Assembly: GCA_021323635.1 (NCBI GenBank)
Contig: JAJPKQ010000008.1
Coordinates: forward strand, 1 to 47,121
Origin: a bacterium
GTDB taxonomy: Bacteria; Actinomycetota; Thermoleophilia; Solirubrobacterales; Solirubrobacteraceae
Direction: 5' to 3'
DNA: 47,121 nt
Both the position numbers and the translations under genes were made by a program. Shown in pieces: positions 1 to 47,121 of this stretch. Position 1 is the first letter of the stretch; every line of letters starts with the position of its first letter. The notes under the pieces are model-generated. The model did not search any database. It was not told where the DNA came from and saw only the letters and a program-made list of their open reading frames with translations.

Positions 1-42
1 CTCAGCAGAGGTTGCCGATCGAGACCCAAGCTCGGACGAGCA

Positions 43-68
43 GGCCGCCGGCGCGAGCACCGGCGGCC
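43..68. repeat. GC-rich inverted repeat (hairpin)
   Basis: Nine-base perfect inverted arms (43-51 and 60-68) flank an 8-base loop. It lies downstream of the 3' end of the minus-strand tRNA, so it could act as an actinobacterial U-tract-less terminator. There is no T-run on either side, so this role is only possible. Confidence 0.4.
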
Positions 69-69
69 C

Positions 70-103
70 AAACGTGAAGAGGTCCCGTGTTGAAACGTGA
101 AGA
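70..103. repeat. Short direct repeat beside the tRNA
   Basis: The 11-mer AAACGTGAAGA occurs at 70-80 and again at 93-103. A GAGGTC/GACCTC inverted pair (79-84 and 103-108) overlaps the second copy. The repeats sit directly downstream of the tRNA 3' end at 113. They may be part of the tRNA processing or termination region, or a remnant of a duplication. I cannot assign a function. Confidence 0.45.
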
Positions 104-112
104 CCTCGCCGA

Positions 113-186
113 TGCCGGAGGCAGGACTCGAACCTGCGACCTTGGGATTATGATTCCCCTGCTCTGACCGACTGAGCTACTCCGGC
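113..186 (-). tRNA. tRNA-Met (anticodon CAT)
   Basis: Read on the minus strand, a complete 74-base cloverleaf is visible. The 7-bp acceptor stem is GCCGGAG/CTCCGGC, the D arm GCTC/GAGC, the anticodon loop ATCATAA with CAT, and the T arm GCAGG-TTCGAGT-CCTGC, ending in discriminator A. No CCA is encoded. The first anticodon-stem pair (27-43) is G.A, a mismatch; the other four pairs are Watson-Crick. CAT can also mark tRNA-Ile2 (lysidine-modified). The loop and stem look more like elongator tRNA-Met, but this is not certain from sequence alone. It is not an initiator, because the three consecutive G-C pairs next to the anticodon loop are absent. Confidence 0.9.
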
Positions 187-222
187 GGGGAGAGGGTCAA
201 CTTAGCGAAAGGCTACCGCGCG

Positions 223-1128
223 ATGCAGGACTCAGACATGCTGCTTGCCGTGCCGAACTTCTCCGAGGGCCGCAGGCGGGAGATCATCGGCGCGCTCGCT
301 GCCGCGCTCGCCGGCGGCGAGGGTGTCCGCCTGCTCGACACCCACAGCGACCCCGATCACGATCGCTCGGTGTTCAGCCTGGCCGGGGAGGCGAAGGCGC
401 TGGTCGACGCCGTCGTCGCGGGCGCGCTGCTCGCCTGCGAGCTGATCGAGCTGCGCGCCGCCGGCGAGGCGGGCGTCCATCCCCACATCGGCGTGCTCGA
501 CGTCGCGCCGCTCGTCTACCCGCAGCCGAGCGCCCGCGGGCTGGCCTGTGCCGCGGCGCTGGTGCTCGCCGATCGCCTGGGCGAGGAGGCAGGGCTGCCC
601 GCATTCCTCTATGGCGAGCTTGCAGGTGGGCGCAGCCGCGCAGAGCTTCGCAGCGGTGGCGCTACCGGCCTGCGCGAGCGCGTGGCGCGCGCCGAGCTGG
701 CGCCTGACTTCGGTCCCCCGCAGATCGACTCCCGGCGCGGGGCGGTGCTTGTCGGGGCCCGCCCGCCGCTGGTGGCCTTCAACATCGAGCTTGCAGCAGA
801 GGTCTCGCTCGAGCAGGCTCGCGCGCTGGCGCGCAGCCTGCGCGAGGGTGGCGAGCGCGGGCTGCCGGGCGTTCGCGCCCTGGCGCTGAGGCTGCCTGGC
901 CGGGGCCTCATTCAGCTCTCCTTCAATATCGAGGACCCGGTGGGCGTCCCGCTGCTGCGGGTGCTTGAAGCGGTGCGCGAGCAGGCCCAGGTGGCGCGCT
1001 GCGAGCTCGTCGGCCTGGCGCCGCAGGGTGCGCTTTCCGGCTTCCCGCTGGAGCTCCTCTCGCCGCCCTTTGACGCCGCCCGCCAGGTGCTCGAGTCGGC
1101 GCTCGCAAGCGCGCGCCAGGCGCCATAG
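223..1128 (+). CDS. Glutamate formimidoyltransferase-like protein
   Basis: A 301-residue protein matching the formiminotransferase half of FTCD. That family moves a formimino (or formyl) group between formiminoglutamate and tetrahydrofolate in histidine breakdown and one-carbon metabolism. Visible signatures are VPNFSEG near residues 10-16, a DHDRSVFSLAG segment at 45-55, and GVHPHIG at 85-91. Its histidine (H86) aligns with the family's catalytic His; the usual following Arg is His here. The cyclodeaminase half is absent, as in many free-standing bacterial homologues. Start ATG 223 has GAAAGG about 10 bases upstream; ATG 238 is an alternative. No other histidine-degradation gene is nearby, so the true substrate is open. 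Confidence 0.85.
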   Translation: MQDSDMLLAVPNFSEGRRREIIGALAAALAGGEGVRLLDTHSDPDHDRSVFSLAGEAKALVDAVVAGALLACELIELRAAGEAGVHPHIGVLDVAPLVYPQPSARGLACAAALVLADRLGEEAGLPAFLYGELAGGRSRAELRSGGATGLRERVARAELAPDFGPPQIDSRRGAVLVGARPPLVAFNIELAAEVSLEQARALARSLREGGERGLPGVRALALRLPGRGLIQLSFNIEDPVGVPLLRVLEAVREQAQVARCELVGLAPQGALSGFPLELLSPPFDAARQVLESALASARQAP

Positions 1129-1161
1129 CCGATCGAGCGCTCCGCGCATTAGGCTTACGCC

Positions 1162-1545
1162 ATGGCCCAGACCAAGCGCAGACGCCAGACCAAGCATCGC
1201 GGCAACGCCGCCGGAATGATCGTCGCGCGCGGGCGCACCGGACGTAGGCTCGCCCCCGAGGAGCGCAGCGAGTCCGCGCGCAAGTCTGCCGCCCAGCGCG
1301 CCGCCCGCGCAAACCGCCTCGATCGCCCGCCGACCTGGCAGGGCGCCTTCTCACGCGCGGGCATAGCGGCCGTCGCGGTGCTGCTGGCAAGCGTCTTCCT
1401 GCTGCACGCGAAGACCAGCGAGGCGCTGATCGGCTTTCCCCTCGTCCTGCTCGTCTACGTCCCCGCCTCCTACTACATGGACCTGTGGCTCTATCGCCGT
1501 CGCATGCGCTCGCGCACGTCAACGAAGGCTAGGGGCTCCAGTTGA
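1162..1545 (+). CDS. Small basic two-helix membrane protein
   Basis: A 127-residue protein I do not recognise. The first ~60 residues are very rich in Arg and Lys (starting MAQTKRRRQTKHRG) and should be cytosolic, perhaps nucleic-acid or lipid binding. Two hydrophobic segments follow, at about 66-84 and 89-107, and then a short basic tail. The topology suggests a hairpin with both ends inside. It lies 33 bases after the formiminotransferase gene and about 34 bases before the hydrolase gene, so it may be co-transcribed with both. The coding call rests on sensible codon use and on the clear membrane segments. Confidence 0.7.
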   Translation: MAQTKRRRQTKHRGNAAGMIVARGRTGRRLAPEERSESARKSAAQRAARANRLDRPPTWQGAFSRAGIAAVAVLLASVFLLHAKTSEALIGFPLVLLVYVPASYYMDLWLYRRRMRSRTSTKARGSS

Positions 1546-1579
1546 TCGCCTCGTTGCGCCTGCTGCCGGCTCGCAGGCG

Positions 1580-2299
1580 GTGGTGGCGGCATTGACCGCG
1601 CTTGACGTGAGGGCGTTCGCGCTCGGCCCCCTGCAGACCAACGCCTACCTGCTGCGGGCAGACTCGGCTGCAACTGAAGCGCTGATCGTCGACCCGGGCG
1701 AAGAGAGCGAGCGGCTGCTGCGCGCGCTCTCGGATCTGGGCATAGCGCGCCTAGCGGCGATCCTGATCACGCATTGCCACTTCGACCACGTCGGCGCGGT
1801 CGCGCCACTTGCGCGCGCAACCGGCGCTCCGGTCTGGTGCCCGGCGGGCGAGCTGGCGGTGCTCGTGGAGCTGCCCCGCTTTGCCCCGCCCGGGTTTGGG
1901 CCCTTTGAGGGCTACAAGCCCGAGCATACGCTCAGCGGCGGCGAGGAGCTGACGCTTGCGGGCGTGCGCTTGGAGGTGCTGGCGACGCCCGGCCACAGCC
2001 CCGGCCACCTGACCTATGCCGCCTACCCGGCCGCCACCGGGGATGGCGCGCCCGCGCCCGCCCCGGCGCCGGTCCTCTTCTCCGGCGACGTCCTCTTCCA
2101 AGGGTCGGTCGGGCGCACCGACCTGCCTGGCGCAGACTGGTCGGTGCTCGAGCGCTCTCTGGCCGAGCTGATCGACCGCTTCCCGCCCGAGACGGTCTTC
2201 TACCCCGGGCACATGGGGGCGAGCACGTTGGCGCGCGAGCTTGCGAGCAACCCCTTTCTAGCGGGCATCGCAGCGCAGCGGCGCACGGCGGGGACCTAG
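1580..2299 (+). CDS. Metallo-beta-lactamase-fold hydrolase (glyoxalase II-like)
   Basis: A 239-residue MBL-fold enzyme. The metal motif THCHFDHVGA is clear, followed by TPGHSPGH (third His), FSGDVLFQGSVGRTDLPG (bridging Asp) and YPGH near the C-terminus (last His). This pattern is that of the small 'hydroxyacylglutathione hydrolase-like' proteins common in bacteria. They probably cleave thioesters, but the substrate here is unknown. The start is uncertain: GTG 1580 is used, but the frame is open further upstream and TTG 1595 is also possible; no clear ribosome binding site decides it. The gene precedes hisS by 13 bases, an order common in Gram-positive bacteria. Confidence 0.88.
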   Translation: MVAALTALDVRAFALGPLQTNAYLLRADSAATEALIVDPGEESERLLRALSDLGIARLAAILITHCHFDHVGAVAPLARATGAPVWCPAGELAVLVELPRFAPPGFGPFEGYKPEHTLSGGEELTLAGVRLEVLATPGHSPGHLTYAAYPAATGDGAPAPAPAPVLFSGDVLFQGSVGRTDLPGADWSVLERSLAELIDRFPPETVFYPGHMGASTLARELASNPFLAGIAAQRRTAGT

Positions 2300-2312
2300 G
2301 CGCGCGCTGCGG

Positions 2313-3575
2313 ATGAGCGCCACGACGATCAGAGCCCCGCGCGGCACGCTTGACCTGCTCGGCCCTGCCGCCGCAGCGCATGAGCGCGTGCGCGCGCGCG
2401 CGGCGGCGCTCTTTGCAAGCGCCGGCTACGAGCAGGTGGAGACGCCCATCTTCGAGGCCACCGAGCTGTTCGTGCGTGGCGTCGGCGAGGCCACGGACAT
2501 CGTCGAGAAGGAGATGTACACCTTCGAGGACGGGTCGGGACGCTCGCTGACGCTGCGCCCGGAGGGCACCGCGCCGGTCTGCCGCGCCTACATCGAGCAC
2601 GGCATGCACAAGCGCCCGGCGCCCGTGAAGCTCTGGTACTGGGGGCCGTTCTTCCGCTACGAGCGCGCCCAGTCCGGGCGCTACCGGCAGTTCTTCCAGG
2701 TCGGCGCTGAGGCCTTCGGCTCGGCCGACCCCGCCCTCGACGCCGAGCTGATCGCGCTGCTCGTGAGCCTTGCCCAGGAGCTTGACGTGCGCGGGGTCAC
2801 CCTGCGCATCGCAAGCCTGGGCACCAGCGAGAGCCGCGCCGCCTATCGCGAGGAGCTGCGCGCCTTCCTGCGCGCTCACGAGACCGAGCTTGCGCCGGAG
2901 GTGCGCGCGCGCATCGACGCCAACCCGCTGCGCGCCTTCGATGCCAAGGACGCGCGCACCGCGGCGGTGATGGCGCGGGCGCCGCTGCTGCTCGATCGCC
3001 TGAGCGCAGCCGACGCGGAGCACTTCGCGGCGGTGCGCGAGCTGCTCGGCGAGGCGCACATCGCCTTCGAGATCGATCCGCGGCTGGTGCGCGGCCTCGA
3101 CTACTACACGCGCACGGTATTTGAGCTCTCCTCGAGCGAGCTTGGCGCCCAGAGCGGCGTCGGCGGCGGCGGCCGCTACGACCGCCTGATCGAGCAGCTG
3201 GGCGGTCCGCCCACGCCGGCGATCGGCTTTGCGGCGGGCATCGAGCGCCTGCTGCTCGCCTCCTCGGCACAGCCCGCCGCCGCGGCGCTCGCGCCCGCCC
3301 TCTACATCGCCTTCGGCGCAGGGGAGCCGCAGGGCGCTGAGCGCACGCGCGCCTTCGCGCTCTGGCAGGAGGCGCTGGCCGCTGGCATCGCCGCCCAGAT
3401 CGAGCTCTGCGGGCGCTCGCTGAAGCGGGCGCTCGCGCACGCCGACCGCCTCGGCGCCCCCTATGTCGCGATTCTCACGGGGCAGCAGCTTGCGCTGCGC
3501 GACATGCGCGCCGGCGAGCAGCGGCAGTGCAGCGTCCGCGAGCTGCTCGCAGCGATCAGTGGAGGCGAGCGATGA
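2313..3575 (+). CDS. hisS: Histidine--tRNA ligase
   Basis: A 420-residue class II aminoacyl-tRNA synthetase that charges tRNA-His. It shows the N-terminal RGTLDLLG start typical of HisRS, motif 1 around EQVETPIFEATELF, and motif 2 with FRYERAQSGRYRQF. The two histidine-specific boxes are LVRGLDYYTRTVFE and GGGGRYDRL, followed by motif 3 (IGFAAGIERLLL). A C-terminal anticodon-binding domain follows, from about residue 330. Length is normal for the family. Its stop overlaps the aspS start by four bases (ATGA), so the two synthetases are translationally coupled. Confidence 0.97.
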   Translation: MSATTIRAPRGTLDLLGPAAAAHERVRARAAALFASAGYEQVETPIFEATELFVRGVGEATDIVEKEMYTFEDGSGRSLTLRPEGTAPVCRAYIEHGMHKRPAPVKLWYWGPFFRYERAQSGRYRQFFQVGAEAFGSADPALDAELIALLVSLAQELDVRGVTLRIASLGTSESRAAYREELRAFLRAHETELAPEVRARIDANPLRAFDAKDARTAAVMARAPLLLDRLSAADAEHFAAVRELLGEAHIAFEIDPRLVRGLDYYTRTVFELSSSELGAQSGVGGGGRYDRLIEQLGGPPTPAIGFAAGIERLLLASSAQPAAAALAPALYIAFGAGEPQGAERTRAFALWQEALAAGIAAQIELCGRSLKRALAHADRLGAPYVAILTGQQLALRDMRAGEQRQCSVRELLAAISGGER

Positions 3576-5362
3576 GGCAGCCGCCGCGCGCAAACGACTA
3601 CCGCGACTGCTGGTGCGGCGACCTGCTCCCCGCGGATGCTGGGCGCCGGCTGCGCGTCGCCGGCTGGGTGCATCGCCGCCGCGACCACGGCGGCCTCGTC
3701 TTCATCGATCTGCGCGATCGCTCCGGGCTGCTGCAGCTTGTCTTTCACCCTGAGAGCAGGGCAGCGCACGAGCTTGCGCACACGCTGCGCCCTGAGCATG
3801 TGATAAGCGCCGCCGGAACACTGCGCGAGCGCGACCAGGAGAACGTCAACCCGGAGATGGCCACGGGCGCGCTCGAGCTCGACGTGAGCGAGCTACAGGT
3901 GCTCGCGCGCGCGCGCACGCCCCCCTTTGCGATCGACGAGGAGCAGCCGATCGACGAGCTGACGCGGCTGCGCTACCGCCCGCTCGACCTGCGCCGCGCG
4001 CCCGCCGCAAGACGGCTTGCCCTGCGCCATGAGCTGATCGCGCTGATCCGCCGGCTGCTGCACGAGCGCGACTTCCTCGAGGTCGAGACGCCGCTGCTCA
4101 CCCGCTCCACGCCGGAGGGGGCGCGCGACTTCCTTGTGCCCAGCCGGCTTGCGCGCGGCTCCTTCTACGCGCTGCCGCAGTCGCCCCAGCTCTTCAAGCA
4201 GCTGCTGATGGTCGGCGGCATCGAACGCTACTTCCAGATCGCCCGCTGCTTCCGCGACGAGGACCTACGCGCCGATCGCCAGCCGGAGTTCACGCAGCTG
4301 GACCTGGAGATGGCCTTCGTCGCGGAGGAGGATGTGATCGAGGTGATCGAGGCGGTGATGGCGCCGGTGCTCGAGCTCGGGGGCGTCGCGGTCGCGCCAC
4401 CGCCCTGGCCACGCCTGACCCACGCTGAGGCGCTCGCGCGCTATGGCAGCGACCGCCCGGACTTACGCTACGGGATGGAGATCGCAGACGTCTCGCAGCT
4501 GGTGGCCGCAAGCGAGTTTCGCGTCTTCACAGCCGCGCTGCAGTCTGGCGGCGTGGTGCGAGCGATCAACGTCGGTCAGCGGCAGCTCTCGCGCAGCGCG
4601 CTGGAGGGCCTCAACGATGTGGTTGCCGGCAGCGGCGCCAAGGCGGTGGCGCCGATCTATGTGGGCGCGGAGGGAGGTGCTTGGACGGGGAACCTCGCAC
4701 GCTTCTTCTCCGCCGATCAGGTCGCCGCGGTCAACGACGCGCTCTCAGCGCGCGCGGGCGATCTGCTGCTCTTCGTCGCCGACGAGGCCGCGGCTGCGGC
4801 GGCGGCGCTTGCGGTGTTGCGCGCGCACTTCGCCGAGCACTTCTCGCTGATCGATGCAGATGCCCACGCGATCACGTGGGTCACGGGCTTCCCGATGTTC
4901 GAGTGGTCTGAAAGCGATCGGCGCTGGGTGAGCCTCCACCATCCCTTCACCGCGCCGGCGCTCGAGGCGCACGAGCGCGCGCTGCTGCGTGAGGATCCTG
5001 CGAGCGTGCGCTCGCGCGCATATGACCTCGTGCTTGACGGCGTCGAGATCGGCGGTGGCTCGATCCGCATCAATGACGCGCAGCTGCAGCGGGAGGTCTT
5101 TGCGGCGATCGGCATCGACGAGCGTGAGGCCGAGGAGCGCTTTGGCTTCCTGCTTGAGGCGCTTGCCTACGGCGCGCCCCCGCACGGCGGGATCGCGCTC
5201 GGCATCGATCGGATCGTCGCGATCTGCTCGGGCAGCGAGTCGATCCGCGAGGTGATCGCCTTCCCGAAGACCGCGTCGGGCCTCGACCCGCTGACGGGCG
5301 CGCCTGCGCCTGTGGATGCCGCCCAGCTGCGCGAGCTGGGCCTGCGCCAAGCGGGCGCCTGA
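3572..5362 (+). CDS. aspS: Aspartate--tRNA ligase (possibly aspartate/asparagine-charging)
   Basis: A 596-residue bacterial-type AspRS: OB-fold anticodon domain, catalytic core with FRDEDLRADRQPEFTQ (motif 2), GAD insertion, and GIALGIDRIV (motif 3). ATG 3572 overlaps the hisS stop and follows GGAGG at 3561-3565, so the longer frame from 3527 is rejected. The anticodon domain reads HRRRDHGG with His at residue 39. In studied enzymes His at this position goes with non-discriminating AspRS, and Leu with the strict E. coli type. I infer that it may also charge tRNA-Asn and rely on GatCAB amidation. No asparagine synthetase or gat gene is visible here to test that. Confidence 0.96.
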   Translation: MRQPPRANDYRDCWCGDLLPADAGRRLRVAGWVHRRRDHGGLVFIDLRDRSGLLQLVFHPESRAAHELAHTLRPEHVISAAGTLRERDQENVNPEMATGALELDVSELQVLARARTPPFAIDEEQPIDELTRLRYRPLDLRRAPAARRLALRHELIALIRRLLHERDFLEVETPLLTRSTPEGARDFLVPSRLARGSFYALPQSPQLFKQLLMVGGIERYFQIARCFRDEDLRADRQPEFTQLDLEMAFVAEEDVIEVIEAVMAPVLELGGVAVAPPPWPRLTHAEALARYGSDRPDLRYGMEIADVSQLVAASEFRVFTAALQSGGVVRAINVGQRQLSRSALEGLNDVVAGSGAKAVAPIYVGAEGGAWTGNLARFFSADQVAAVNDALSARAGDLLLFVADEAAAAAAALAVLRAHFAEHFSLIDADAHAITWVTGFPMFEWSESDRRWVSLHHPFTAPALEAHERALLREDPASVRSRAYDLVLDGVEIGGGSIRINDAQLQREVFAAIGIDEREAEERFGFLLEALAYGAPPHGGIALGIDRIVAICSGSESIREVIAFPKTASGLDPLTGAPAPVDAAQLRELGLRQAGA

Positions 5363-5484
5363 GCGCTCCCTGACAGGCGCCGGCGCATCGCTGCGGTCAG
5401 GCCGCACCGGGCTGCCCAAGCCTGAGCGTCCAATGGATGCTGCAGCGCTCAACTTCTCCCATACAGCTGCCGAGATGGGGGGCG

Positions 5485-6366
5485 ATGTCGAGCATCTCCC
5501 TATCGCGCATCCCCCGGCGCTTCCAGGCTCTACTTGCGGTCGTCCTGCTGCTGGCGGTGCTCTGGGTTGCCGTCGGGCACAAGCTGGTCGGCTCCTCAAG
5601 CTCGGAATCCGGGTCGGAAACGATCGCTGCGCGCCATCCCGCTCCAACACGCGTCCACCCGGCCACGCTGAGGGCTCACAGCGCCGCCGGCGCGCGCGCA
5701 GGCGCGCTGCGGGCGCCCGCTGCAAAGGCTGGCGCCCGACGCAACCCGTTTTCCCCGGCGCACACGAGCGCACAGCGCGCGCCGTCCAGTCCGAGCGTTG
5801 CGAGCCCGGCACACCCGGCGGGCGCAAAGGCACCGATGCGGACGCTGCCCACGGCCAGGACAAGCGTACCGACCGCTCGTGCGCGCAGCCATGCACCGGC
5901 TGCCACGCGCAGCGGCGCAGCGGCCCTCTCACCCACGAAGGCCCGCAGCCTGGCGCCCACACGTTCGCGCGTGCAGAGCGCCCGGCCTGGCGCCGCGCCG
6001 GGGCGCCCCGCCCTAACGCTGCCAAGCGCAAGCAGGGCGGTCGAAGAAGAGCTTGGCGCCGGCAAGACGGTGCTGCTGCTGTTCTGGACCCCGCAGGCTG
6101 TGACCGACCAGTTCGTCAAGGGCGAGGTGCAGGCGGCGGCACGCTCGCTGGGCAGCTCCGTTGTCGTCCACTATGCGACCGCCGCACAGGTTGCCGAATA
6201 CGGCACCTTCACCGAGCACGTGCTGATCACCGAAACGCCGACGCTGCTGGTTATCGCTCCACCCAAGGAGATCATGGCCCTGGCGGGCTTCACCGAAGCG
6301 CAAACGATCAAGCGCACGGTCGCCGCGGCGCGCAGCGCAGCCAGCGCCAAGCCGAGCGGTCGCTAG
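5485..6366 (+). CDS. Membrane-anchored thioredoxin-fold-like protein without CxxC
   Basis: About 293 residues from ATG 5485; an in-frame ATG at 5437 is the alternative and would add 16 residues. Near the N-terminus lies one hydrophobic helix (LLAVVLLLAVLWVAV), giving a signal anchor. Next comes ~150 residues of Ala/Ser/Pro/Arg-rich low complexity, probably an extended extracytoplasmic linker. The last ~100 residues look like a thioredoxin fold: VLLLFWTP, a helix, HYATAAQVAEYG, then TPTLLVIAP with the cis-Pro-like TPT. The active-site cysteines are missing (WTPQAVTD at that place), so a thiol-disulfide role is unlikely. It may be a binding or scaffold protein. Function unknown. Confidence 0.72.
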   Translation: MSSISLSRIPRRFQALLAVVLLLAVLWVAVGHKLVGSSSSESGSETIAARHPAPTRVHPATLRAHSAAGARAGALRAPAAKAGARRNPFSPAHTSAQRAPSSPSVASPAHPAGAKAPMRTLPTARTSVPTARARSHAPAATRSGAAALSPTKARSLAPTRSRVQSARPGAAPGRPALTLPSASRAVEEELGAGKTVLLLFWTPQAVTDQFVKGEVQAAARSLGSSVVVHYATAAQVAEYGTFTEHVLITETPTLLVIAPPKEIMALAGFTEAQTIKRTVAAARSAASAKPSGR

Positions 6367-6409
6367 CCCACCTGCGCCGCTGCGAGCCGGCCGCCTACAC
6401 TCGCTCTCG

Positions 6410-7981
6410 ATGCCCGATCGGGAGTCCCTTCATGCGCACATGGCCGCGCCGCACGGCTGCGACCAGCTGCCCGCCGGCGCACCGAGCGGCAGCGCGGGTG
6501 GCGCTCCCTGCGGCGATCTGATCACGATCGCGCTAGACCTTGCCGATCGCCGGGCGGGCGCCGGCGCGCGCATCGCGCAGATCGGCTTCAGGGCGCACGG
6601 GTGCGGCGCGCTGACGGCCGCCGGCAGCGCCGTCGTCGCGCTGGCGCGCAGCGCCTCGCTGCAGCAGGCGGCGCGCATCGATGCGGCAGCGATCGCCGCG
6701 GAGCTCGGTGGCCTGAGCGCGGCCAAGGCGCACGTGGCAGCTCTTGCGGAGGAGGCTCTGCACCGTGCGCTCGGAGCTGCCGCGGTGGCGCTTGCGGCGC
6801 CCCCGGCCAACGAGCGGCGCGTGCTCGTGGCGATGAGCGGCGGCGTCGACAGCGCTGTTGCGGCGCTGCTGCTCAAGCGCAGGGGCTTTGAGGTGCTGGC
6901 GGTGACGCTTGAGCTCTGGCGCGATGCGGAGGGGGAGGGCGAGCGCTCCTGCTGCTCGCCGCAGGCGGTGCGCAGCGCGCGCGCGCTTGCTCACGGGCTT
7001 GACATCCCGCACCTCACGCTCGACCTGCGCGCGCGCTTTCGCGCAGGCGTGGTGGAGGGCTGGATTGACGCGCACAGGCGCGGCCTGACGCCCAACCCGT
7101 GCATCGCCTGCAACGGCGGCGTGCGCATCGCCGCGATGCTCGAGCTGGCGGAGCGGCTGGGCGCTTGCGCGCTTGCCACCGGCCACTACGCCCGCCTTGC
7201 GCCCGCGCCCGACCTCGCCGGTGCAGGCAGGCGCCGGCCGCCAGCGCTGCTGCGCCGCGCGCGCGACACCGGCAAGGATCAGAGCTACGCCCTCGCGGCG
7301 CTGCCGCCCGCGCTGATCGCGCGACTGCGTCTGCCGCTCGGTGGGCTGCGCAAGGAGGAGGTGCGGCGGATCGCGGCCGAGGCGGGCCTCGCGGTGGCAG
7401 ATCGACCCGACTCTCAGGATCTCTGCTTCCTGGCGGGAACGAGCCGCGAGCGTGTGCTCGAGCGCCACGGTGGCCTGCGCGCCCGGCCCGGCCCGATCGT
7501 CGATCAGGCGGGCAGGCGCCTGGGCACCCACCGCGGCGTTGCCTCTTACACCATCGGGCAGCGGCGTGGGCTTGGCATAGGCGGGAGCGCGGCGCAGTTC
7601 GTCATCGCCCTCGACGCGGATGCCAACAAGCTGGTCGTCGGTCCCCGCGAGGCGTTGCTTGCCGATCTGGTCGCGCTCGAGGATCTGCAGCTGCACACCG
7701 AGCCGGCGCTGATCGACGCTGTGCGCATCCGCTCGCGCGGCGGCCTTCTTGCCGGGCGCATGGTCGACCACTGCGGCCCTCGCGCCGCTGCGGCCTTCGT
7801 GCTGGCTCAGCCCGCCGAGCGCACCGCGCCGGGACAGCTCGCGGTCCTCTACGCCGGCGACCTGGTCGCGGGCCACGGCGTCATCGTGCGCATGAGCCGC
7901 CGCCGCAGCGTCGCTGCGACGTCGAGCCGCGCGGGCGCCGACCGCCGGCGCGCGCCGGCACTGCAGAGCGCGCGCGCCTAA
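6410..7981 (+). CDS. mnmA: IscU-like domain fused to tRNA 2-thiouridylase MnmA
   Basis: A 523-residue fusion. Residues ~15-125 resemble an IscU/NifU-N iron-sulfur scaffold: GAPCGD (C34), HGCGALT (C65) and KAHVAALAEEAL, where IscU has its third cysteine (HCS) but this protein has Val109. Residues ~136-510 are MnmA, which makes 2-thiouridine at wobble U34 of tRNA Glu/Gln/Lys: PP-loop SGGVDS (143-148), CCS (181-183), TPNPCIACN with C231 and C234, and DSQDLCFL with C339. E. coli MnmA has Asp where C231 stands. C231/C234/C339 would make an all-cysteine site, suited to the [4Fe-4S] form of MnmA that has been reported. The start could also be ATG 6440. No cysteine desulfurase gene is adjacent. Confidence 0.93.
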   Translation: MPDRESLHAHMAAPHGCDQLPAGAPSGSAGGAPCGDLITIALDLADRRAGAGARIAQIGFRAHGCGALTAAGSAVVALARSASLQQAARIDAAAIAAELGGLSAAKAHVAALAEEALHRALGAAAVALAAPPANERRVLVAMSGGVDSAVAALLLKRRGFEVLAVTLELWRDAEGEGERSCCSPQAVRSARALAHGLDIPHLTLDLRARFRAGVVEGWIDAHRRGLTPNPCIACNGGVRIAAMLELAERLGACALATGHYARLAPAPDLAGAGRRRPPALLRRARDTGKDQSYALAALPPALIARLRLPLGGLRKEEVRRIAAEAGLAVADRPDSQDLCFLAGTSRERVLERHGGLRARPGPIVDQAGRRLGTHRGVASYTIGQRRGLGIGGSAAQFVIALDADANKLVVGPREALLADLVALEDLQLHTEPALIDAVRIRSRGGLLAGRMVDHCGPRAAAAFVLAQPAERTAPGQLAVLYAGDLVAGHGVIVRMSRRRSVAATSSRAGADRRRAPALQSARA

Positions 7982-7992
7982 GATCAACAGCG

Positions 7993-10722
7993 ATGAGCAA
8001 GCAGGCAGAGGAAGCAGCGCGCCCCCTCGGCGTGCGAGCGATGAGCTCCGATCAGATCCGCGAGAGCTTCCTCTCGTTCTTTGAGGAGCGCGGGCACCTG
8101 CGCATCCCCTCGGCCTCGCTGATCCCCTCCGAGCACGATCCATCGGCGCTGCTGACGGTCGCCGGCATGCACCCGCTCAAGCCCTACTTTCTCGGCCGCG
8201 AGCAGCCGCCGGCGCCGCGGCTGACCGACTGCCAGAAGTGCTTTCGCACGGTGGACATCGAGCACGTCGGGCGCACCAGCCGTCACCTCACCTTCTTTGA
8301 GATGCTCGGCAACTTCTCGATCGGGGACTACTTCAAGCGCGAGGCGATCGCCTTTGCGCTCGAGCTCTCCCAAGAGGTCTTCGGCTTTCCCACCGCTGCG
8401 ATCTGGGTGACCGTCTTTGCGGGCGATGAGGAGCTTGGCCTGGGCCCCGACGAGGAGGCGATCGCAATCTGGGAAGAGGCGGGCATACCAGCCGAGCGCA
8501 TCGTGCGCTGCGGGCGCAGCGAGAACTTCTGGCAGGCCGGACCGACCGGGCCCTGCGGGCCCTGCTCGGAGCTCTACCTGGACCGCGGCGCCGAGCACGG
8601 CTCGCCCGATGACCTCCCCGGGGGCGAGAACGAGCGCTTCCTGGAGTACTGGAACCTCGTCTTCATGCAGTACGACCAGAGCCGGCCGAACGTGCTCGCG
8701 GAGCTGCCGGCGCGCAACATCGACACCGGCCTTGGCCTCAACCGCCTGGCGGCGATCTGCCAGGGCAAGCGCTCGGTGTTTGAAACCGATCAGTTCTGGC
8801 CGCTGATCGAGCTGGGCTGCGAGCTCGCGGGCGTGCGCTACGGCGATGCCGAGAGCAGCGACCGCGCGCTGCGCATCCTCGCCGACCACTCCCGCGCGAT
8901 GACCTTCCTGGTCGCCGACGGGGTTGTCCCCTCCAACGAGGAGCGCGGCTACGTGCTGCGGCGGGTGATGCGCAGGGCGATCCACCAGGGGCGGCTGCTC
9001 GAGCTGGCGCCGGGCTTCCTGCTCGCATTCGCAGGTCGCGTGCGCGAGCTGATGGCCGGCGCCTACCCCGAGCTTGAGTCAGAGCGCGAGGCGATCGAGC
9101 TGTGGCTCGCCGCCGAGGAGGAGTCCTTCTCGCGGACCCTCGACCAGGGGCTCGCAAGGCTGGCGGAGCTGATCGAGCGCGCGCGCGAGCAGGGATCGGA
9201 GCGCATCCCCGCGGAGGAGGCCTTCCGGCTGCATGACACCCACGGCTTCCCGATCGAGCTGACGCGCGAACTGCTCGAGGGCGAGGGCATCGCGGTGGCC
9301 CAGGAGCGCTTCGCGGAGCTGATGGAGGCTCAGCGCACACGTGCACGGGCGGCCGCGGGCGGCCGCGCGGCTGCGGCGGCGGGCGAGAGCCTGCGCGAGC
9401 GCGCTCGCGCGCTCGCCGCCGCTGCGGGCGCCCCCAGCGAGTTCGTTGGCTACGAGCGCGAGCAGGCACAGACGGTGATCGTCGCCGCCGCTGAGGCCGA
9501 CGGCGCAGATCATCGCCGCTGGCTCCTGAAGCTTGCCGAGTCGCCCTTCTACCCGGTCGGCGGCGGCCAGGTCGCCGATCGGGGCGTGATCGAGTGCCTG
9601 GAGGGCGACTGCCAGGCGGTTGTCGAGGACGTCCTGCGCCTGGGCGACGATCAGGTGATCGCGGTCAGCGTAGAGCGCGGCACGATCTCGCCAGGGGAGC
9701 GCGTGCGGGCGCAGGTGGCGCGCAGCGCGCGCTTTGCGACCGAATGCAACCACACAGCCACCCATCTGCTCCACGCGGCGCTGCGCGGCAAGCTCGGAGG
9801 CCATGTGCGCCAGGCGGGCTCCTATGTCGGCCCGGACAAGCTGCGCTTCGACTTCAGCCACATGAGCGCCCTCAGCGAGGCGCAGCGGCAGGCGATCGAG
9901 GAGCAGGTGAACGCGTGGATCGCGGCCGATGAGCCCGTCAGCGCGATCACCACCACCCTTGCGGAGGCGCAGCGCCTGGGCGCGATGGCGCTCTTTGGCG
10001 AGAAGTACGGCGAGGTTGTGCGGATGGTCCAGATCGGCGACGGCAGCTACTCGCGCGAGCTCTGCGGCGGCACGCACGTGCGCTACACCGGCGAGATCGG
10101 CGCCTTCGTGATCATCTCCGAGTCCTCCTCGGCGGCCAACGTCCGACGCATCGAGGCGCTCACAGGGCCTGCCGCGGTCGCCCATCTGCGCCGCCGCTCC
10201 GCCACGCTGCAGGAGGCTGCAACGCTACTGCGCTGCAAACCTGAGGCGGTGCCCGCGGCGGTCCGCAAGCTGCGCGAGGAGCATGACCGCGCCCGCAGGG
10301 AGCGCCGCACGGAGACGGGGACGCCCGACGGCGTAGCGCTTGACATCGCTGCGCTGCGCGCCGGCGCGAAGAGCATCGGCTCAGATGGCGTGCGCTTTCT
10401 GGCAGCCGTGGTGCCCGCCGGGGCAAGCGCAAAAGCGCTGATCGGGCCGGCCGAGCAGCTGCGCTCCGAGCTTGGAGAGGCGGTCGTGATCCTCGCCAGC
10501 ACGCTCGAGGGCAACCCGCAGCTGGTGGTGAGCGTCGCGCCGGCGCTGGCAGATCGCGGCGTCAGCGCCAGCGACCTTGTGCGAGGCGCGGCCGAGGTCA
10601 TCGGCGGGCGTGGCGGCGGGCGCCCGACGCTCGCCCAGGGCGGTGGGGGGGAGCCGGAGCGTCTGGGAGCGGCGCTTGCCGGCGCGCAGGCGCAGGTCGA
10701 GGCGACCCTTGCCGCGCAATGA
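7993..10722 (+). CDS. alaS: Alanine--tRNA ligase
   Basis: About 909 residues from ATG 7993; ATG 8041 (MSSDQIRESFLSFFEERGH) is an equally plausible start and closer to the family's usual beginning. Domains in order: class II catalytic core (SASLIPSEHDPSALLTVAGM, CFRTVDIEHVGRTSRHLTFF), helical tRNA-binding region, editing domain with ECNHTATHLLHAAL and CGGTHVRYTGEIG (zinc ligands), and a C-Ala/DHHA1 domain ending in RGGGRPTLAQGGG. The enzyme charges tRNA-Ala and clears mischarged Ser and Gly. The stop overlaps ruvX by four bases. The order alaS-ruvX-mltG-aroE is well conserved in actinobacteria and Firmicutes. Confidence 0.97.
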   Translation: MSKQAEEAARPLGVRAMSSDQIRESFLSFFEERGHLRIPSASLIPSEHDPSALLTVAGMHPLKPYFLGREQPPAPRLTDCQKCFRTVDIEHVGRTSRHLTFFEMLGNFSIGDYFKREAIAFALELSQEVFGFPTAAIWVTVFAGDEELGLGPDEEAIAIWEEAGIPAERIVRCGRSENFWQAGPTGPCGPCSELYLDRGAEHGSPDDLPGGENERFLEYWNLVFMQYDQSRPNVLAELPARNIDTGLGLNRLAAICQGKRSVFETDQFWPLIELGCELAGVRYGDAESSDRALRILADHSRAMTFLVADGVVPSNEERGYVLRRVMRRAIHQGRLLELAPGFLLAFAGRVRELMAGAYPELESEREAIELWLAAEEESFSRTLDQGLARLAELIERAREQGSERIPAEEAFRLHDTHGFPIELTRELLEGEGIAVAQERFAELMEAQRTRARAAAGGRAAAAAGESLRERARALAAAAGAPSEFVGYEREQAQTVIVAAAEADGADHRRWLLKLAESPFYPVGGGQVADRGVIECLEGDCQAVVEDVLRLGDDQVIAVSVERGTISPGERVRAQVARSARFATECNHTATHLLHAALRGKLGGHVRQAGSYVGPDKLRFDFSHMSALSEAQRQAIEEQVNAWIAADEPVSAITTTLAEAQRLGAMALFGEKYGEVVRMVQIGDGSYSRELCGGTHVRYTGEIGAFVIISESSSAANVRRIEALTGPAAVAHLRRRSATLQEAATLLRCKPEAVPAAVRKLREEHDRARRERRTETGTPDGVALDIAALRAGAKSIGSDGVRFLAAVVPAGASAKALIGPAEQLRSELGEAVVILASTLEGNPQLVVSVAPALADRGVSASDLVRGAAEVIGGRGGGRPTLAQGGGGEPERLGAALAGAQAQVEATLAAQ

Positions 10723-11144
10723 GGGTGATCGCGCTCGATCACGGCACTGCGCGCTGCGGAGTGGCGGTCTGCGACCCGACCGGAACGCTCGCGCGGCCGC
10801 TTGAGGCGATCGAGCGCCCGGACTCCCGCGCGGGCAGGGCCGCGATCGCCCGCCTCGTGCGCGAGCTTGATGCCGAGCAGGTGGTGGTCGGCCTGCCGCT
10901 GTCCCTCAGCGGAGCTGAGACCGAGCAGACGCGCGCGGCGCGCCAGTTCGCGCGCCGGCTGGCCAAAGCGCTTGGCTCAAGCGCCCAGGTGCAGCTCTGC
11001 GACGAGCGCCTGACCACCCGCCTGGCCGCTGCGCGCGCACGCGAGCGCCCTGGCGAGCGACCGCGCTTCGACGAGGACTCGCGCGCAGCGGCAGCGCTGC
11101 TTGAGAGCTGGCTTTCGGCACACGGGCCGGGTCGGGGGCGCTGA
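10719..11144 (+). CDS. ruvX: RuvX/YqgF-family Holliday junction resolvase-like nuclease
   Basis: A 141-residue RNase H-fold protein of the YqgF family, implicated in pre-16S rRNA 5' end processing and proposed to resolve Holliday junctions. Seen: the first acidic residue in ALDHGTARCGVAV (residues 5-17), VVGLPLSLSG (57-66) and CDERLTT (96-102), then DEDSRAAAALLESWL near the C-terminus with further acidic residues. Length is typical. ATG overlaps the alaS stop, and mltG follows 5 bases after the stop. Confidence 0.94.
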   Translation: MRVIALDHGTARCGVAVCDPTGTLARPLEAIERPDSRAGRAAIARLVRELDAEQVVVGLPLSLSGAETEQTRAARQFARRLAKALGSSAQVQLCDERLTTRLAAARARERPGERPRFDEDSRAAAALLESWLSAHGPGRGR

Positions 11145-11149
11145 GGGCG

Positions 11150-12082
11150 ATGGGAGAGGGCGCCCCGGGAGCGCGTGCGCAGATGGGGCGGAGGGGGCGT
11201 CCCGAGCGCCCGCGCCGCCCCCAGCAACCGGCGCGGCCGAGCGGGCCCGGTCGCTTCGTGGCGCTCGCGGTGGCGCTTGCGGGCCTGATCGTCGCGCTGG
11301 CGCTGATCGGTCGCTCAGCAAGCGGCTCCGGCAGGGCGCAAAAGCCGCGCGCGATCGTCACGATCACGATCCCCGAGGGGCTCACGCGCACGCAGATCGC
11401 TGCGCTGGCGCGCGAAAAGGGCCTGACCGGAAGCTATGTGCAGGCGGCCGCCTCGATGCGCGCCTTCAACCCCGCCCGCTACGGGGCGCCGCGCTCGCTT
11501 GCCAACCTCGAAGGCTTTCTCTTCCCGGCCACCTACCAGCTCTATGCGGGCAGCCCCGCCACGGCGCTGGTCGCGCGCCAGCTTGAAGCCTTTGAAGAAC
11601 GCTTCGGCCCGCAGCTGGCGGCGGCGGCAGGGCACCTCGGCCTCACGCCCTACCAGCCGCTGATCGTCGCCTCGATGGTGCAGCGGGAGGCGGGCGTCCG
11701 CGCCGACTTCCCGCGCATCGCGGCGGTCATCTACAACCGCCTGCACGCGGGCATGGACCTGGGCATAGACGCGACGATCCGCTACGCGCTGGGCGATCTC
11801 TCCGGCCCTCTGAGCGAAGCGCAGCTGCGCACGCCAAGCCCTTACAACACCCGCCTGCACAAGGGGCTGCCGCCCACCCCGATCGCCAACCCGGGCATGG
11901 AAGCGATCGAAGCCGCAGCGCATCCGGCGGCAGTGGGCTACCTCTACTACGTCGCCTCCCCGAGCGGATGCGGCGAATCGGTGTTTGCGAACACCTACGA
12001 AGAATTCGAACAAGCCGCGTCCGCCTACCGGCAGGCGGTGGCGGAAAACGGCGGCCGGCCGCCGGTCTGCAGGCGCCGATGA
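11150..12082 (+). CDS. mltG: Endolytic murein transglycosylase MltG
   Basis: A 310-residue YceG-family lytic transglycosylase that cuts nascent peptidoglycan strands at the membrane. A basic, proline-rich cytosolic tail (1-34) precedes one membrane helix at about 36-54. Family motifs follow: LEGFLFPATY (120-129), ASMVQREAG with the presumed catalytic Glu180, YNRLHAGM (195-202), and SPYNTRLHKGLPPTPIANPG (230-249). The LysM-like subdomain is short. It sits five bases after ruvX and its stop overlaps aroE (ATGA). Glutamate codons shift visibly from GAG towards GAA in this gene compared with the upstream synthetases. Confidence 0.95.
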   Translation: MGEGAPGARAQMGRRGRPERPRRPQQPARPSGPGRFVALAVALAGLIVALALIGRSASGSGRAQKPRAIVTITIPEGLTRTQIAALAREKGLTGSYVQAAASMRAFNPARYGAPRSLANLEGFLFPATYQLYAGSPATALVARQLEAFEERFGPQLAAAAGHLGLTPYQPLIVASMVQREAGVRADFPRIAAVIYNRLHAGMDLGIDATIRYALGDLSGPLSEAQLRTPSPYNTRLHKGLPPTPIANPGMEAIEAAAHPAAVGYLYYVASPSGCGESVFANTYEEFEQAASAYRQAVAENGGRPPVCRRR

Positions 12083-12972
12083 GCGCCCCGGCGCCCGCGC
12101 GCTTGGGCGTCATCGGCTGGCCGGTTGCGCACAGCCTCTCCCCGGCGATCCACAACGCTGCGCTGCGGGCGCTCTCGCTGGAGGGCTGGCGCTACCAGCT
12201 GCTGCCGGTCGCGCCGGAGCTCTTTGCTGAGGTGCTCGCCGCGCTGCCTGCGCTCGCCTTTTGCGGCATCAACGTGACGATTCCACACAAGGAGGCGGCG
12301 CTGGCGGCAGCTCAGAGCGCCGATCGGATGGCGCAGGAGATCGGGGCGGCAAACACGCTCTGGTGGGATCGCCGCGGGGCGCTGCATGCGTCCAACACCG
12401 ATGCGCCCGGCATCACGGAGGCGATCGGGCGGGTGCTCGGCAGGCAGGCGCTGCATGGGCGCAGGGCGCTCGTGCTAGGCGCGGGCGGGAGCGCCCGCGC
12501 CGCCCTCTACGCGCTTCGTCACGCAGGCTACGAGGAGGTCTGCGTGTGGGCGCGGCGCTTCGATCGCGCCAAGGAGCTGACCGACCAGCTGGGCGGCAGG
12601 CCGCTGCGCCGGCCGCTGCCCGCGGAGCTGCTGCTCAACTGCACTCCGGTCGGCCTTGAGCGCGGCGCGGTCGCCGGACGAGCTGGCGCAGGCCGCCAGG
12701 CGGGGGCTGCGGTGGGCCTAGAACAGTCGGCCAGCGAGGCGGTGGCGCTCAACCAGCTTGCCCTCACGCTCGATCAGCTTCATGAGTACTCGTATGTCGT
12801 CGATCTTGCCTATCGCCACGGGGACACCCCGCTCCTGCGCGCCGCCAGGCGGCTCTCGATCCCCGTGCTCGACGGACGCGAGATCCTGGTGGCGCAGGGC
12901 GCGCTCAGCTTCGTCGCCTTCACCGGCAGGCAGGCGCCGCTTGACGTCATGCGCCGCGCGGCTGGTCTTTAG
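12079..12972 (+). CDS. aroE: Shikimate dehydrogenase
   Basis: A 297-residue enzyme reducing 3-dehydroshikimate to shikimate with NADPH. Key parts: GWPVAHSLSPAIHNAAL (substrate binding, SLSP at 19-22), NVTIPHK with catalytic Lys71, AANTLW (90-95), SNTDAPG (106-111) and the nucleotide loop GAGGSAR (134-140). ATG 12079 overlaps the mltG stop, so the longer open frame from 11968 is not used. It is separate from the other shikimate genes at 30629-34019, as is usual for the alaS-ruvX-mltG-aroE string. Pilus genes begin 42 bases later and may be read from the same transcript. Confidence 0.95.
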   Translation: MSAPAPARLGVIGWPVAHSLSPAIHNAALRALSLEGWRYQLLPVAPELFAEVLAALPALAFCGINVTIPHKEAALAAAQSADRMAQEIGAANTLWWDRRGALHASNTDAPGITEAIGRVLGRQALHGRRALVLGAGGSARAALYALRHAGYEEVCVWARRFDRAKELTDQLGGRPLRRPLPAELLLNCTPVGLERGAVAGRAGAGRQAGAAVGLEQSASEAVALNQLALTLDQLHEYSYVVDLAYRHGDTPLLRAARRLSIPVLDGREILVAQGALSFVAFTGRQAPLDVMRRAAGL

Positions 12973-13014
12973 CGGCGCTGAAGCTCGCTGTGGCTCGATT
13001 GGAGGATGGCCTCG

Positions 13015-15612
<2,598 letters not shown>

Positions 15613-15685
15613 GCGCCTCATACGTTCGTCCAAGCCGGGGCGCGTGGGGCGGACCACAGGCGCGCGGGCGCCGATGGGCGCGGTG

Positions 15686-16768
15686 ATGGAACTCGATTTT
15701 GCCGAGCTGCTCAAGGAAGTGGTGGCGCGCAACGCCTCCGACCTCCACCTCAGCGTGGGCGCCCACCCGATCCTGCGCATTCGCGGACGGCTGATGTCGC
15801 TCAACGAATACCCGGTGCTCAACGGCACGATCACGCGCGAGGTCATCTACTCGATCCTCTCCAACGACCAGCGCCAGCGACTTGAGACCGACTGGCAGCT
15901 TGACTTCGCCTACTCGGTCCCCGGCCACGGCCGCTTCCGTGTCAACGCCTACTATCAGCGCGGCTCGGTCGGCGCCGCCTTCCGCCTGATCCCCTTCGGG
16001 CTGACCAAGATCGACGACCTCGGGCTGCCGCCGGCGGTGCACGAGTTCGCGCGCAAGCCGCGCGGCTTCGTGCTTGTCACCGGACCCACCGGCTCGGGCA
16101 AGTCGACCTCCCTTGCCTCGATGATCGACGAGATCAACGAATCGCGCGAAGAGCACATCCTGACGATCGAGGATCCGATCGAGTTTCTGCACACGCACAA
16201 GCGCTGCCTGGTCAACCAGCGCGAGCTGGGCGCGGACGCTCAGTCCTTCGCCGATGCCCTGCGCGCGGCCCTGCGCCAGGACCCGGACGTGATCCTGGTC
16301 GGGGAGATGCGCGACCTGGAGACGATCTCGACCGCGCTGACCGCCGCTGAGACGGGCCACCTTGTCTTTGCCACCCTGCACACTCAGGACACCGCGCAGA
16401 CGATCGACCGCGTGATCGACGTCTTCCCGCCCCACCAGCAGGGTCAGGTGCGCGTGCAGCTCTCCGTCGCGCTGCAGGGGATCATCACGCAGCAGCTGCT
16501 GCCCACCGCCGATGGCTCCGGGCGCGTCGTTGCCTGCGAGGTGCTCGTGCCCACGCCGGCGGTGCGCAACCTGATCCGCGAGGGCAAGACGCACCAGATC
16601 TACTCGGTGCTGCAGACCTCCGCGAACGTCGGCATGCAGACGATGGATGCTGCGCTGGTGAAGCTGGTGCGCGAAGGCAAGATCTCGCGCACGACCGCCG
16701 AAGCGCGCTCGACGAACCCCGAGGAGCTGCGGCGCCTTTTGGGCGGCGGGCTGGCGGCGGCTGCCTAG
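15686..16768 (+). CDS. pilT: Type IV pilus retraction ATPase PilT
   Basis: From ATG 15686 the protein is 360 residues, normal for PilT; in-frame ATG 15674 and GTG 15644 would add residues that resemble nothing. Seen: NASDLHLSVGAHPILRIRG (16-34), Walker A GPTGSGKS (133-140), LTIEDPIEF (159-167), DPDVILVGEMRDLET (199-213), ATLHTQDT (229-236) and the PilT signature AVRNLIREGK (292-301). The zinc-binding cysteines of PilB are absent, as expected for a retraction motor. It implies dynamic pili (twitching or DNA uptake). pilC follows after three bases. Confidence 0.94.
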   Translation: MELDFAELLKEVVARNASDLHLSVGAHPILRIRGRLMSLNEYPVLNGTITREVIYSILSNDQRQRLETDWQLDFAYSVPGHGRFRVNAYYQRGSVGAAFRLIPFGLTKIDDLGLPPAVHEFARKPRGFVLVTGPTGSGKSTSLASMIDEINESREEHILTIEDPIEFLHTHKRCLVNQRELGADAQSFADALRAALRQDPDVILVGEMRDLETISTALTAAETGHLVFATLHTQDTAQTIDRVIDVFPPHQQGQVRVQLSVALQGIITQQLLPTADGSGRVVACEVLVPTPAVRNLIREGKTHQIYSVLQTSANVGMQTMDAALVKLVREGKISRTTAEARSTNPEELRRLLGGGLAAAA

Positions 16769-16771
16769 CGG

Positions 16772-18001
16772 ATGAGCACCTACGTCTTCAAGGTCTCGGA
16801 TCTCGCCGGGGTCAAGTCGAGCGGCGAGGCGGAGGCGGAGTCAAAGCAGGCGCTCGCCAACCAGCTGAAGTCGCGCGGGCTGATCGTCCTCGACATCGGC
16901 GAGAAGGGCTCCTCCAAGGAGATTCGCCTCTCCTTCCTCGATCGCGTCAAGGCCCAGGAGCTTGCTGTCTTTGCCCGCCAGCTCTCGACGCTGATCATCT
17001 CGGGCGTGTCGATCCTGCGTGCCCTCTATGTCCTTGAGGACCAGACTGAAAATCGCTTCCTCAAGGCGACCATCGTCGACGTGAGGCGCGACGTGGAGGG
17101 CGGCGCCTCCTTCGGGGACGCGCTGGAGCGCCACCCGAAGGTCTTCAACCAGCTCTTTGTCGCGATGGTGCGCGCGGGGGAGTCGGGCGGCGTGCTCGAG
17201 AGCTCGCTGGTGCGCGTCGCAGACCAGCTTGAGAAGGACGCCTCGCTGCGGCGCCAGATTCGCTCGGCAATGGTCTACCCGATCCTCGTGATGACGTTTG
17301 CCTTCGTCGTGCTTGCGGCGCTTGTGACCTTTCTGGTGCCGGTGTTCGAGGGCGTCTTCAAGGAATTCGGCGGCAGCCTGCCGGCGCCGACGAGGATCTC
17401 CGTTGCGATTTCTCATGCGTTCACCGGGCTGTGGTTCGGGTTTATTCCGGGGATCTTCGGCATTCTGATCGCAATGGGGGCATGCGCCTTTGCCTTCTTC
17501 AAGTGGAAGGGCTCCTCCTTCGGCAAGCCGCAGTGGGACCGGCTAAAGCTCCACGCGCCGATGCGCATCGGCACGATCGTGCAGGAGATCGCTGTGGCGC
17601 GCTGGTCGCGCACGCTCGCCTCGCTGACCGCGGCGGGCGTTCCGCTGCTGCAGGCGCTTGAGATCGTCGGCAAGACCGGCGGCAACGTCGTCGTTGAACA
17701 GGCGATGGACGGCGTGATCGCCTCCGTCAAGCAGGGGGGCACGCTCTCTGCGCCGCTTGCCAAGACCTCGATCTTCCCCTCGATGGTCACGCACATGGTG
17801 GGCGTCGGCGAGGAGACCGGCGAGCTGGACGGGATGCTCGCGAAGGTGGCGGACTTCTATGAGGACCGCGTCGCCGCCTCTGTGAAGGCGCTCACCTCGA
17901 TCCTTGAGCCGATCATGATCATCGTGATCGGCGCGATCGTCGGCTTCATCGTGATCTCGATGTATCTGCCGCTGTTTGAAGTCTACAACCACATCGAATA
18001 G
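16772..18001 (+). CDS. pilC: Type IV pilus inner-membrane platform protein PilC
   Basis: A 409-residue GspF/PilC-family protein, the membrane platform turned by PilB and PilT. It has two repeated T2SSF units: LAVFARQLSTLIISGVSILRAL (from about residue 64) and VARWSRTLASLTAAGVPLLQAL (from ~273). The conserved GE boxes are VRAGESGGVLE and VGVGEETGELD. Membrane helices lie near 170-190, 215-245 and 375-400. It starts three bases after pilT. The locus then breaks off: the next pilus gene is at 24350. Confidence 0.95.
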   Translation: MSTYVFKVSDLAGVKSSGEAEAESKQALANQLKSRGLIVLDIGEKGSSKEIRLSFLDRVKAQELAVFARQLSTLIISGVSILRALYVLEDQTENRFLKATIVDVRRDVEGGASFGDALERHPKVFNQLFVAMVRAGESGGVLESSLVRVADQLEKDASLRRQIRSAMVYPILVMTFAFVVLAALVTFLVPVFEGVFKEFGGSLPAPTRISVAISHAFTGLWFGFIPGIFGILIAMGACAFAFFKWKGSSFGKPQWDRLKLHAPMRIGTIVQEIAVARWSRTLASLTAAGVPLLQALEIVGKTGGNVVVEQAMDGVIASVKQGGTLSAPLAKTSIFPSMVTHMVGVGEETGELDGMLAKVADFYEDRVAASVKALTSILEPIMIIVIGAIVGFIVISMYLPLFEVYNHIE

Positions 18002-18546
18002 CCGCTCTTGAGCGCTCGGCGAGGCTGCGGCGCGCGAATACGCGCCGCGATCTGCGCAAGGAGGGCTGGTCGAAGACCCCACGGCTACTGCTCCCGCTGC
18101 TGCCCGGGTCCGGGCTCGACGCCGCTTTGCCTCCGCAGCGCGCCGAACGTGAAGCGATCCGGCGTCTGGCCGGCGGGCCTGAGCTCGATACGGGCACGAC
18201 AGCAGAGGGCACCGACGTCGTCGAAGGCATCGGCTGCGGGGAGCTGGCGACCGATCAGCTGATGGCGATGACCCTGCGCAGCGGCGGAACGTATGCAAGC
18301 GAGGCCCAAGGTGAGGTCGGCGATGCACAGATCGCGGCGGATGAAGCCAGCAGGACGCCCAGCCTCGCGCGCTCCTCATCGACGAGGCCGCCCGGCCGAT
18401 TCCAAGCCGCGAGCTCCACCACACCCGGGGTGCGCCACGTCGCTCCAAGGAGCCAGGGCCAGATCAAAACGCAATTCGCCTGTCTGCATCGGAGGTGCCC
18501 GCAGATCAACAGTGGCAGCGGCGCCGATTGCAGGACCTCAGGCGAT
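18002..18546. other. Stretch without a convincing gene
   Basis: About 545 bases between convergent pilC and the nucleotidyltransferase gene. Open frames exist on both strands (for example 18255-18641 minus and 18127-18729 plus). They run into neighbouring genes or lack ribosome binding sites, and none resembles a family I know. On the minus strand, plausible protein-like segments appear in two different frames, which could mean a decayed gene downstream of the nucleotidyltransferase. This is a weak impression, not a call. Confidence 0.4.
18027..18048 (+). terminator. Candidate hairpin terminator after pilC
   Basis: Eight-base perfect arms (GCGGCGCG at 18027-18034, CGCGCCGC at 18041-18048) with a six-base AT-containing loop, 26 bases after the pilC stop. 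There is no U-tract, as is common for actinobacterial hairpin terminators. It would close the pilB-pilT-pilC transcript. Confidence 0.45.
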
Positions 18547-19065
18547 CTATGCCAGCGCCGACTCCAGCTTCGCGCCGAAGGCCTTCGGTTCAATCGCCGG
18601 ATAGCGATACAGGTCCGGGGCAATTGCCGCAAAGAGCTCACGCAGGCGGGAGGGCTCGACCAAGCCTCGCTCGATCATCTCGCGCACGTCCGCGAGATCC
18701 TGCGCGAAGCCACGCTCGACCTTGGATAGGGCCTGCGAGTAGAAATCAAAGTGATGGACGTCAACGTGACCCTCTCGGATCAGATGGGGACTGCGCTCCC
18801 TCCATTCAGGAAGCTCCGGGATGAAGTCGATCGGCGAGGCGAGCTCGATGTTGACAGCAAGCCGCTCTTTGAGGGTTGGAAGGGCGCGCAGCAGCTCGTC
18901 GGCTTCCGGCTCGAAGCGCAGGTCGACGTCGATCGTCGCCTGACGCCACCCCTCGATCACCGCTGACGATCCGCCGGTCAGATACATGCGCACCGGAGCT
19001 CGAGCGATGCGACCCAGCTCGCGGGCAAGCCTTCGAATCGTCTGGTCGTCAACGGGCGGGCGCAT
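18547..19065 (-). CDS. DUF6036-like nucleotidyltransferase (AbiEii-type fold), possible toxin component
   Basis: A 172-residue minus-strand protein with a minimal nucleotidyltransferase fold: GGS at 31-33, GWRQATIDVDL carrying D46 and D48, and a third acidic residue at D80 (SPIDF). C-terminally, KVERGFAQDLADV (115-127) resembles the Lys/Asp helix of AbiEii-like proteins. Such proteins occur as toxins or partners in type IV-like toxin-antitoxin and phage-defence modules; some are plain genomic nucleotidyltransferases. It starts inside the 3' end of the upstream small gene (17-base overlap), so the two are coupled. All three acidic positions are intact, so it is probably active. Confidence 0.75.
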   Translation of the reverse strand: MRPPVDDQTIRRLARELGRIARAPVRMYLTGGSSAVIEGWRQATIDVDLRFEPEADELLRALPTLKERLAVNIELASPIDFIPELPEWRERSPHLIREGHVDVHHFDFYSQALSKVERGFAQDLADVREMIERGLVEPSRLRELFAAIAPDLYRYPAIEPKAFGAKLESALA

Positions 19066-19333
19066 GCTCGGCTGCCCGCGCGAAGCTGACCATGCGCCCT
19101 ACGAGCGCGTTGTAGCGCGTATGGGCGCTCCCGTCACGGGCTGCGAGCATCTCGTAGAGCCGATGAGACGGGCACCGCTCAGCCGTCGCCGGCACAGCCA
19201 GCCCGAGAGCTCGCAGTCGCGGCGCCGCCATCGAGACGAGCAGCGAGGCCTCCGTCTCGCGACCGGCGGCAAGATCTTGCAGTCCGGCACTCACGAGCTC
19301 GTGCCCCGGTAGGTTGGTGGGGATCGACTCCAC
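19049..19333 (-). CDS. Small partner protein of the nucleotidyltransferase
   Basis: A 94-residue protein starting at GTG 19333. It resembles a small, apparently actinobacterial family: PGHELVSAGLQDLAAGRE, then SMAAPRLRALGLAVP, then HTRYNALVGRMVSFARAAEH. It is mostly helical, without membrane segments or a recognisable DNA-binding motif. Gene order (small protein first, nucleotidyltransferase second, overlapping frames) is that of antitoxin-toxin pairs such as abiEi-abiEii, but the sequence is not AbiEi-like. Function is inferred from context only. Confidence 0.65.
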   Translation of the reverse strand: MESIPTNLPGHELVSAGLQDLAAGRETEASLLVSMAAPRLRALGLAVPATAERCPSHRLYEMLAARDGSAHTRYNALVGRMVSFARAAEHAPAR

Positions 19334-19457
19334 CGCTCCATGGTAGATCGAGGCGGGGCGGTCGGTCGCGGCCGAAGTGTCTTCGCCTGGGCGGTGGAAT
19401 GGCGCAGCCTAGTGCCGTGTCGAGACCACGACGGTCGCCAAATCGCAGCCGCCGCCC

Positions 19458-20924
19458 TCACCGCGCGCCGCCCTCCTCATCGCTTGGCAGCTCAAGGGCA
19501 AACGTCGCGCCCGATGTGCCCTCGGGCTCAGGATTAAGGAGGCTGAGCGAGCCGCCCATGCGCTGCGCAAGCTCGCGGCCGATCGCCAGGCCGAGGCCGA
19601 AGCCGCCCCTGCCGCCGGTCTGGCTGCCGCGGCGAAAGCGCGCGAAGATCAGCTCGCGCTCCTCCGCGGGCACGCCGGGCCCTTCATCGCGGACAACCAG
19701 GGTCGAGTAGCGATCGCCGCGTCGCACGTAGATATGCACTGCGGAGCCGGCCGAGGAGAAGCGCAGCGCGTTGTCCAGGAGGATGCGCAGGACCCGTGCC
19801 AGGGCACCCGGGTCTCCCCGTGCCCAGACCGCCCGATCGGGGCCGTGGACCTCGATGCGCACATCCTGGCCGGCCGCGCGCAGCTCCATTTCCGCGGCGA
19901 CCGCGCGCGCCAGCTCGGTCAGCTCGATCGCCTCCGAGCGCAGCTCGGTGCGGGAGTCGATGCGGCTGAGGTCAAGCAGGTCGGTTGCAAGGTTGGCAAG
20001 GCGACGCGCCTGCTCGCGTGCGCGCGCGGTGCGCTCGCGCGCATCGGCCACGTCAAGGTGCTCCTCCTCGAGGTCGTCTGCGACCAGCTCGAGCAGGCCC
20101 TCGAGCGAGGCAAGCGGCGTGCGCAGCTCGTGAGAGGCGGTGGCGATGAAGGAGCGCAGCGCGGCGTCCTGGTCGGCAAGGCGCCTGCGCATCGACTCGA
20201 GGCTGCGTGCAAGCTCGCCGATCTCGTCATGCCAGCCGCCAAGCTCGACCGCGACTCCCGGCCCGCGCTGTTCAAGCTCTCGGGCTGCGTCGCGCACGCG
20301 GCGCAGCCGCGCCACCAGGCGCCCGGAGAGCGCGATGCCCAGCAGCAGCGCCGTTGCCAGCCCGGCGCCGGCTGCGACCACGAACGCGCTTTCGACGCTC
20401 GAGACTGCGCTTGCGACGTAGTCAAGGTGCTTGATGACGACCAGGACATAGGGGGCGCGGCCGATGCGAACGGGCCGCACGACGATGTAGATGTCGCCGC
20501 GCAGCAGCTGGGCGTTGCGATGGGTGCGCAGCACCTGCTCGGCGATCGGGTAGAAGACCGGGATGTCGAAGTCGCTCGGCCCGCTGCGGCTCACTATCTG
20601 CAGCCGGGAATCAAGCAGCCACGGCTGCGCGGACTGGCCACGGCGCAGCCGATCGAGCGTCGCGCGCAGTTCGGCTGCTTCGGGCAGGCCGGTCGCGGGG
20701 TCGACGTGCTGCTCGGAGAGCTCGGTGCGGGTGTTTGCGACCGCCGCGCGCAGCGCCGACTCCGCGCTGTCGCGCAGTCGCGTCTCCAGCGGCGAGAGCA
20801 GCGCCAGCGCAGCCACCGCCAGCGTCACCGCGCTGGTCAGAACGAGCGCGATCAGCACGCGCGGGCGAAGCCCGAGCGCGAGGACGCCGAGCAGGCGCCG
20901 TGCGCGCTCAAGCGCTCTGCTCAC
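19458..20924 (-). CDS. Sensor histidine kinase
   Basis: A 488-residue transmembrane kinase. N-terminal helix at ~23-43, an extracytoplasmic sensor domain (~45-178), second helix ~180-200, and a HAMP linker (~200-255). The dimerisation box has phospho-acceptor His265 (ATASHELRTPLASLEG), and the ATPase part carries the N box (LRILLDNALRFS), G1 (VVRDEGPGVP) and G2 (GGFGLGLAIGREL). GTG 20924 overlaps the response regulator stop (GTGA), so the two are co-translated. The sensor domain has no motif that names its signal. Confidence 0.93.
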   Translation of the reverse strand: MSRALERARRLLGVLALGLRPRVLIALVLTSAVTLAVAALALLSPLETRLRDSAESALRAAVANTRTELSEQHVDPATGLPEAAELRATLDRLRRGQSAQPWLLDSRLQIVSRSGPSDFDIPVFYPIAEQVLRTHRNAQLLRGDIYIVVRPVRIGRAPYVLVVIKHLDYVASAVSSVESAFVVAAGAGLATALLLGIALSGRLVARLRRVRDAARELEQRGPGVAVELGGWHDEIGELARSLESMRRRLADQDAALRSFIATASHELRTPLASLEGLLELVADDLEEEHLDVADARERTARAREQARRLANLATDLLDLSRIDSRTELRSEAIELTELARAVAAEMELRAAGQDVRIEVHGPDRAVWARGDPGALARVLRILLDNALRFSSAGSAVHIYVRRGDRYSTLVVRDEGPGVPAEERELIFARFRRGSQTGGRGGFGLGLAIGRELAQRMGGSLSLLNPEPEGTSGATFALELPSDEEGGAR

Positions 20925-21643
20925 ACGCCGGCTGCCCCTGCGGGCGGGTTGTAGAAGCGGTAGCCGGCGCCGCGGACGGTCAGTATCAGCCTCGGCTCCT
21001 CCGGGTGCTGCTCGAGCTTTTCGCCCAGATGGCGGATGTGCACATCGATCGCGCGCGGGTCGCGATAGGCGGAGTCGCCCCAGATCGCGCGCAGCAGCTC
21101 CTGGCGGTTGAAGAGGCGACCGGGCTCGGAGAGCAGCTGCGCCAACAGCTCGAACTCGGAGAAGGTGAGCTTTACGTCCCTGCCGTATGCGCGCACCACG
21201 TGGCGGGAGCGGTTGAGCATGATCGGGCCGACTTCGAGCACGTCCGACTCGGCGCCGCGTGTCGCTGAGCGGCGCAGCACCGCGCGAATCCGGCTGCGCA
21301 GCTCCGCCAGCCCGAAGGGCTTGGTTACGTAGTCATCGGCGCCCGCCTCAAGGCCCTGAACGGCGTCGGCCTCCGAGTCGAGCGCCGTCAGCATGATGAT
21401 CGGGACCATGTTGCGCCGCGATCGCAGGATGCGACAGACTTCATAGCCCGAGGGCGCTGAGCCCAGCGCCACATCGAGCAGGATCACGTCGTAGAGGGAG
21501 CGCATCACCTCCTCGATCGCCTCCGTCCCGGAGGCCACGGCGTGCACGCTGTGCCCCTCGCGCGTGAAGGAGCGCGTCAGCGTCTCGCGAAGCTCCGCCT
21601 CGTCATCGACAACCAGGATGTTCAGGGGCCCGTCCTTCTGCAT
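20921..21643 (-). CDS. OmpR/PhoB-family response regulator
   Basis: A 240-residue regulator. The receiver domain has acidic pocket D13/D14, phospho-acceptor D57 (VILLDVALG), T86 and K108 (YVTKPFG). A winged-helix DNA-binding domain follows from ~135 (LTFSEFELLAQLLSEPG, then DVHIRHLGEKLE and TVRGAGYRF). It starts 15 bases after the glycosyltransferase stop and overlaps the kinase. Pairing with that kinase is near certain; targets are unknown. Confidence 0.95.
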   Translation of the reverse strand: MQKDGPLNILVVDDEAELRETLTRSFTREGHSVHAVASGTEAIEEVMRSLYDVILLDVALGSAPSGYEVCRILRSRRNMVPIIMLTALDSEADAVQGLEAGADDYVTKPFGLAELRSRIRAVLRRSATRGAESDVLEVGPIMLNRSRHVVRAYGRDVKLTFSEFELLAQLLSEPGRLFNRQELLRAIWGDSAYRDPRAIDVHIRHLGEKLEQHPEEPRLILTVRGAGYRFYNPPAGAAGV

Positions 21644-21658
21644 CTGCGCGTAGGCAGG

Positions 21659-23623
21659 CTAGCGCTGCCGCGGGCGCGATGGGCTGACAGCGGGCAGCTC
21701 GTAGATCGTGCCGGGCGGCACCCCTGCCGCGGCGGAGACGTCGCGCCCGTGAGCGCGCAGCCAGCGCACCGGCGCTGAGCAGTCGCCGTTGGTGGTTTCT
21801 GTAGGCTTGGGGCAGGGGCCGCTGAGGACCGCGTAGCGCACGCTGCCTGCGGCGGCCAGGCGCGCCAGCTTCCCGGCGCTGACGATCACGTGCCCTTCGT
21901 CGGTTGTCAGGGGCAGCACCGGTCGTCCGTCGGCAAGCACCAGCGCTCCCATCTGCGTCGCCGAGTCATAGGCGGTCTCAAAGCGCGCGCTGCCCTGATG
22001 GCGCTCCAGGTAGGCGCTCAGGTGCGCAAGCTCCGTCGCCGGCAGCGAGCCCAGGATATTGCCGTCGGAGGCGTTTTCTGACACCGCCTGCAGCGACGCA
22101 GAAAGCGGGATCGCAAGCACGCCGATCGCAAGCGCAAGTGAGGAGAGCGCGGCCAGGCCGCCCGCAAGCGGCCGGTCGGCGAGCAGCGCCGCAAGCAGAG
22201 AGAGGGCAAGCGCTGCCAAGCCCAGGCAGAGGACGACGACAAAGAGCGCGGTGGTGCCGTAGAGGAGATGGTGGGCGTAGGGGAGGAGGATCGCAAGGGC
22301 GCCGCCAAGCAGGGCGAGGCGGCCCCAGCGGCCCACGCCGCTCCTTGCGGGCCGAGCGCCGATCGCCGCCACGCCGATGCCAAGCAGCGCCGCGACCGCC
22401 GGCGTGAAGGCTTCGGTGTAGCGGGGGTGCAGGCGTGCCATCGCGCTGAAGAGGACGGCCCCCTCCGCCAGCCAGAGCGCGAGCGCCGCAAGCAGCGCCC
22501 GGCGCACGCGCTCCCGGCGATCGCGCGGAGCGCCGCGGGCAAGCGCCGCCAGCGCGATCGGCACTCCCAGCAGCGCCGCGACCAGCACCTCGAGCCCCAG
22601 GCGTTCGCCCGAGAGCGGGCCGATGCGCGAGAGCAGCCGGCCAGCTGAGGGAGGGGCGATGGGAATCGCAGCGCGCTCGGCGACCGTCGCCTGCGGATAG
22701 TGGCGGTGGGGGTCATAGACGCCGGGTGCGCCTTCGATCGTCTGCACCCCCTTCAGCCGGTCGATGGTGTTGAAGACGAAGGCCGCATTCCAGGGGCTGC
22801 CGTTGGTCGAGCCGACGGCATAGGGCTGGTCGTGGGCGGGCACGATCAAGGTGAAGGTGAGCCAGGAGAGGGCCGCCGCCACATAGAGGCAGCCGGTGGC
22901 GGCGATGATGCGCAGGCGCGGCCGCGTCGGGGCGAGGCCAAGGTAGGCGGCAAGGGCCAGCGGCGGCAGCGCGGGGAAGCTCTCCGAGAGCTTCACGTTG
23001 AAGGCCAGCGCAAGCAGGATCGCAGCGGCGGCCAGGTAGCGCAGGCGGTCGCGCTCGATCGCGCGCGCGACCATCGCCAGCGCCAGCGCGCAGAGCGAGG
23101 CCATGATCGCGTCGGTCGTGTCGCTGCGCGCGGTGATCACCGCGATCGGTGCCAGCGCATATGCGGCGGCGGCCAATAGCGCCGCGCGCGCGCCAAAGGC
23201 GCGCCGCAGCGCAAGGAAGAGGAAGCCGCAGGTGGCGCTGCCCGCTAGCGCCTGTGGCAGCCGCGCTGTGAGCGCCGAGAAGCCGAAGACCTTGGTCATG
23301 AGCACCGCCGGCCAGAGATCGAGCGGGGGCTTGTCGAGCGATACGGTGCCGCCCGGCTCAAGCGCGCCGAAGAGGAAGTCGTGCAGCGAGGTACCCATCG
23401 AGCGCACCGCAGAGTCGTAGTAGGGGTCGAGCGGGACGCCTGTGAGGTGCGCGAGGCGCAGCGCGCCGGCGCCGGCGACGATCGCGCCCAGCACCAGCAG
23501 CTGGATCGCGTCCCGTCCACGAGCATTGCGGGAGCCGGGCGCCGGAGGCTGTGCGCGGCGGTGCTCGTCGGCAGGGGTCAAGCCCGCCGGGGCGGCGGCG
23601 CTCAGCAGGGCCTCTTCGCTCAT
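21659..23623 (-). CDS. Glycosyltransferase family 39-like (PMT/ArnT-type) membrane protein
   Basis: About 654 residues from ATG 23623 (MSEEALLSAAAP); an upstream in-frame start at 23692 is less likely. A ~40-residue cytosolic tail precedes roughly a dozen membrane helices. The first extracytoplasmic loop has the family hallmarks: a LDPYYDSAVRSMGTS segment, with acidic residues where PMT enzymes place their catalytic Asp/Glu, and SLDKPPLDLWPAVL. The soluble C-terminal part (~550-650) contains two Cys (PCPKP and GDCSAP) and may bind substrate. Such enzymes move sugars from polyprenyl phosphates to proteins or envelope glycans. First gene of a minus-strand set with the two-component system. Confidence 0.88.
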   Translation of the reverse strand: MSEEALLSAAAPAGLTPADEHRRAQPPAPGSRNARGRDAIQLLVLGAIVAGAGALRLAHLTGVPLDPYYDSAVRSMGTSLHDFLFGALEPGGTVSLDKPPLDLWPAVLMTKVFGFSALTARLPQALAGSATCGFLFLALRRAFGARAALLAAAAYALAPIAVITARSDTTDAIMASLCALALAMVARAIERDRLRYLAAAAILLALAFNVKLSESFPALPPLALAAYLGLAPTRPRLRIIAATGCLYVAAALSWLTFTLIVPAHDQPYAVGSTNGSPWNAAFVFNTIDRLKGVQTIEGAPGVYDPHRHYPQATVAERAAIPIAPPSAGRLLSRIGPLSGERLGLEVLVAALLGVPIALAALARGAPRDRRERVRRALLAALALWLAEGAVLFSAMARLHPRYTEAFTPAVAALLGIGVAAIGARPARSGVGRWGRLALLGGALAILLPYAHHLLYGTTALFVVVLCLGLAALALSLLAALLADRPLAGGLAALSSLALAIGVLAIPLSASLQAVSENASDGNILGSLPATELAHLSAYLERHQGSARFETAYDSATQMGALVLADGRPVLPLTTDEGHVIVSAGKLARLAAAGSVRYAVLSGPCPKPTETTNGDCSAPVRWLRAHGRDVSAAAGVPPGTIYELPAVSPSRPRQR

Positions 23624-23742
23624 CGCCGCAAACGGTAGCCGCCGGTCACCGCGCGAGCATGCGGTGCGCGCCTGCCATGAGAGCAGTCTCATCGGATCGC
23701 TGCCGCTGCGGCGCGCTCCCGCGCCCGGTTATGCTGGGCGCG

Positions 23743-24006
23743 ATGAGCGACCAGTCAAGCGCTACCGGCAAGGTGGCTCCTGCCGAGTCCTGCATGCCCT
23801 GCGGCGGGCGCGGATATGTGATCGCAAGCGAGGGCGGCGAGCAGCGCCAGGTCACCTGCCCGTGGTGTGAGGGCAGCGGGCAGCGGGTCGGCGGCGTCGA
23901 CGCGCAGGCGCGCTGGACGCAGGGGCAGGAGTCGACGGCGGCCGGCTCGGAGCCGTCGAACACCTCGCCAAGCTCCCCGGCGGCGGTCGCTGCGAGCACC
24001 GATTAG
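23743..24006 (+). CDS. Small DnaJ-type zinc-finger protein
   Basis: An 87-residue protein from ATG 23743. It has two CxxCxGxG-like half sites: CMPCGGRGYV (17-26) and CPWCEGSGQRV (39-49). Together they could bind one zinc ion, as in the cysteine-rich centre of DnaJ. There is no J domain. The C-terminal ~35 residues are Ser/Ala/Gly-rich and probably disordered. It is divergent from the glycosyltransferase gene (119 bases apart). Similar short zinc-finger proteins are usually unannotated; the role is unknown. Confidence 0.7.
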   Translation: MSDQSSATGKVAPAESCMPCGGRGYVIASEGGEQRQVTCPWCEGSGQRVGGVDAQARWTQGQESTAAGSEPSNTSPSSPAAVAASTD

Positions 24007-24349
24007 CGGCGCCTGAGGCCCGGTCGCGCGCTCGGGCAGGCGCCGATGCAGGTGCTTCCAGGGGCCACCGCGGCGCTGCCAATGCGTCCAGGGGAGGAAC
24101 ACCGGCTTGAGCGCTTCGGCTCGACAACCGATGTGCCTCTCGGTCAATGACAAACACCGCCAGCACCGCGGTGCCCGGGCAGCTTACCACTTGGTAGATG
24201 ACAAAGCCCACGGCCCGACGGTGGGGCGCTGGGGGAGAGCATCTGCGCTTGACGCGGGAGCACTCCCGACGCACGCCACCGGAGGGGCCGCTTCGCCGAC
24301 TGGGGCGAGGTGACGCGGAGCGGGCAGATCGAAAAGGAGAACATCAGAC
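24007..24349 (+). promoter_or_regulatory. Leader region of the major pilin gene
   Basis: About 343 bases without a credible gene, less uniformly GC-rich than the coding regions. It contains a small inverted repeat CGGGAG-CA-CTCCCG at 24255-24268, just after TTGACG (24249-24254), which could be a -35 element; no matching -10 is visible. The pilin's ribosome binding site AAGGAG (24334-24339) ends the region. The length leaves room for a long 5' untranslated leader. I could not match it to a known riboswitch. Confidence 0.45.
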
Positions 24350-24817
24350 ATGCTCAACCGACTCCGCCAGCGCGCAGGCGATGAGGGAGGCTTCACGCTC
24401 ATCGAACTGCTGGTCGTGATCCTGATCATCGGCATCCTCGCCGGCATCGCGATCCCGGCCTTCCTCGCGCAGAAGAACAAGGCCGTCTCGGCCTCGGCCA
24501 AGTCGATGGTCGCAAGCGCCGAGACAGCAGCCGAGACCTACGGGACCGACAACAACGGCTCGTTTACAGGCCTCTCCCCGGCCGTGATCAACGAATATGA
24601 ACACACCATCCCGACCGCGGAACAGACCGGAGAAGGCAAGCCTTGGGTCTCCGCGGCAGCAGCCACAGAAGGTGGCGGGTATAAGGTCACGGTCTCTGTG
24701 AAGGTCGCCGGAACGACCGTCAAGTTCAGCGCGGAACGAAACGGTGAAGGCATCATCTCAAAGACCTGCGAACCGAAGAACCCAACCTACGGCTGCCCGA
24801 AGAGCGGCGAATGGTAG
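24350..24817 (+). CDS. pilA: Type IV pilin, probably the major subunit
   Basis: A 155-residue prepilin. The 14-residue leader ends in GG, followed by FTLIELLVVILIIGILAG: classic type III signal with Glu at mature position 5 and an N-methylated Phe1 expected. The C-terminal region ends with Cys-x8-Cys (CEPKNPTYGC), a likely disulfide loop, and a final Trp. The strong AAGGAG site, long leader and following terminator suggest high expression. Glutamate is mostly GAA here, unlike the housekeeping genes. The prepilin peptidase at 25474 would process it. Confidence 0.95.
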   Translation: MLNRLRQRAGDEGGFTLIELLVVILIIGILAGIAIPAFLAQKNKAVSASAKSMVASAETAAETYGTDNNGSFTGLSPAVINEYEHTIPTAEQTGEGKPWVSAAAATEGGGYKVTVSVKVAGTTVKFSAERNGEGIISKTCEPKNPTYGCPKSGEW

Positions 24818-24861
24818 GCGCCAGGCGCCTGATCTGAGCGCGGCCGACTTCCGGCCGCACG

Positions 24862-24896
24862 AGCCGAGGCGACCCACGTGGTCGCCTCGGCTTTTC
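24862..24896 (+). terminator. Rho-independent terminator after the first pilin
   Basis: Perfect 13-bp stem (24862-24874 with 24880-24892), five-base loop CACGT, then TTTTC. It is the strongest terminator in the window. It lies 45 bases after the first pilin stop and before the second pilin. It would let the major pilin be made in excess while allowing some read-through into the assembly genes. Confidence 0.92.
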
Positions 24897-24946
24897 TTCA
24901 TCCTGCGGGCCTCAAGTTCGCTCCCATCGCGCCCGATAGTTTGCTC

Positions 24947-25417
24947 ATGGAGGCACGGGATCTCAGGTCCGCAGCGCTCGGCGATCAGCGCGGCTTCACG
25001 CTGATCGAACTGCTGGTCGTGATCCTGATCATCGGCATCCTTGCCGGCGCGGCGCTGGCGGCGTTCATCGGCCAGACGCACAAGGCCTATGACGCCTCTG
25101 CCAAGCAGCTTGCCTCCTCGGCGCAGATCGCCGCTGAAACCTATGGCATCGACAACAAGGGCTCATACAAGGAACTGAGCCCCAGCGTGATCCACGAATA
25201 CGAGGTGACGATTCCAACCTCCGCTGAACATATGAGCGCCGGCGCGTGGCTGCTGGTGGCTGCGCCGATCGAAGAAGGCGCGGGCTACGAAGTCGCGACG
25301 GTGGCGCCTGAAGTGGAATATGAGCGCTTCACGATCGTGCGCCACGGCGACGGCTCCACCGAAAAGAAGTGCGCACCGGTGATCGCCGCGCGCGGCTGCG
25401 CGAGCGGCACCTGGTAG
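24947..25417 (+). CDS. Second type IV pilin (paralogue)
   Basis: A 156-residue prepilin from ATG 24947; the in-frame start at 24878 falls inside the terminator stem and is rejected. The 16-residue leader ends in RG before FTLIELLVVILIIGILAG, identical to the first pilin over that segment. Homology continues (ETYGxDNxGSxxxLSPxVIxEYE) and the end again has a Cys-x8-Cys loop and a final Trp. It is a duplication that has diverged, so it could be a minor or alternative pilin. Weak ribosome binding site; expression probably lower than its neighbour. Confidence 0.92.
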   Translation: MEARDLRSAALGDQRGFTLIELLVVILIIGILAGAALAAFIGQTHKAYDASAKQLASSAQIAAETYGIDNKGSYKELSPSVIHEYEVTIPTSAEHMSAGAWLLVAAPIEEGAGYEVATVAPEVEYERFTIVRHGDGSTEKKCAPVIAARGCASGTW

Positions 25418-25473
25418 CGCAGGCTGCGGCTGCGCCGCTCAAGAGAGCTGGAGCTGGCGCCGATGAGGCTCCC

Positions 25474-26232
25474 ATGCAGGCCGTCTTCTCCGGCGTCCTC
25501 GGCGCGATCGTCGGCTCCTTCCTGAACGTGGTCGCCTTCCGGCTGCCGCGGCGCGAATCGCTCGTGCGCCCGCGCTCGCGCTGCCCGCACTGCGGCGCAC
25601 AGATCAAGCCCTACGACAACATCCCGATCCTCTCCTACCTGATCCTGCGCGGGCGCTGCCGCTCCTGCGCTGCTCGCATCTCGCCGCGCTACCCGTTGAT
25701 CGAGGCGCTCAGCGCGGCGCTGTGCGTGGCTGTGGTGCTGAGCCGCTCCTCCGCCGCTGCGATCGCGCTGGGTATCGCGCTGGTGCTGATCGTGATCCCG
25801 GTCGCCGTGATCGATGCGACGCACCTGGTCATCCCCAACCGCATCGTCCTTCCCGGGGCGCTGCTTGCGCTGGCGCTCGGGTCGGCGCTCGATCCCGGTG
25901 GCGAGCTCAGACGCCTTGCCGCCGGCGCGGGCGCGGGCGCGCTGCTGCTTGCGATCGCGCTCGCCTACCCGCGCGGGATGGGAATGGGGGACGTGAAGCT
26001 GATCGCGATGATCGGGCTCTACCTGGGCACGGGCGTGGTGCCTGCGTTTGCCATCGCGCTGATCTCCGGGACGCTCGTGGGGGCGCTGATCGTGGCGCGC
26101 AAGGGCGTTGCCGCCGGCCGCAAGACGGCCGTGCCCTTCGGCCTCTTCCTTGCCCTCGGGGCGATTGTCGCCCTGTTTGCCGGCGGCCCCCTGATCCACT
26201 GGTACACCCACGACCTGACCGGCGCCGGCTGA
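25474..26232 (+). CDS. pilD: Prepilin peptidase / N-methyltransferase
   Basis: A 252-residue membrane aspartyl protease from ATG 25474, preceded by GAGG. The start VFSGVLGAIVGSFLNVVAFRLPR is typical. Two zinc-type pairs follow in the cytosolic loop (CPHCGAQI and CRSCAARI). The two catalytic aspartates are in VIDATHLVIPNRI and GMGMGDVKL. It cleaves the pilin leaders after Gly and methylates Phe1. About eight membrane helices. Located between its substrates and pilM. Confidence 0.95.
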   Translation: MQAVFSGVLGAIVGSFLNVVAFRLPRRESLVRPRSRCPHCGAQIKPYDNIPILSYLILRGRCRSCAARISPRYPLIEALSAALCVAVVLSRSSAAAIALGIALVLIVIPVAVIDATHLVIPNRIVLPGALLALALGSALDPGGELRRLAAGAGAGALLLAIALAYPRGMGMGDVKLIAMIGLYLGTGVVPAFAIALISGTLVGALIVARKGVAAGRKTAVPFGLFLALGAIVALFAGGPLIHWYTHDLTGAG

Positions 26233-26293
26233 GCGCAACTGGACAAATAGGCAATAGCGCTCCCAGGACTTCAAGCACACCGATTCTTCGTCG

Positions 26294-28072
26294 ATGCCTC
26301 CCCAGCAGATGCCTTCCTTCCTGAAAGCAAACGTCTCCCTCGGCGATCTGCGGCTCTCCGGCCTTGCGCCCAAGCTGCCTGCTCTCGGCGCCCTGCGCGG
26401 TGCCCGCCGCAAGAGCGGGAGCGTCGTCGGCTTGGACATCCAGCCCGGCTACGTCGCCGCCGCCAAGGCGAAGATGAACGGCTCGCTCGTGATCGAGCAG
26501 GCGGCGAGCGCCCCGCTTGACGCCGAGACCGTGCGCGAGGGAGAAGTGATGAACGAGGAGGCGCTTGCATCTGCGCTGCGCGAGCTCTTTGGCCGCTCCG
26601 GCCTCGACCGGCGCGTTCGCATCGGCGTCGCCAACCAGCGCACGGTGATGCGCATGCTGGAGGTGCCGCCCTTCAGCGACGAGAAGGACCTTGCTGCAGC
26701 GGTCCGCTCGCAGGCCGAGGACCAGATGCCGATGCCGCTGGCAAGCGCTGCGATCGACTTTCGCCCGCTGGGGATCATCGACACGCCCGCCGGCGCGCGC
26801 CAGCGCGTGCTGCTGGTCGCAGCCCAGCTTGACACCGTCCAGCGGCTGATGGGCGCGGTCCGCGCGGCCGGTCTGCAGCCGGAGGGGATCGACCTCTCCG
26901 CCTTTGCGCTGATCCGCTCCCTCTACGGGCATCTGCGCCCGCAGGCGGAGGGCGAGAGCGCCCCGCGCATGCTGCACCTGAACATCGGCGGTCTCACCAA
27001 CATGGTGATCGCCGAGGGGCTGGAGTGCCGCTTCACGCGCGTGCTCGGCCGCGGCCTTGAGGCGATCGCCGCCGAAGTCGCCGAGCGGCGCTCGATCCCG
27101 ATCGTGCAGGCGCGTGAGCTCGTGCAGAGCGTCGGCGCCACAAGCGCCGTCAAGGCGGCGCCCGCAAGCCCTCAGGGCGGATCGACGTTGACGATGATGG
27201 GAAGCCACGGCGACGGCTCCGGAGCCGAAGCGCTGGCGCTGCAGATGGAGCGCCAGCGCCAGGAAAACGAAGCTGCGGCGCTCGCAGCCCAGCAGGGGAT
27301 TGCCAACGAGCAGGTCGGGGCAAGCGAGAGCGCCGCTTCAAGCGAGCCGCCTGCTGCCTTCCAACCGATGGACCTCTCCGTCGCGAGCGAGCCGCCCGCT
27401 GCTGGCGGGGCGCCGGGCGCCCCGGTGGCGGGCTTTCAGGAGCTGCCCGAGGGAGGCGATCAGGGCTCGGCTGGCGCTCTCGGGGCGGTCGAGTTGGGCT
27501 ACGGCGCCGAGCAGCATGCCCCCTATCAGGGCGCGCCCGAGGCTCAGCCGCCGGCTGCGACCTCAGCGTCGCAGCAGGGCTCGGGCTTCGAGCAGGGCTA
27601 CACGCAACCGGCGCCGGAATCGGCACTCGAGTCGCCGCTTGGCGCAGGCGATCCGGCGATCGCTGGCGCGGGGCAGCCCGAGCCGCCGCTGCCGGCAGCA
27701 GCGCCGAGCCAGCCGCTCGCGGACGGGATCGGCCTGGGTGGGCAGCTGCGCGTCAGCGAGCCGCCGCCGCTCTCGCCTGAGCAGGCGGAAGTGCGCCTGA
27801 TCCTGGAAGCCGGCGTGCGCTCGATCGCCGTCGATGTCCGCAACTCGCTTGACTTCGTGATCGCCCAGGAACAGGGCGCTCCCGTCGAGCTGGTCGTCCT
27901 CTCGGGGCCCGCGCTCGACATCCCCGGCTTTGCGGAGCTGCTTGAGACGCACATCGGCCTGCCCGTTCGCGCCGAGAGCGTTGATGGCGCCTCCGCGGAC
28001 GCATTTGGCGAGGTCTCGCCGCAGTACTTTGCAATCGCGGCCGGTCTCTCCGTCGAGGAGGTGCGGGCGTGA
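26294..28072 (+). CDS. pilM: PilM-like actin-fold pilus assembly protein with large low-complexity insertion
   Basis: 592 residues against ~350 in typical PilM. The N-terminal part (44-280) shows the actin-like fold: VVGLDIQPGYVAAAKA, RTVMRMLEVPP, then HLNIGGLTNMVIAEG (phosphate-binding region) and FTRVLGRGLEAIA. Residues ~285-490 are Gln/Ala/Pro/Glu-rich, without a fold I recognise. The PilM C-terminus resumes at ~495: VRSIAVDVRNSLDFVIAQE, VVLSGPALDIPGFAELLE. PilM sits in the cytosol, binds the N-terminus of PilN and contacts the motor platform. GTGA overlap with pilN. Confidence 0.88.
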   Translation: MPPQQMPSFLKANVSLGDLRLSGLAPKLPALGALRGARRKSGSVVGLDIQPGYVAAAKAKMNGSLVIEQAASAPLDAETVREGEVMNEEALASALRELFGRSGLDRRVRIGVANQRTVMRMLEVPPFSDEKDLAAAVRSQAEDQMPMPLASAAIDFRPLGIIDTPAGARQRVLLVAAQLDTVQRLMGAVRAAGLQPEGIDLSAFALIRSLYGHLRPQAEGESAPRMLHLNIGGLTNMVIAEGLECRFTRVLGRGLEAIAAEVAERRSIPIVQARELVQSVGATSAVKAAPASPQGGSTLTMMGSHGDGSGAEALALQMERQRQENEAAALAAQQGIANEQVGASESAASSEPPAAFQPMDLSVASEPPAAGGAPGAPVAGFQELPEGGDQGSAGALGAVELGYGAEQHAPYQGAPEAQPPAATSASQQGSGFEQGYTQPAPESALESPLGAGDPAIAGAGQPEPPLPAAAPSQPLADGIGLGGQLRVSEPPPLSPEQAEVRLILEAGVRSIAVDVRNSLDFVIAQEQGAPVELVVLSGPALDIPGFAELLETHIGLPVRAESVDGASADAFGEVSPQYFAIAAGLSVEEVRA

Positions 28073-28869
28073 AGGCCGTAAACCTGATTCCCGTAGAGCA
28101 GCGCGCGCAGCGCGGTGGCGTCGCAAATCGCAGCCACGGTGTGGCATATGTGCTTGCTGCGGTGCCCGTCGCGGTCGGCGCGCTCGGCGGTCTCTATGGC
28201 CTTGCCAAGCATGAACTTGCCAGCAAGGAAACGGAAGCCGCACGCGTTGAAAAGCTCGCGGAACGCACCCAGCGCGAAGCCGCCGGGCTCGCCCCCTACA
28301 AGAGCTTCATCGCGCTGCGTCAGTCGCGCGAATCGCAGATACTGGGGCTGATCAACTCGCGCTTTGACTGGGCGCACCTGCTTGCCGAGCTTGGCGCCGT
28401 GCTGCCGCAGGGGACCACGGTCAGCACCTTCCAGGGTGCGATCGGCACCTCCGCGGGCGCCAGCACCACGACCACCAAGGCAAGCAGCGGCGGCGCGGTC
28501 GCCTCCGCGACGCCCGCCGGCTCGCTGCCCACCGTCATCCTCTCCGGCTGCGCGACCAGCGGCACCACCGTTGCGCTCCTGCTCTCCAGGTTGAAGCTGA
28601 TCGACGGCGTGAGCAACGTTGAAATGCACAGCCTCCAGCGCAACGGCGCAGGTAGCAGCGCCGGCAGCTCGAGCGGGGCCTGCCCTGCCGGCACGCAGTC
28701 ATACAACGTGACGATCACCTTTGAAGCGCTGCCTACGCCTCCGACCTCGGCGCCGGCGCCCGCAACCTCAAGCGCTACCGCGCCGGCAACATCGCACCGC
28801 ACCTCAGCGCGCCCGGCGAGCGGCCACGCGCTCCCTGCTGCTGAGAACCGAAAGGTGCTCCCGCGATGA
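28069..28869 (+). CDS. pilN: PilN-like pilus assembly protein
   Basis: A 266-residue bitopic membrane protein. It starts MKAVNLIPVEQR, the conserved cytosolic peptide that docks into PilM (INLLP in better-known forms). One helix follows at ~25-45, then a coiled coil (~48-85) and a ferredoxin-like domain interrupted by Ser/Thr/Ala linkers. Cys181 (SGCATSG) and Cys226 (GACPAG) may pair outside the membrane. The last ~40 residues are Pro/Ala/Thr-rich. GTG start overlaps the pilM stop; the stop overlaps pilO. Confidence 0.88.
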   Translation: MKAVNLIPVEQRAQRGGVANRSHGVAYVLAAVPVAVGALGGLYGLAKHELASKETEAARVEKLAERTQREAAGLAPYKSFIALRQSRESQILGLINSRFDWAHLLAELGAVLPQGTTVSTFQGAIGTSAGASTTTTKASSGGAVASATPAGSLPTVILSGCATSGTTVALLLSRLKLIDGVSNVEMHSLQRNGAGSSAGSSSGACPAGTQSYNVTITFEALPTPPTSAPAPATSSATAPATSHRTSARPASGHALPAAENRKVLPR

Positions 28870-29681
28870 GCGCGCGCGACCGCCTCGTGCTTGCGCTTGT
28901 TGCGCTTGTCGTGATCATCGCCTTCGGCTGGATCGAGGTCGTCTCGCCCGAGCGCTCGAAGGTCTCGAGCGCGCAGTCGAAGATCGCAAGCGCCGAATCG
29001 CAGCTGCAGAGCGCAAGGTCCGCGCTCTCAGAAGCGCGCGATGCCCAGAAGCGCTACAGCGAAGCATACGCTGCGATCATCGCGCTGGGCAAAGCCGTGC
29101 CCGCCCAGTATGAAGTGCCCGCGATCGTCTATGAAATCGAACACGCCGCGAATGGGCAGCATGTGCAGCTGGTCTCGGTGTCGGCGAGCAGCAGCCCCTC
29201 CGCATCCTCCGCCTCGGGCAGTGTCGGCGCATCGTCAAAGAGCGCTGCCACTGCCGGCGGCAAGGCGACGACCTTCACCCAGATGCCCTTCACCTTCACC
29301 TTCAACGGCACCTTCGCCGATCTCTACGCGCTGCTCAGCAAGCTTCAGGGCCTTGACACCTACTCGAGCAGCACCGGGGTCACCGTGACGGGCAGGCTGT
29401 TCACGATTCAAAGCATCGCGCTCCTGCCGAGCACCCAGAGCGGCGGCGCAAGCGGCGCCGAAACTGCGAAGTCGAAGTCCGGCTCGAGCTCGGCAAACGC
29501 CGGCGAAGAACTCTCGGGCACGATCACCGCAACCGCTTATGTCCTGCCCAGCTCGCAGAGCGCAAGCGCAGGCGCCGGCACGAGCGCACCCTCGACGGGG
29601 GCGGGCTCGCCCGCCGGCTCCGGATCCGGCTCCGGGGCTGCAGCCGCGGGCACTCCGGCAACGGTGAGGGCGCTGCCATGA
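28866..29681 (+). CDS. pilO: PilO-like pilus assembly protein
   Basis: A 271-residue bitopic protein: short basic N-terminus, membrane helix ~8-26, coiled coil ~32-75, then a ferredoxin-like domain (PFTFTFNGTFADLYALLSKLQGLD) typical of PilO. Ser/Ala-rich linkers interrupt the domain and fill the C-terminus. It should pair with PilN to form the alignment complex. Four-base overlaps on both sides show tight coupling. Confidence 0.86.
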   Translation: MSARDRLVLALVALVVIIAFGWIEVVSPERSKVSSAQSKIASAESQLQSARSALSEARDAQKRYSEAYAAIIALGKAVPAQYEVPAIVYEIEHAANGQHVQLVSVSASSSPSASSASGSVGASSKSAATAGGKATTFTQMPFTFTFNGTFADLYALLSKLQGLDTYSSSTGVTVTGRLFTIQSIALLPSTQSGGASGAETAKSKSGSSSANAGEELSGTITATAYVLPSSQSASAGAGTSAPSTGAGSPAGSGSGSGAAAAGTPATVRALP

Positions 29682-30523
29682 GCGACTTCCTGAAGCTGCT
29701 CAAGGACGATCTGCTTGACCGGCGCATGCGCCCGCTGCTGATCGTCTGCGTTGTCGTGCTGGTCGCGGGCGTCGGCTATGCGGTGACGAGCGGCTCGGGC
29801 TCTGCTGGCGGCGGCGAAAGCGCAGGCGGCGCTCCGGCTGGCGCAAGCGCTGTGGTTCCGACGGCCGCAAGCGCAGGCTCGGGAGTCAGCGCAAACGGCG
29901 CAGCAGCAGAGACGACCTTCGGCGCAGTCAAGCAGAGCGGCAGGGTTGCAGACCCCTTCAAGACGCTCGCCGGCGCGACCGGGGCGACGGGCAAGAGTGC
30001 CGGCGGCTCAGGCAAGGGCGCGAGCAGCAAAGCCTCCGCCAAGGGCCCCGCCACGCAGTCCCCCAGCAAGTCCTCCTCCACAACCACGACCACGAGCACG
30101 CAGCAGAGTGGCTCCACCAAGACGGAACATAATGAAGGCTCGAAGCATCGCTCAGGTGCTCATCCGAAAAGTCCCTACCGTGTGACGATCGAATTCGGCC
30201 GCGCGCCGGCGAGCGCCACCGAAGCGCCGCACCTCGTCTCCTTTGCGGGCCTGCCGATCGGCGCGGCGCTGCCGAGCAAGAATGACCCGCTGGTGAGGGT
30301 CAAGGCGATCAGCGCGAGCGGGACCTCCGGCACAGCAACGATTGCGCTGGCGACCTCGCGCGCTCCGATCGTGAGCGGCGTGGGGATCTGTCTGCCAAGC
30401 TCGACGGAATGCGAAGCCGTGAAGCTCTCCGTCGGACAGAGCGAGGAACTCGACTACCTGGAACCGGACGGCCAGACCGTCACCTACGTGGTCAAGCTGA
30501 GCGCGATCAGCAAGGTCGGATGA
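29678..30523 (+). CDS. PilP-position bitopic pilus assembly protein
   Basis: A 281-residue protein at the position of PilP. Cytosolic ~18 residues, a membrane helix ~19-36, a long Ser/Gly/Ala/Thr linker (~40-165), and a C-terminal beta-rich domain (~166-281, from YRVTIEFGRAP to VVKLSAISKVG) with one possible disulfide (C247/C253). There is no lipobox, and I see no direct PilP similarity. Position, topology and overlap with pilO argue for a functional analogue. No pilQ follows, consistent with a single-membrane cell. Confidence 0.72.
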   Translation: MSDFLKLLKDDLLDRRMRPLLIVCVVVLVAGVGYAVTSGSGSAGGGESAGGAPAGASAVVPTAASAGSGVSANGAAAETTFGAVKQSGRVADPFKTLAGATGATGKSAGGSGKGASSKASAKGPATQSPSKSSSTTTTTSTQQSGSTKTEHNEGSKHRSGAHPKSPYRVTIEFGRAPASATEAPHLVSFAGLPIGAALPSKNDPLVRVKAISASGTSGTATIALATSRAPIVSGVGICLPSSTECEAVKLSVGQSEELDYLEPDGQTVTYVVKLSAISKVG

Positions 30524-30628
30524 GCGCGCGCCTGTCGGCTTGAGCCGAGGGGTCGGACGCGCGCGGAGTCGGCTCCTGCCGCTCCTCGCCGCGCTCGCCG
30601 CGAGAGCCTCCCGGGTAAGCTGGGCGCG

Positions 30629-31828
30629 ATGAGCTTCCGACTGACAACCGCCGGGGAGTCGCACGGGCCGGGCCTCACCTGCATCCTCGAGGGGGTGCCC
30701 GCCGGGCTCAGGATCGACCGCGCCGACATCGACAACGACCTCGCGCGGCGCCAGCTCGGTCACGGGCGCGGGGGACGGATGAAGATCGAGCGCGACCGCG
30801 TCGAGGTCAGCGGCGGCCTGCGCCACGGTCTCACGCTCGGCTCGCCGCTTGCGCTGCAGGTGCGCAATCGCGACTTCGAGAACTGGCAGCTTCGCATGAG
30901 CCCGTGGCGCCTCGATGACGCAGAGGGCCCCGCGGCGGCGCAGGAGCGCGTCGAGGAGGTGCATCTGCCCCGCCCCGGCCACGCCGATCTGGTGGGCGTC
31001 CAGAAGCAGGGCTTCACGGACGTGCGCAACGTGCTGGAGCGCGCCTCCGCGCGCGAGACCGCCGCGCGCGTGGCGGGCGGGGCGGTCTGCAAAGCCTTCC
31101 TGCGCGCGCTGGGCGTGGAGATCCGCTCGCATGTGATACAGATCGCCTCGGTGCGCGTGCCCGAGCGCGCTGGGCCGCTCGCGCTTGCCGACTTCGAGCG
31201 GGTCGACGAGTCGCCCGTGCGCTGCCTGGACCCGGCAAGCGAGGCGGCGATGGTCGCGGAGATAGATGCGCTGCGCAAGGCCAACGAGTCCCTCGGCGGC
31301 ATCTTCGAGGTGCGCGCCTTCGGTCTGACCCCGGGCCTCGGGTCATACGTCTCCTGGGAGGGGCGGCTCGACGGCCAGCTGGCGATGGCGCTCTGCTCGA
31401 TCCAGGCGGTCAAGGGCGTAGCGATCGGCGACGCCTTCACCGTTGCCGCGCTGCCGGGCTCGCAGGCGCACGATGAGATCTTCCACACGCCCGAGCGCGG
31501 CTACTACCGCACCACCAATCGCGCGGGCGGCCTCGAGGGCGGGATGAGCAACGGCGAGGATCTGATTGTGCAGGGCGCGATGAAGCCGCTGCCGACGCTC
31601 ACCCAGCCGCTGCGCTCGGTGGACATCCTCACGCACGAGCCGGCGCAGGCGCTGCGCGAGCGCACCGACTCATGCACCGTTCCCGCCGCGGCGGTGGTCG
31701 CCGAGGCGATGGTCGCCTTCGTGCTCGCGCGCGCCTACCGGGAGAAGTTCGGCGGCGACCACATCGATGATGTGCGTGGCGCGCTGGCCGCATATGAGGA
31801 GCGAATCGATTGGCGCCGTCCGCGCTAG
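30629..31828 (+). CDS. aroC: Chorismate synthase
   Basis: A 399-residue FMN-dependent enzyme making chorismate from EPSP. Diagnostic parts: TTAGESHGPGL (residues 5-15), RRQLGHGRGGRMKIE (41-55), GHADLVGVQKQGF, RASARETAARVAGGAVCKAFL, and the C-terminal GGLEGGMSNGEDL. Length is normal for the family. The aroK-aroB start lies inside its 3' end, so the shikimate genes are coupled. Confidence 0.97.
   Translation: MSFRLTTAGESHGPGLTCILEGVPAGLRIDRADIDNDLARRQLGHGRGGRMKIERDRVEVSGGLRHGLTLGSPLALQVRNRDFENWQLRMSPWRLDDAEGPAAAQERVEEVHLPRPGHADLVGVQKQGFTDVRNVLERASARETAARVAGGAVCKAFLRALGVEIRSHVIQIASVRVPERAGPLALADFERVDESPVRCLDPASEAAMVAEIDALRKANESLGGIFEVRAFGLTPGLGSYVSWEGRLDGQLAMALCSIQAVKGVAIGDAFTVAALPGSQAHDEIFHTPERGYYRTTNRAGGLEGGMSNGEDLIVQGAMKPLPTLTQPLRSVDILTHEPAQALRERTDSCTVPAAAVVAEAMVAFVLARAYREKFGGDHIDDVRGALAAYEERIDWRRPR
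31796..31801 (+). promoter_or_regulatory. Ribosome binding site fixing the TTG start of aroK-aroB
   Basis: GAGGAG, 8 bases upstream of TTG 31810 and inside the aroC coding region. It is the main support for this rare start codon. Confidence 0.7.
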
Positions 31829-33516
31829 CGCGCCGGCCGGGACGGGCGCTCGTCTTCATCGGCTTCATGGGAGCGGGCAAGAGCCGCGCGGCCCGCGAGG
31901 TCGCCGCCCTGCTGGGCGTCCCGGCGATCGACAGCGACGCCCTGCTCGAGGAGCGCCTCGGACGGCCGATCGAGCAGGTGGTGGCCGAGGAGGGCGAGGG
32001 CTGGTTTCGGGCGCGCGAGGAGGAGCTTGTGCTCGAGCTGCTCGGCCGTGCGGGCGCCGACGCGGTGATCGCGCTGGGCGGCGGCGCGATCCTCTCCGAG
32101 CGCGTGCGCACCGCGCTTGACCGACACCTTGCCGTCTACCTGGAGAGCGACGCGGCAGCCGCATGGGAGCGCCTGGGAGCCGGGCGTGCACGGCGCCCGC
32201 TCGCCTCCGACCCGGAGCGCTTTGCAGCGCTGCTTGAGGCTCGGCGCCCCCTCTATGAGCAGCTCGCCGATGCGACGCTGCCTGCGGGCGCGCCGCCGCC
32301 GGGGGCGCGCCCAGTCGAGGGCGAGGGCGCGCAGGCGGAGGCGCCGGTGGCGGCACGCGCGCTGGCAAGCCTGATCGCGCTCAGCCGCGCCCCGGTGGGG
32401 ACGCGCCTGATCTGGGCCTGGAGCAAGGCTGCGGAGTACCCCGTCTTCATCGGTCGCTCGCTCTATGTCGCCCGCCACAGCGCGAGAGCCGGCGCCGGTG
32501 ACCCCGACTGGCACCTGCGCGAGCTCTGGCCGCCCGAGCACGCCGGGGCGCGCTCATTTCTGGTCAGCGACAGCAACGTCGCGGGGCGTTTTGCGCCCCT
32601 GATAGGCGAGGTGGCCGCCCGCTGCGTGATCGAGCCAGGCGAGGAGCACAAGAGCCTTGAGAGCGCCAGACGCATCTGGCAGGAGCTGGTCCAGGCGCAG
32701 ATCACCCGCGCCGAGCACGTGCTCGCGCTTGGCGGCGGCGTGGTGGGCGACCTTGCCGGCTTCTGCGCCGCCACCTACCAGCGCGGCATCGCGATCATCC
32801 ACGTGCCCACGACGATCGTCGCGCAGGTCGACTCCGCCTACGGCGGCAAGACCGGCATCGACCTGCCGGCGGCCAAGAACTATGTCGGCGCCTACCACCA
32901 GCCTGCCGCGGTGATCGCGGACGCGGCGGCGCTCTCAAGCCTCCCGGAGCGCGAGCATGCAGCCGGCTGGGTCGAGGTCCTGAAGAGCGCGATGATCGCC
33001 GGCGGCGAGCTATGGGCGGCCGTCGCCGGCTCCGCGCCCGTCGATGAGCGGGTCATCCTCGGCTGCGCAAAGCTGAAGATCTCGATCGTCGCAGATGACG
33101 AACGCGACAGCGGGCTTCGCCAGGTGCTAAATCTCGGTCACACCGTCGGCCATGCTATAGAGGCGGTGACGGGCTATCGGCGCTTCCGCCACGGCGAGGC
33201 GGTTGCGCTGGGTCTGCTTGCGGCGTTGCGCCTCTCCTCCCAGGGCGCGCTGCGCGAGCAGGTGCGCGAGCTGCTTGCCGCGCGCGGGCTGCCGGTAAGG
33301 CTGGCTGGCGTGGATCCCGACGCGGTGCTTGCGGCGGTGCATCTGGACAAGAAGCGCAGAGGCGATCAGGTGCCCTTCGTCTTGGTCCATGGGCCCGGGC
33401 GCGTCGAGCACGGCTGCGCGGTCTCCACGCGCGAGCTGCGCAGCGCGGTAGCGGAGCTATGCGCCGGCGACCGAGAGCATCCCCGGCAGGCGCGCGCCGC
33501 CGAGGGGGCGCATTGA
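31810..33516 (+). CDS. aroKB: Fused shikimate kinase / 3-dehydroquinate synthase
   Basis: 568 residues, two shikimate-pathway enzymes. Residues ~12-165: shikimate kinase with Walker A GFMGAGKS (18-25), shikimate-binding D41-S-D43, GGG 90-92 and lid RRPL (128-131). A Pro/Ala/Glu-rich linker (~158-190) leads to dehydroquinate synthase (~195-555): GGGVVGDLAGF (308-318), VPTTIVAQVDSAYGGKTGID (332-351), and metal ligands E389 (WVEVLK), H444 (NLGHTVGH) and H461 (HGEAV). Each active site looks complete. It starts at TTG 31810, 18 bases inside aroC. The enzymes are not consecutive in the pathway, so fusion gives co-regulation rather than channelling. Confidence 0.94.
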   Translation: MAPSALARRPGRALVFIGFMGAGKSRAAREVAALLGVPAIDSDALLEERLGRPIEQVVAEEGEGWFRAREEELVLELLGRAGADAVIALGGGAILSERVRTALDRHLAVYLESDAAAAWERLGAGRARRPLASDPERFAALLEARRPLYEQLADATLPAGAPPPGARPVEGEGAQAEAPVAARALASLIALSRAPVGTRLIWAWSKAAEYPVFIGRSLYVARHSARAGAGDPDWHLRELWPPEHAGARSFLVSDSNVAGRFAPLIGEVAARCVIEPGEEHKSLESARRIWQELVQAQITRAEHVLALGGGVVGDLAGFCAATYQRGIAIIHVPTTIVAQVDSAYGGKTGIDLPAAKNYVGAYHQPAAVIADAAALSSLPEREHAAGWVEVLKSAMIAGGELWAAVAGSAPVDERVILGCAKLKISIVADDERDSGLRQVLNLGHTVGHAIEAVTGYRRFRHGEAVALGLLAALRLSSQGALREQVRELLAARGLPVRLAGVDPDAVLAAVHLDKKRRGDQVPFVLVHGPGRVEHGCAVSTRELRSAVAELCAGDREHPRQARAAEGAH

Positions 33517-34019
33517 TGGGAGCGCCGCTGATCGAGGTCATCCACGGCGTCAACTTCGACGTGCTCGAGCTGCGCGACCCTCGCCACTACGGCGGGCTGA
33601 CGCTGGATGCGCTGCAGGATCAGATCGCAGCCTACGCCGGCGAGCTGGGCATGGCCGCTGTCTTTCTGCAGACAAACCGCGAGCACGAGCTGCTCGAGCG
33701 CCTGCACGAGATCGCGCGCGCTGAGCGCCGCTCTGCTCGCCGGGAACCGGCCGGGCTGATCATCAACCCCGGCGCCTGGACTCATTACGCCTGGTCGCTG
33801 CATGACGCGCTCGAGCTGGTGCACGCGCCGGCAGTCGAGGTGCACCTCTCCGACATCGGCGCCCGCGAGGGCTGGCGCGCGCGCTCGGTGATCAGCGACG
33901 TCTGCATCGCGACGGTTGCGGGCGAGGGCGTCAGCGGATATCGCCGCGCGCTGATGCTTCTGCGCGCTGCCATCGGCCGAGCGGACGCGGGAGCCGCTAG
34001 CGCGGAGGGGGAGCGCTGA
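33516..34019 (+). CDS. aroQ: Divergent type II 3-dehydroquinate dehydratase
   Basis: 167 residues from ATG 33516, overlapping the aroB stop by one base. Catalytic positions are kept: R20 and Y25 (LRDPRHYGG), N84 and H90 (INPGAWTH), H110 (VEVHLSD), R117 and R121 (AREGWR). Several usual motifs have changed: the family's GPNLNLLG is GVNFDVLE, the ALRDAL helix is SLHDAL, and SNIHARE is SDIGARE. It is the only dehydratase candidate beside aroC and aroKB, so it probably serves the pathway, but altered kinetics or a related substrate cannot be excluded. Confidence 0.85.
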   Translation: MGAPLIEVIHGVNFDVLELRDPRHYGGLTLDALQDQIAAYAGELGMAAVFLQTNREHELLERLHEIARAERRSARREPAGLIINPGAWTHYAWSLHDALELVHAPAVEVHLSDIGAREGWRARSVISDVCIATVAGEGVSGYRRALMLLRAAIGRADAGAASAEGER

Positions 34020-35203
34020 TGCGCTGCGCAGAGCGCGCGCAGGCGCTCGCACGGAGCCTGGCCGAGGCCGATGTCGACTGCCTGCTGATCAGCGCGCCCG
34101 CCAACCTGCGCTACCTGACCGGCTTCAGCGGCTCCTCGGCGATCGCGCTGATCTGGTCGGCGGAGCGCGCAGCGGCGGGCGAGCACCTCTTCATCAGCGA
34201 CTTCCGCTACGAAGAGCAGGCGGCGGCGGAGGTGCCACCGGGCTACGAGCAGCTGTTCCTGAGCGCCGCGGGGCCGCGCCGCGAGGCCTTCGGGCTGCTC
34301 TGCGAGCGTCTGCCCGCGGGGGGCGGGCGCCTTGCCTTCGAGGCCGCGCACCTGACCGTCGCGGCGCTGCGGCGGCTGGAGGCCCATCTGCCCGAGCGCT
34401 GGTCGGCCCGGCCGCTGGAGGGTGACCTGATCGAGCGCATGCGCGAAGTCAAGGATCGTGAGGAGATCGAGCGGATCGCCGCCGCCAGCAAGCTTGCCGA
34501 CGCCGCTCTGGCGGCGGAGCTTGAAGTCGGCATCGAGGGGCGCAGCGAGCGCGAGCTGGCGGCATCCCTCGAGCATCGGATGCGGCTGTTGGGAGCCTCT
34601 GCGGCGAGCTTCCCGACGATCGTCGCCTCAGGCGCGCACGGCGCGCTCCCTCACGCCCAGCCGCGCGAGGCCGCGATCGCGCGCGGCTGCCTGGTGACGA
34701 TCGACTGGGGCGCGCTACATGAGGGCTACTGCTCAGACTGCACGCGCACCGTTGCGGTGGGGCGCCCGAGCGAGCACGCGCGGGAGGTCTACGAGATCGT
34801 CCTCGCCGCCCAGCAGGCGGCGCTCGAGGGCCTGCACAGCGGACTGTGCGGCTACGAGGTCGATGAGCTCGCGCGCTCGCTGATCGCCGCAGCGGGCTAC
34901 GGCGATCGCTTCGGCCATGGCCTTGGCCACGGCGTCGGGCTGGAGGTCCACGAGGCGCCGCGGCTGGGGCCGCGCCGCGCCCCAGCACAGGGCGAGCGGG
35001 CGCCGAGCGGCGAGGAGCGCGACGGCGAGCGGGGTCGGGGCGATGAGGCAGCGCGGGCGCTGCGCGCGGGAACCGTCGTGACGATCGAGCCCGGCATCTA
35101 CATCGCCGGCGAGCTGGGCGTGAGGATCGAGGAGCTGGTGGTCCTCGAGGATCAGGGGATCCGCACCCTGACCTCGCTGCCCCGTCAGCTGATCGAGCTC
35201 TGA
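34019..35203 (+). CDS. M24-family Xaa-Pro peptidase
   Basis: A 394-residue 'pita-bread' metallopeptidase. The creatinase-like N-terminal domain (1-~135) includes LLISAPANLRYLTGFSGS. The catalytic domain carries five metal ligands: D in TIDWGA, D in CSDCTRTV, H in GHGLGHGVGLEVHE, E in TIEPGIY and E in VRIEEL. Before TIEPGIY there is a ~25-residue charged insertion (about 320-348) not usual in the family. Its start overlaps the aroQ stop by one base. In many Gram-positive genomes efp follows directly; here it does not. Confidence 0.92.
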   Translation: MRCAERAQALARSLAEADVDCLLISAPANLRYLTGFSGSSAIALIWSAERAAAGEHLFISDFRYEEQAAAEVPPGYEQLFLSAAGPRREAFGLLCERLPAGGGRLAFEAAHLTVAALRRLEAHLPERWSARPLEGDLIERMREVKDREEIERIAAASKLADAALAAELEVGIEGRSERELAASLEHRMRLLGASAASFPTIVASGAHGALPHAQPREAAIARGCLVTIDWGALHEGYCSDCTRTVAVGRPSEHAREVYEIVLAAQQAALEGLHSGLCGYEVDELARSLIAAAGYGDRFGHGLGHGVGLEVHEAPRLGPRRAPAQGERAPSGEERDGERGRGDEAARALRAGTVVTIEPGIYIAGELGVRIEELVVLEDQGIRTLTSLPRQLIEL

Positions 35204-36594
35204 GGGGCGCGCCCGCGCCCGGCGCCCAGCGCCGCGGCGAGGACCCTCGACGTCGGGCCCCTGTGCCAGGCGCGTGTGGGGGCGTAGAGCCTGATGGCTA
35301 GATAGAGCGCGAGCGGAAGCGACCAGGCGAGGAAGAAGAGCGATTGCAGGTCCGGGGCGATCAGCGGCGGCAGCCAGCTGAAGCTCGCCGCGCCCAGCGC
35401 TGCGATCACGCCGGCAAGGAGCGGTGGGCGGCGGGGGTGACTGTGCGCATCCAGCGCCAGCAGCGCCAGCAGGCAGGGCAGCGGGTAGTAGAGGTTGTCC
35501 CAGGTGTCCAGCAGGCAGCGCACGAGCATCAGCAGCGCTAGCAGGGTGAGCGCGAGCGCAAGTCGATCGCGCCTGCCGGCGGCGGCGGCCTGAGCGCCTC
35601 CGCGCACCCCCGCTGCGCCGCGCACCGATGCGCCGGCGCTGCTGCGCCGCTGCTGCCACAGCGCTGCGGCGCCGAGGGCCGCCCCTGCGATCAGGATCGA
35701 GGGATGGCTGATTGACGCAACCCAGGCGGGCGCCACGCGGTAGCCGGGGGCGATGTAGCCGACCGGGTGATGACCCACGACGACGAAGCGACCGAAGGCG
35801 CTGGGGAAGGGGACGCCGCCGGGCGAGCCCAGAAACCACCACAGCGACCAGGGCATGAAGACATAGACGCTTGCAGGGCTTGCCGCTGCGGAGGCCTGGG
35901 CGTAGAAGGAGCCGCCCGGCACCAGCAGCAGCGGCGCAAGCACGAGCGCTGCGCCCAGCGCGCAGGTGAGGAGCAGCGCAGCGTGGCTGCGCATCGGCCG
36001 CGGGGGCAGCGCCAGCAGCGCCGCGGGGACGGCCAGCAGCGCCCACTCCTTGTTGGCGATCGCCAGCCCGAGCAGAGCGCCCGCCATGACGCTGCGGCCT
36101 GAGGCAGCCAGCAGCACCGCTCCGACACAGAGCGCCCCGCCCACCAGCTCCTCGGGGTGTCCGGTGCGCAGCGCCTGCAGGGCGAAGGGATTGGCGATGC
36201 AGAGGGCAAGCACGAGCAGGCGTGCGAAGCTCCCGGCGGCGTCCGCTCCGCCGCTCGCGGCACCGCGGCGCATGCGTGCGACCAGCCAGAGCCCAAGCGC
36301 AGCGCTCGCGAGCAGGCCCGGCAGCGCGACGGCTTCATAGAGCGCTTCGGGTCCCCGCCCGAAGAGGCCCCTGAGCAGGGCGAACGGTGCGCGCTCCACC
36401 AGCGAGCCGCCATAGGCCGGCGCCAGGCGCAGGAAGGCGAGGGGGTGACCGTGCAGCAGCGCGCTGAAGGACGCTAGCGCTTCAAGGCGAAAGTCGCGCG
36501 GCAGCCGCGACTGGGCGCCGATTGCGCTCATCAGAAGCAGCGCGAGCAGCGCACCGCACAGTGGCAGGGCGTTTTCGCGGATCAGGCGCCGCAC
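35185..36594 (-). CDS. Polytopic glycosyltransferase 87-like membrane protein
   Basis: A 469-residue minus-strand protein with about ten hydrophobic helices. Its N-terminus has a first-loop region (RLPRDFRLEALASFSALLHG) with acidic and basic residues, as in GT-C enzymes. It also has HPEELVGGALCVGAVLLAA and AGALLGLAIANKEWALLAVPAALLAL, like the DUF2029/GT87 polyprenol-phosphate-sugar transferases. The assignment is by general character, not by a unique motif. It converges on the M24 peptidase gene with a 19-base overlap and ends the minus-strand cassette. Confidence 0.7.
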   Translation of the reverse strand: MRRLIRENALPLCGALLALLLMSAIGAQSRLPRDFRLEALASFSALLHGHPLAFLRLAPAYGGSLVERAPFALLRGLFGRGPEALYEAVALPGLLASAALGLWLVARMRRGAASGGADAAGSFARLLVLALCIANPFALQALRTGHPEELVGGALCVGAVLLAASGRSVMAGALLGLAIANKEWALLAVPAALLALPPRPMRSHAALLLTCALGAALVLAPLLLVPGGSFYAQASAAASPASVYVFMPWSLWWFLGSPGGVPFPSAFGRFVVVGHHPVGYIAPGYRVAPAWVASISHPSILIAGAALGAAALWQQRRSSAGASVRGAAGVRGGAQAAAAGRRDRLALALTLLALLMLVRCLLDTWDNLYYPLPCLLALLALDAHSHPRRPPLLAGVIAALGAASFSWLPPLIAPDLQSLFFLAWSLPLALYLAIRLYAPTRAWHRGPTSRVLAAALGAGRGRAPQSSIS

Positions 36595-36644
36595 ATGGTC
36601 GCATCGGCTGCCACGCCGGCGGCCTTGAGCCCTGCGACCTCGCC

Positions 36645-38603
36645 TCAGCCCTTGATCGTCGCCGAGTGGCCGATGATCACACCGGCCCAGTCAAGCGCCT
36701 GAACCTGGACGTAAGGGGCGGCGGGAACGGAGATCGCGGTCTCAAAGCCCGCGCGCGCCGCCTGCCCGATCGGATGAAGCGCCTGCGGCGAGGAGCCGCC
36801 GAGCACCAGCCAGCGCGCCACTTCGGTCGCGCCGTTCCAGGATGCGTAGACGGCCAGCCCGCCGCCCTGTGCTTCGGCGGCGATCGAGGGCGGGTAGGAG
36901 GGGGTGCCGGTCCATTCGAACTTATAGCCGCGATAGGAGGCGAGGTGTTCGCCGTGCTCGGAGGAGATCGGCTGCAGGGAGAGGTGGGCGTCGTAGATCA
37001 TCTGGCCGGAGGAGTTGAACTCCGTGAAGTACGGTTCTGACCCCCAGCCCATGAACCAGTTGCCGCCCGCCAGTTCCTGCACGTCGCCCTGGCTGCCGGA
37101 CTGAAGCGGCCTTGGGTGCAGAAGTTCAAACACCCTCTTGACGGTGTTTGTCTGCTGGTCATATTCGATGAAGAGGCCACGCGTCTGGGGGTGCACGAAC
37201 GGCGTCCCGCCGTTGTCGAAGATCGAGATGACGCCGTCGGGAAGCGTGGCGGCGTCGTGCTGGTAGGCGGTCATCGTGCCTTCTTCCATCTTCACCGAGG
37301 GGTCCTTGCCGCCGATCGTCGTCGTCACCTGGCCGGTCCTGTCGTCGATCAGGTACAGCTGCCAGGTGTTGCGCGCCGAGAGCAGCGTGGTGCCGTCGGC
37401 TCGCGGGTCGACCGAGTTGAGGTGGAAGAAGTCAAACGGCCATTCGGCGTCCGCCTGTTCGGCCTTGGCGTAGGAGGCCGACAGCGGCACATGGTCGACC
37501 GATGTCCATTCACGGCGCACCATCCCGGTCCTCAGGTCGACTTCCTGGAAGAGGAAGTCGGTCAGGTCTCCGTCGCGCGGGCCGTTGTCGGAGGTCAGGT
37601 TGCAGTGGATCGTCGCGGCGACCGTGAACACCGCGGTGTGGTCGGGCTCGAGGTGGAAGTCATGCAGGTCGACGAGATAGCCGTTGCCGGCATGGATGTG
37701 AAGGATCGGCTGGTAGGCGCTGTTGGCGACGATCTCTTCGCCCAAGCCGAAGCCGTTCTGGGGGATGAAGCCCTGCCACCACGTGAGCACCTTTTCGCCT
37801 TCGTATTCCTCGACCTGCAGGTTGGTGGCAAAGACGTGTTCAGGGAGCGGGTCCATCCAGACCAGCTGCCCGTTCGGTTCGAAGATCATCGGCCCGGTGT
37901 TGCCGGGCCCGGAGTAGGGAGCGCCGAAGATGTCCCCGCCGCCGTCCAGCGAGGGGTTGTAGTAGGTGACGGCGATGCTCGGAGGGTGGATTTCCGGCGC
38001 GGAGTGGTAGCTGGTGTATTCACCGGGTGTGAGCTGCAGCTTCTCTGTCGGCGCTTCGATCGCGATCGGGTCGGCGTAGGCGATCGCGAAATGGAAGGAG
38101 AAGGGGCGCTCGCCCCCGCCGACCCGGACCTCGCCGCGCACGGTCACGGTCTCGCCGGGGTCAAAGGGCCGCTCGGGGAGGAAGCTTGCCCCGTCGCCCT
38201 GCGAGTAGGCGATCAGCCGACCGCGGTGAGCGCCGGTGAAGGTGCCGCTGACATGGATGTTCGAGAGCGCCTGCGCGGGCGCCCCGAGCAGGCTGATCTG
38301 CTGATCGCGCGAGGCATCGCGGGCGCCTGGCATCGGCGAGACGGTGAGCGGCGTTCCCGGCAGCAGGGCGGACGCGTTCAGGCGTTCGGGTTCGCAGAGC
38401 GCCGCCGCAGGCCCCGAGTAAGCGGCCTCCTCGTGGCTGATGCGAACGCTCGCGAGCGCGAGCGTGCCGCCGGTCGCGATCACGATCAGCGCCGCGCTCC
38501 AGGGCAGGACGCGCACGAGCCGCAGCGAGCCGCCGTCTGCTGCGCGCTCGCTGTTGGCGCGCCCCTGCTGCGTGCGCCTATGCGCTCTGCGGTCCCCGTC
38601 CAT
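36645..38603 (-). CDS. Arylsulfotransferase-family (ASST) membrane-anchored protein
   Basis: 652 residues with one N-terminal helix at ~33-52, so anchored or exported. After a beta domain (~70-215) comes an ASST-like propeller: GPMIFEPNGQLVWMDPLP, HDFHLEPDHTAVF, FQEVDLRTGMVRREWTSVDHVPL, FFHLNSVDPRADGTTLLSAR, and YQHDAATLPDGVISIFDNGG. ASST enzymes move sulfate between phenols. Distant homologues in actinobacteria are of unknown activity, so only the fold is safe. GAA is frequent among its Glu codons. The 50-base gap to the next gene suggests one transcript with it. Confidence 0.85.
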   Translation of the reverse strand: MDGDRRAHRRTQQGRANSERAADGGSLRLVRVLPWSAALIVIATGGTLALASVRISHEEAAYSGPAAALCEPERLNASALLPGTPLTVSPMPGARDASRDQQISLLGAPAQALSNIHVSGTFTGAHRGRLIAYSQGDGASFLPERPFDPGETVTVRGEVRVGGGERPFSFHFAIAYADPIAIEAPTEKLQLTPGEYTSYHSAPEIHPPSIAVTYYNPSLDGGGDIFGAPYSGPGNTGPMIFEPNGQLVWMDPLPEHVFATNLQVEEYEGEKVLTWWQGFIPQNGFGLGEEIVANSAYQPILHIHAGNGYLVDLHDFHLEPDHTAVFTVAATIHCNLTSDNGPRDGDLTDFLFQEVDLRTGMVRREWTSVDHVPLSASYAKAEQADAEWPFDFFHLNSVDPRADGTTLLSARNTWQLYLIDDRTGQVTTTIGGKDPSVKMEEGTMTAYQHDAATLPDGVISIFDNGGTPFVHPQTRGLFIEYDQQTNTVKRVFELLHPRPLQSGSQGDVQELAGGNWFMGWGSEPYFTEFNSSGQMIYDAHLSLQPISSEHGEHLASYRGYKFEWTGTPSYPPSIAAEAQGGGLAVYASWNGATEVARWLVLGGSSPQALHPIGQAARAGFETAISVPAAPYVQVQALDWAGVIIGHSATIKG

Positions 38604-38732
38604 TGCTCGCGTTCAGTCGGTAAACACGCGCTGGGGCGGGGAGTCGCGCCTCACCTCGGCGCAGATCGGCGCTCTGCGCACAGCAGGCACCGGCGCCTCC
38701 GCAGCTGGCGCCGCACCGGCGAGAGCGTCCGC

Positions 38733-39650
38733 TCAAGCGTGGCCGGCAGCGGCTTCGCCCAGCGCGTCCGCCGCCTCGGAGCGGTTGAGGACGTTCACGA
38801 AGACCGCGGCGAAGGCGATGCCGAAGACCAGGAACTCCAGGAAGCACATCGATGCCCCCGCGAGGCTCTGGTCGCCGAGCGCCGAGAGGCCATAGGCGCG
38901 CGGCGCTGCGGCGTAGAGGGGGTACTCGACGCGCGTCAGGAAGGTGAGCGGCAGGCAGACTGTCGCGGTCGCCAGGCGCGAGATGCCGAGCACGGCAAGG
39001 CGGATCCCGTTCGGCCGCACGCTGCCGCGGGGCAGCGGGTCGACGACGACCCACCACAGCCCCAGGCCGGTGTAGAAGAGCGAGAGGTGCTCCAGGTCGT
39101 GGACGAGCGGGTGGGTTGCCGCAAAGTCGAATGCCGCCGGCGCCGCCCAGCCGACCGTCGCCGCCATCCACAGCGGCAGCGCGACCCAGGGCGAGGTCAG
39201 GACTGCCAGCGGGCGCCCCAGGCGCCCGCCCGGTGCGACGAGGCGCAGCGCACGGCGCGGGAGGCCGAGCGGCAGCAGCGGCGAGCGCAGGCCGAGCAGC
39301 AGCAGCGCCGGTGCGACGTCGGAGAGCAGCACGTGCTGGAGCACGTGCGCGGAGAGCAGGTAGGAGTCGCCGATCGGGTCAAGCGGCGAGAAGAGCGCGA
39401 GCGCGACGCTCAGGATCCCCGCGAAGTAAGGGATCCAGTGGCCGGCGCCGACACGCTCCGAGCGCTTGCGCGCGCGCCGGTAAGCGTCGACATACAGCGC
39501 GGAGAAGGCGACCAGCACGATCGCTGCAACCGGTTCGATCGACAATGCGCCCCAGCCCGGGGGCGAGCCGCCATGCGTGGCCGCGGCGGCGATGTGGTGG
39601 CCATGCTCCGCGGCAAGCATGCTCGCAAGCTGTCTGGACGCCTTCATCAT
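38733..39650 (-). CDS. ctaG: CtaG-like cytochrome c oxidase assembly factor (caa3 type)
   Basis: A 305-residue membrane protein of the Bacillus CtaG family, used in copper-centre assembly of caa3 oxidases. Seen: FSPLDPIGDSYLLSAHVLQHVLLSDVAPALLLLGL with its conserved His pair, HPLVHDLEHLSLFYTGLGLWWVVVDP, and a DQSLAGASMCF segment. About seven helices. It is the first gene of the minus-strand cassette. The N-terminal His-rich stretch (AEHGHHIAAAATHGG) could bind metal. No oxidase gene is in the window. Confidence 0.9.
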   Translation of the reverse strand: MMKASRQLASMLAAEHGHHIAAAATHGGSPPGWGALSIEPVAAIVLVAFSALYVDAYRRARKRSERVGAGHWIPYFAGILSVALALFSPLDPIGDSYLLSAHVLQHVLLSDVAPALLLLGLRSPLLPLGLPRRALRLVAPGGRLGRPLAVLTSPWVALPLWMAATVGWAAPAAFDFAATHPLVHDLEHLSLFYTGLGLWWVVVDPLPRGSVRPNGIRLAVLGISRLATATVCLPLTFLTRVEYPLYAAAPRAYGLSALGDQSLAGASMCFLEFLVFGIAFAAVFVNVLNRSEAADALGEAAAGHA

Positions 39651-39756
39651 CGGCGCACCGAAGCCTAGCGCACGCTGCGGGCGAAGGTGGCGTGGGCCTG
39701 CCGAGCGCGCTTGCCGGAGCTCTGGTTGAAGCTCGGCATGCGCCCAGCTTTAAGGG

Positions 39757-39992
39757 ATTCTCCAGGTTCGCAACGTCCCCGAGGCGCTGCATCGCGTGCT
39801 CAAGGTGAGGGCTGCGGCCACCGGCATGAGCATCTCCGGCTACCTGCTTGCGGGAGCCTCAGGCCCTGGCTGTGCGCCCAACGATGCGGGGGTGGCGCCC
39901 ACAGCGAAGCCTGGGCGCCCGTGCACGGCAGCGAGAGCCCTGAGGTCGTGGTTGCCGCAGCGCGCGCTGTCCTCTCTGATCGACGCCGATGC
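39757..39992 (+). pseudogene. Decayed VapB/FitA-type antitoxin
   Basis: From 39757 the frame reads ILQVRNVPEALHR and continues KVRAAATGMSISGYLLA, a clear ribbon-helix-helix antitoxin N-terminus of the FitA/VapB kind. The codon where ATG is expected is ATT, preceded two codons earlier by a stop, so there is no normal start. The typical VapB tail continues in another frame (SESPEVVVAAARAVLSDR, around 39925-39980), indicating a frameshift near 39860-39925. I infer an inactivated antitoxin gene upstream of the broken vapC. Confidence 0.7.
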
Positions 39993-40365
39993 CAGCGCCA
40001 TCGTGAAGGTGTTCCTCGCCATGCCGCGCGCCGGGGCGGGGCGCGCGGCCTTTGCGGAGCACTCGGCGCCGCATGTGCCCGAGCACCTCGCCGTCGAGCT
40101 GCTCACGGGGCTGCGACGCTTTGAGAATCGCGGCGCGCTCAGCCAGGTCAGAGCCGCAGCGGCGCTGCGCGCACTGCGTGATCTTTGCATGCTCTCTTAC
40201 CCCGTGATCGAGCTTGCCGAGGAGATCTGGGGGCTGCGAGCCGCGCTCAGCGCTTGCGACACCGCGTACCTCCTCTGGCGCGCCGCCCGCTCATTGGGCT
40301 CGTGAGGCTCGATGCAGGCCTGGCGAGGGCCGCGGCAGACGAGGGACGCCTTGCGGCACTCTGGA
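39951..40365 (+). pseudogene. Frameshifted VapC (PIN-domain) toxin
   Basis: PIN-domain features are spread over two frames. First frame: LIDADASAIVKVFL (first Asp), PEHLAVELLTGLRRFE (Glu) and [16 protein letters not shown] (third Asp), ending at a TGA at 40303-40305. The expected end, [18 protein letters not shown] with the last Asp, lies in the adjacent frame from 40299. One base gained or lost near 40290-40302 explains this. No good start codon exists either. Both partners being damaged supports decay rather than sequencing error, but an error cannot be excluded. Confidence 0.72.
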
Positions 40366-40427
40366 GCACGGTTGCGCAGCCGGCTATCTTGTTCAAGCCC
40401 AGGCAACATAATCGAGCAAGAGCACTC

Positions 40428-40991
40428 ATGGCCATAAGCACCAACCAGTTCAAGAACGGCAACCACATCGAGGTAGAGGGCACGGTCTTCAAGATCCTCG
40501 AGTTCCAGCATGTCAAGCCCGGCAAGGGCGGCGCGTTCGTGCGCACGAAGCTGCGGCGCGCCTCCGACGGCGCGGTGATCGACCGCACCTTCCGCGCCGG
40601 CGAGAAGTTCCGCGCCGTCCATGCCGAGACGCGCAAGATGCAGTTCCTCTACGCCGACGGCAGCGAGGCGCACTTCATGGACAGCGAGACCTACGAGCAG
40701 ATCGCGATCCCGGAGTCCGCTGTCGCGGAGGCGCTGCGCTGGATCCCGCCCTCAAGCGAGGTCGAGATCCTCTACATCGACGGGCAGCCCGCCGACATCC
40801 AGCTTCCCGGCTCCGTCGAGCTTGAGGTCGCCCAGACCGACCCGGGTCTGCGCGGCGACACCGCATCCGGGGGCGGCTCCAAGCCGGCGACGCTGGAGAC
40901 GGGCGCCACGATCCAGGTGCCGCTGTTCGTCGAGGTCGGCGATCGCTTGCGCGTCGACCCGCGCTCGGGCGAGTACATCTCGCGGGCGTGA
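40428..40991 (+). CDS. efp: Elongation factor P
   Basis: A 187-residue three-domain EF-P that rescues ribosomes stalled at polyproline. The loop tip is [12 protein letters not shown] with Lys33 in the normally modified position. C-terminal OB domains show the family signature around [23 protein letters not shown]. No modifying-enzyme gene is adjacent. ATG 40428 is the right start, although the frame is open upstream through the broken vapC. Proline-rich tracts in PilB, PilM and PilN of this genome would make EF-P useful. Confidence 0.97.
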
Positions 40992-41022
40992 GCGGCGGCG
41001 ACGCTGCAGCTGAGGAGATGGA

Positions 41023-41451
41023 GTGGCCCGGGCGCAGGAACGCAGAGCGGCGATCTTCGCGCTCTACCAGCAGGAGAGCAGCGGTCGGGAGCTGGAGGCG
41101 GTGCTCGCGGAGGTGCCAAGCGCCTTCGCGCGCTCGCTTGCCCGCGCCGTAAACGAGCGCCAGGCGGAGCTTGACGCGCTGATCGAGCGCCACGCGCGCG
41201 GCTGGGCGCTGCAGCGGCTGCACCCGCTCGAGCGGGCGATCCTGCGCGTCGCGCTGCTTGAGATCACCGCCCCCGAGCTTCCCGGCGCGCGTGAGCCGAT
41301 CCCGCCCGAGGGCGCGATCGAGGAAGCGGTTCGCTGCGCGAAGACCTACTGCGAGGCCAAGGCGCCCGCCTTCATCAACGGCATTCTTGACGCGGCCTGG
41401 AGCGAAGTGCGCGAGAATAGGGCCGTGCAGGAGAGCGGCGCCGAGCAATGA
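41023..41451 (+). CDS. nusB: Transcription antitermination factor NusB
   Basis: A 142-residue all-helical NusB: ARAQERRAAIFALYQQE start, RHARGWALQRLHPLERAILRVALLEI, and EEAVRCAKTYCEAKAPAFINGILDA near the end. It binds boxA RNA with NusE in rRNA antitermination. GTG 41023 is supported by GAGGAG 5-6 bases upstream. It follows efp as in many bacteria; its stop overlaps the next gene (ATGA). Confidence 0.95.
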   Translation: MARAQERRAAIFALYQQESSGRELEAVLAEVPSAFARSLARAVNERQAELDALIERHARGWALQRLHPLERAILRVALLEITAPELPGAREPIPPEGAIEEAVRCAKTYCEAKAPAFINGILDAAWSEVRENRAVQESGAEQ

Positions 41452-41690
41452 GCCAAGCGGCGGAGGTCGAGGAGCTGATCGCGCAGCTGCGCAGCGCAGC
41501 AGAGCGCCTGCGGGCGCCCGAGCTGCAGCTTGGCGACGCTGCGGAGCTGATCGCGCAGTGCGCGCAGACCGCCTCCGAGCTCACTGGCAGCCTGGAGCAG
41601 CTTGTGCGCGGAGCTGCGCGCCCGGCGACTGGCGGGCCGACGGCGGCGCAGGGGCGCTTGACCGGCCCCACGCAGGAGCCCCTGCTGTGA
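41448..41690 (+). CDS. XseB-like small helical protein
   Basis: 80 residues. The first ~55 (VEELIAQLRSAAERLRAPELQLGDAAELIAQCAQTASEL) have the two-helix pattern of exodeoxyribonuclease VII small subunit, with a Leu/Glu-rich hairpin. The usual central glycine/serine turn is replaced by APELQLGD. No xseA lies near, though nusB-xseB-ispA-dxs neighbourhoods are common. It could be a true XseB with a distant partner or a look-alike coiled coil. It overlaps nusB and ispA by four bases each. Confidence 0.6.
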   Translation: MSQAAEVEELIAQLRSAAERLRAPELQLGDAAELIAQCAQTASELTGSLEQLVRGAARPATGGPTAAQGRLTGPTQEPLL

Positions 41691-42625
41691 TCGCAGAAGG
41701 TGCGCTCGTGGCTGCCGCTCGCTATCCCGAGGCGCTGCGCGCCGAGGTCGACGACTACCTGAGCTCGCTCCACTTCAGCGAGGAGGCGCGCACGCGCGGG
41801 CTGGAGGAGGCGATGCGCTATTCACTGCTTGCCGGCGGCAAGCGCATCCGGCCGGTGCTCGCCCTTGCGACCGCTCGCGCGATCGGCGTCGAGCATCGGG
41901 CGATGCTGCCGCTGGCCGGAGCGATCGAGCTGATCCACACCTACTCGCTGATTCACGACGACCTCCCGGCGATGGATGACGACGATCTTCGGCGCGGGCG
42001 CCCGACCTGTCATCGCGTCTACGGCGAGGATGTTGCGATCCTGGCCGGCGACGCCCTCTATGCCGAGGCCTTCCGTCACCTCCTCTCCTGCCAGCAGGCG
42101 CAGCCGGAGCGGCTGCTCGCCGCGGCGATCGAGCTGGCCTACGCGACGGGCGTCAACGGGATGGTCGGCGGGCAGTATCTGGATGTCCGCGCGGGCAGCG
42201 GCCCCGGGGCGGAGGCGGACTCCGAGGCGCTGCGCCAGGTGCACGAGCTCAAGACCGGCCGGCTGATCCGTGCCGCGGTAAGCTGTGTGCTGCTCCTTGC
42301 CGGTGCCGACGAGCGTGTCAAAATGGCCTTTGGCCGCTTTGCGACTGAGCTTGGCGTGCTATTTCAAATCGTTGACGACATCCTCGACGTGACCGGGACC
42401 GACAAAGCGCTGGGAAAGCCTCAGGGAAGCGATCAACGCGTGGGCCGGCACACTTACGTGACCATGCACGGGATCGGTGGCGCCCGCGCGCTGGCCGCGC
42501 AGTCGCACGCCGCCGCGCGCGCAGCGCTCGAGCAGGGCGCGAGCCTGCTTGCCGCCGGTGGCGTCCGCGAGCGCCCGGGCGAGCTGGAGGAGGTCACCGA
42601 CTTCATCTACCGGAGGACGTCGTGA
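41687..42625 (+). CDS. ispA: Farnesyl diphosphate synthase-type polyprenyl synthase
   Basis: 312 residues from GTG 41687, overlapping the previous stop. First Asp-rich motif HDDLPAMDDDDLRRGRPTCH (with the two-residue insertion of bacterial FPP synthases), GGKRIRP substrate loop (50-56), MVGGQYLD, and second Asp-rich motif FQIVDDILDVTG (226-237). It condenses DMAPP/GPP with IPP for quinone, polyprenyl phosphate and terpenoid synthesis. Next to dxs, as in many bacteria. Confidence 0.94.
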   Translation: MIAEGALVAAARYPEALRAEVDDYLSSLHFSEEARTRGLEEAMRYSLLAGGKRIRPVLALATARAIGVEHRAMLPLAGAIELIHTYSLIHDDLPAMDDDDLRRGRPTCHRVYGEDVAILAGDALYAEAFRHLLSCQQAQPERLLAAAIELAYATGVNGMVGGQYLDVRAGSGPGAEADSEALRQVHELKTGRLIRAAVSCVLLLAGADERVKMAFGRFATELGVLFQIVDDILDVTGTDKALGKPQGSDQRVGRHTYVTMHGIGGARALAAQSHAAARAALEQGASLLAAGGVRERPGELEEVTDFIYRRTS

Positions 42626-42641
42626 TCTGGCGGTCGGCCTC

Positions 42642-44660
42642 ATGAGCATCCTTGAGCGGATCGCAGGCCCGCAGGACCTCCATCGCCTCAGCGAGGAGGA
42701 GCTTGCGGCGCTCGCGCAGGAGGTGCGCAGCCACATCATCGACACGGTCGGGGAGATCGGCGGTCACTTCGGCGCCAACCTCGGCACCTGCGAGCTTGCG
42801 GTCGCGCTGCACTCGCTGCTTGACTCACCCCGCGACAAGATCCTCTGGGACGTCGGCCATCAGGCCTACCCGCACAAGGTGCTCACCGGGCGCGCTCAGC
42901 AGCTGCACACGATCCGGCAGTACGGCGGGCTGGCCCCGTTCTGCGCGATTCATGAGTCCGAGCACGACATCATGGGGGCCGGGCACGCGTCGACCTCGAT
43001 CGGATACGCGGTCGGGATCAAGGAGGGGATGCGCCTGGGTGGCCAGGAGGGTCGGGTGGTCGCGGTGATCGGCGACGGCGGCATGACCGGCGGTGTGGCC
43101 TTTGAGGCGATCAGCCAGGCGGGCGGCCTGGGCACGCCGATCGTGGTGGTGCTCAACGACAACGGGATGTCGATCGCGCCCAACGTCGGCGCGCTCTCGC
43201 GCTACTTCAACCGCGTGCGCCTGAACCCGAAGCTCTGGCACGCGCGCGAGGAGGTCGAAGGCGGCCTGACGCGCCTGCCCGGCGGCATCGGCGCCGCGTT
43301 TGAAAGGCTCGGGCCGCAGCTGAAAGAGTCGATCAAGGCCTTCTGGGCTCCCGGCCTGTGGTGGGAGGAGCTCGACTTCGCCTACATGGGCGTGATCAAC
43401 GGCCATGACGTAAAGGCGCTGCGGCGCGCGCTGCGCGAGGCGCTGGCGGCGGAGCGGCCGGTCGTCGTGCACATCGCGACCGTCAAGGGCAAGGGCTTCG
43501 CTCCCGCCGAGGAGGGTGGCCTGGAGGGGATGGAGAAATGGCACGCGGCCAAGCCCAAGTCGATTCGCAATGGCGCGCCTGTCGCCGCTGCGGCAAACGG
43601 CAACGGCGCAAGCAGCCTGCGCAAGCCGCCCCCCGCCTACACCGAGGTGTTCGGCAAGGCGCTCGTGCGCGAGGCCGAACGCGATCGGCGGGTGGTCGGG
43701 ATCACCGCGGCGATGAACTCCGGGACGGGCCTGAGCTTCCTGCAGAAGGCGCTGCCGGAGCGCTACTTCGACGTGGGCATCGCCGAGCAGCAGGCGGTGC
43801 TGTTTGCGGCTGGCCTCGCGCTGCAGGGCATCAAGCCGGTCGCGGCGATCTACTCGACCTTCCTGCAGCGCGCCTTCGACCAGATCGTCCACGACGTCTG
43901 CCTGCAGAAGCTGAACGTGGTCTTTGCGATGGACCGCGCGGGGCTTGTCGGCGACGATGGCCCGACCCATCATGGCGCCTTCGACATCGCATATCTGCGC
44001 TGCCTGCCGAACATCGTGCTGATGGCGCCGCGGGACGAGGCGATGCTCGTGCACATGCTGCGCACCGCCCTCACCTATGACGCGGGCCCGATCGCGCTGC
44101 GCTATCCGCGCGGCGAGGGCGTGGGCGTTGAGCTGCCGGCGGAGCCGCGCGCGATCGCGATCGGCAGCGGCGAGATCCTGCGCGAAGCAGCGCCCCGCTC
44201 GGAGCCCGGCGGCCCGATACTCGGCGCCCGTGAAGGCCCCGTGCGCGTCGCCCTGCTGGGCTACGGCTCGGGCGTGGGCAAGGCGCTTGAGGCGGCGGAC
44301 ATCCTCGCCGAGCGCGGAGTCCCGGTGACGGTTGCCGATGCGCGCTTTGCCAAGCCGATCGACACGGGCTTGCTGATCCAGCTTGCAAGCGAGCATGAGC
44401 TGCTGGTGACGATCGAGGAGGGGGTGCTTGCGGGTGGCTTCGGCACCGCCGTCTGGGAGGCGCTCAACGAGTCGACGCTCGCGGGCGTTGACACGCTCGG
44501 GCGTCTGCCGCGGATGATTCGCGTCGGGCTGCCCGACCGCTATGTGACCCACGGCAAGCCGGCGCTGCTGCACGAGGAGGTCGGCTTCACCGGCCCGCGC
44601 ATCGCCGAGCGCGTGCTGAGCGCGCTCGGCGCACACGAGGAAGCGCCGGTCGGCGCCTGA
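42642..44660 (+). CDS. dxs: 1-deoxy-D-xylulose-5-phosphate synthase
   Basis: A 672-residue thiamine diphosphate enzyme opening the MEP isoprenoid pathway from pyruvate and glyceraldehyde 3-phosphate. Seen: HFGANLGTCELAVALH (42-57), WDVGHQAYPHKVLTGR (69-84), TPP motif GDGGMTGG with LNDNGMS (144-177), DVGIAEQQAVLFAAGLA holding the catalytic Glu, and GDDGPTHHGAFD. It is about 40-50 residues longer than usual, with an Ala/Asn/Gly linker between the first two domains. ATG 42642 has a weak ribosome binding site. Confidence 0.96.
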   Translation: MSILERIAGPQDLHRLSEEELAALAQEVRSHIIDTVGEIGGHFGANLGTCELAVALHSLLDSPRDKILWDVGHQAYPHKVLTGRAQQLHTIRQYGGLAPFCAIHESEHDIMGAGHASTSIGYAVGIKEGMRLGGQEGRVVAVIGDGGMTGGVAFEAISQAGGLGTPIVVVLNDNGMSIAPNVGALSRYFNRVRLNPKLWHAREEVEGGLTRLPGGIGAAFERLGPQLKESIKAFWAPGLWWEELDFAYMGVINGHDVKALRRALREALAAERPVVVHIATVKGKGFAPAEEGGLEGMEKWHAAKPKSIRNGAPVAAAANGNGASSLRKPPPAYTEVFGKALVREAERDRRVVGITAAMNSGTGLSFLQKALPERYFDVGIAEQQAVLFAAGLALQGIKPVAAIYSTFLQRAFDQIVHDVCLQKLNVVFAMDRAGLVGDDGPTHHGAFDIAYLRCLPNIVLMAPRDEAMLVHMLRTALTYDAGPIALRYPRGEGVGVELPAEPRAIAIGSGEILREAAPRSEPGGPILGAREGPVRVALLGYGSGVGKALEAADILAERGVPVTVADARFAKPIDTGLLIQLASEHELLVTIEEGVLAGGFGTAVWEALNESTLAGVDTLGRLPRMIRVGLPDRYVTHGKPALLHEEVGFTGPRIAERVLSALGAHEEAPVGA

Positions 44661-44770
44661 GCGGCGACCGCGCCGTCAATGTCGCGCTCGCCGGTCCGCT
44701 TGCAGCGGCGGCTGGGCGTGCGCCTGCGCAGCCTCGCGCGGCGCCCGCGGGCAGGCTCCTCGCTCAAACG

Positions 44771-44799
44771 GAAACGGCCCGCCGGAGGCGGGCCGTTTC
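44771..44799. terminator. Hairpin terminator after dxs
   Basis: Perfect 13-bp stem (44771-44783 with 44787-44799) and a three-base loop GGA. The base of the stem is AAA/TTT, so it could end transcripts from either strand. It lies 110 bases after the dxs stop. Confidence 0.8.
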
Positions 44800-44842
44800 G
44801 AGGGGAGGAGGGATGCTGCTGTGTTTCGGGTCGAGGAGAATA

Positions 44843-44935
44843 ATGAACCCTCAGGGCGCACTTTTGTGTGAGCTTGCGCACACTTGGACAAAGTCCCCCG
44901 CGCGCCGGCGCGCGGGGGTGGAGAGCGCCGCCTGA
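44843..44935 (+). CDS. Candidate 30-residue leader frame upstream of tlyA
   Basis: ATG 44843 follows GAGGAG (44833-44838) at 4 bases. The frame (beginning MNPQGALLCELAHTW) ends with TGA at 44933-44935, three bases before the GTG 44939 of tlyA. The frames are in register but separated by the stop. tlyA itself has no ribosome binding site, so reinitiation after this peptide is plausible. The 24-base palindrome lies inside the frame. No homologue is known to me; coding is inferred from the ribosome site and spacing. Confidence 0.45.
   Translation: MNPQGALLCELAHTWTKSPARRRAGVESAA
44895..44918. repeat. Perfect 24-base GC palindrome
   Basis: CCCCCGCGCGCC is followed directly by its reverse complement. 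As RNA it folds into a very stable hairpin, 20 bases before tlyA's GTG. Upstream is a second, weaker pairing (GTGTG at about 44855-44860 with CACAC near 44880). It may control access to the tlyA start or stop upstream transcription. Confidence 0.75.
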
Positions 44936-44938
44936 CCT

Positions 44939-45718
44939 GTGCTCGCGCGGCTAACGTTGCAGCCGATGCACGCGAGCAGACAGGAGGCTGGGCAAGGTCG
45001 CGCCTCTGCGCATGGCCTGCGCACCTACGTCTCGCGTGGCGGCGAGAAGCTCGCGGGCGCCCTTGCCGCGAGCCGCCTGCGTGTGGCCGGGCGCAAGGCG
45101 CTTGACATCGGAGCCTCGACGGGCGGCTTTACAGACTGCCTGCTGCAGCTCGGAGCCGTCTCGGTCATCGCGGTTGATGTCGGCTACGGGCAGCTTGACT
45201 GGCGCCTGCGCAATGATCCCCGCGTCCATGTCCTGGAGCGCACCAACGCTCGCTATCTGGAGCCGGCGCAGCTGCCGCATGCGCCCGACCTCGCCGTCAT
45301 CGACGTCTCCTTCATCTCGCTTGCGAAGGTGCTGCCCGCGATCCTCTCCTGCCTGCCGGAGAGCCACGACGTGCTGGCGCTGATCAAGCCCCAGTTCGAG
45401 GTCGGTCGCGAGCGCGTCGGCAAGGGCGGCGTCGTGCGCAGCGTCGCCGACCGGCGCGGCGCGATCGCGGCCGTCGCCGCCGCTGCCAAGGGCTGCGGAG
45501 AGTCGCTGCTGGGCATCTATCCCGCGGCCCTGCGCGGGCCCAAGGGCAATCGCGAAACGTTCATCTGGCTCGCGGAGAGCGCACGCGACGGGGCGATCCA
45601 CACAGCGGAGCAGCTCTCCGCGCTGATCGCGAGCGTCGAGCCCGATGAGCAGCCCGACGACCGCGGGGGCGCAGCGCAGCGGGAGGCGGCGAGGCTGGAG
45701 CGACGCGGTGGGCGCTGA
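44939..45718 (+). CDS. tlyA: TlyA-type rRNA 2'-O-methyltransferase lacking the S4 domain
   Basis: 259 residues from GTG 44939 (ATG 44966 also possible). The methyltransferase is complete: YVSRGGEKLAGAL (30-42), SAM motif LDIGASTGGFTDCLLQ (55-70), AVDVGYGQLDWRLR (78-91), VIDVSFISL (119-127) and IKPQFEVGRERVGKGGVVR (148-166). Normal TlyA has a ~60-residue S4 RNA-binding domain before the RGGEKL motif; here only ~28 unrelated residues precede it. TlyA methylates 16S and 23S rRNA and sets capreomycin/viomycin sensitivity in mycobacteria; the rRNA target here is uncertain. Confidence 0.88.
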   Translation: MLARLTLQPMHASRQEAGQGRASAHGLRTYVSRGGEKLAGALAASRLRVAGRKALDIGASTGGFTDCLLQLGAVSVIAVDVGYGQLDWRLRNDPRVHVLERTNARYLEPAQLPHAPDLAVIDVSFISLAKVLPAILSCLPESHDVLALIKPQFEVGRERVGKGGVVRSVADRRGAIAAVAAAAKGCGESLLGIYPAALRGPKGNRETFIWLAESARDGAIHTAEQLSALIASVEPDEQPDDRGGAAQREAARLERRGGR

Positions 45719-45731
45719 GGGCGGGCGCGAG

Positions 45732-46568
45732 ATGACCGTGCTCACGCACGCCTTCCCTGCGCAGACCGACCGTGCCCTCGAGCATCTGATCGAGGCCGCG
45801 CAGGCGCATCAGGTGCGCTTGCGCTTCGATCCCGAGGAGACAGCGCGCCACCGCCTGGCGGCGCGCCCGGGGGTGAGCGTCGATGCGCCATTGGCGCGCG
45901 CAGTGGAGCTGTGCATCGTGCTTGGGGGCGATGGCACGATCCTGCGCGCGCTGCATGCCTACGCCTGCACGCAGGTGCCTGTGTTCGCCGTCAACTTCGG
46001 CGAGGTAGGCTTTCTGGCGACGATCGAGCGCGAGCAGCTGCCCGGCGCCCTCGAGCGCGCATTCGATCGCGATTACCGGCTGCTCGAGCTGCCCGCGATC
46101 GAGCTTGAGGTGGACGGAGCGCCGCAGCGCGCCTTCAACGACGTCGCGGTCCACCGCAAGGCGGGGGAGCGTGTTGCGCGCCTGGCCTACTCGCTCGGCG
46201 GCGAAGAGCTCGGCAGCGTGCGCTGCGACGGCCTCGTAGTCGCTACGCCCGCAGGCTCGACCGGCTACAACCTCGCCAATGGCGGGCCCGTGATGGCCTG
46301 GGGCGTGGAGGGCTTTGCGATCTCCTTCATCGCGCCGCATTCGCTCACGGCCCGCGCGCTCGTGGCCGCGCCCGCCGATCAGCTCTCGATCTGCAATCGC
46401 TCGCGCAGCGCGCTCGAGATCGCGCTGGACGGGCGCCCGGTCGGGGAGCTTGCCCCAGAGGCGGAGCTGAGGCTGCGCTTTCGCGATCGCGCAGGGCTGA
46501 TAGCGCAGCTTCCCGGCTATTCCTTCTACGGCCGCTTGCGCGAGAAGTTCGGGCTGCTCGCGCGCTAG
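45732..46568 (+). CDS. nadK: NAD kinase
   Basis: 278 residues from ATG 45732; upstream ATG 45645 would overlap tlyA by 74 bases and adds an unrelated basic stretch. GGDGT at 65-69 with the catalytic Asp, NFGEVGFLA (88-96), FNDVAVHR, and DGLVVATPAGSTGYNLANGG are all present. It phosphorylates NAD to NADP. tlyA-nadK is a conserved pair in actinobacteria, usually followed by recN, which is not seen here. Confidence 0.95.
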   Translation: MTVLTHAFPAQTDRALEHLIEAAQAHQVRLRFDPEETARHRLAARPGVSVDAPLARAVELCIVLGGDGTILRALHAYACTQVPVFAVNFGEVGFLATIEREQLPGALERAFDRDYRLLELPAIELEVDGAPQRAFNDVAVHRKAGERVARLAYSLGGEELGSVRCDGLVVATPAGSTGYNLANGGPVMAWGVEGFAISFIAPHSLTARALVAAPADQLSICNRSRSALEIALDGRPVGELAPEAELRLRFRDRAGLIAQLPGYSFYGRLREKFGLLAR

Positions 46569-46579
46569 GTCGCCTGCGC

Positions 46580-46816
46580 CTACGCCGCCCGGCGTGCGAC
46601 CGCTGCGGTGGCGGCGCCATCCGCGCTGCCGCCCTCGGGCTGATGCATGGAGGCCATGAAGCGGTCGAGCTGCTCGCGCGAGAAGCGCCGCTGGCCACCC
46701 GGCGTTCGGTAGTAGGCGAGGTGGCCTGCGTCAGACCAGCGCCGAACGGTGGCAAGGGAGATGCCGAGGTATCGCGCTGCCTGTGAGCTGGTGAAAACGA
46801 GCCGGTCTGATGCCAT
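46580..46816 (-). CDS. BldC-like small MerR-type DNA-binding protein
   Basis: 78 residues from ATG 46816, preceded by TAAGG at about 9-10 bases; an upstream in-frame ATG at 46891 would give 103 residues. A single winged helix-turn-helix: LVFTSSQAARYLGISLATVRRWSDAGHL, then YYRTPGGQRRFSREQLDRFM. This matches BldC/excisionase-type DNA binders, where the GG(Q/H)RR loop is typical. In Streptomyces BldC times development. It converges on nadK with an 11-base gap. The C-terminal tail is Ala/Gly-rich. Confidence 0.8.
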   Translation of the reverse strand: MASDRLVFTSSQAARYLGISLATVRRWSDAGHLAYYRTPGGQRRFSREQLDRFMASMHQPEGGSADGAATAAVARRAA

Positions 46817-47060
46817 CTTCTGTTGCCTTAGATCGATTTTCTCTGCGCAGCGCCCTGCCGCGCGAGGCTGCGCTTTGGTCAGCTTTGCCATTTATCGGCA
46901 CCGCGGCGGGCGAGCTTTAGTGCTTTCCACGCCCGGCTGCAATCGACCTTCCCTGCAGCAAACCTTGCGGGGCGGGCTCGGAGGCGCGATCAGGACAGCG
47001 GAGCGCGCCGAGCTGGCCGGCACGCTCCGCCTGCGATGGTTATCGCTGGAGAGGGGATCT
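46817..47060. other. Divergent intergenic region
   Basis: About 245 bases between the BldC-like gene and the gene starting at 47061. It is relatively AT-rich near 46810-46850 (TAGATCGATTTTCTC), where a promoter for the minus-strand gene may lie. No repeat or RNA gene is recognised. Confidence 0.4.
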
Positions 47061-47121
47061 ATGGATGCTGATGATGGGAGAAGCTTGCTTGCTGCCAGGC
47101 AGCGGAAGCATGAGCGTGAGC
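47061..47121 (+). CDS. Start of a gene cut by the window edge
   Basis: ATG 47061 follows GGAGAGGGG (47048-47056). Twenty codons are visible, beginning MDADDGRSLLAARQ and rich in charged residues, and the frame stays open to the edge. Too short to name. It diverges from the BldC-like regulator. Confidence 0.5.
   Translation, partial: MDADDGRSLLAARQRKHERE

What the first reader, a model, noticed from the sequence alone, without database searches (positions are those of the whole stretch)
6410..7981. IscU-like scaffold fused to a cluster-type MnmA, with the scaffold's third cysteine lost
The N-terminal ~110 residues carry two of the three IscU cysteines (C34 in APCGD, C65 in GCG), but Val109 replaces the third. 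The MnmA half has C231, C234 and C339; C231 replaces the Asp found in E. coli. I infer that the fused domain delivers, or helps hold, an iron-sulfur cluster for the thiolation site. With only two Cys (plus Asp36) it may transfer rather than build clusters. This would be a one-chain sulfur-relay device for tRNA U34.
Basis: partly seen in the sequence, partly recalled or inferred. Interest (0 to 1): 0.75.

Follow-up and report, generated by a model that had tools for sequence, protein, structure and literature searches.

The report
Iron-sulfur scaffold fused to tRNA thiolase
In a large group of bacteria the enzyme that puts sulfur on the tRNA wobble base carries a built-in copy of an iron-sulfur scaffold protein that has kept its metal-binding pocket but lost the residue that normally receives sulfur, so it probably works as a tethered sulfur-delivery or docking part and not as a cluster builder.

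Summary
ORF 6410-7981 (+) encodes an NifU_N/IscU domain (residues 18-121, PF01592, E 6e-15) joined to a complete MnmA (137-492). C34, D36, C65, V109, C231, C234 and C339 are as stated.

The fusion is not peculiar to this genome. It is widespread in the window's class (Thermoleophilia, judged from named relatives) and occurs in other Actinomycetota lineages. It arose at least twice, apparently from an iscS-nifU-mnmA gene row that survives unfused in relatives.

Unfused NifU beside mnmA always has all five IscU site residues (C, D, C, H, C). Among 129 fused proteins none keeps both the His and the third Cys: with C-D-C intact, 71 keep only the His and 24 only the Cys. The window keeps C34-D36-C65-H108, the resting metal-ligand set of ISCU2, and lacks the residue that accepts persulfide there. 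C34 is the most conserved (125/129).

Most likely this is a tethered, metal-bound, SufU-like sulfur-transfer or docking domain serving MnmA, fed here by SufS (no stand-alone IscS was found). It is probably not a cluster scaffold. The mechanism is inferred; residue distances could not be measured.

The parts
6410..7981 (+). NifU_N~MnmA fusion gene, 523 aa, ATG start
   Evidence: start codon position nearly invariant in A1
6461..6772 (+). NifU_N / IscU-like domain, residues 18-121
   Evidence: PF01592 E 6.1e-15; IscU fold, pLDDT mostly over 93
6509..6511 (+). Cys34 of the CGD motif (IscU first Cys; SufU persulfide-acceptor position)
   Evidence: alignment; kept in 125 of 129 fused proteins
6515..6517 (+). 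Asp36, metal ligand position
   Evidence: kept in 96 of 129
6602..6604 (+). Cys65 of the GCG motif (IscU second Cys)
   Evidence: kept in 108 of 129
6731..6733 (+). His108, equivalent to ISCU2 His137, retained fourth ligand
   Evidence: invariant in families f1-f5 and f23
6734..6736 (+). Val109 in place of the third Cys (ISCU2 Cys138, persulfide acceptor)
   Evidence: Ala or Gly in relatives
6812..7894 (+). MnmA domains (PP-loop HUP, PRC barrel, C-terminal barrel), residues 135-495
   Evidence: PF03054, PF20259, PF20258, NF001138 over cut-off; Z 34 to solved MnmA
6950..6955 (+). Cys181-Cys182, the CC of CC-CxxC-C type MnmA
   Evidence: invariant in A1
7100..7111 (+). Cys231-x-x-Cys234, thiolation-site CxxC
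   Evidence: invariant in A1
7424..7426 (+). Cys339, catalytic / third cluster Cys of MnmA
   Evidence: invariant in A1
7898..7978 (+). C-terminal tail, residues 497-523, last ten residues predicted disordered
   Evidence: pLDDT under 50 at 514-523
7963..10722 (+). alaS downstream, part of the conserved gene row
   Evidence: PF01411 E 4e-166; gene row

Best explanation
The protein is an old fusion of a NifU/IscU-type protein with a CC-CxxC-C type MnmA, produced when nifU and mnmA of an iscS-nifU-mnmA gene row were joined (shown by gene order and tree). In the window's order the fused domain has kept the four-residue metal site Cys34-Asp36-Cys65-His108 and lost the adjacent Cys that takes persulfide in ISCU2 (shown by sequence). 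I infer that it is no longer a cluster-building scaffold. It is a tethered, metal-bound (probably Zn2+) sulfur-transfer and docking domain: it docks the cysteine desulfurase, which in this genome can only be SufS; it takes or shields the persulfide at Cys34, as SufU does at the equivalent Cys40/41 with a zinc ligand swap; and it hands the sulfur to the MnmA thiolation site (C234/C339, with or without a cluster on C231/C234/C339) in the same chain.
For: Gene row iscS-nifU-mnmA unfused in f6, f29, f51, f67 and a Peptococcaceae genome; iscS directly before the fusion in f10, f11 and f23. Fusion arose at least twice: one origin rejected, AU p 0.002. Unfused NifU: C,D,C,H,C in every one of 30+ loci. 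Fused: both His and third Cys in 0 of 129; intact C-D-C with His only 71, Cys only 24. C-D-C-H is the ligand set of free ISCU2 and the lost residue is its persulfide acceptor; C138S abolishes persulfidation (PMC11021402). C34 is kept in 125 of 129, even in f9 where the rest of the site is gone, and is the SufU acceptor position (PMC10216065). Own genome: SufS and SufU are present, and no stand-alone IscS or TusE was found. Its SufS has a His 19 residues before the catalytic Cys (HPHD...AGHHC), the spacing of Mtb His354/Cys373. N-domain and MnmA half are about equally conserved within the genus, so the domain is under selection. Model pLDDT 92.5, pTM 0.90.
Against: No biochemistry exists for any such fusion. 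The domain scores far below the SufU model (20 bits, cut-off 92.5) and lacks SufU's third Cys. In ISCU2 the first Cys is dispensable for persulfidation and is not the acceptor. f23 keeps iscS next door and yet has lost the third Cys, so that loss is not explained simply by loss of IscS. The site choice (His or Cys) rests on few independent events (3 changes on the tree). Distance from C34 to the MnmA site unknown. The genome also has a separate SufU that could serve MnmA.
Confidence: 0.45

Rival explanations
1. One reading: the domain holds or delivers an iron-sulfur cluster to C231/C234/C339 of the same chain.
For: CxxC-C type MnmA is a [4Fe-4S] enzyme in Thermus (PMC8584467); the C-D-C-H set can hold Fe2+ in ISCU2; a three-Cys form survives in f10, f11, f55 and part of f8.
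Against: The persulfide acceptor is missing in the window and all of f1-f5 and f23; f9 has lost D36, C65 and both later ligands yet keeps the domain; SufBCD-type parts encoded next to SufS can make clusters without it.
Confidence: 0.2
2. Docking or structural domain only: the metal site is a static Zn site that keeps the domain folded, and the domain serves to bind the desulfurase or the tRNA; no sulfur passes through its Cys.
For: Four ligands are ideal for a static Zn site; one of the five IscU ligands is always lost; IscU-type domains dock desulfurases in solved complexes that top the fold matches (4eb5, 3lvl); B. subtilis YrvO gives sulfur directly to MnmA (PMC11784392).
Against: f9 keeps C34 alone after losing the other ligands, which a purely structural Zn site does not explain.
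Confidence: 0.22
3. Vestige: the domain is a passenger left by gene fusion and is being lost.
For: f7 has only a Cys-free remnant of about 80 residues, some f8 have none, f9 has lost most ligands, f16 drifts.
Against: In f1-f5 four ligands are invariant over dozens of genera, and the N-domain is conserved like the MnmA half within the genus.
Confidence: 0.1

Closest known systems
IscU / clostridial-type NifU (PF01592, TIGR03419)
   Same: Fold, CGD and GCG motifs, Asp, His; descent from the iscS-nifU-mnmA gene row
   Different: Fused to MnmA; third Cys (persulfide acceptor) lost; scores below the equivalog cut-offs
SufU (TIGR01994)
   Same: Same superfamily; four-ligand metal site; first Cys is the SufS persulfide acceptor in SufU and is the best conserved residue here; SufS is the desulfurase in this genome
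   Different: Not in the SufU subfamily (20 bits, cut-off 92.5); fourth ligand is His instead of Cys; tethered to an enzyme
CC-CxxC-C type MnmA (Thermus thermophilus; Shigi 2020 as cited in PMC11784392)
   Same: PP-loop, CC, CxxC and third Cys; full MnmA domains over cut-off
   Different: Carries the N-terminal NifU_N domain
E. coli MnmA with the TusA-TusBCD-TusE relay
   Same: Needs sulfur brought from a desulfurase to the thiolation site
   Different: Uses separate carrier proteins; TusE (PF04358) not found in this genome

Membership tests
NifU_N / IscU domain family (PF01592) | Profile score over the gathering cut-off | tested here: met
   55.9 bits, cut-off 22
NifU_N / IscU domain family (PF01592) | IscU fold | tested here: met
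   Z 18-21, rmsd about 2 A over 120-136 residues to IscU chains
IscU Fe-S scaffold (functional class) | Three conserved cysteines, the third being the persulfide acceptor | tested here: not met
   V109 at the third position
IscU Fe-S scaffold (functional class) | First Cys, Asp, second Cys and His of the assembly site | tested here: met
   C34, D36, C65, H108
IscU Fe-S scaffold (functional class) | Equivalog scores TIGR01999 / TIGR03419 | tested here: not met
   46.8 and 59.3 bits, cut-offs 192.4 and 187.9
IscU Fe-S scaffold (functional class) | Assembles and transfers a cluster | not testable with these tools
   needs spectroscopy and transfer assays
SufU | TIGR01994 score | tested here: not met
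   20.4 bits, cut-off 92.5
SufU | Ligand set Cys-Asp-Cys-Cys | tested here: not met
   fourth position is His108, third Cys absent; own-genome SufU has C-D-C-C
SufU | Persulfide taken from SufS on the first Cys | not testable with these tools
   needs an assay; C34 is present
MnmA (tRNA 2-thiouridine synthase) | Equivalog score | tested here: met
   NF001138 319 bits, cut-off 284; TIGR00420 266 bits, cut-off 237
CC-CxxC-C type MnmA | CC, CxxC and further Cys | tested here: met
   C181-C182, C231/C234, C339, invariant in A1
CC-CxxC-C type MnmA | [4Fe-4S] cluster required for activity | not testable with these tools
   not measured for any fused protein

The most novel reading that the evidence does not exclude
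An iron-sulfur scaffold has repeatedly been turned into a tethered, metal-gated sulfur carrier for tRNA thiolation by joining it to MnmA and dropping one of its two neighbouring fifth-site ligands (His or Cys, never keeping both), so that a five-residue cluster-assembly site becomes a four-ligand sulfur-transfer site.
Probability: 0.35. Interest if true: 0.75.

Novelty: new variant of a known kind. Interest (0 to 1): 0.55.

Why it matters
How MnmA gets its sulfur outside gammaproteobacteria, and whether its cluster is needed, is openly disputed (PMC11784392). This fusion ties the last carrier to the enzyme in one chain, so transfer can be tested with one purified protein plus SufS. The family also gives a natural mutation series of the IscU site: five-residue unfused, C-D-C-C, C-D-C-H, C only, and none. 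That bears on which residues do cluster building and which do sulfur transfer. I found no paper describing the fusion in the open library.

Tried and rejected
Third-Cys loss follows loss of IscS: suggested by f1-f4 (30 of 31 genomes without a stand-alone group-I IscS-like enzyme) against f10 and f11 (iscS adjacent, Cys kept), but broken by f23 (iscS adjacent, Cys lost) and part of f8; not claimed. A unique oddity of one genome: rejected. Chance or wrong-frame extension: rejected (profile, fold, conservation). One origin of all fusions: rejected by AU test; one origin within the window's group excluding f6 not rejected (p 0.48). AU test on the full 108-row tree did not finish. Distances between cysteines: no coordinates are given by the tools. 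The Shigi 2020 paper is not in the library; cited through reviews.

Full report
Check of the observation. The ORF at 6410-7981 (+) is 523 aa. Residues 18-121 match Pfam NifU_N (E 6.1e-15) and residues 137-492 match MnmA over its curated cut-off. Alignment with solved IscU/NifU chains places C34 on the CGD cysteine, D36 on its Asp, C65 on the GCG cysteine, H108 on the site His and V109 on the third cysteine. Missed were His108 and the C181-C182 pair. A structure prediction on 59 window and relative sequences gave mean pLDDT 92.5 and pTM 0.90. Its N-domain matches IscU chains at Z about 18-21 and its C-terminal part matches solved MnmA at Z 34 (Foldseek).

Distribution. A scan of 299 genomes of the window's class found MnmA in 281. 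In most families the match runs through the N-terminal domain. Named relatives (L001, L002, about 50% identical) are Solirubrobacterales, so the class is taken to be Thermoleophilia. Groups of the genome set are given only as codes f1, f2 and so on. A scan of 396 genomes of the phylum found full-length fusions also outside the class, in f23, f16, f55 and f73, and none among the families f30 and f35 that matched only from about position 125 on in the listed rows (rows beyond the list were not seen). f29 and f51 also gave full-length matches there, but reading the DNA shows separate nifU and mnmA frames.

Origin. In f6 of the same class, in f29, f51 and f67, and in a Peptococcaceae genome (L032), iscS, nifU and mnmA lie in a row as separate genes, with alaS further downstream in f6 and L032. 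In f10, f11 and f23 iscS lies directly before the fused gene. In the window and its relatives aspS and alaS flank the fused gene without iscS. The fusion is therefore best read as nifU joined to mnmA in this gene row. A tree of the MnmA half places the fused lineages in two places; one origin is rejected (AU p 0.002, reduced set, simple model), while one origin within the window's group, excluding f6, is not rejected (p 0.48).

The site. In 129 distinct fused proteins C34 is kept in 125, C65 in 108, D36 in 96, H108 in 74 and the third Cys in 25. No fused protein has both His and third Cys. With C-D-C intact, 71 have His only and 24 Cys only. Unfused NifU next to mnmA has both in every case read (some of these loci cover the same genome twice). 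Families f1-f5 and f23 are C-D-C-H. f10, f11, f55 and part of f8 are C-D-C-C. Another part of f8 loses D36 together with His and Cys. f9 keeps only C34. f7 has a Cys-free remnant of about 80 residues. The His/Cys choice needs only 3 changes on the tree, so it rests on few events.

Meaning of the site. In free ISCU2 the metal is held by Cys69, Asp71, Cys95 and His137, the counterparts of C34, D36, C65 and H108. Cys138, the counterpart of V109, receives the persulfide, and its replacement abolishes this (PMC11021402). The window has thus kept the resting metal site and lost the acceptor. In SufU the acceptor is instead the first Cys (Cys40/41, the C34 position), freed when a SufS His takes its place on zinc (PMC10216065).

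Sulfur supply in this genome (97.5% complete). SufS (536 bits, cut-off 475) and SufU (97 bits, cut-off 92.5) lie together at G000:C31:41943-43477. SufS has a His 19 residues before the catalytic Cys, the same spacing as Mtb His354 and Cys373 (sequence; numbers from PMC10216065). No stand-alone group-I IscS was found: across 31 genomes of f1-f4 only G288 has one, and G202 has one fused to a formate dehydrogenase-like part. TusE is not found. f5 has a divergent group-I enzyme. So in the window's genome MnmA must be supplied through SufS or something not recognised here (inference).

Conservation. Within the genus the N-domain is about as conserved as the MnmA half, with third codon positions changing most. 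It is not a decaying passenger in this lineage, though it is in f7, f9 and part of f8.

Mechanism. Shown: fusion, descent, retained C-D-C-H site, lost acceptor, near-invariant C34, SufS as the only recognised desulfurase. Inferred: docking to SufS, persulfide on C34, transfer to C234/C339, Zn as the metal. A docking-only role is a close rival.

MnmA half. C231 instead of Asp is the ordinary CxxC-C type; such MnmA from Thermus is a [4Fe-4S] enzyme, while the need for a cluster in E. coli MnmA is disputed (PMC8584467, PMC11784392). It is not itself a surprise.

Verdict. The fusion appears undescribed in the open literature searched, which does not cover subscription journals. The new point is the repeated reduction of a five-residue assembly site to a four-ligand site in fused forms.

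Noticed in passing
L287:3-3902 (-), genome G202; also open frames of 1164-1214 aa in G066, G012 and G048: A NifS-like cysteine desulfurase in one open frame with a formate dehydrogenase alpha-like part (G202: residues 175-874 and 918-1284); frames of similar length carry the IscS match in three f9 genomes. This may be another sulfur-donor fusion.
   Followed up: partly
window 5437-6366 (+): Protein of 309 aa upstream of the fusion, with an Ala/Pro-rich middle and no Pfam match, conserved at the same place in several relatives of the family. Its C-terminal part looks like a thioredoxin fold without CxxC (by eye only).
   Followed up: partly
L285, L289, L291 (family f5): Divergent group-I NifS-like desulfurase, about 294 bits to TIGR03402 against a cut-off of 530, in genomes whose fused MnmA has lost the third Cys.
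   Followed up: partly
L245-L254 (family f23): In these fused proteins the second-Cys motif is GCAAC or similar, giving an extra Cys three residues after C65, next to an adjacent iscS gene.
   Followed up: no
L153-L171 (family f7): MnmA with a Cys-free N-terminal remnant of about 80 residues that still aligns to the end of the NifU_N domain: a domain caught in loss.
   Followed up: partly
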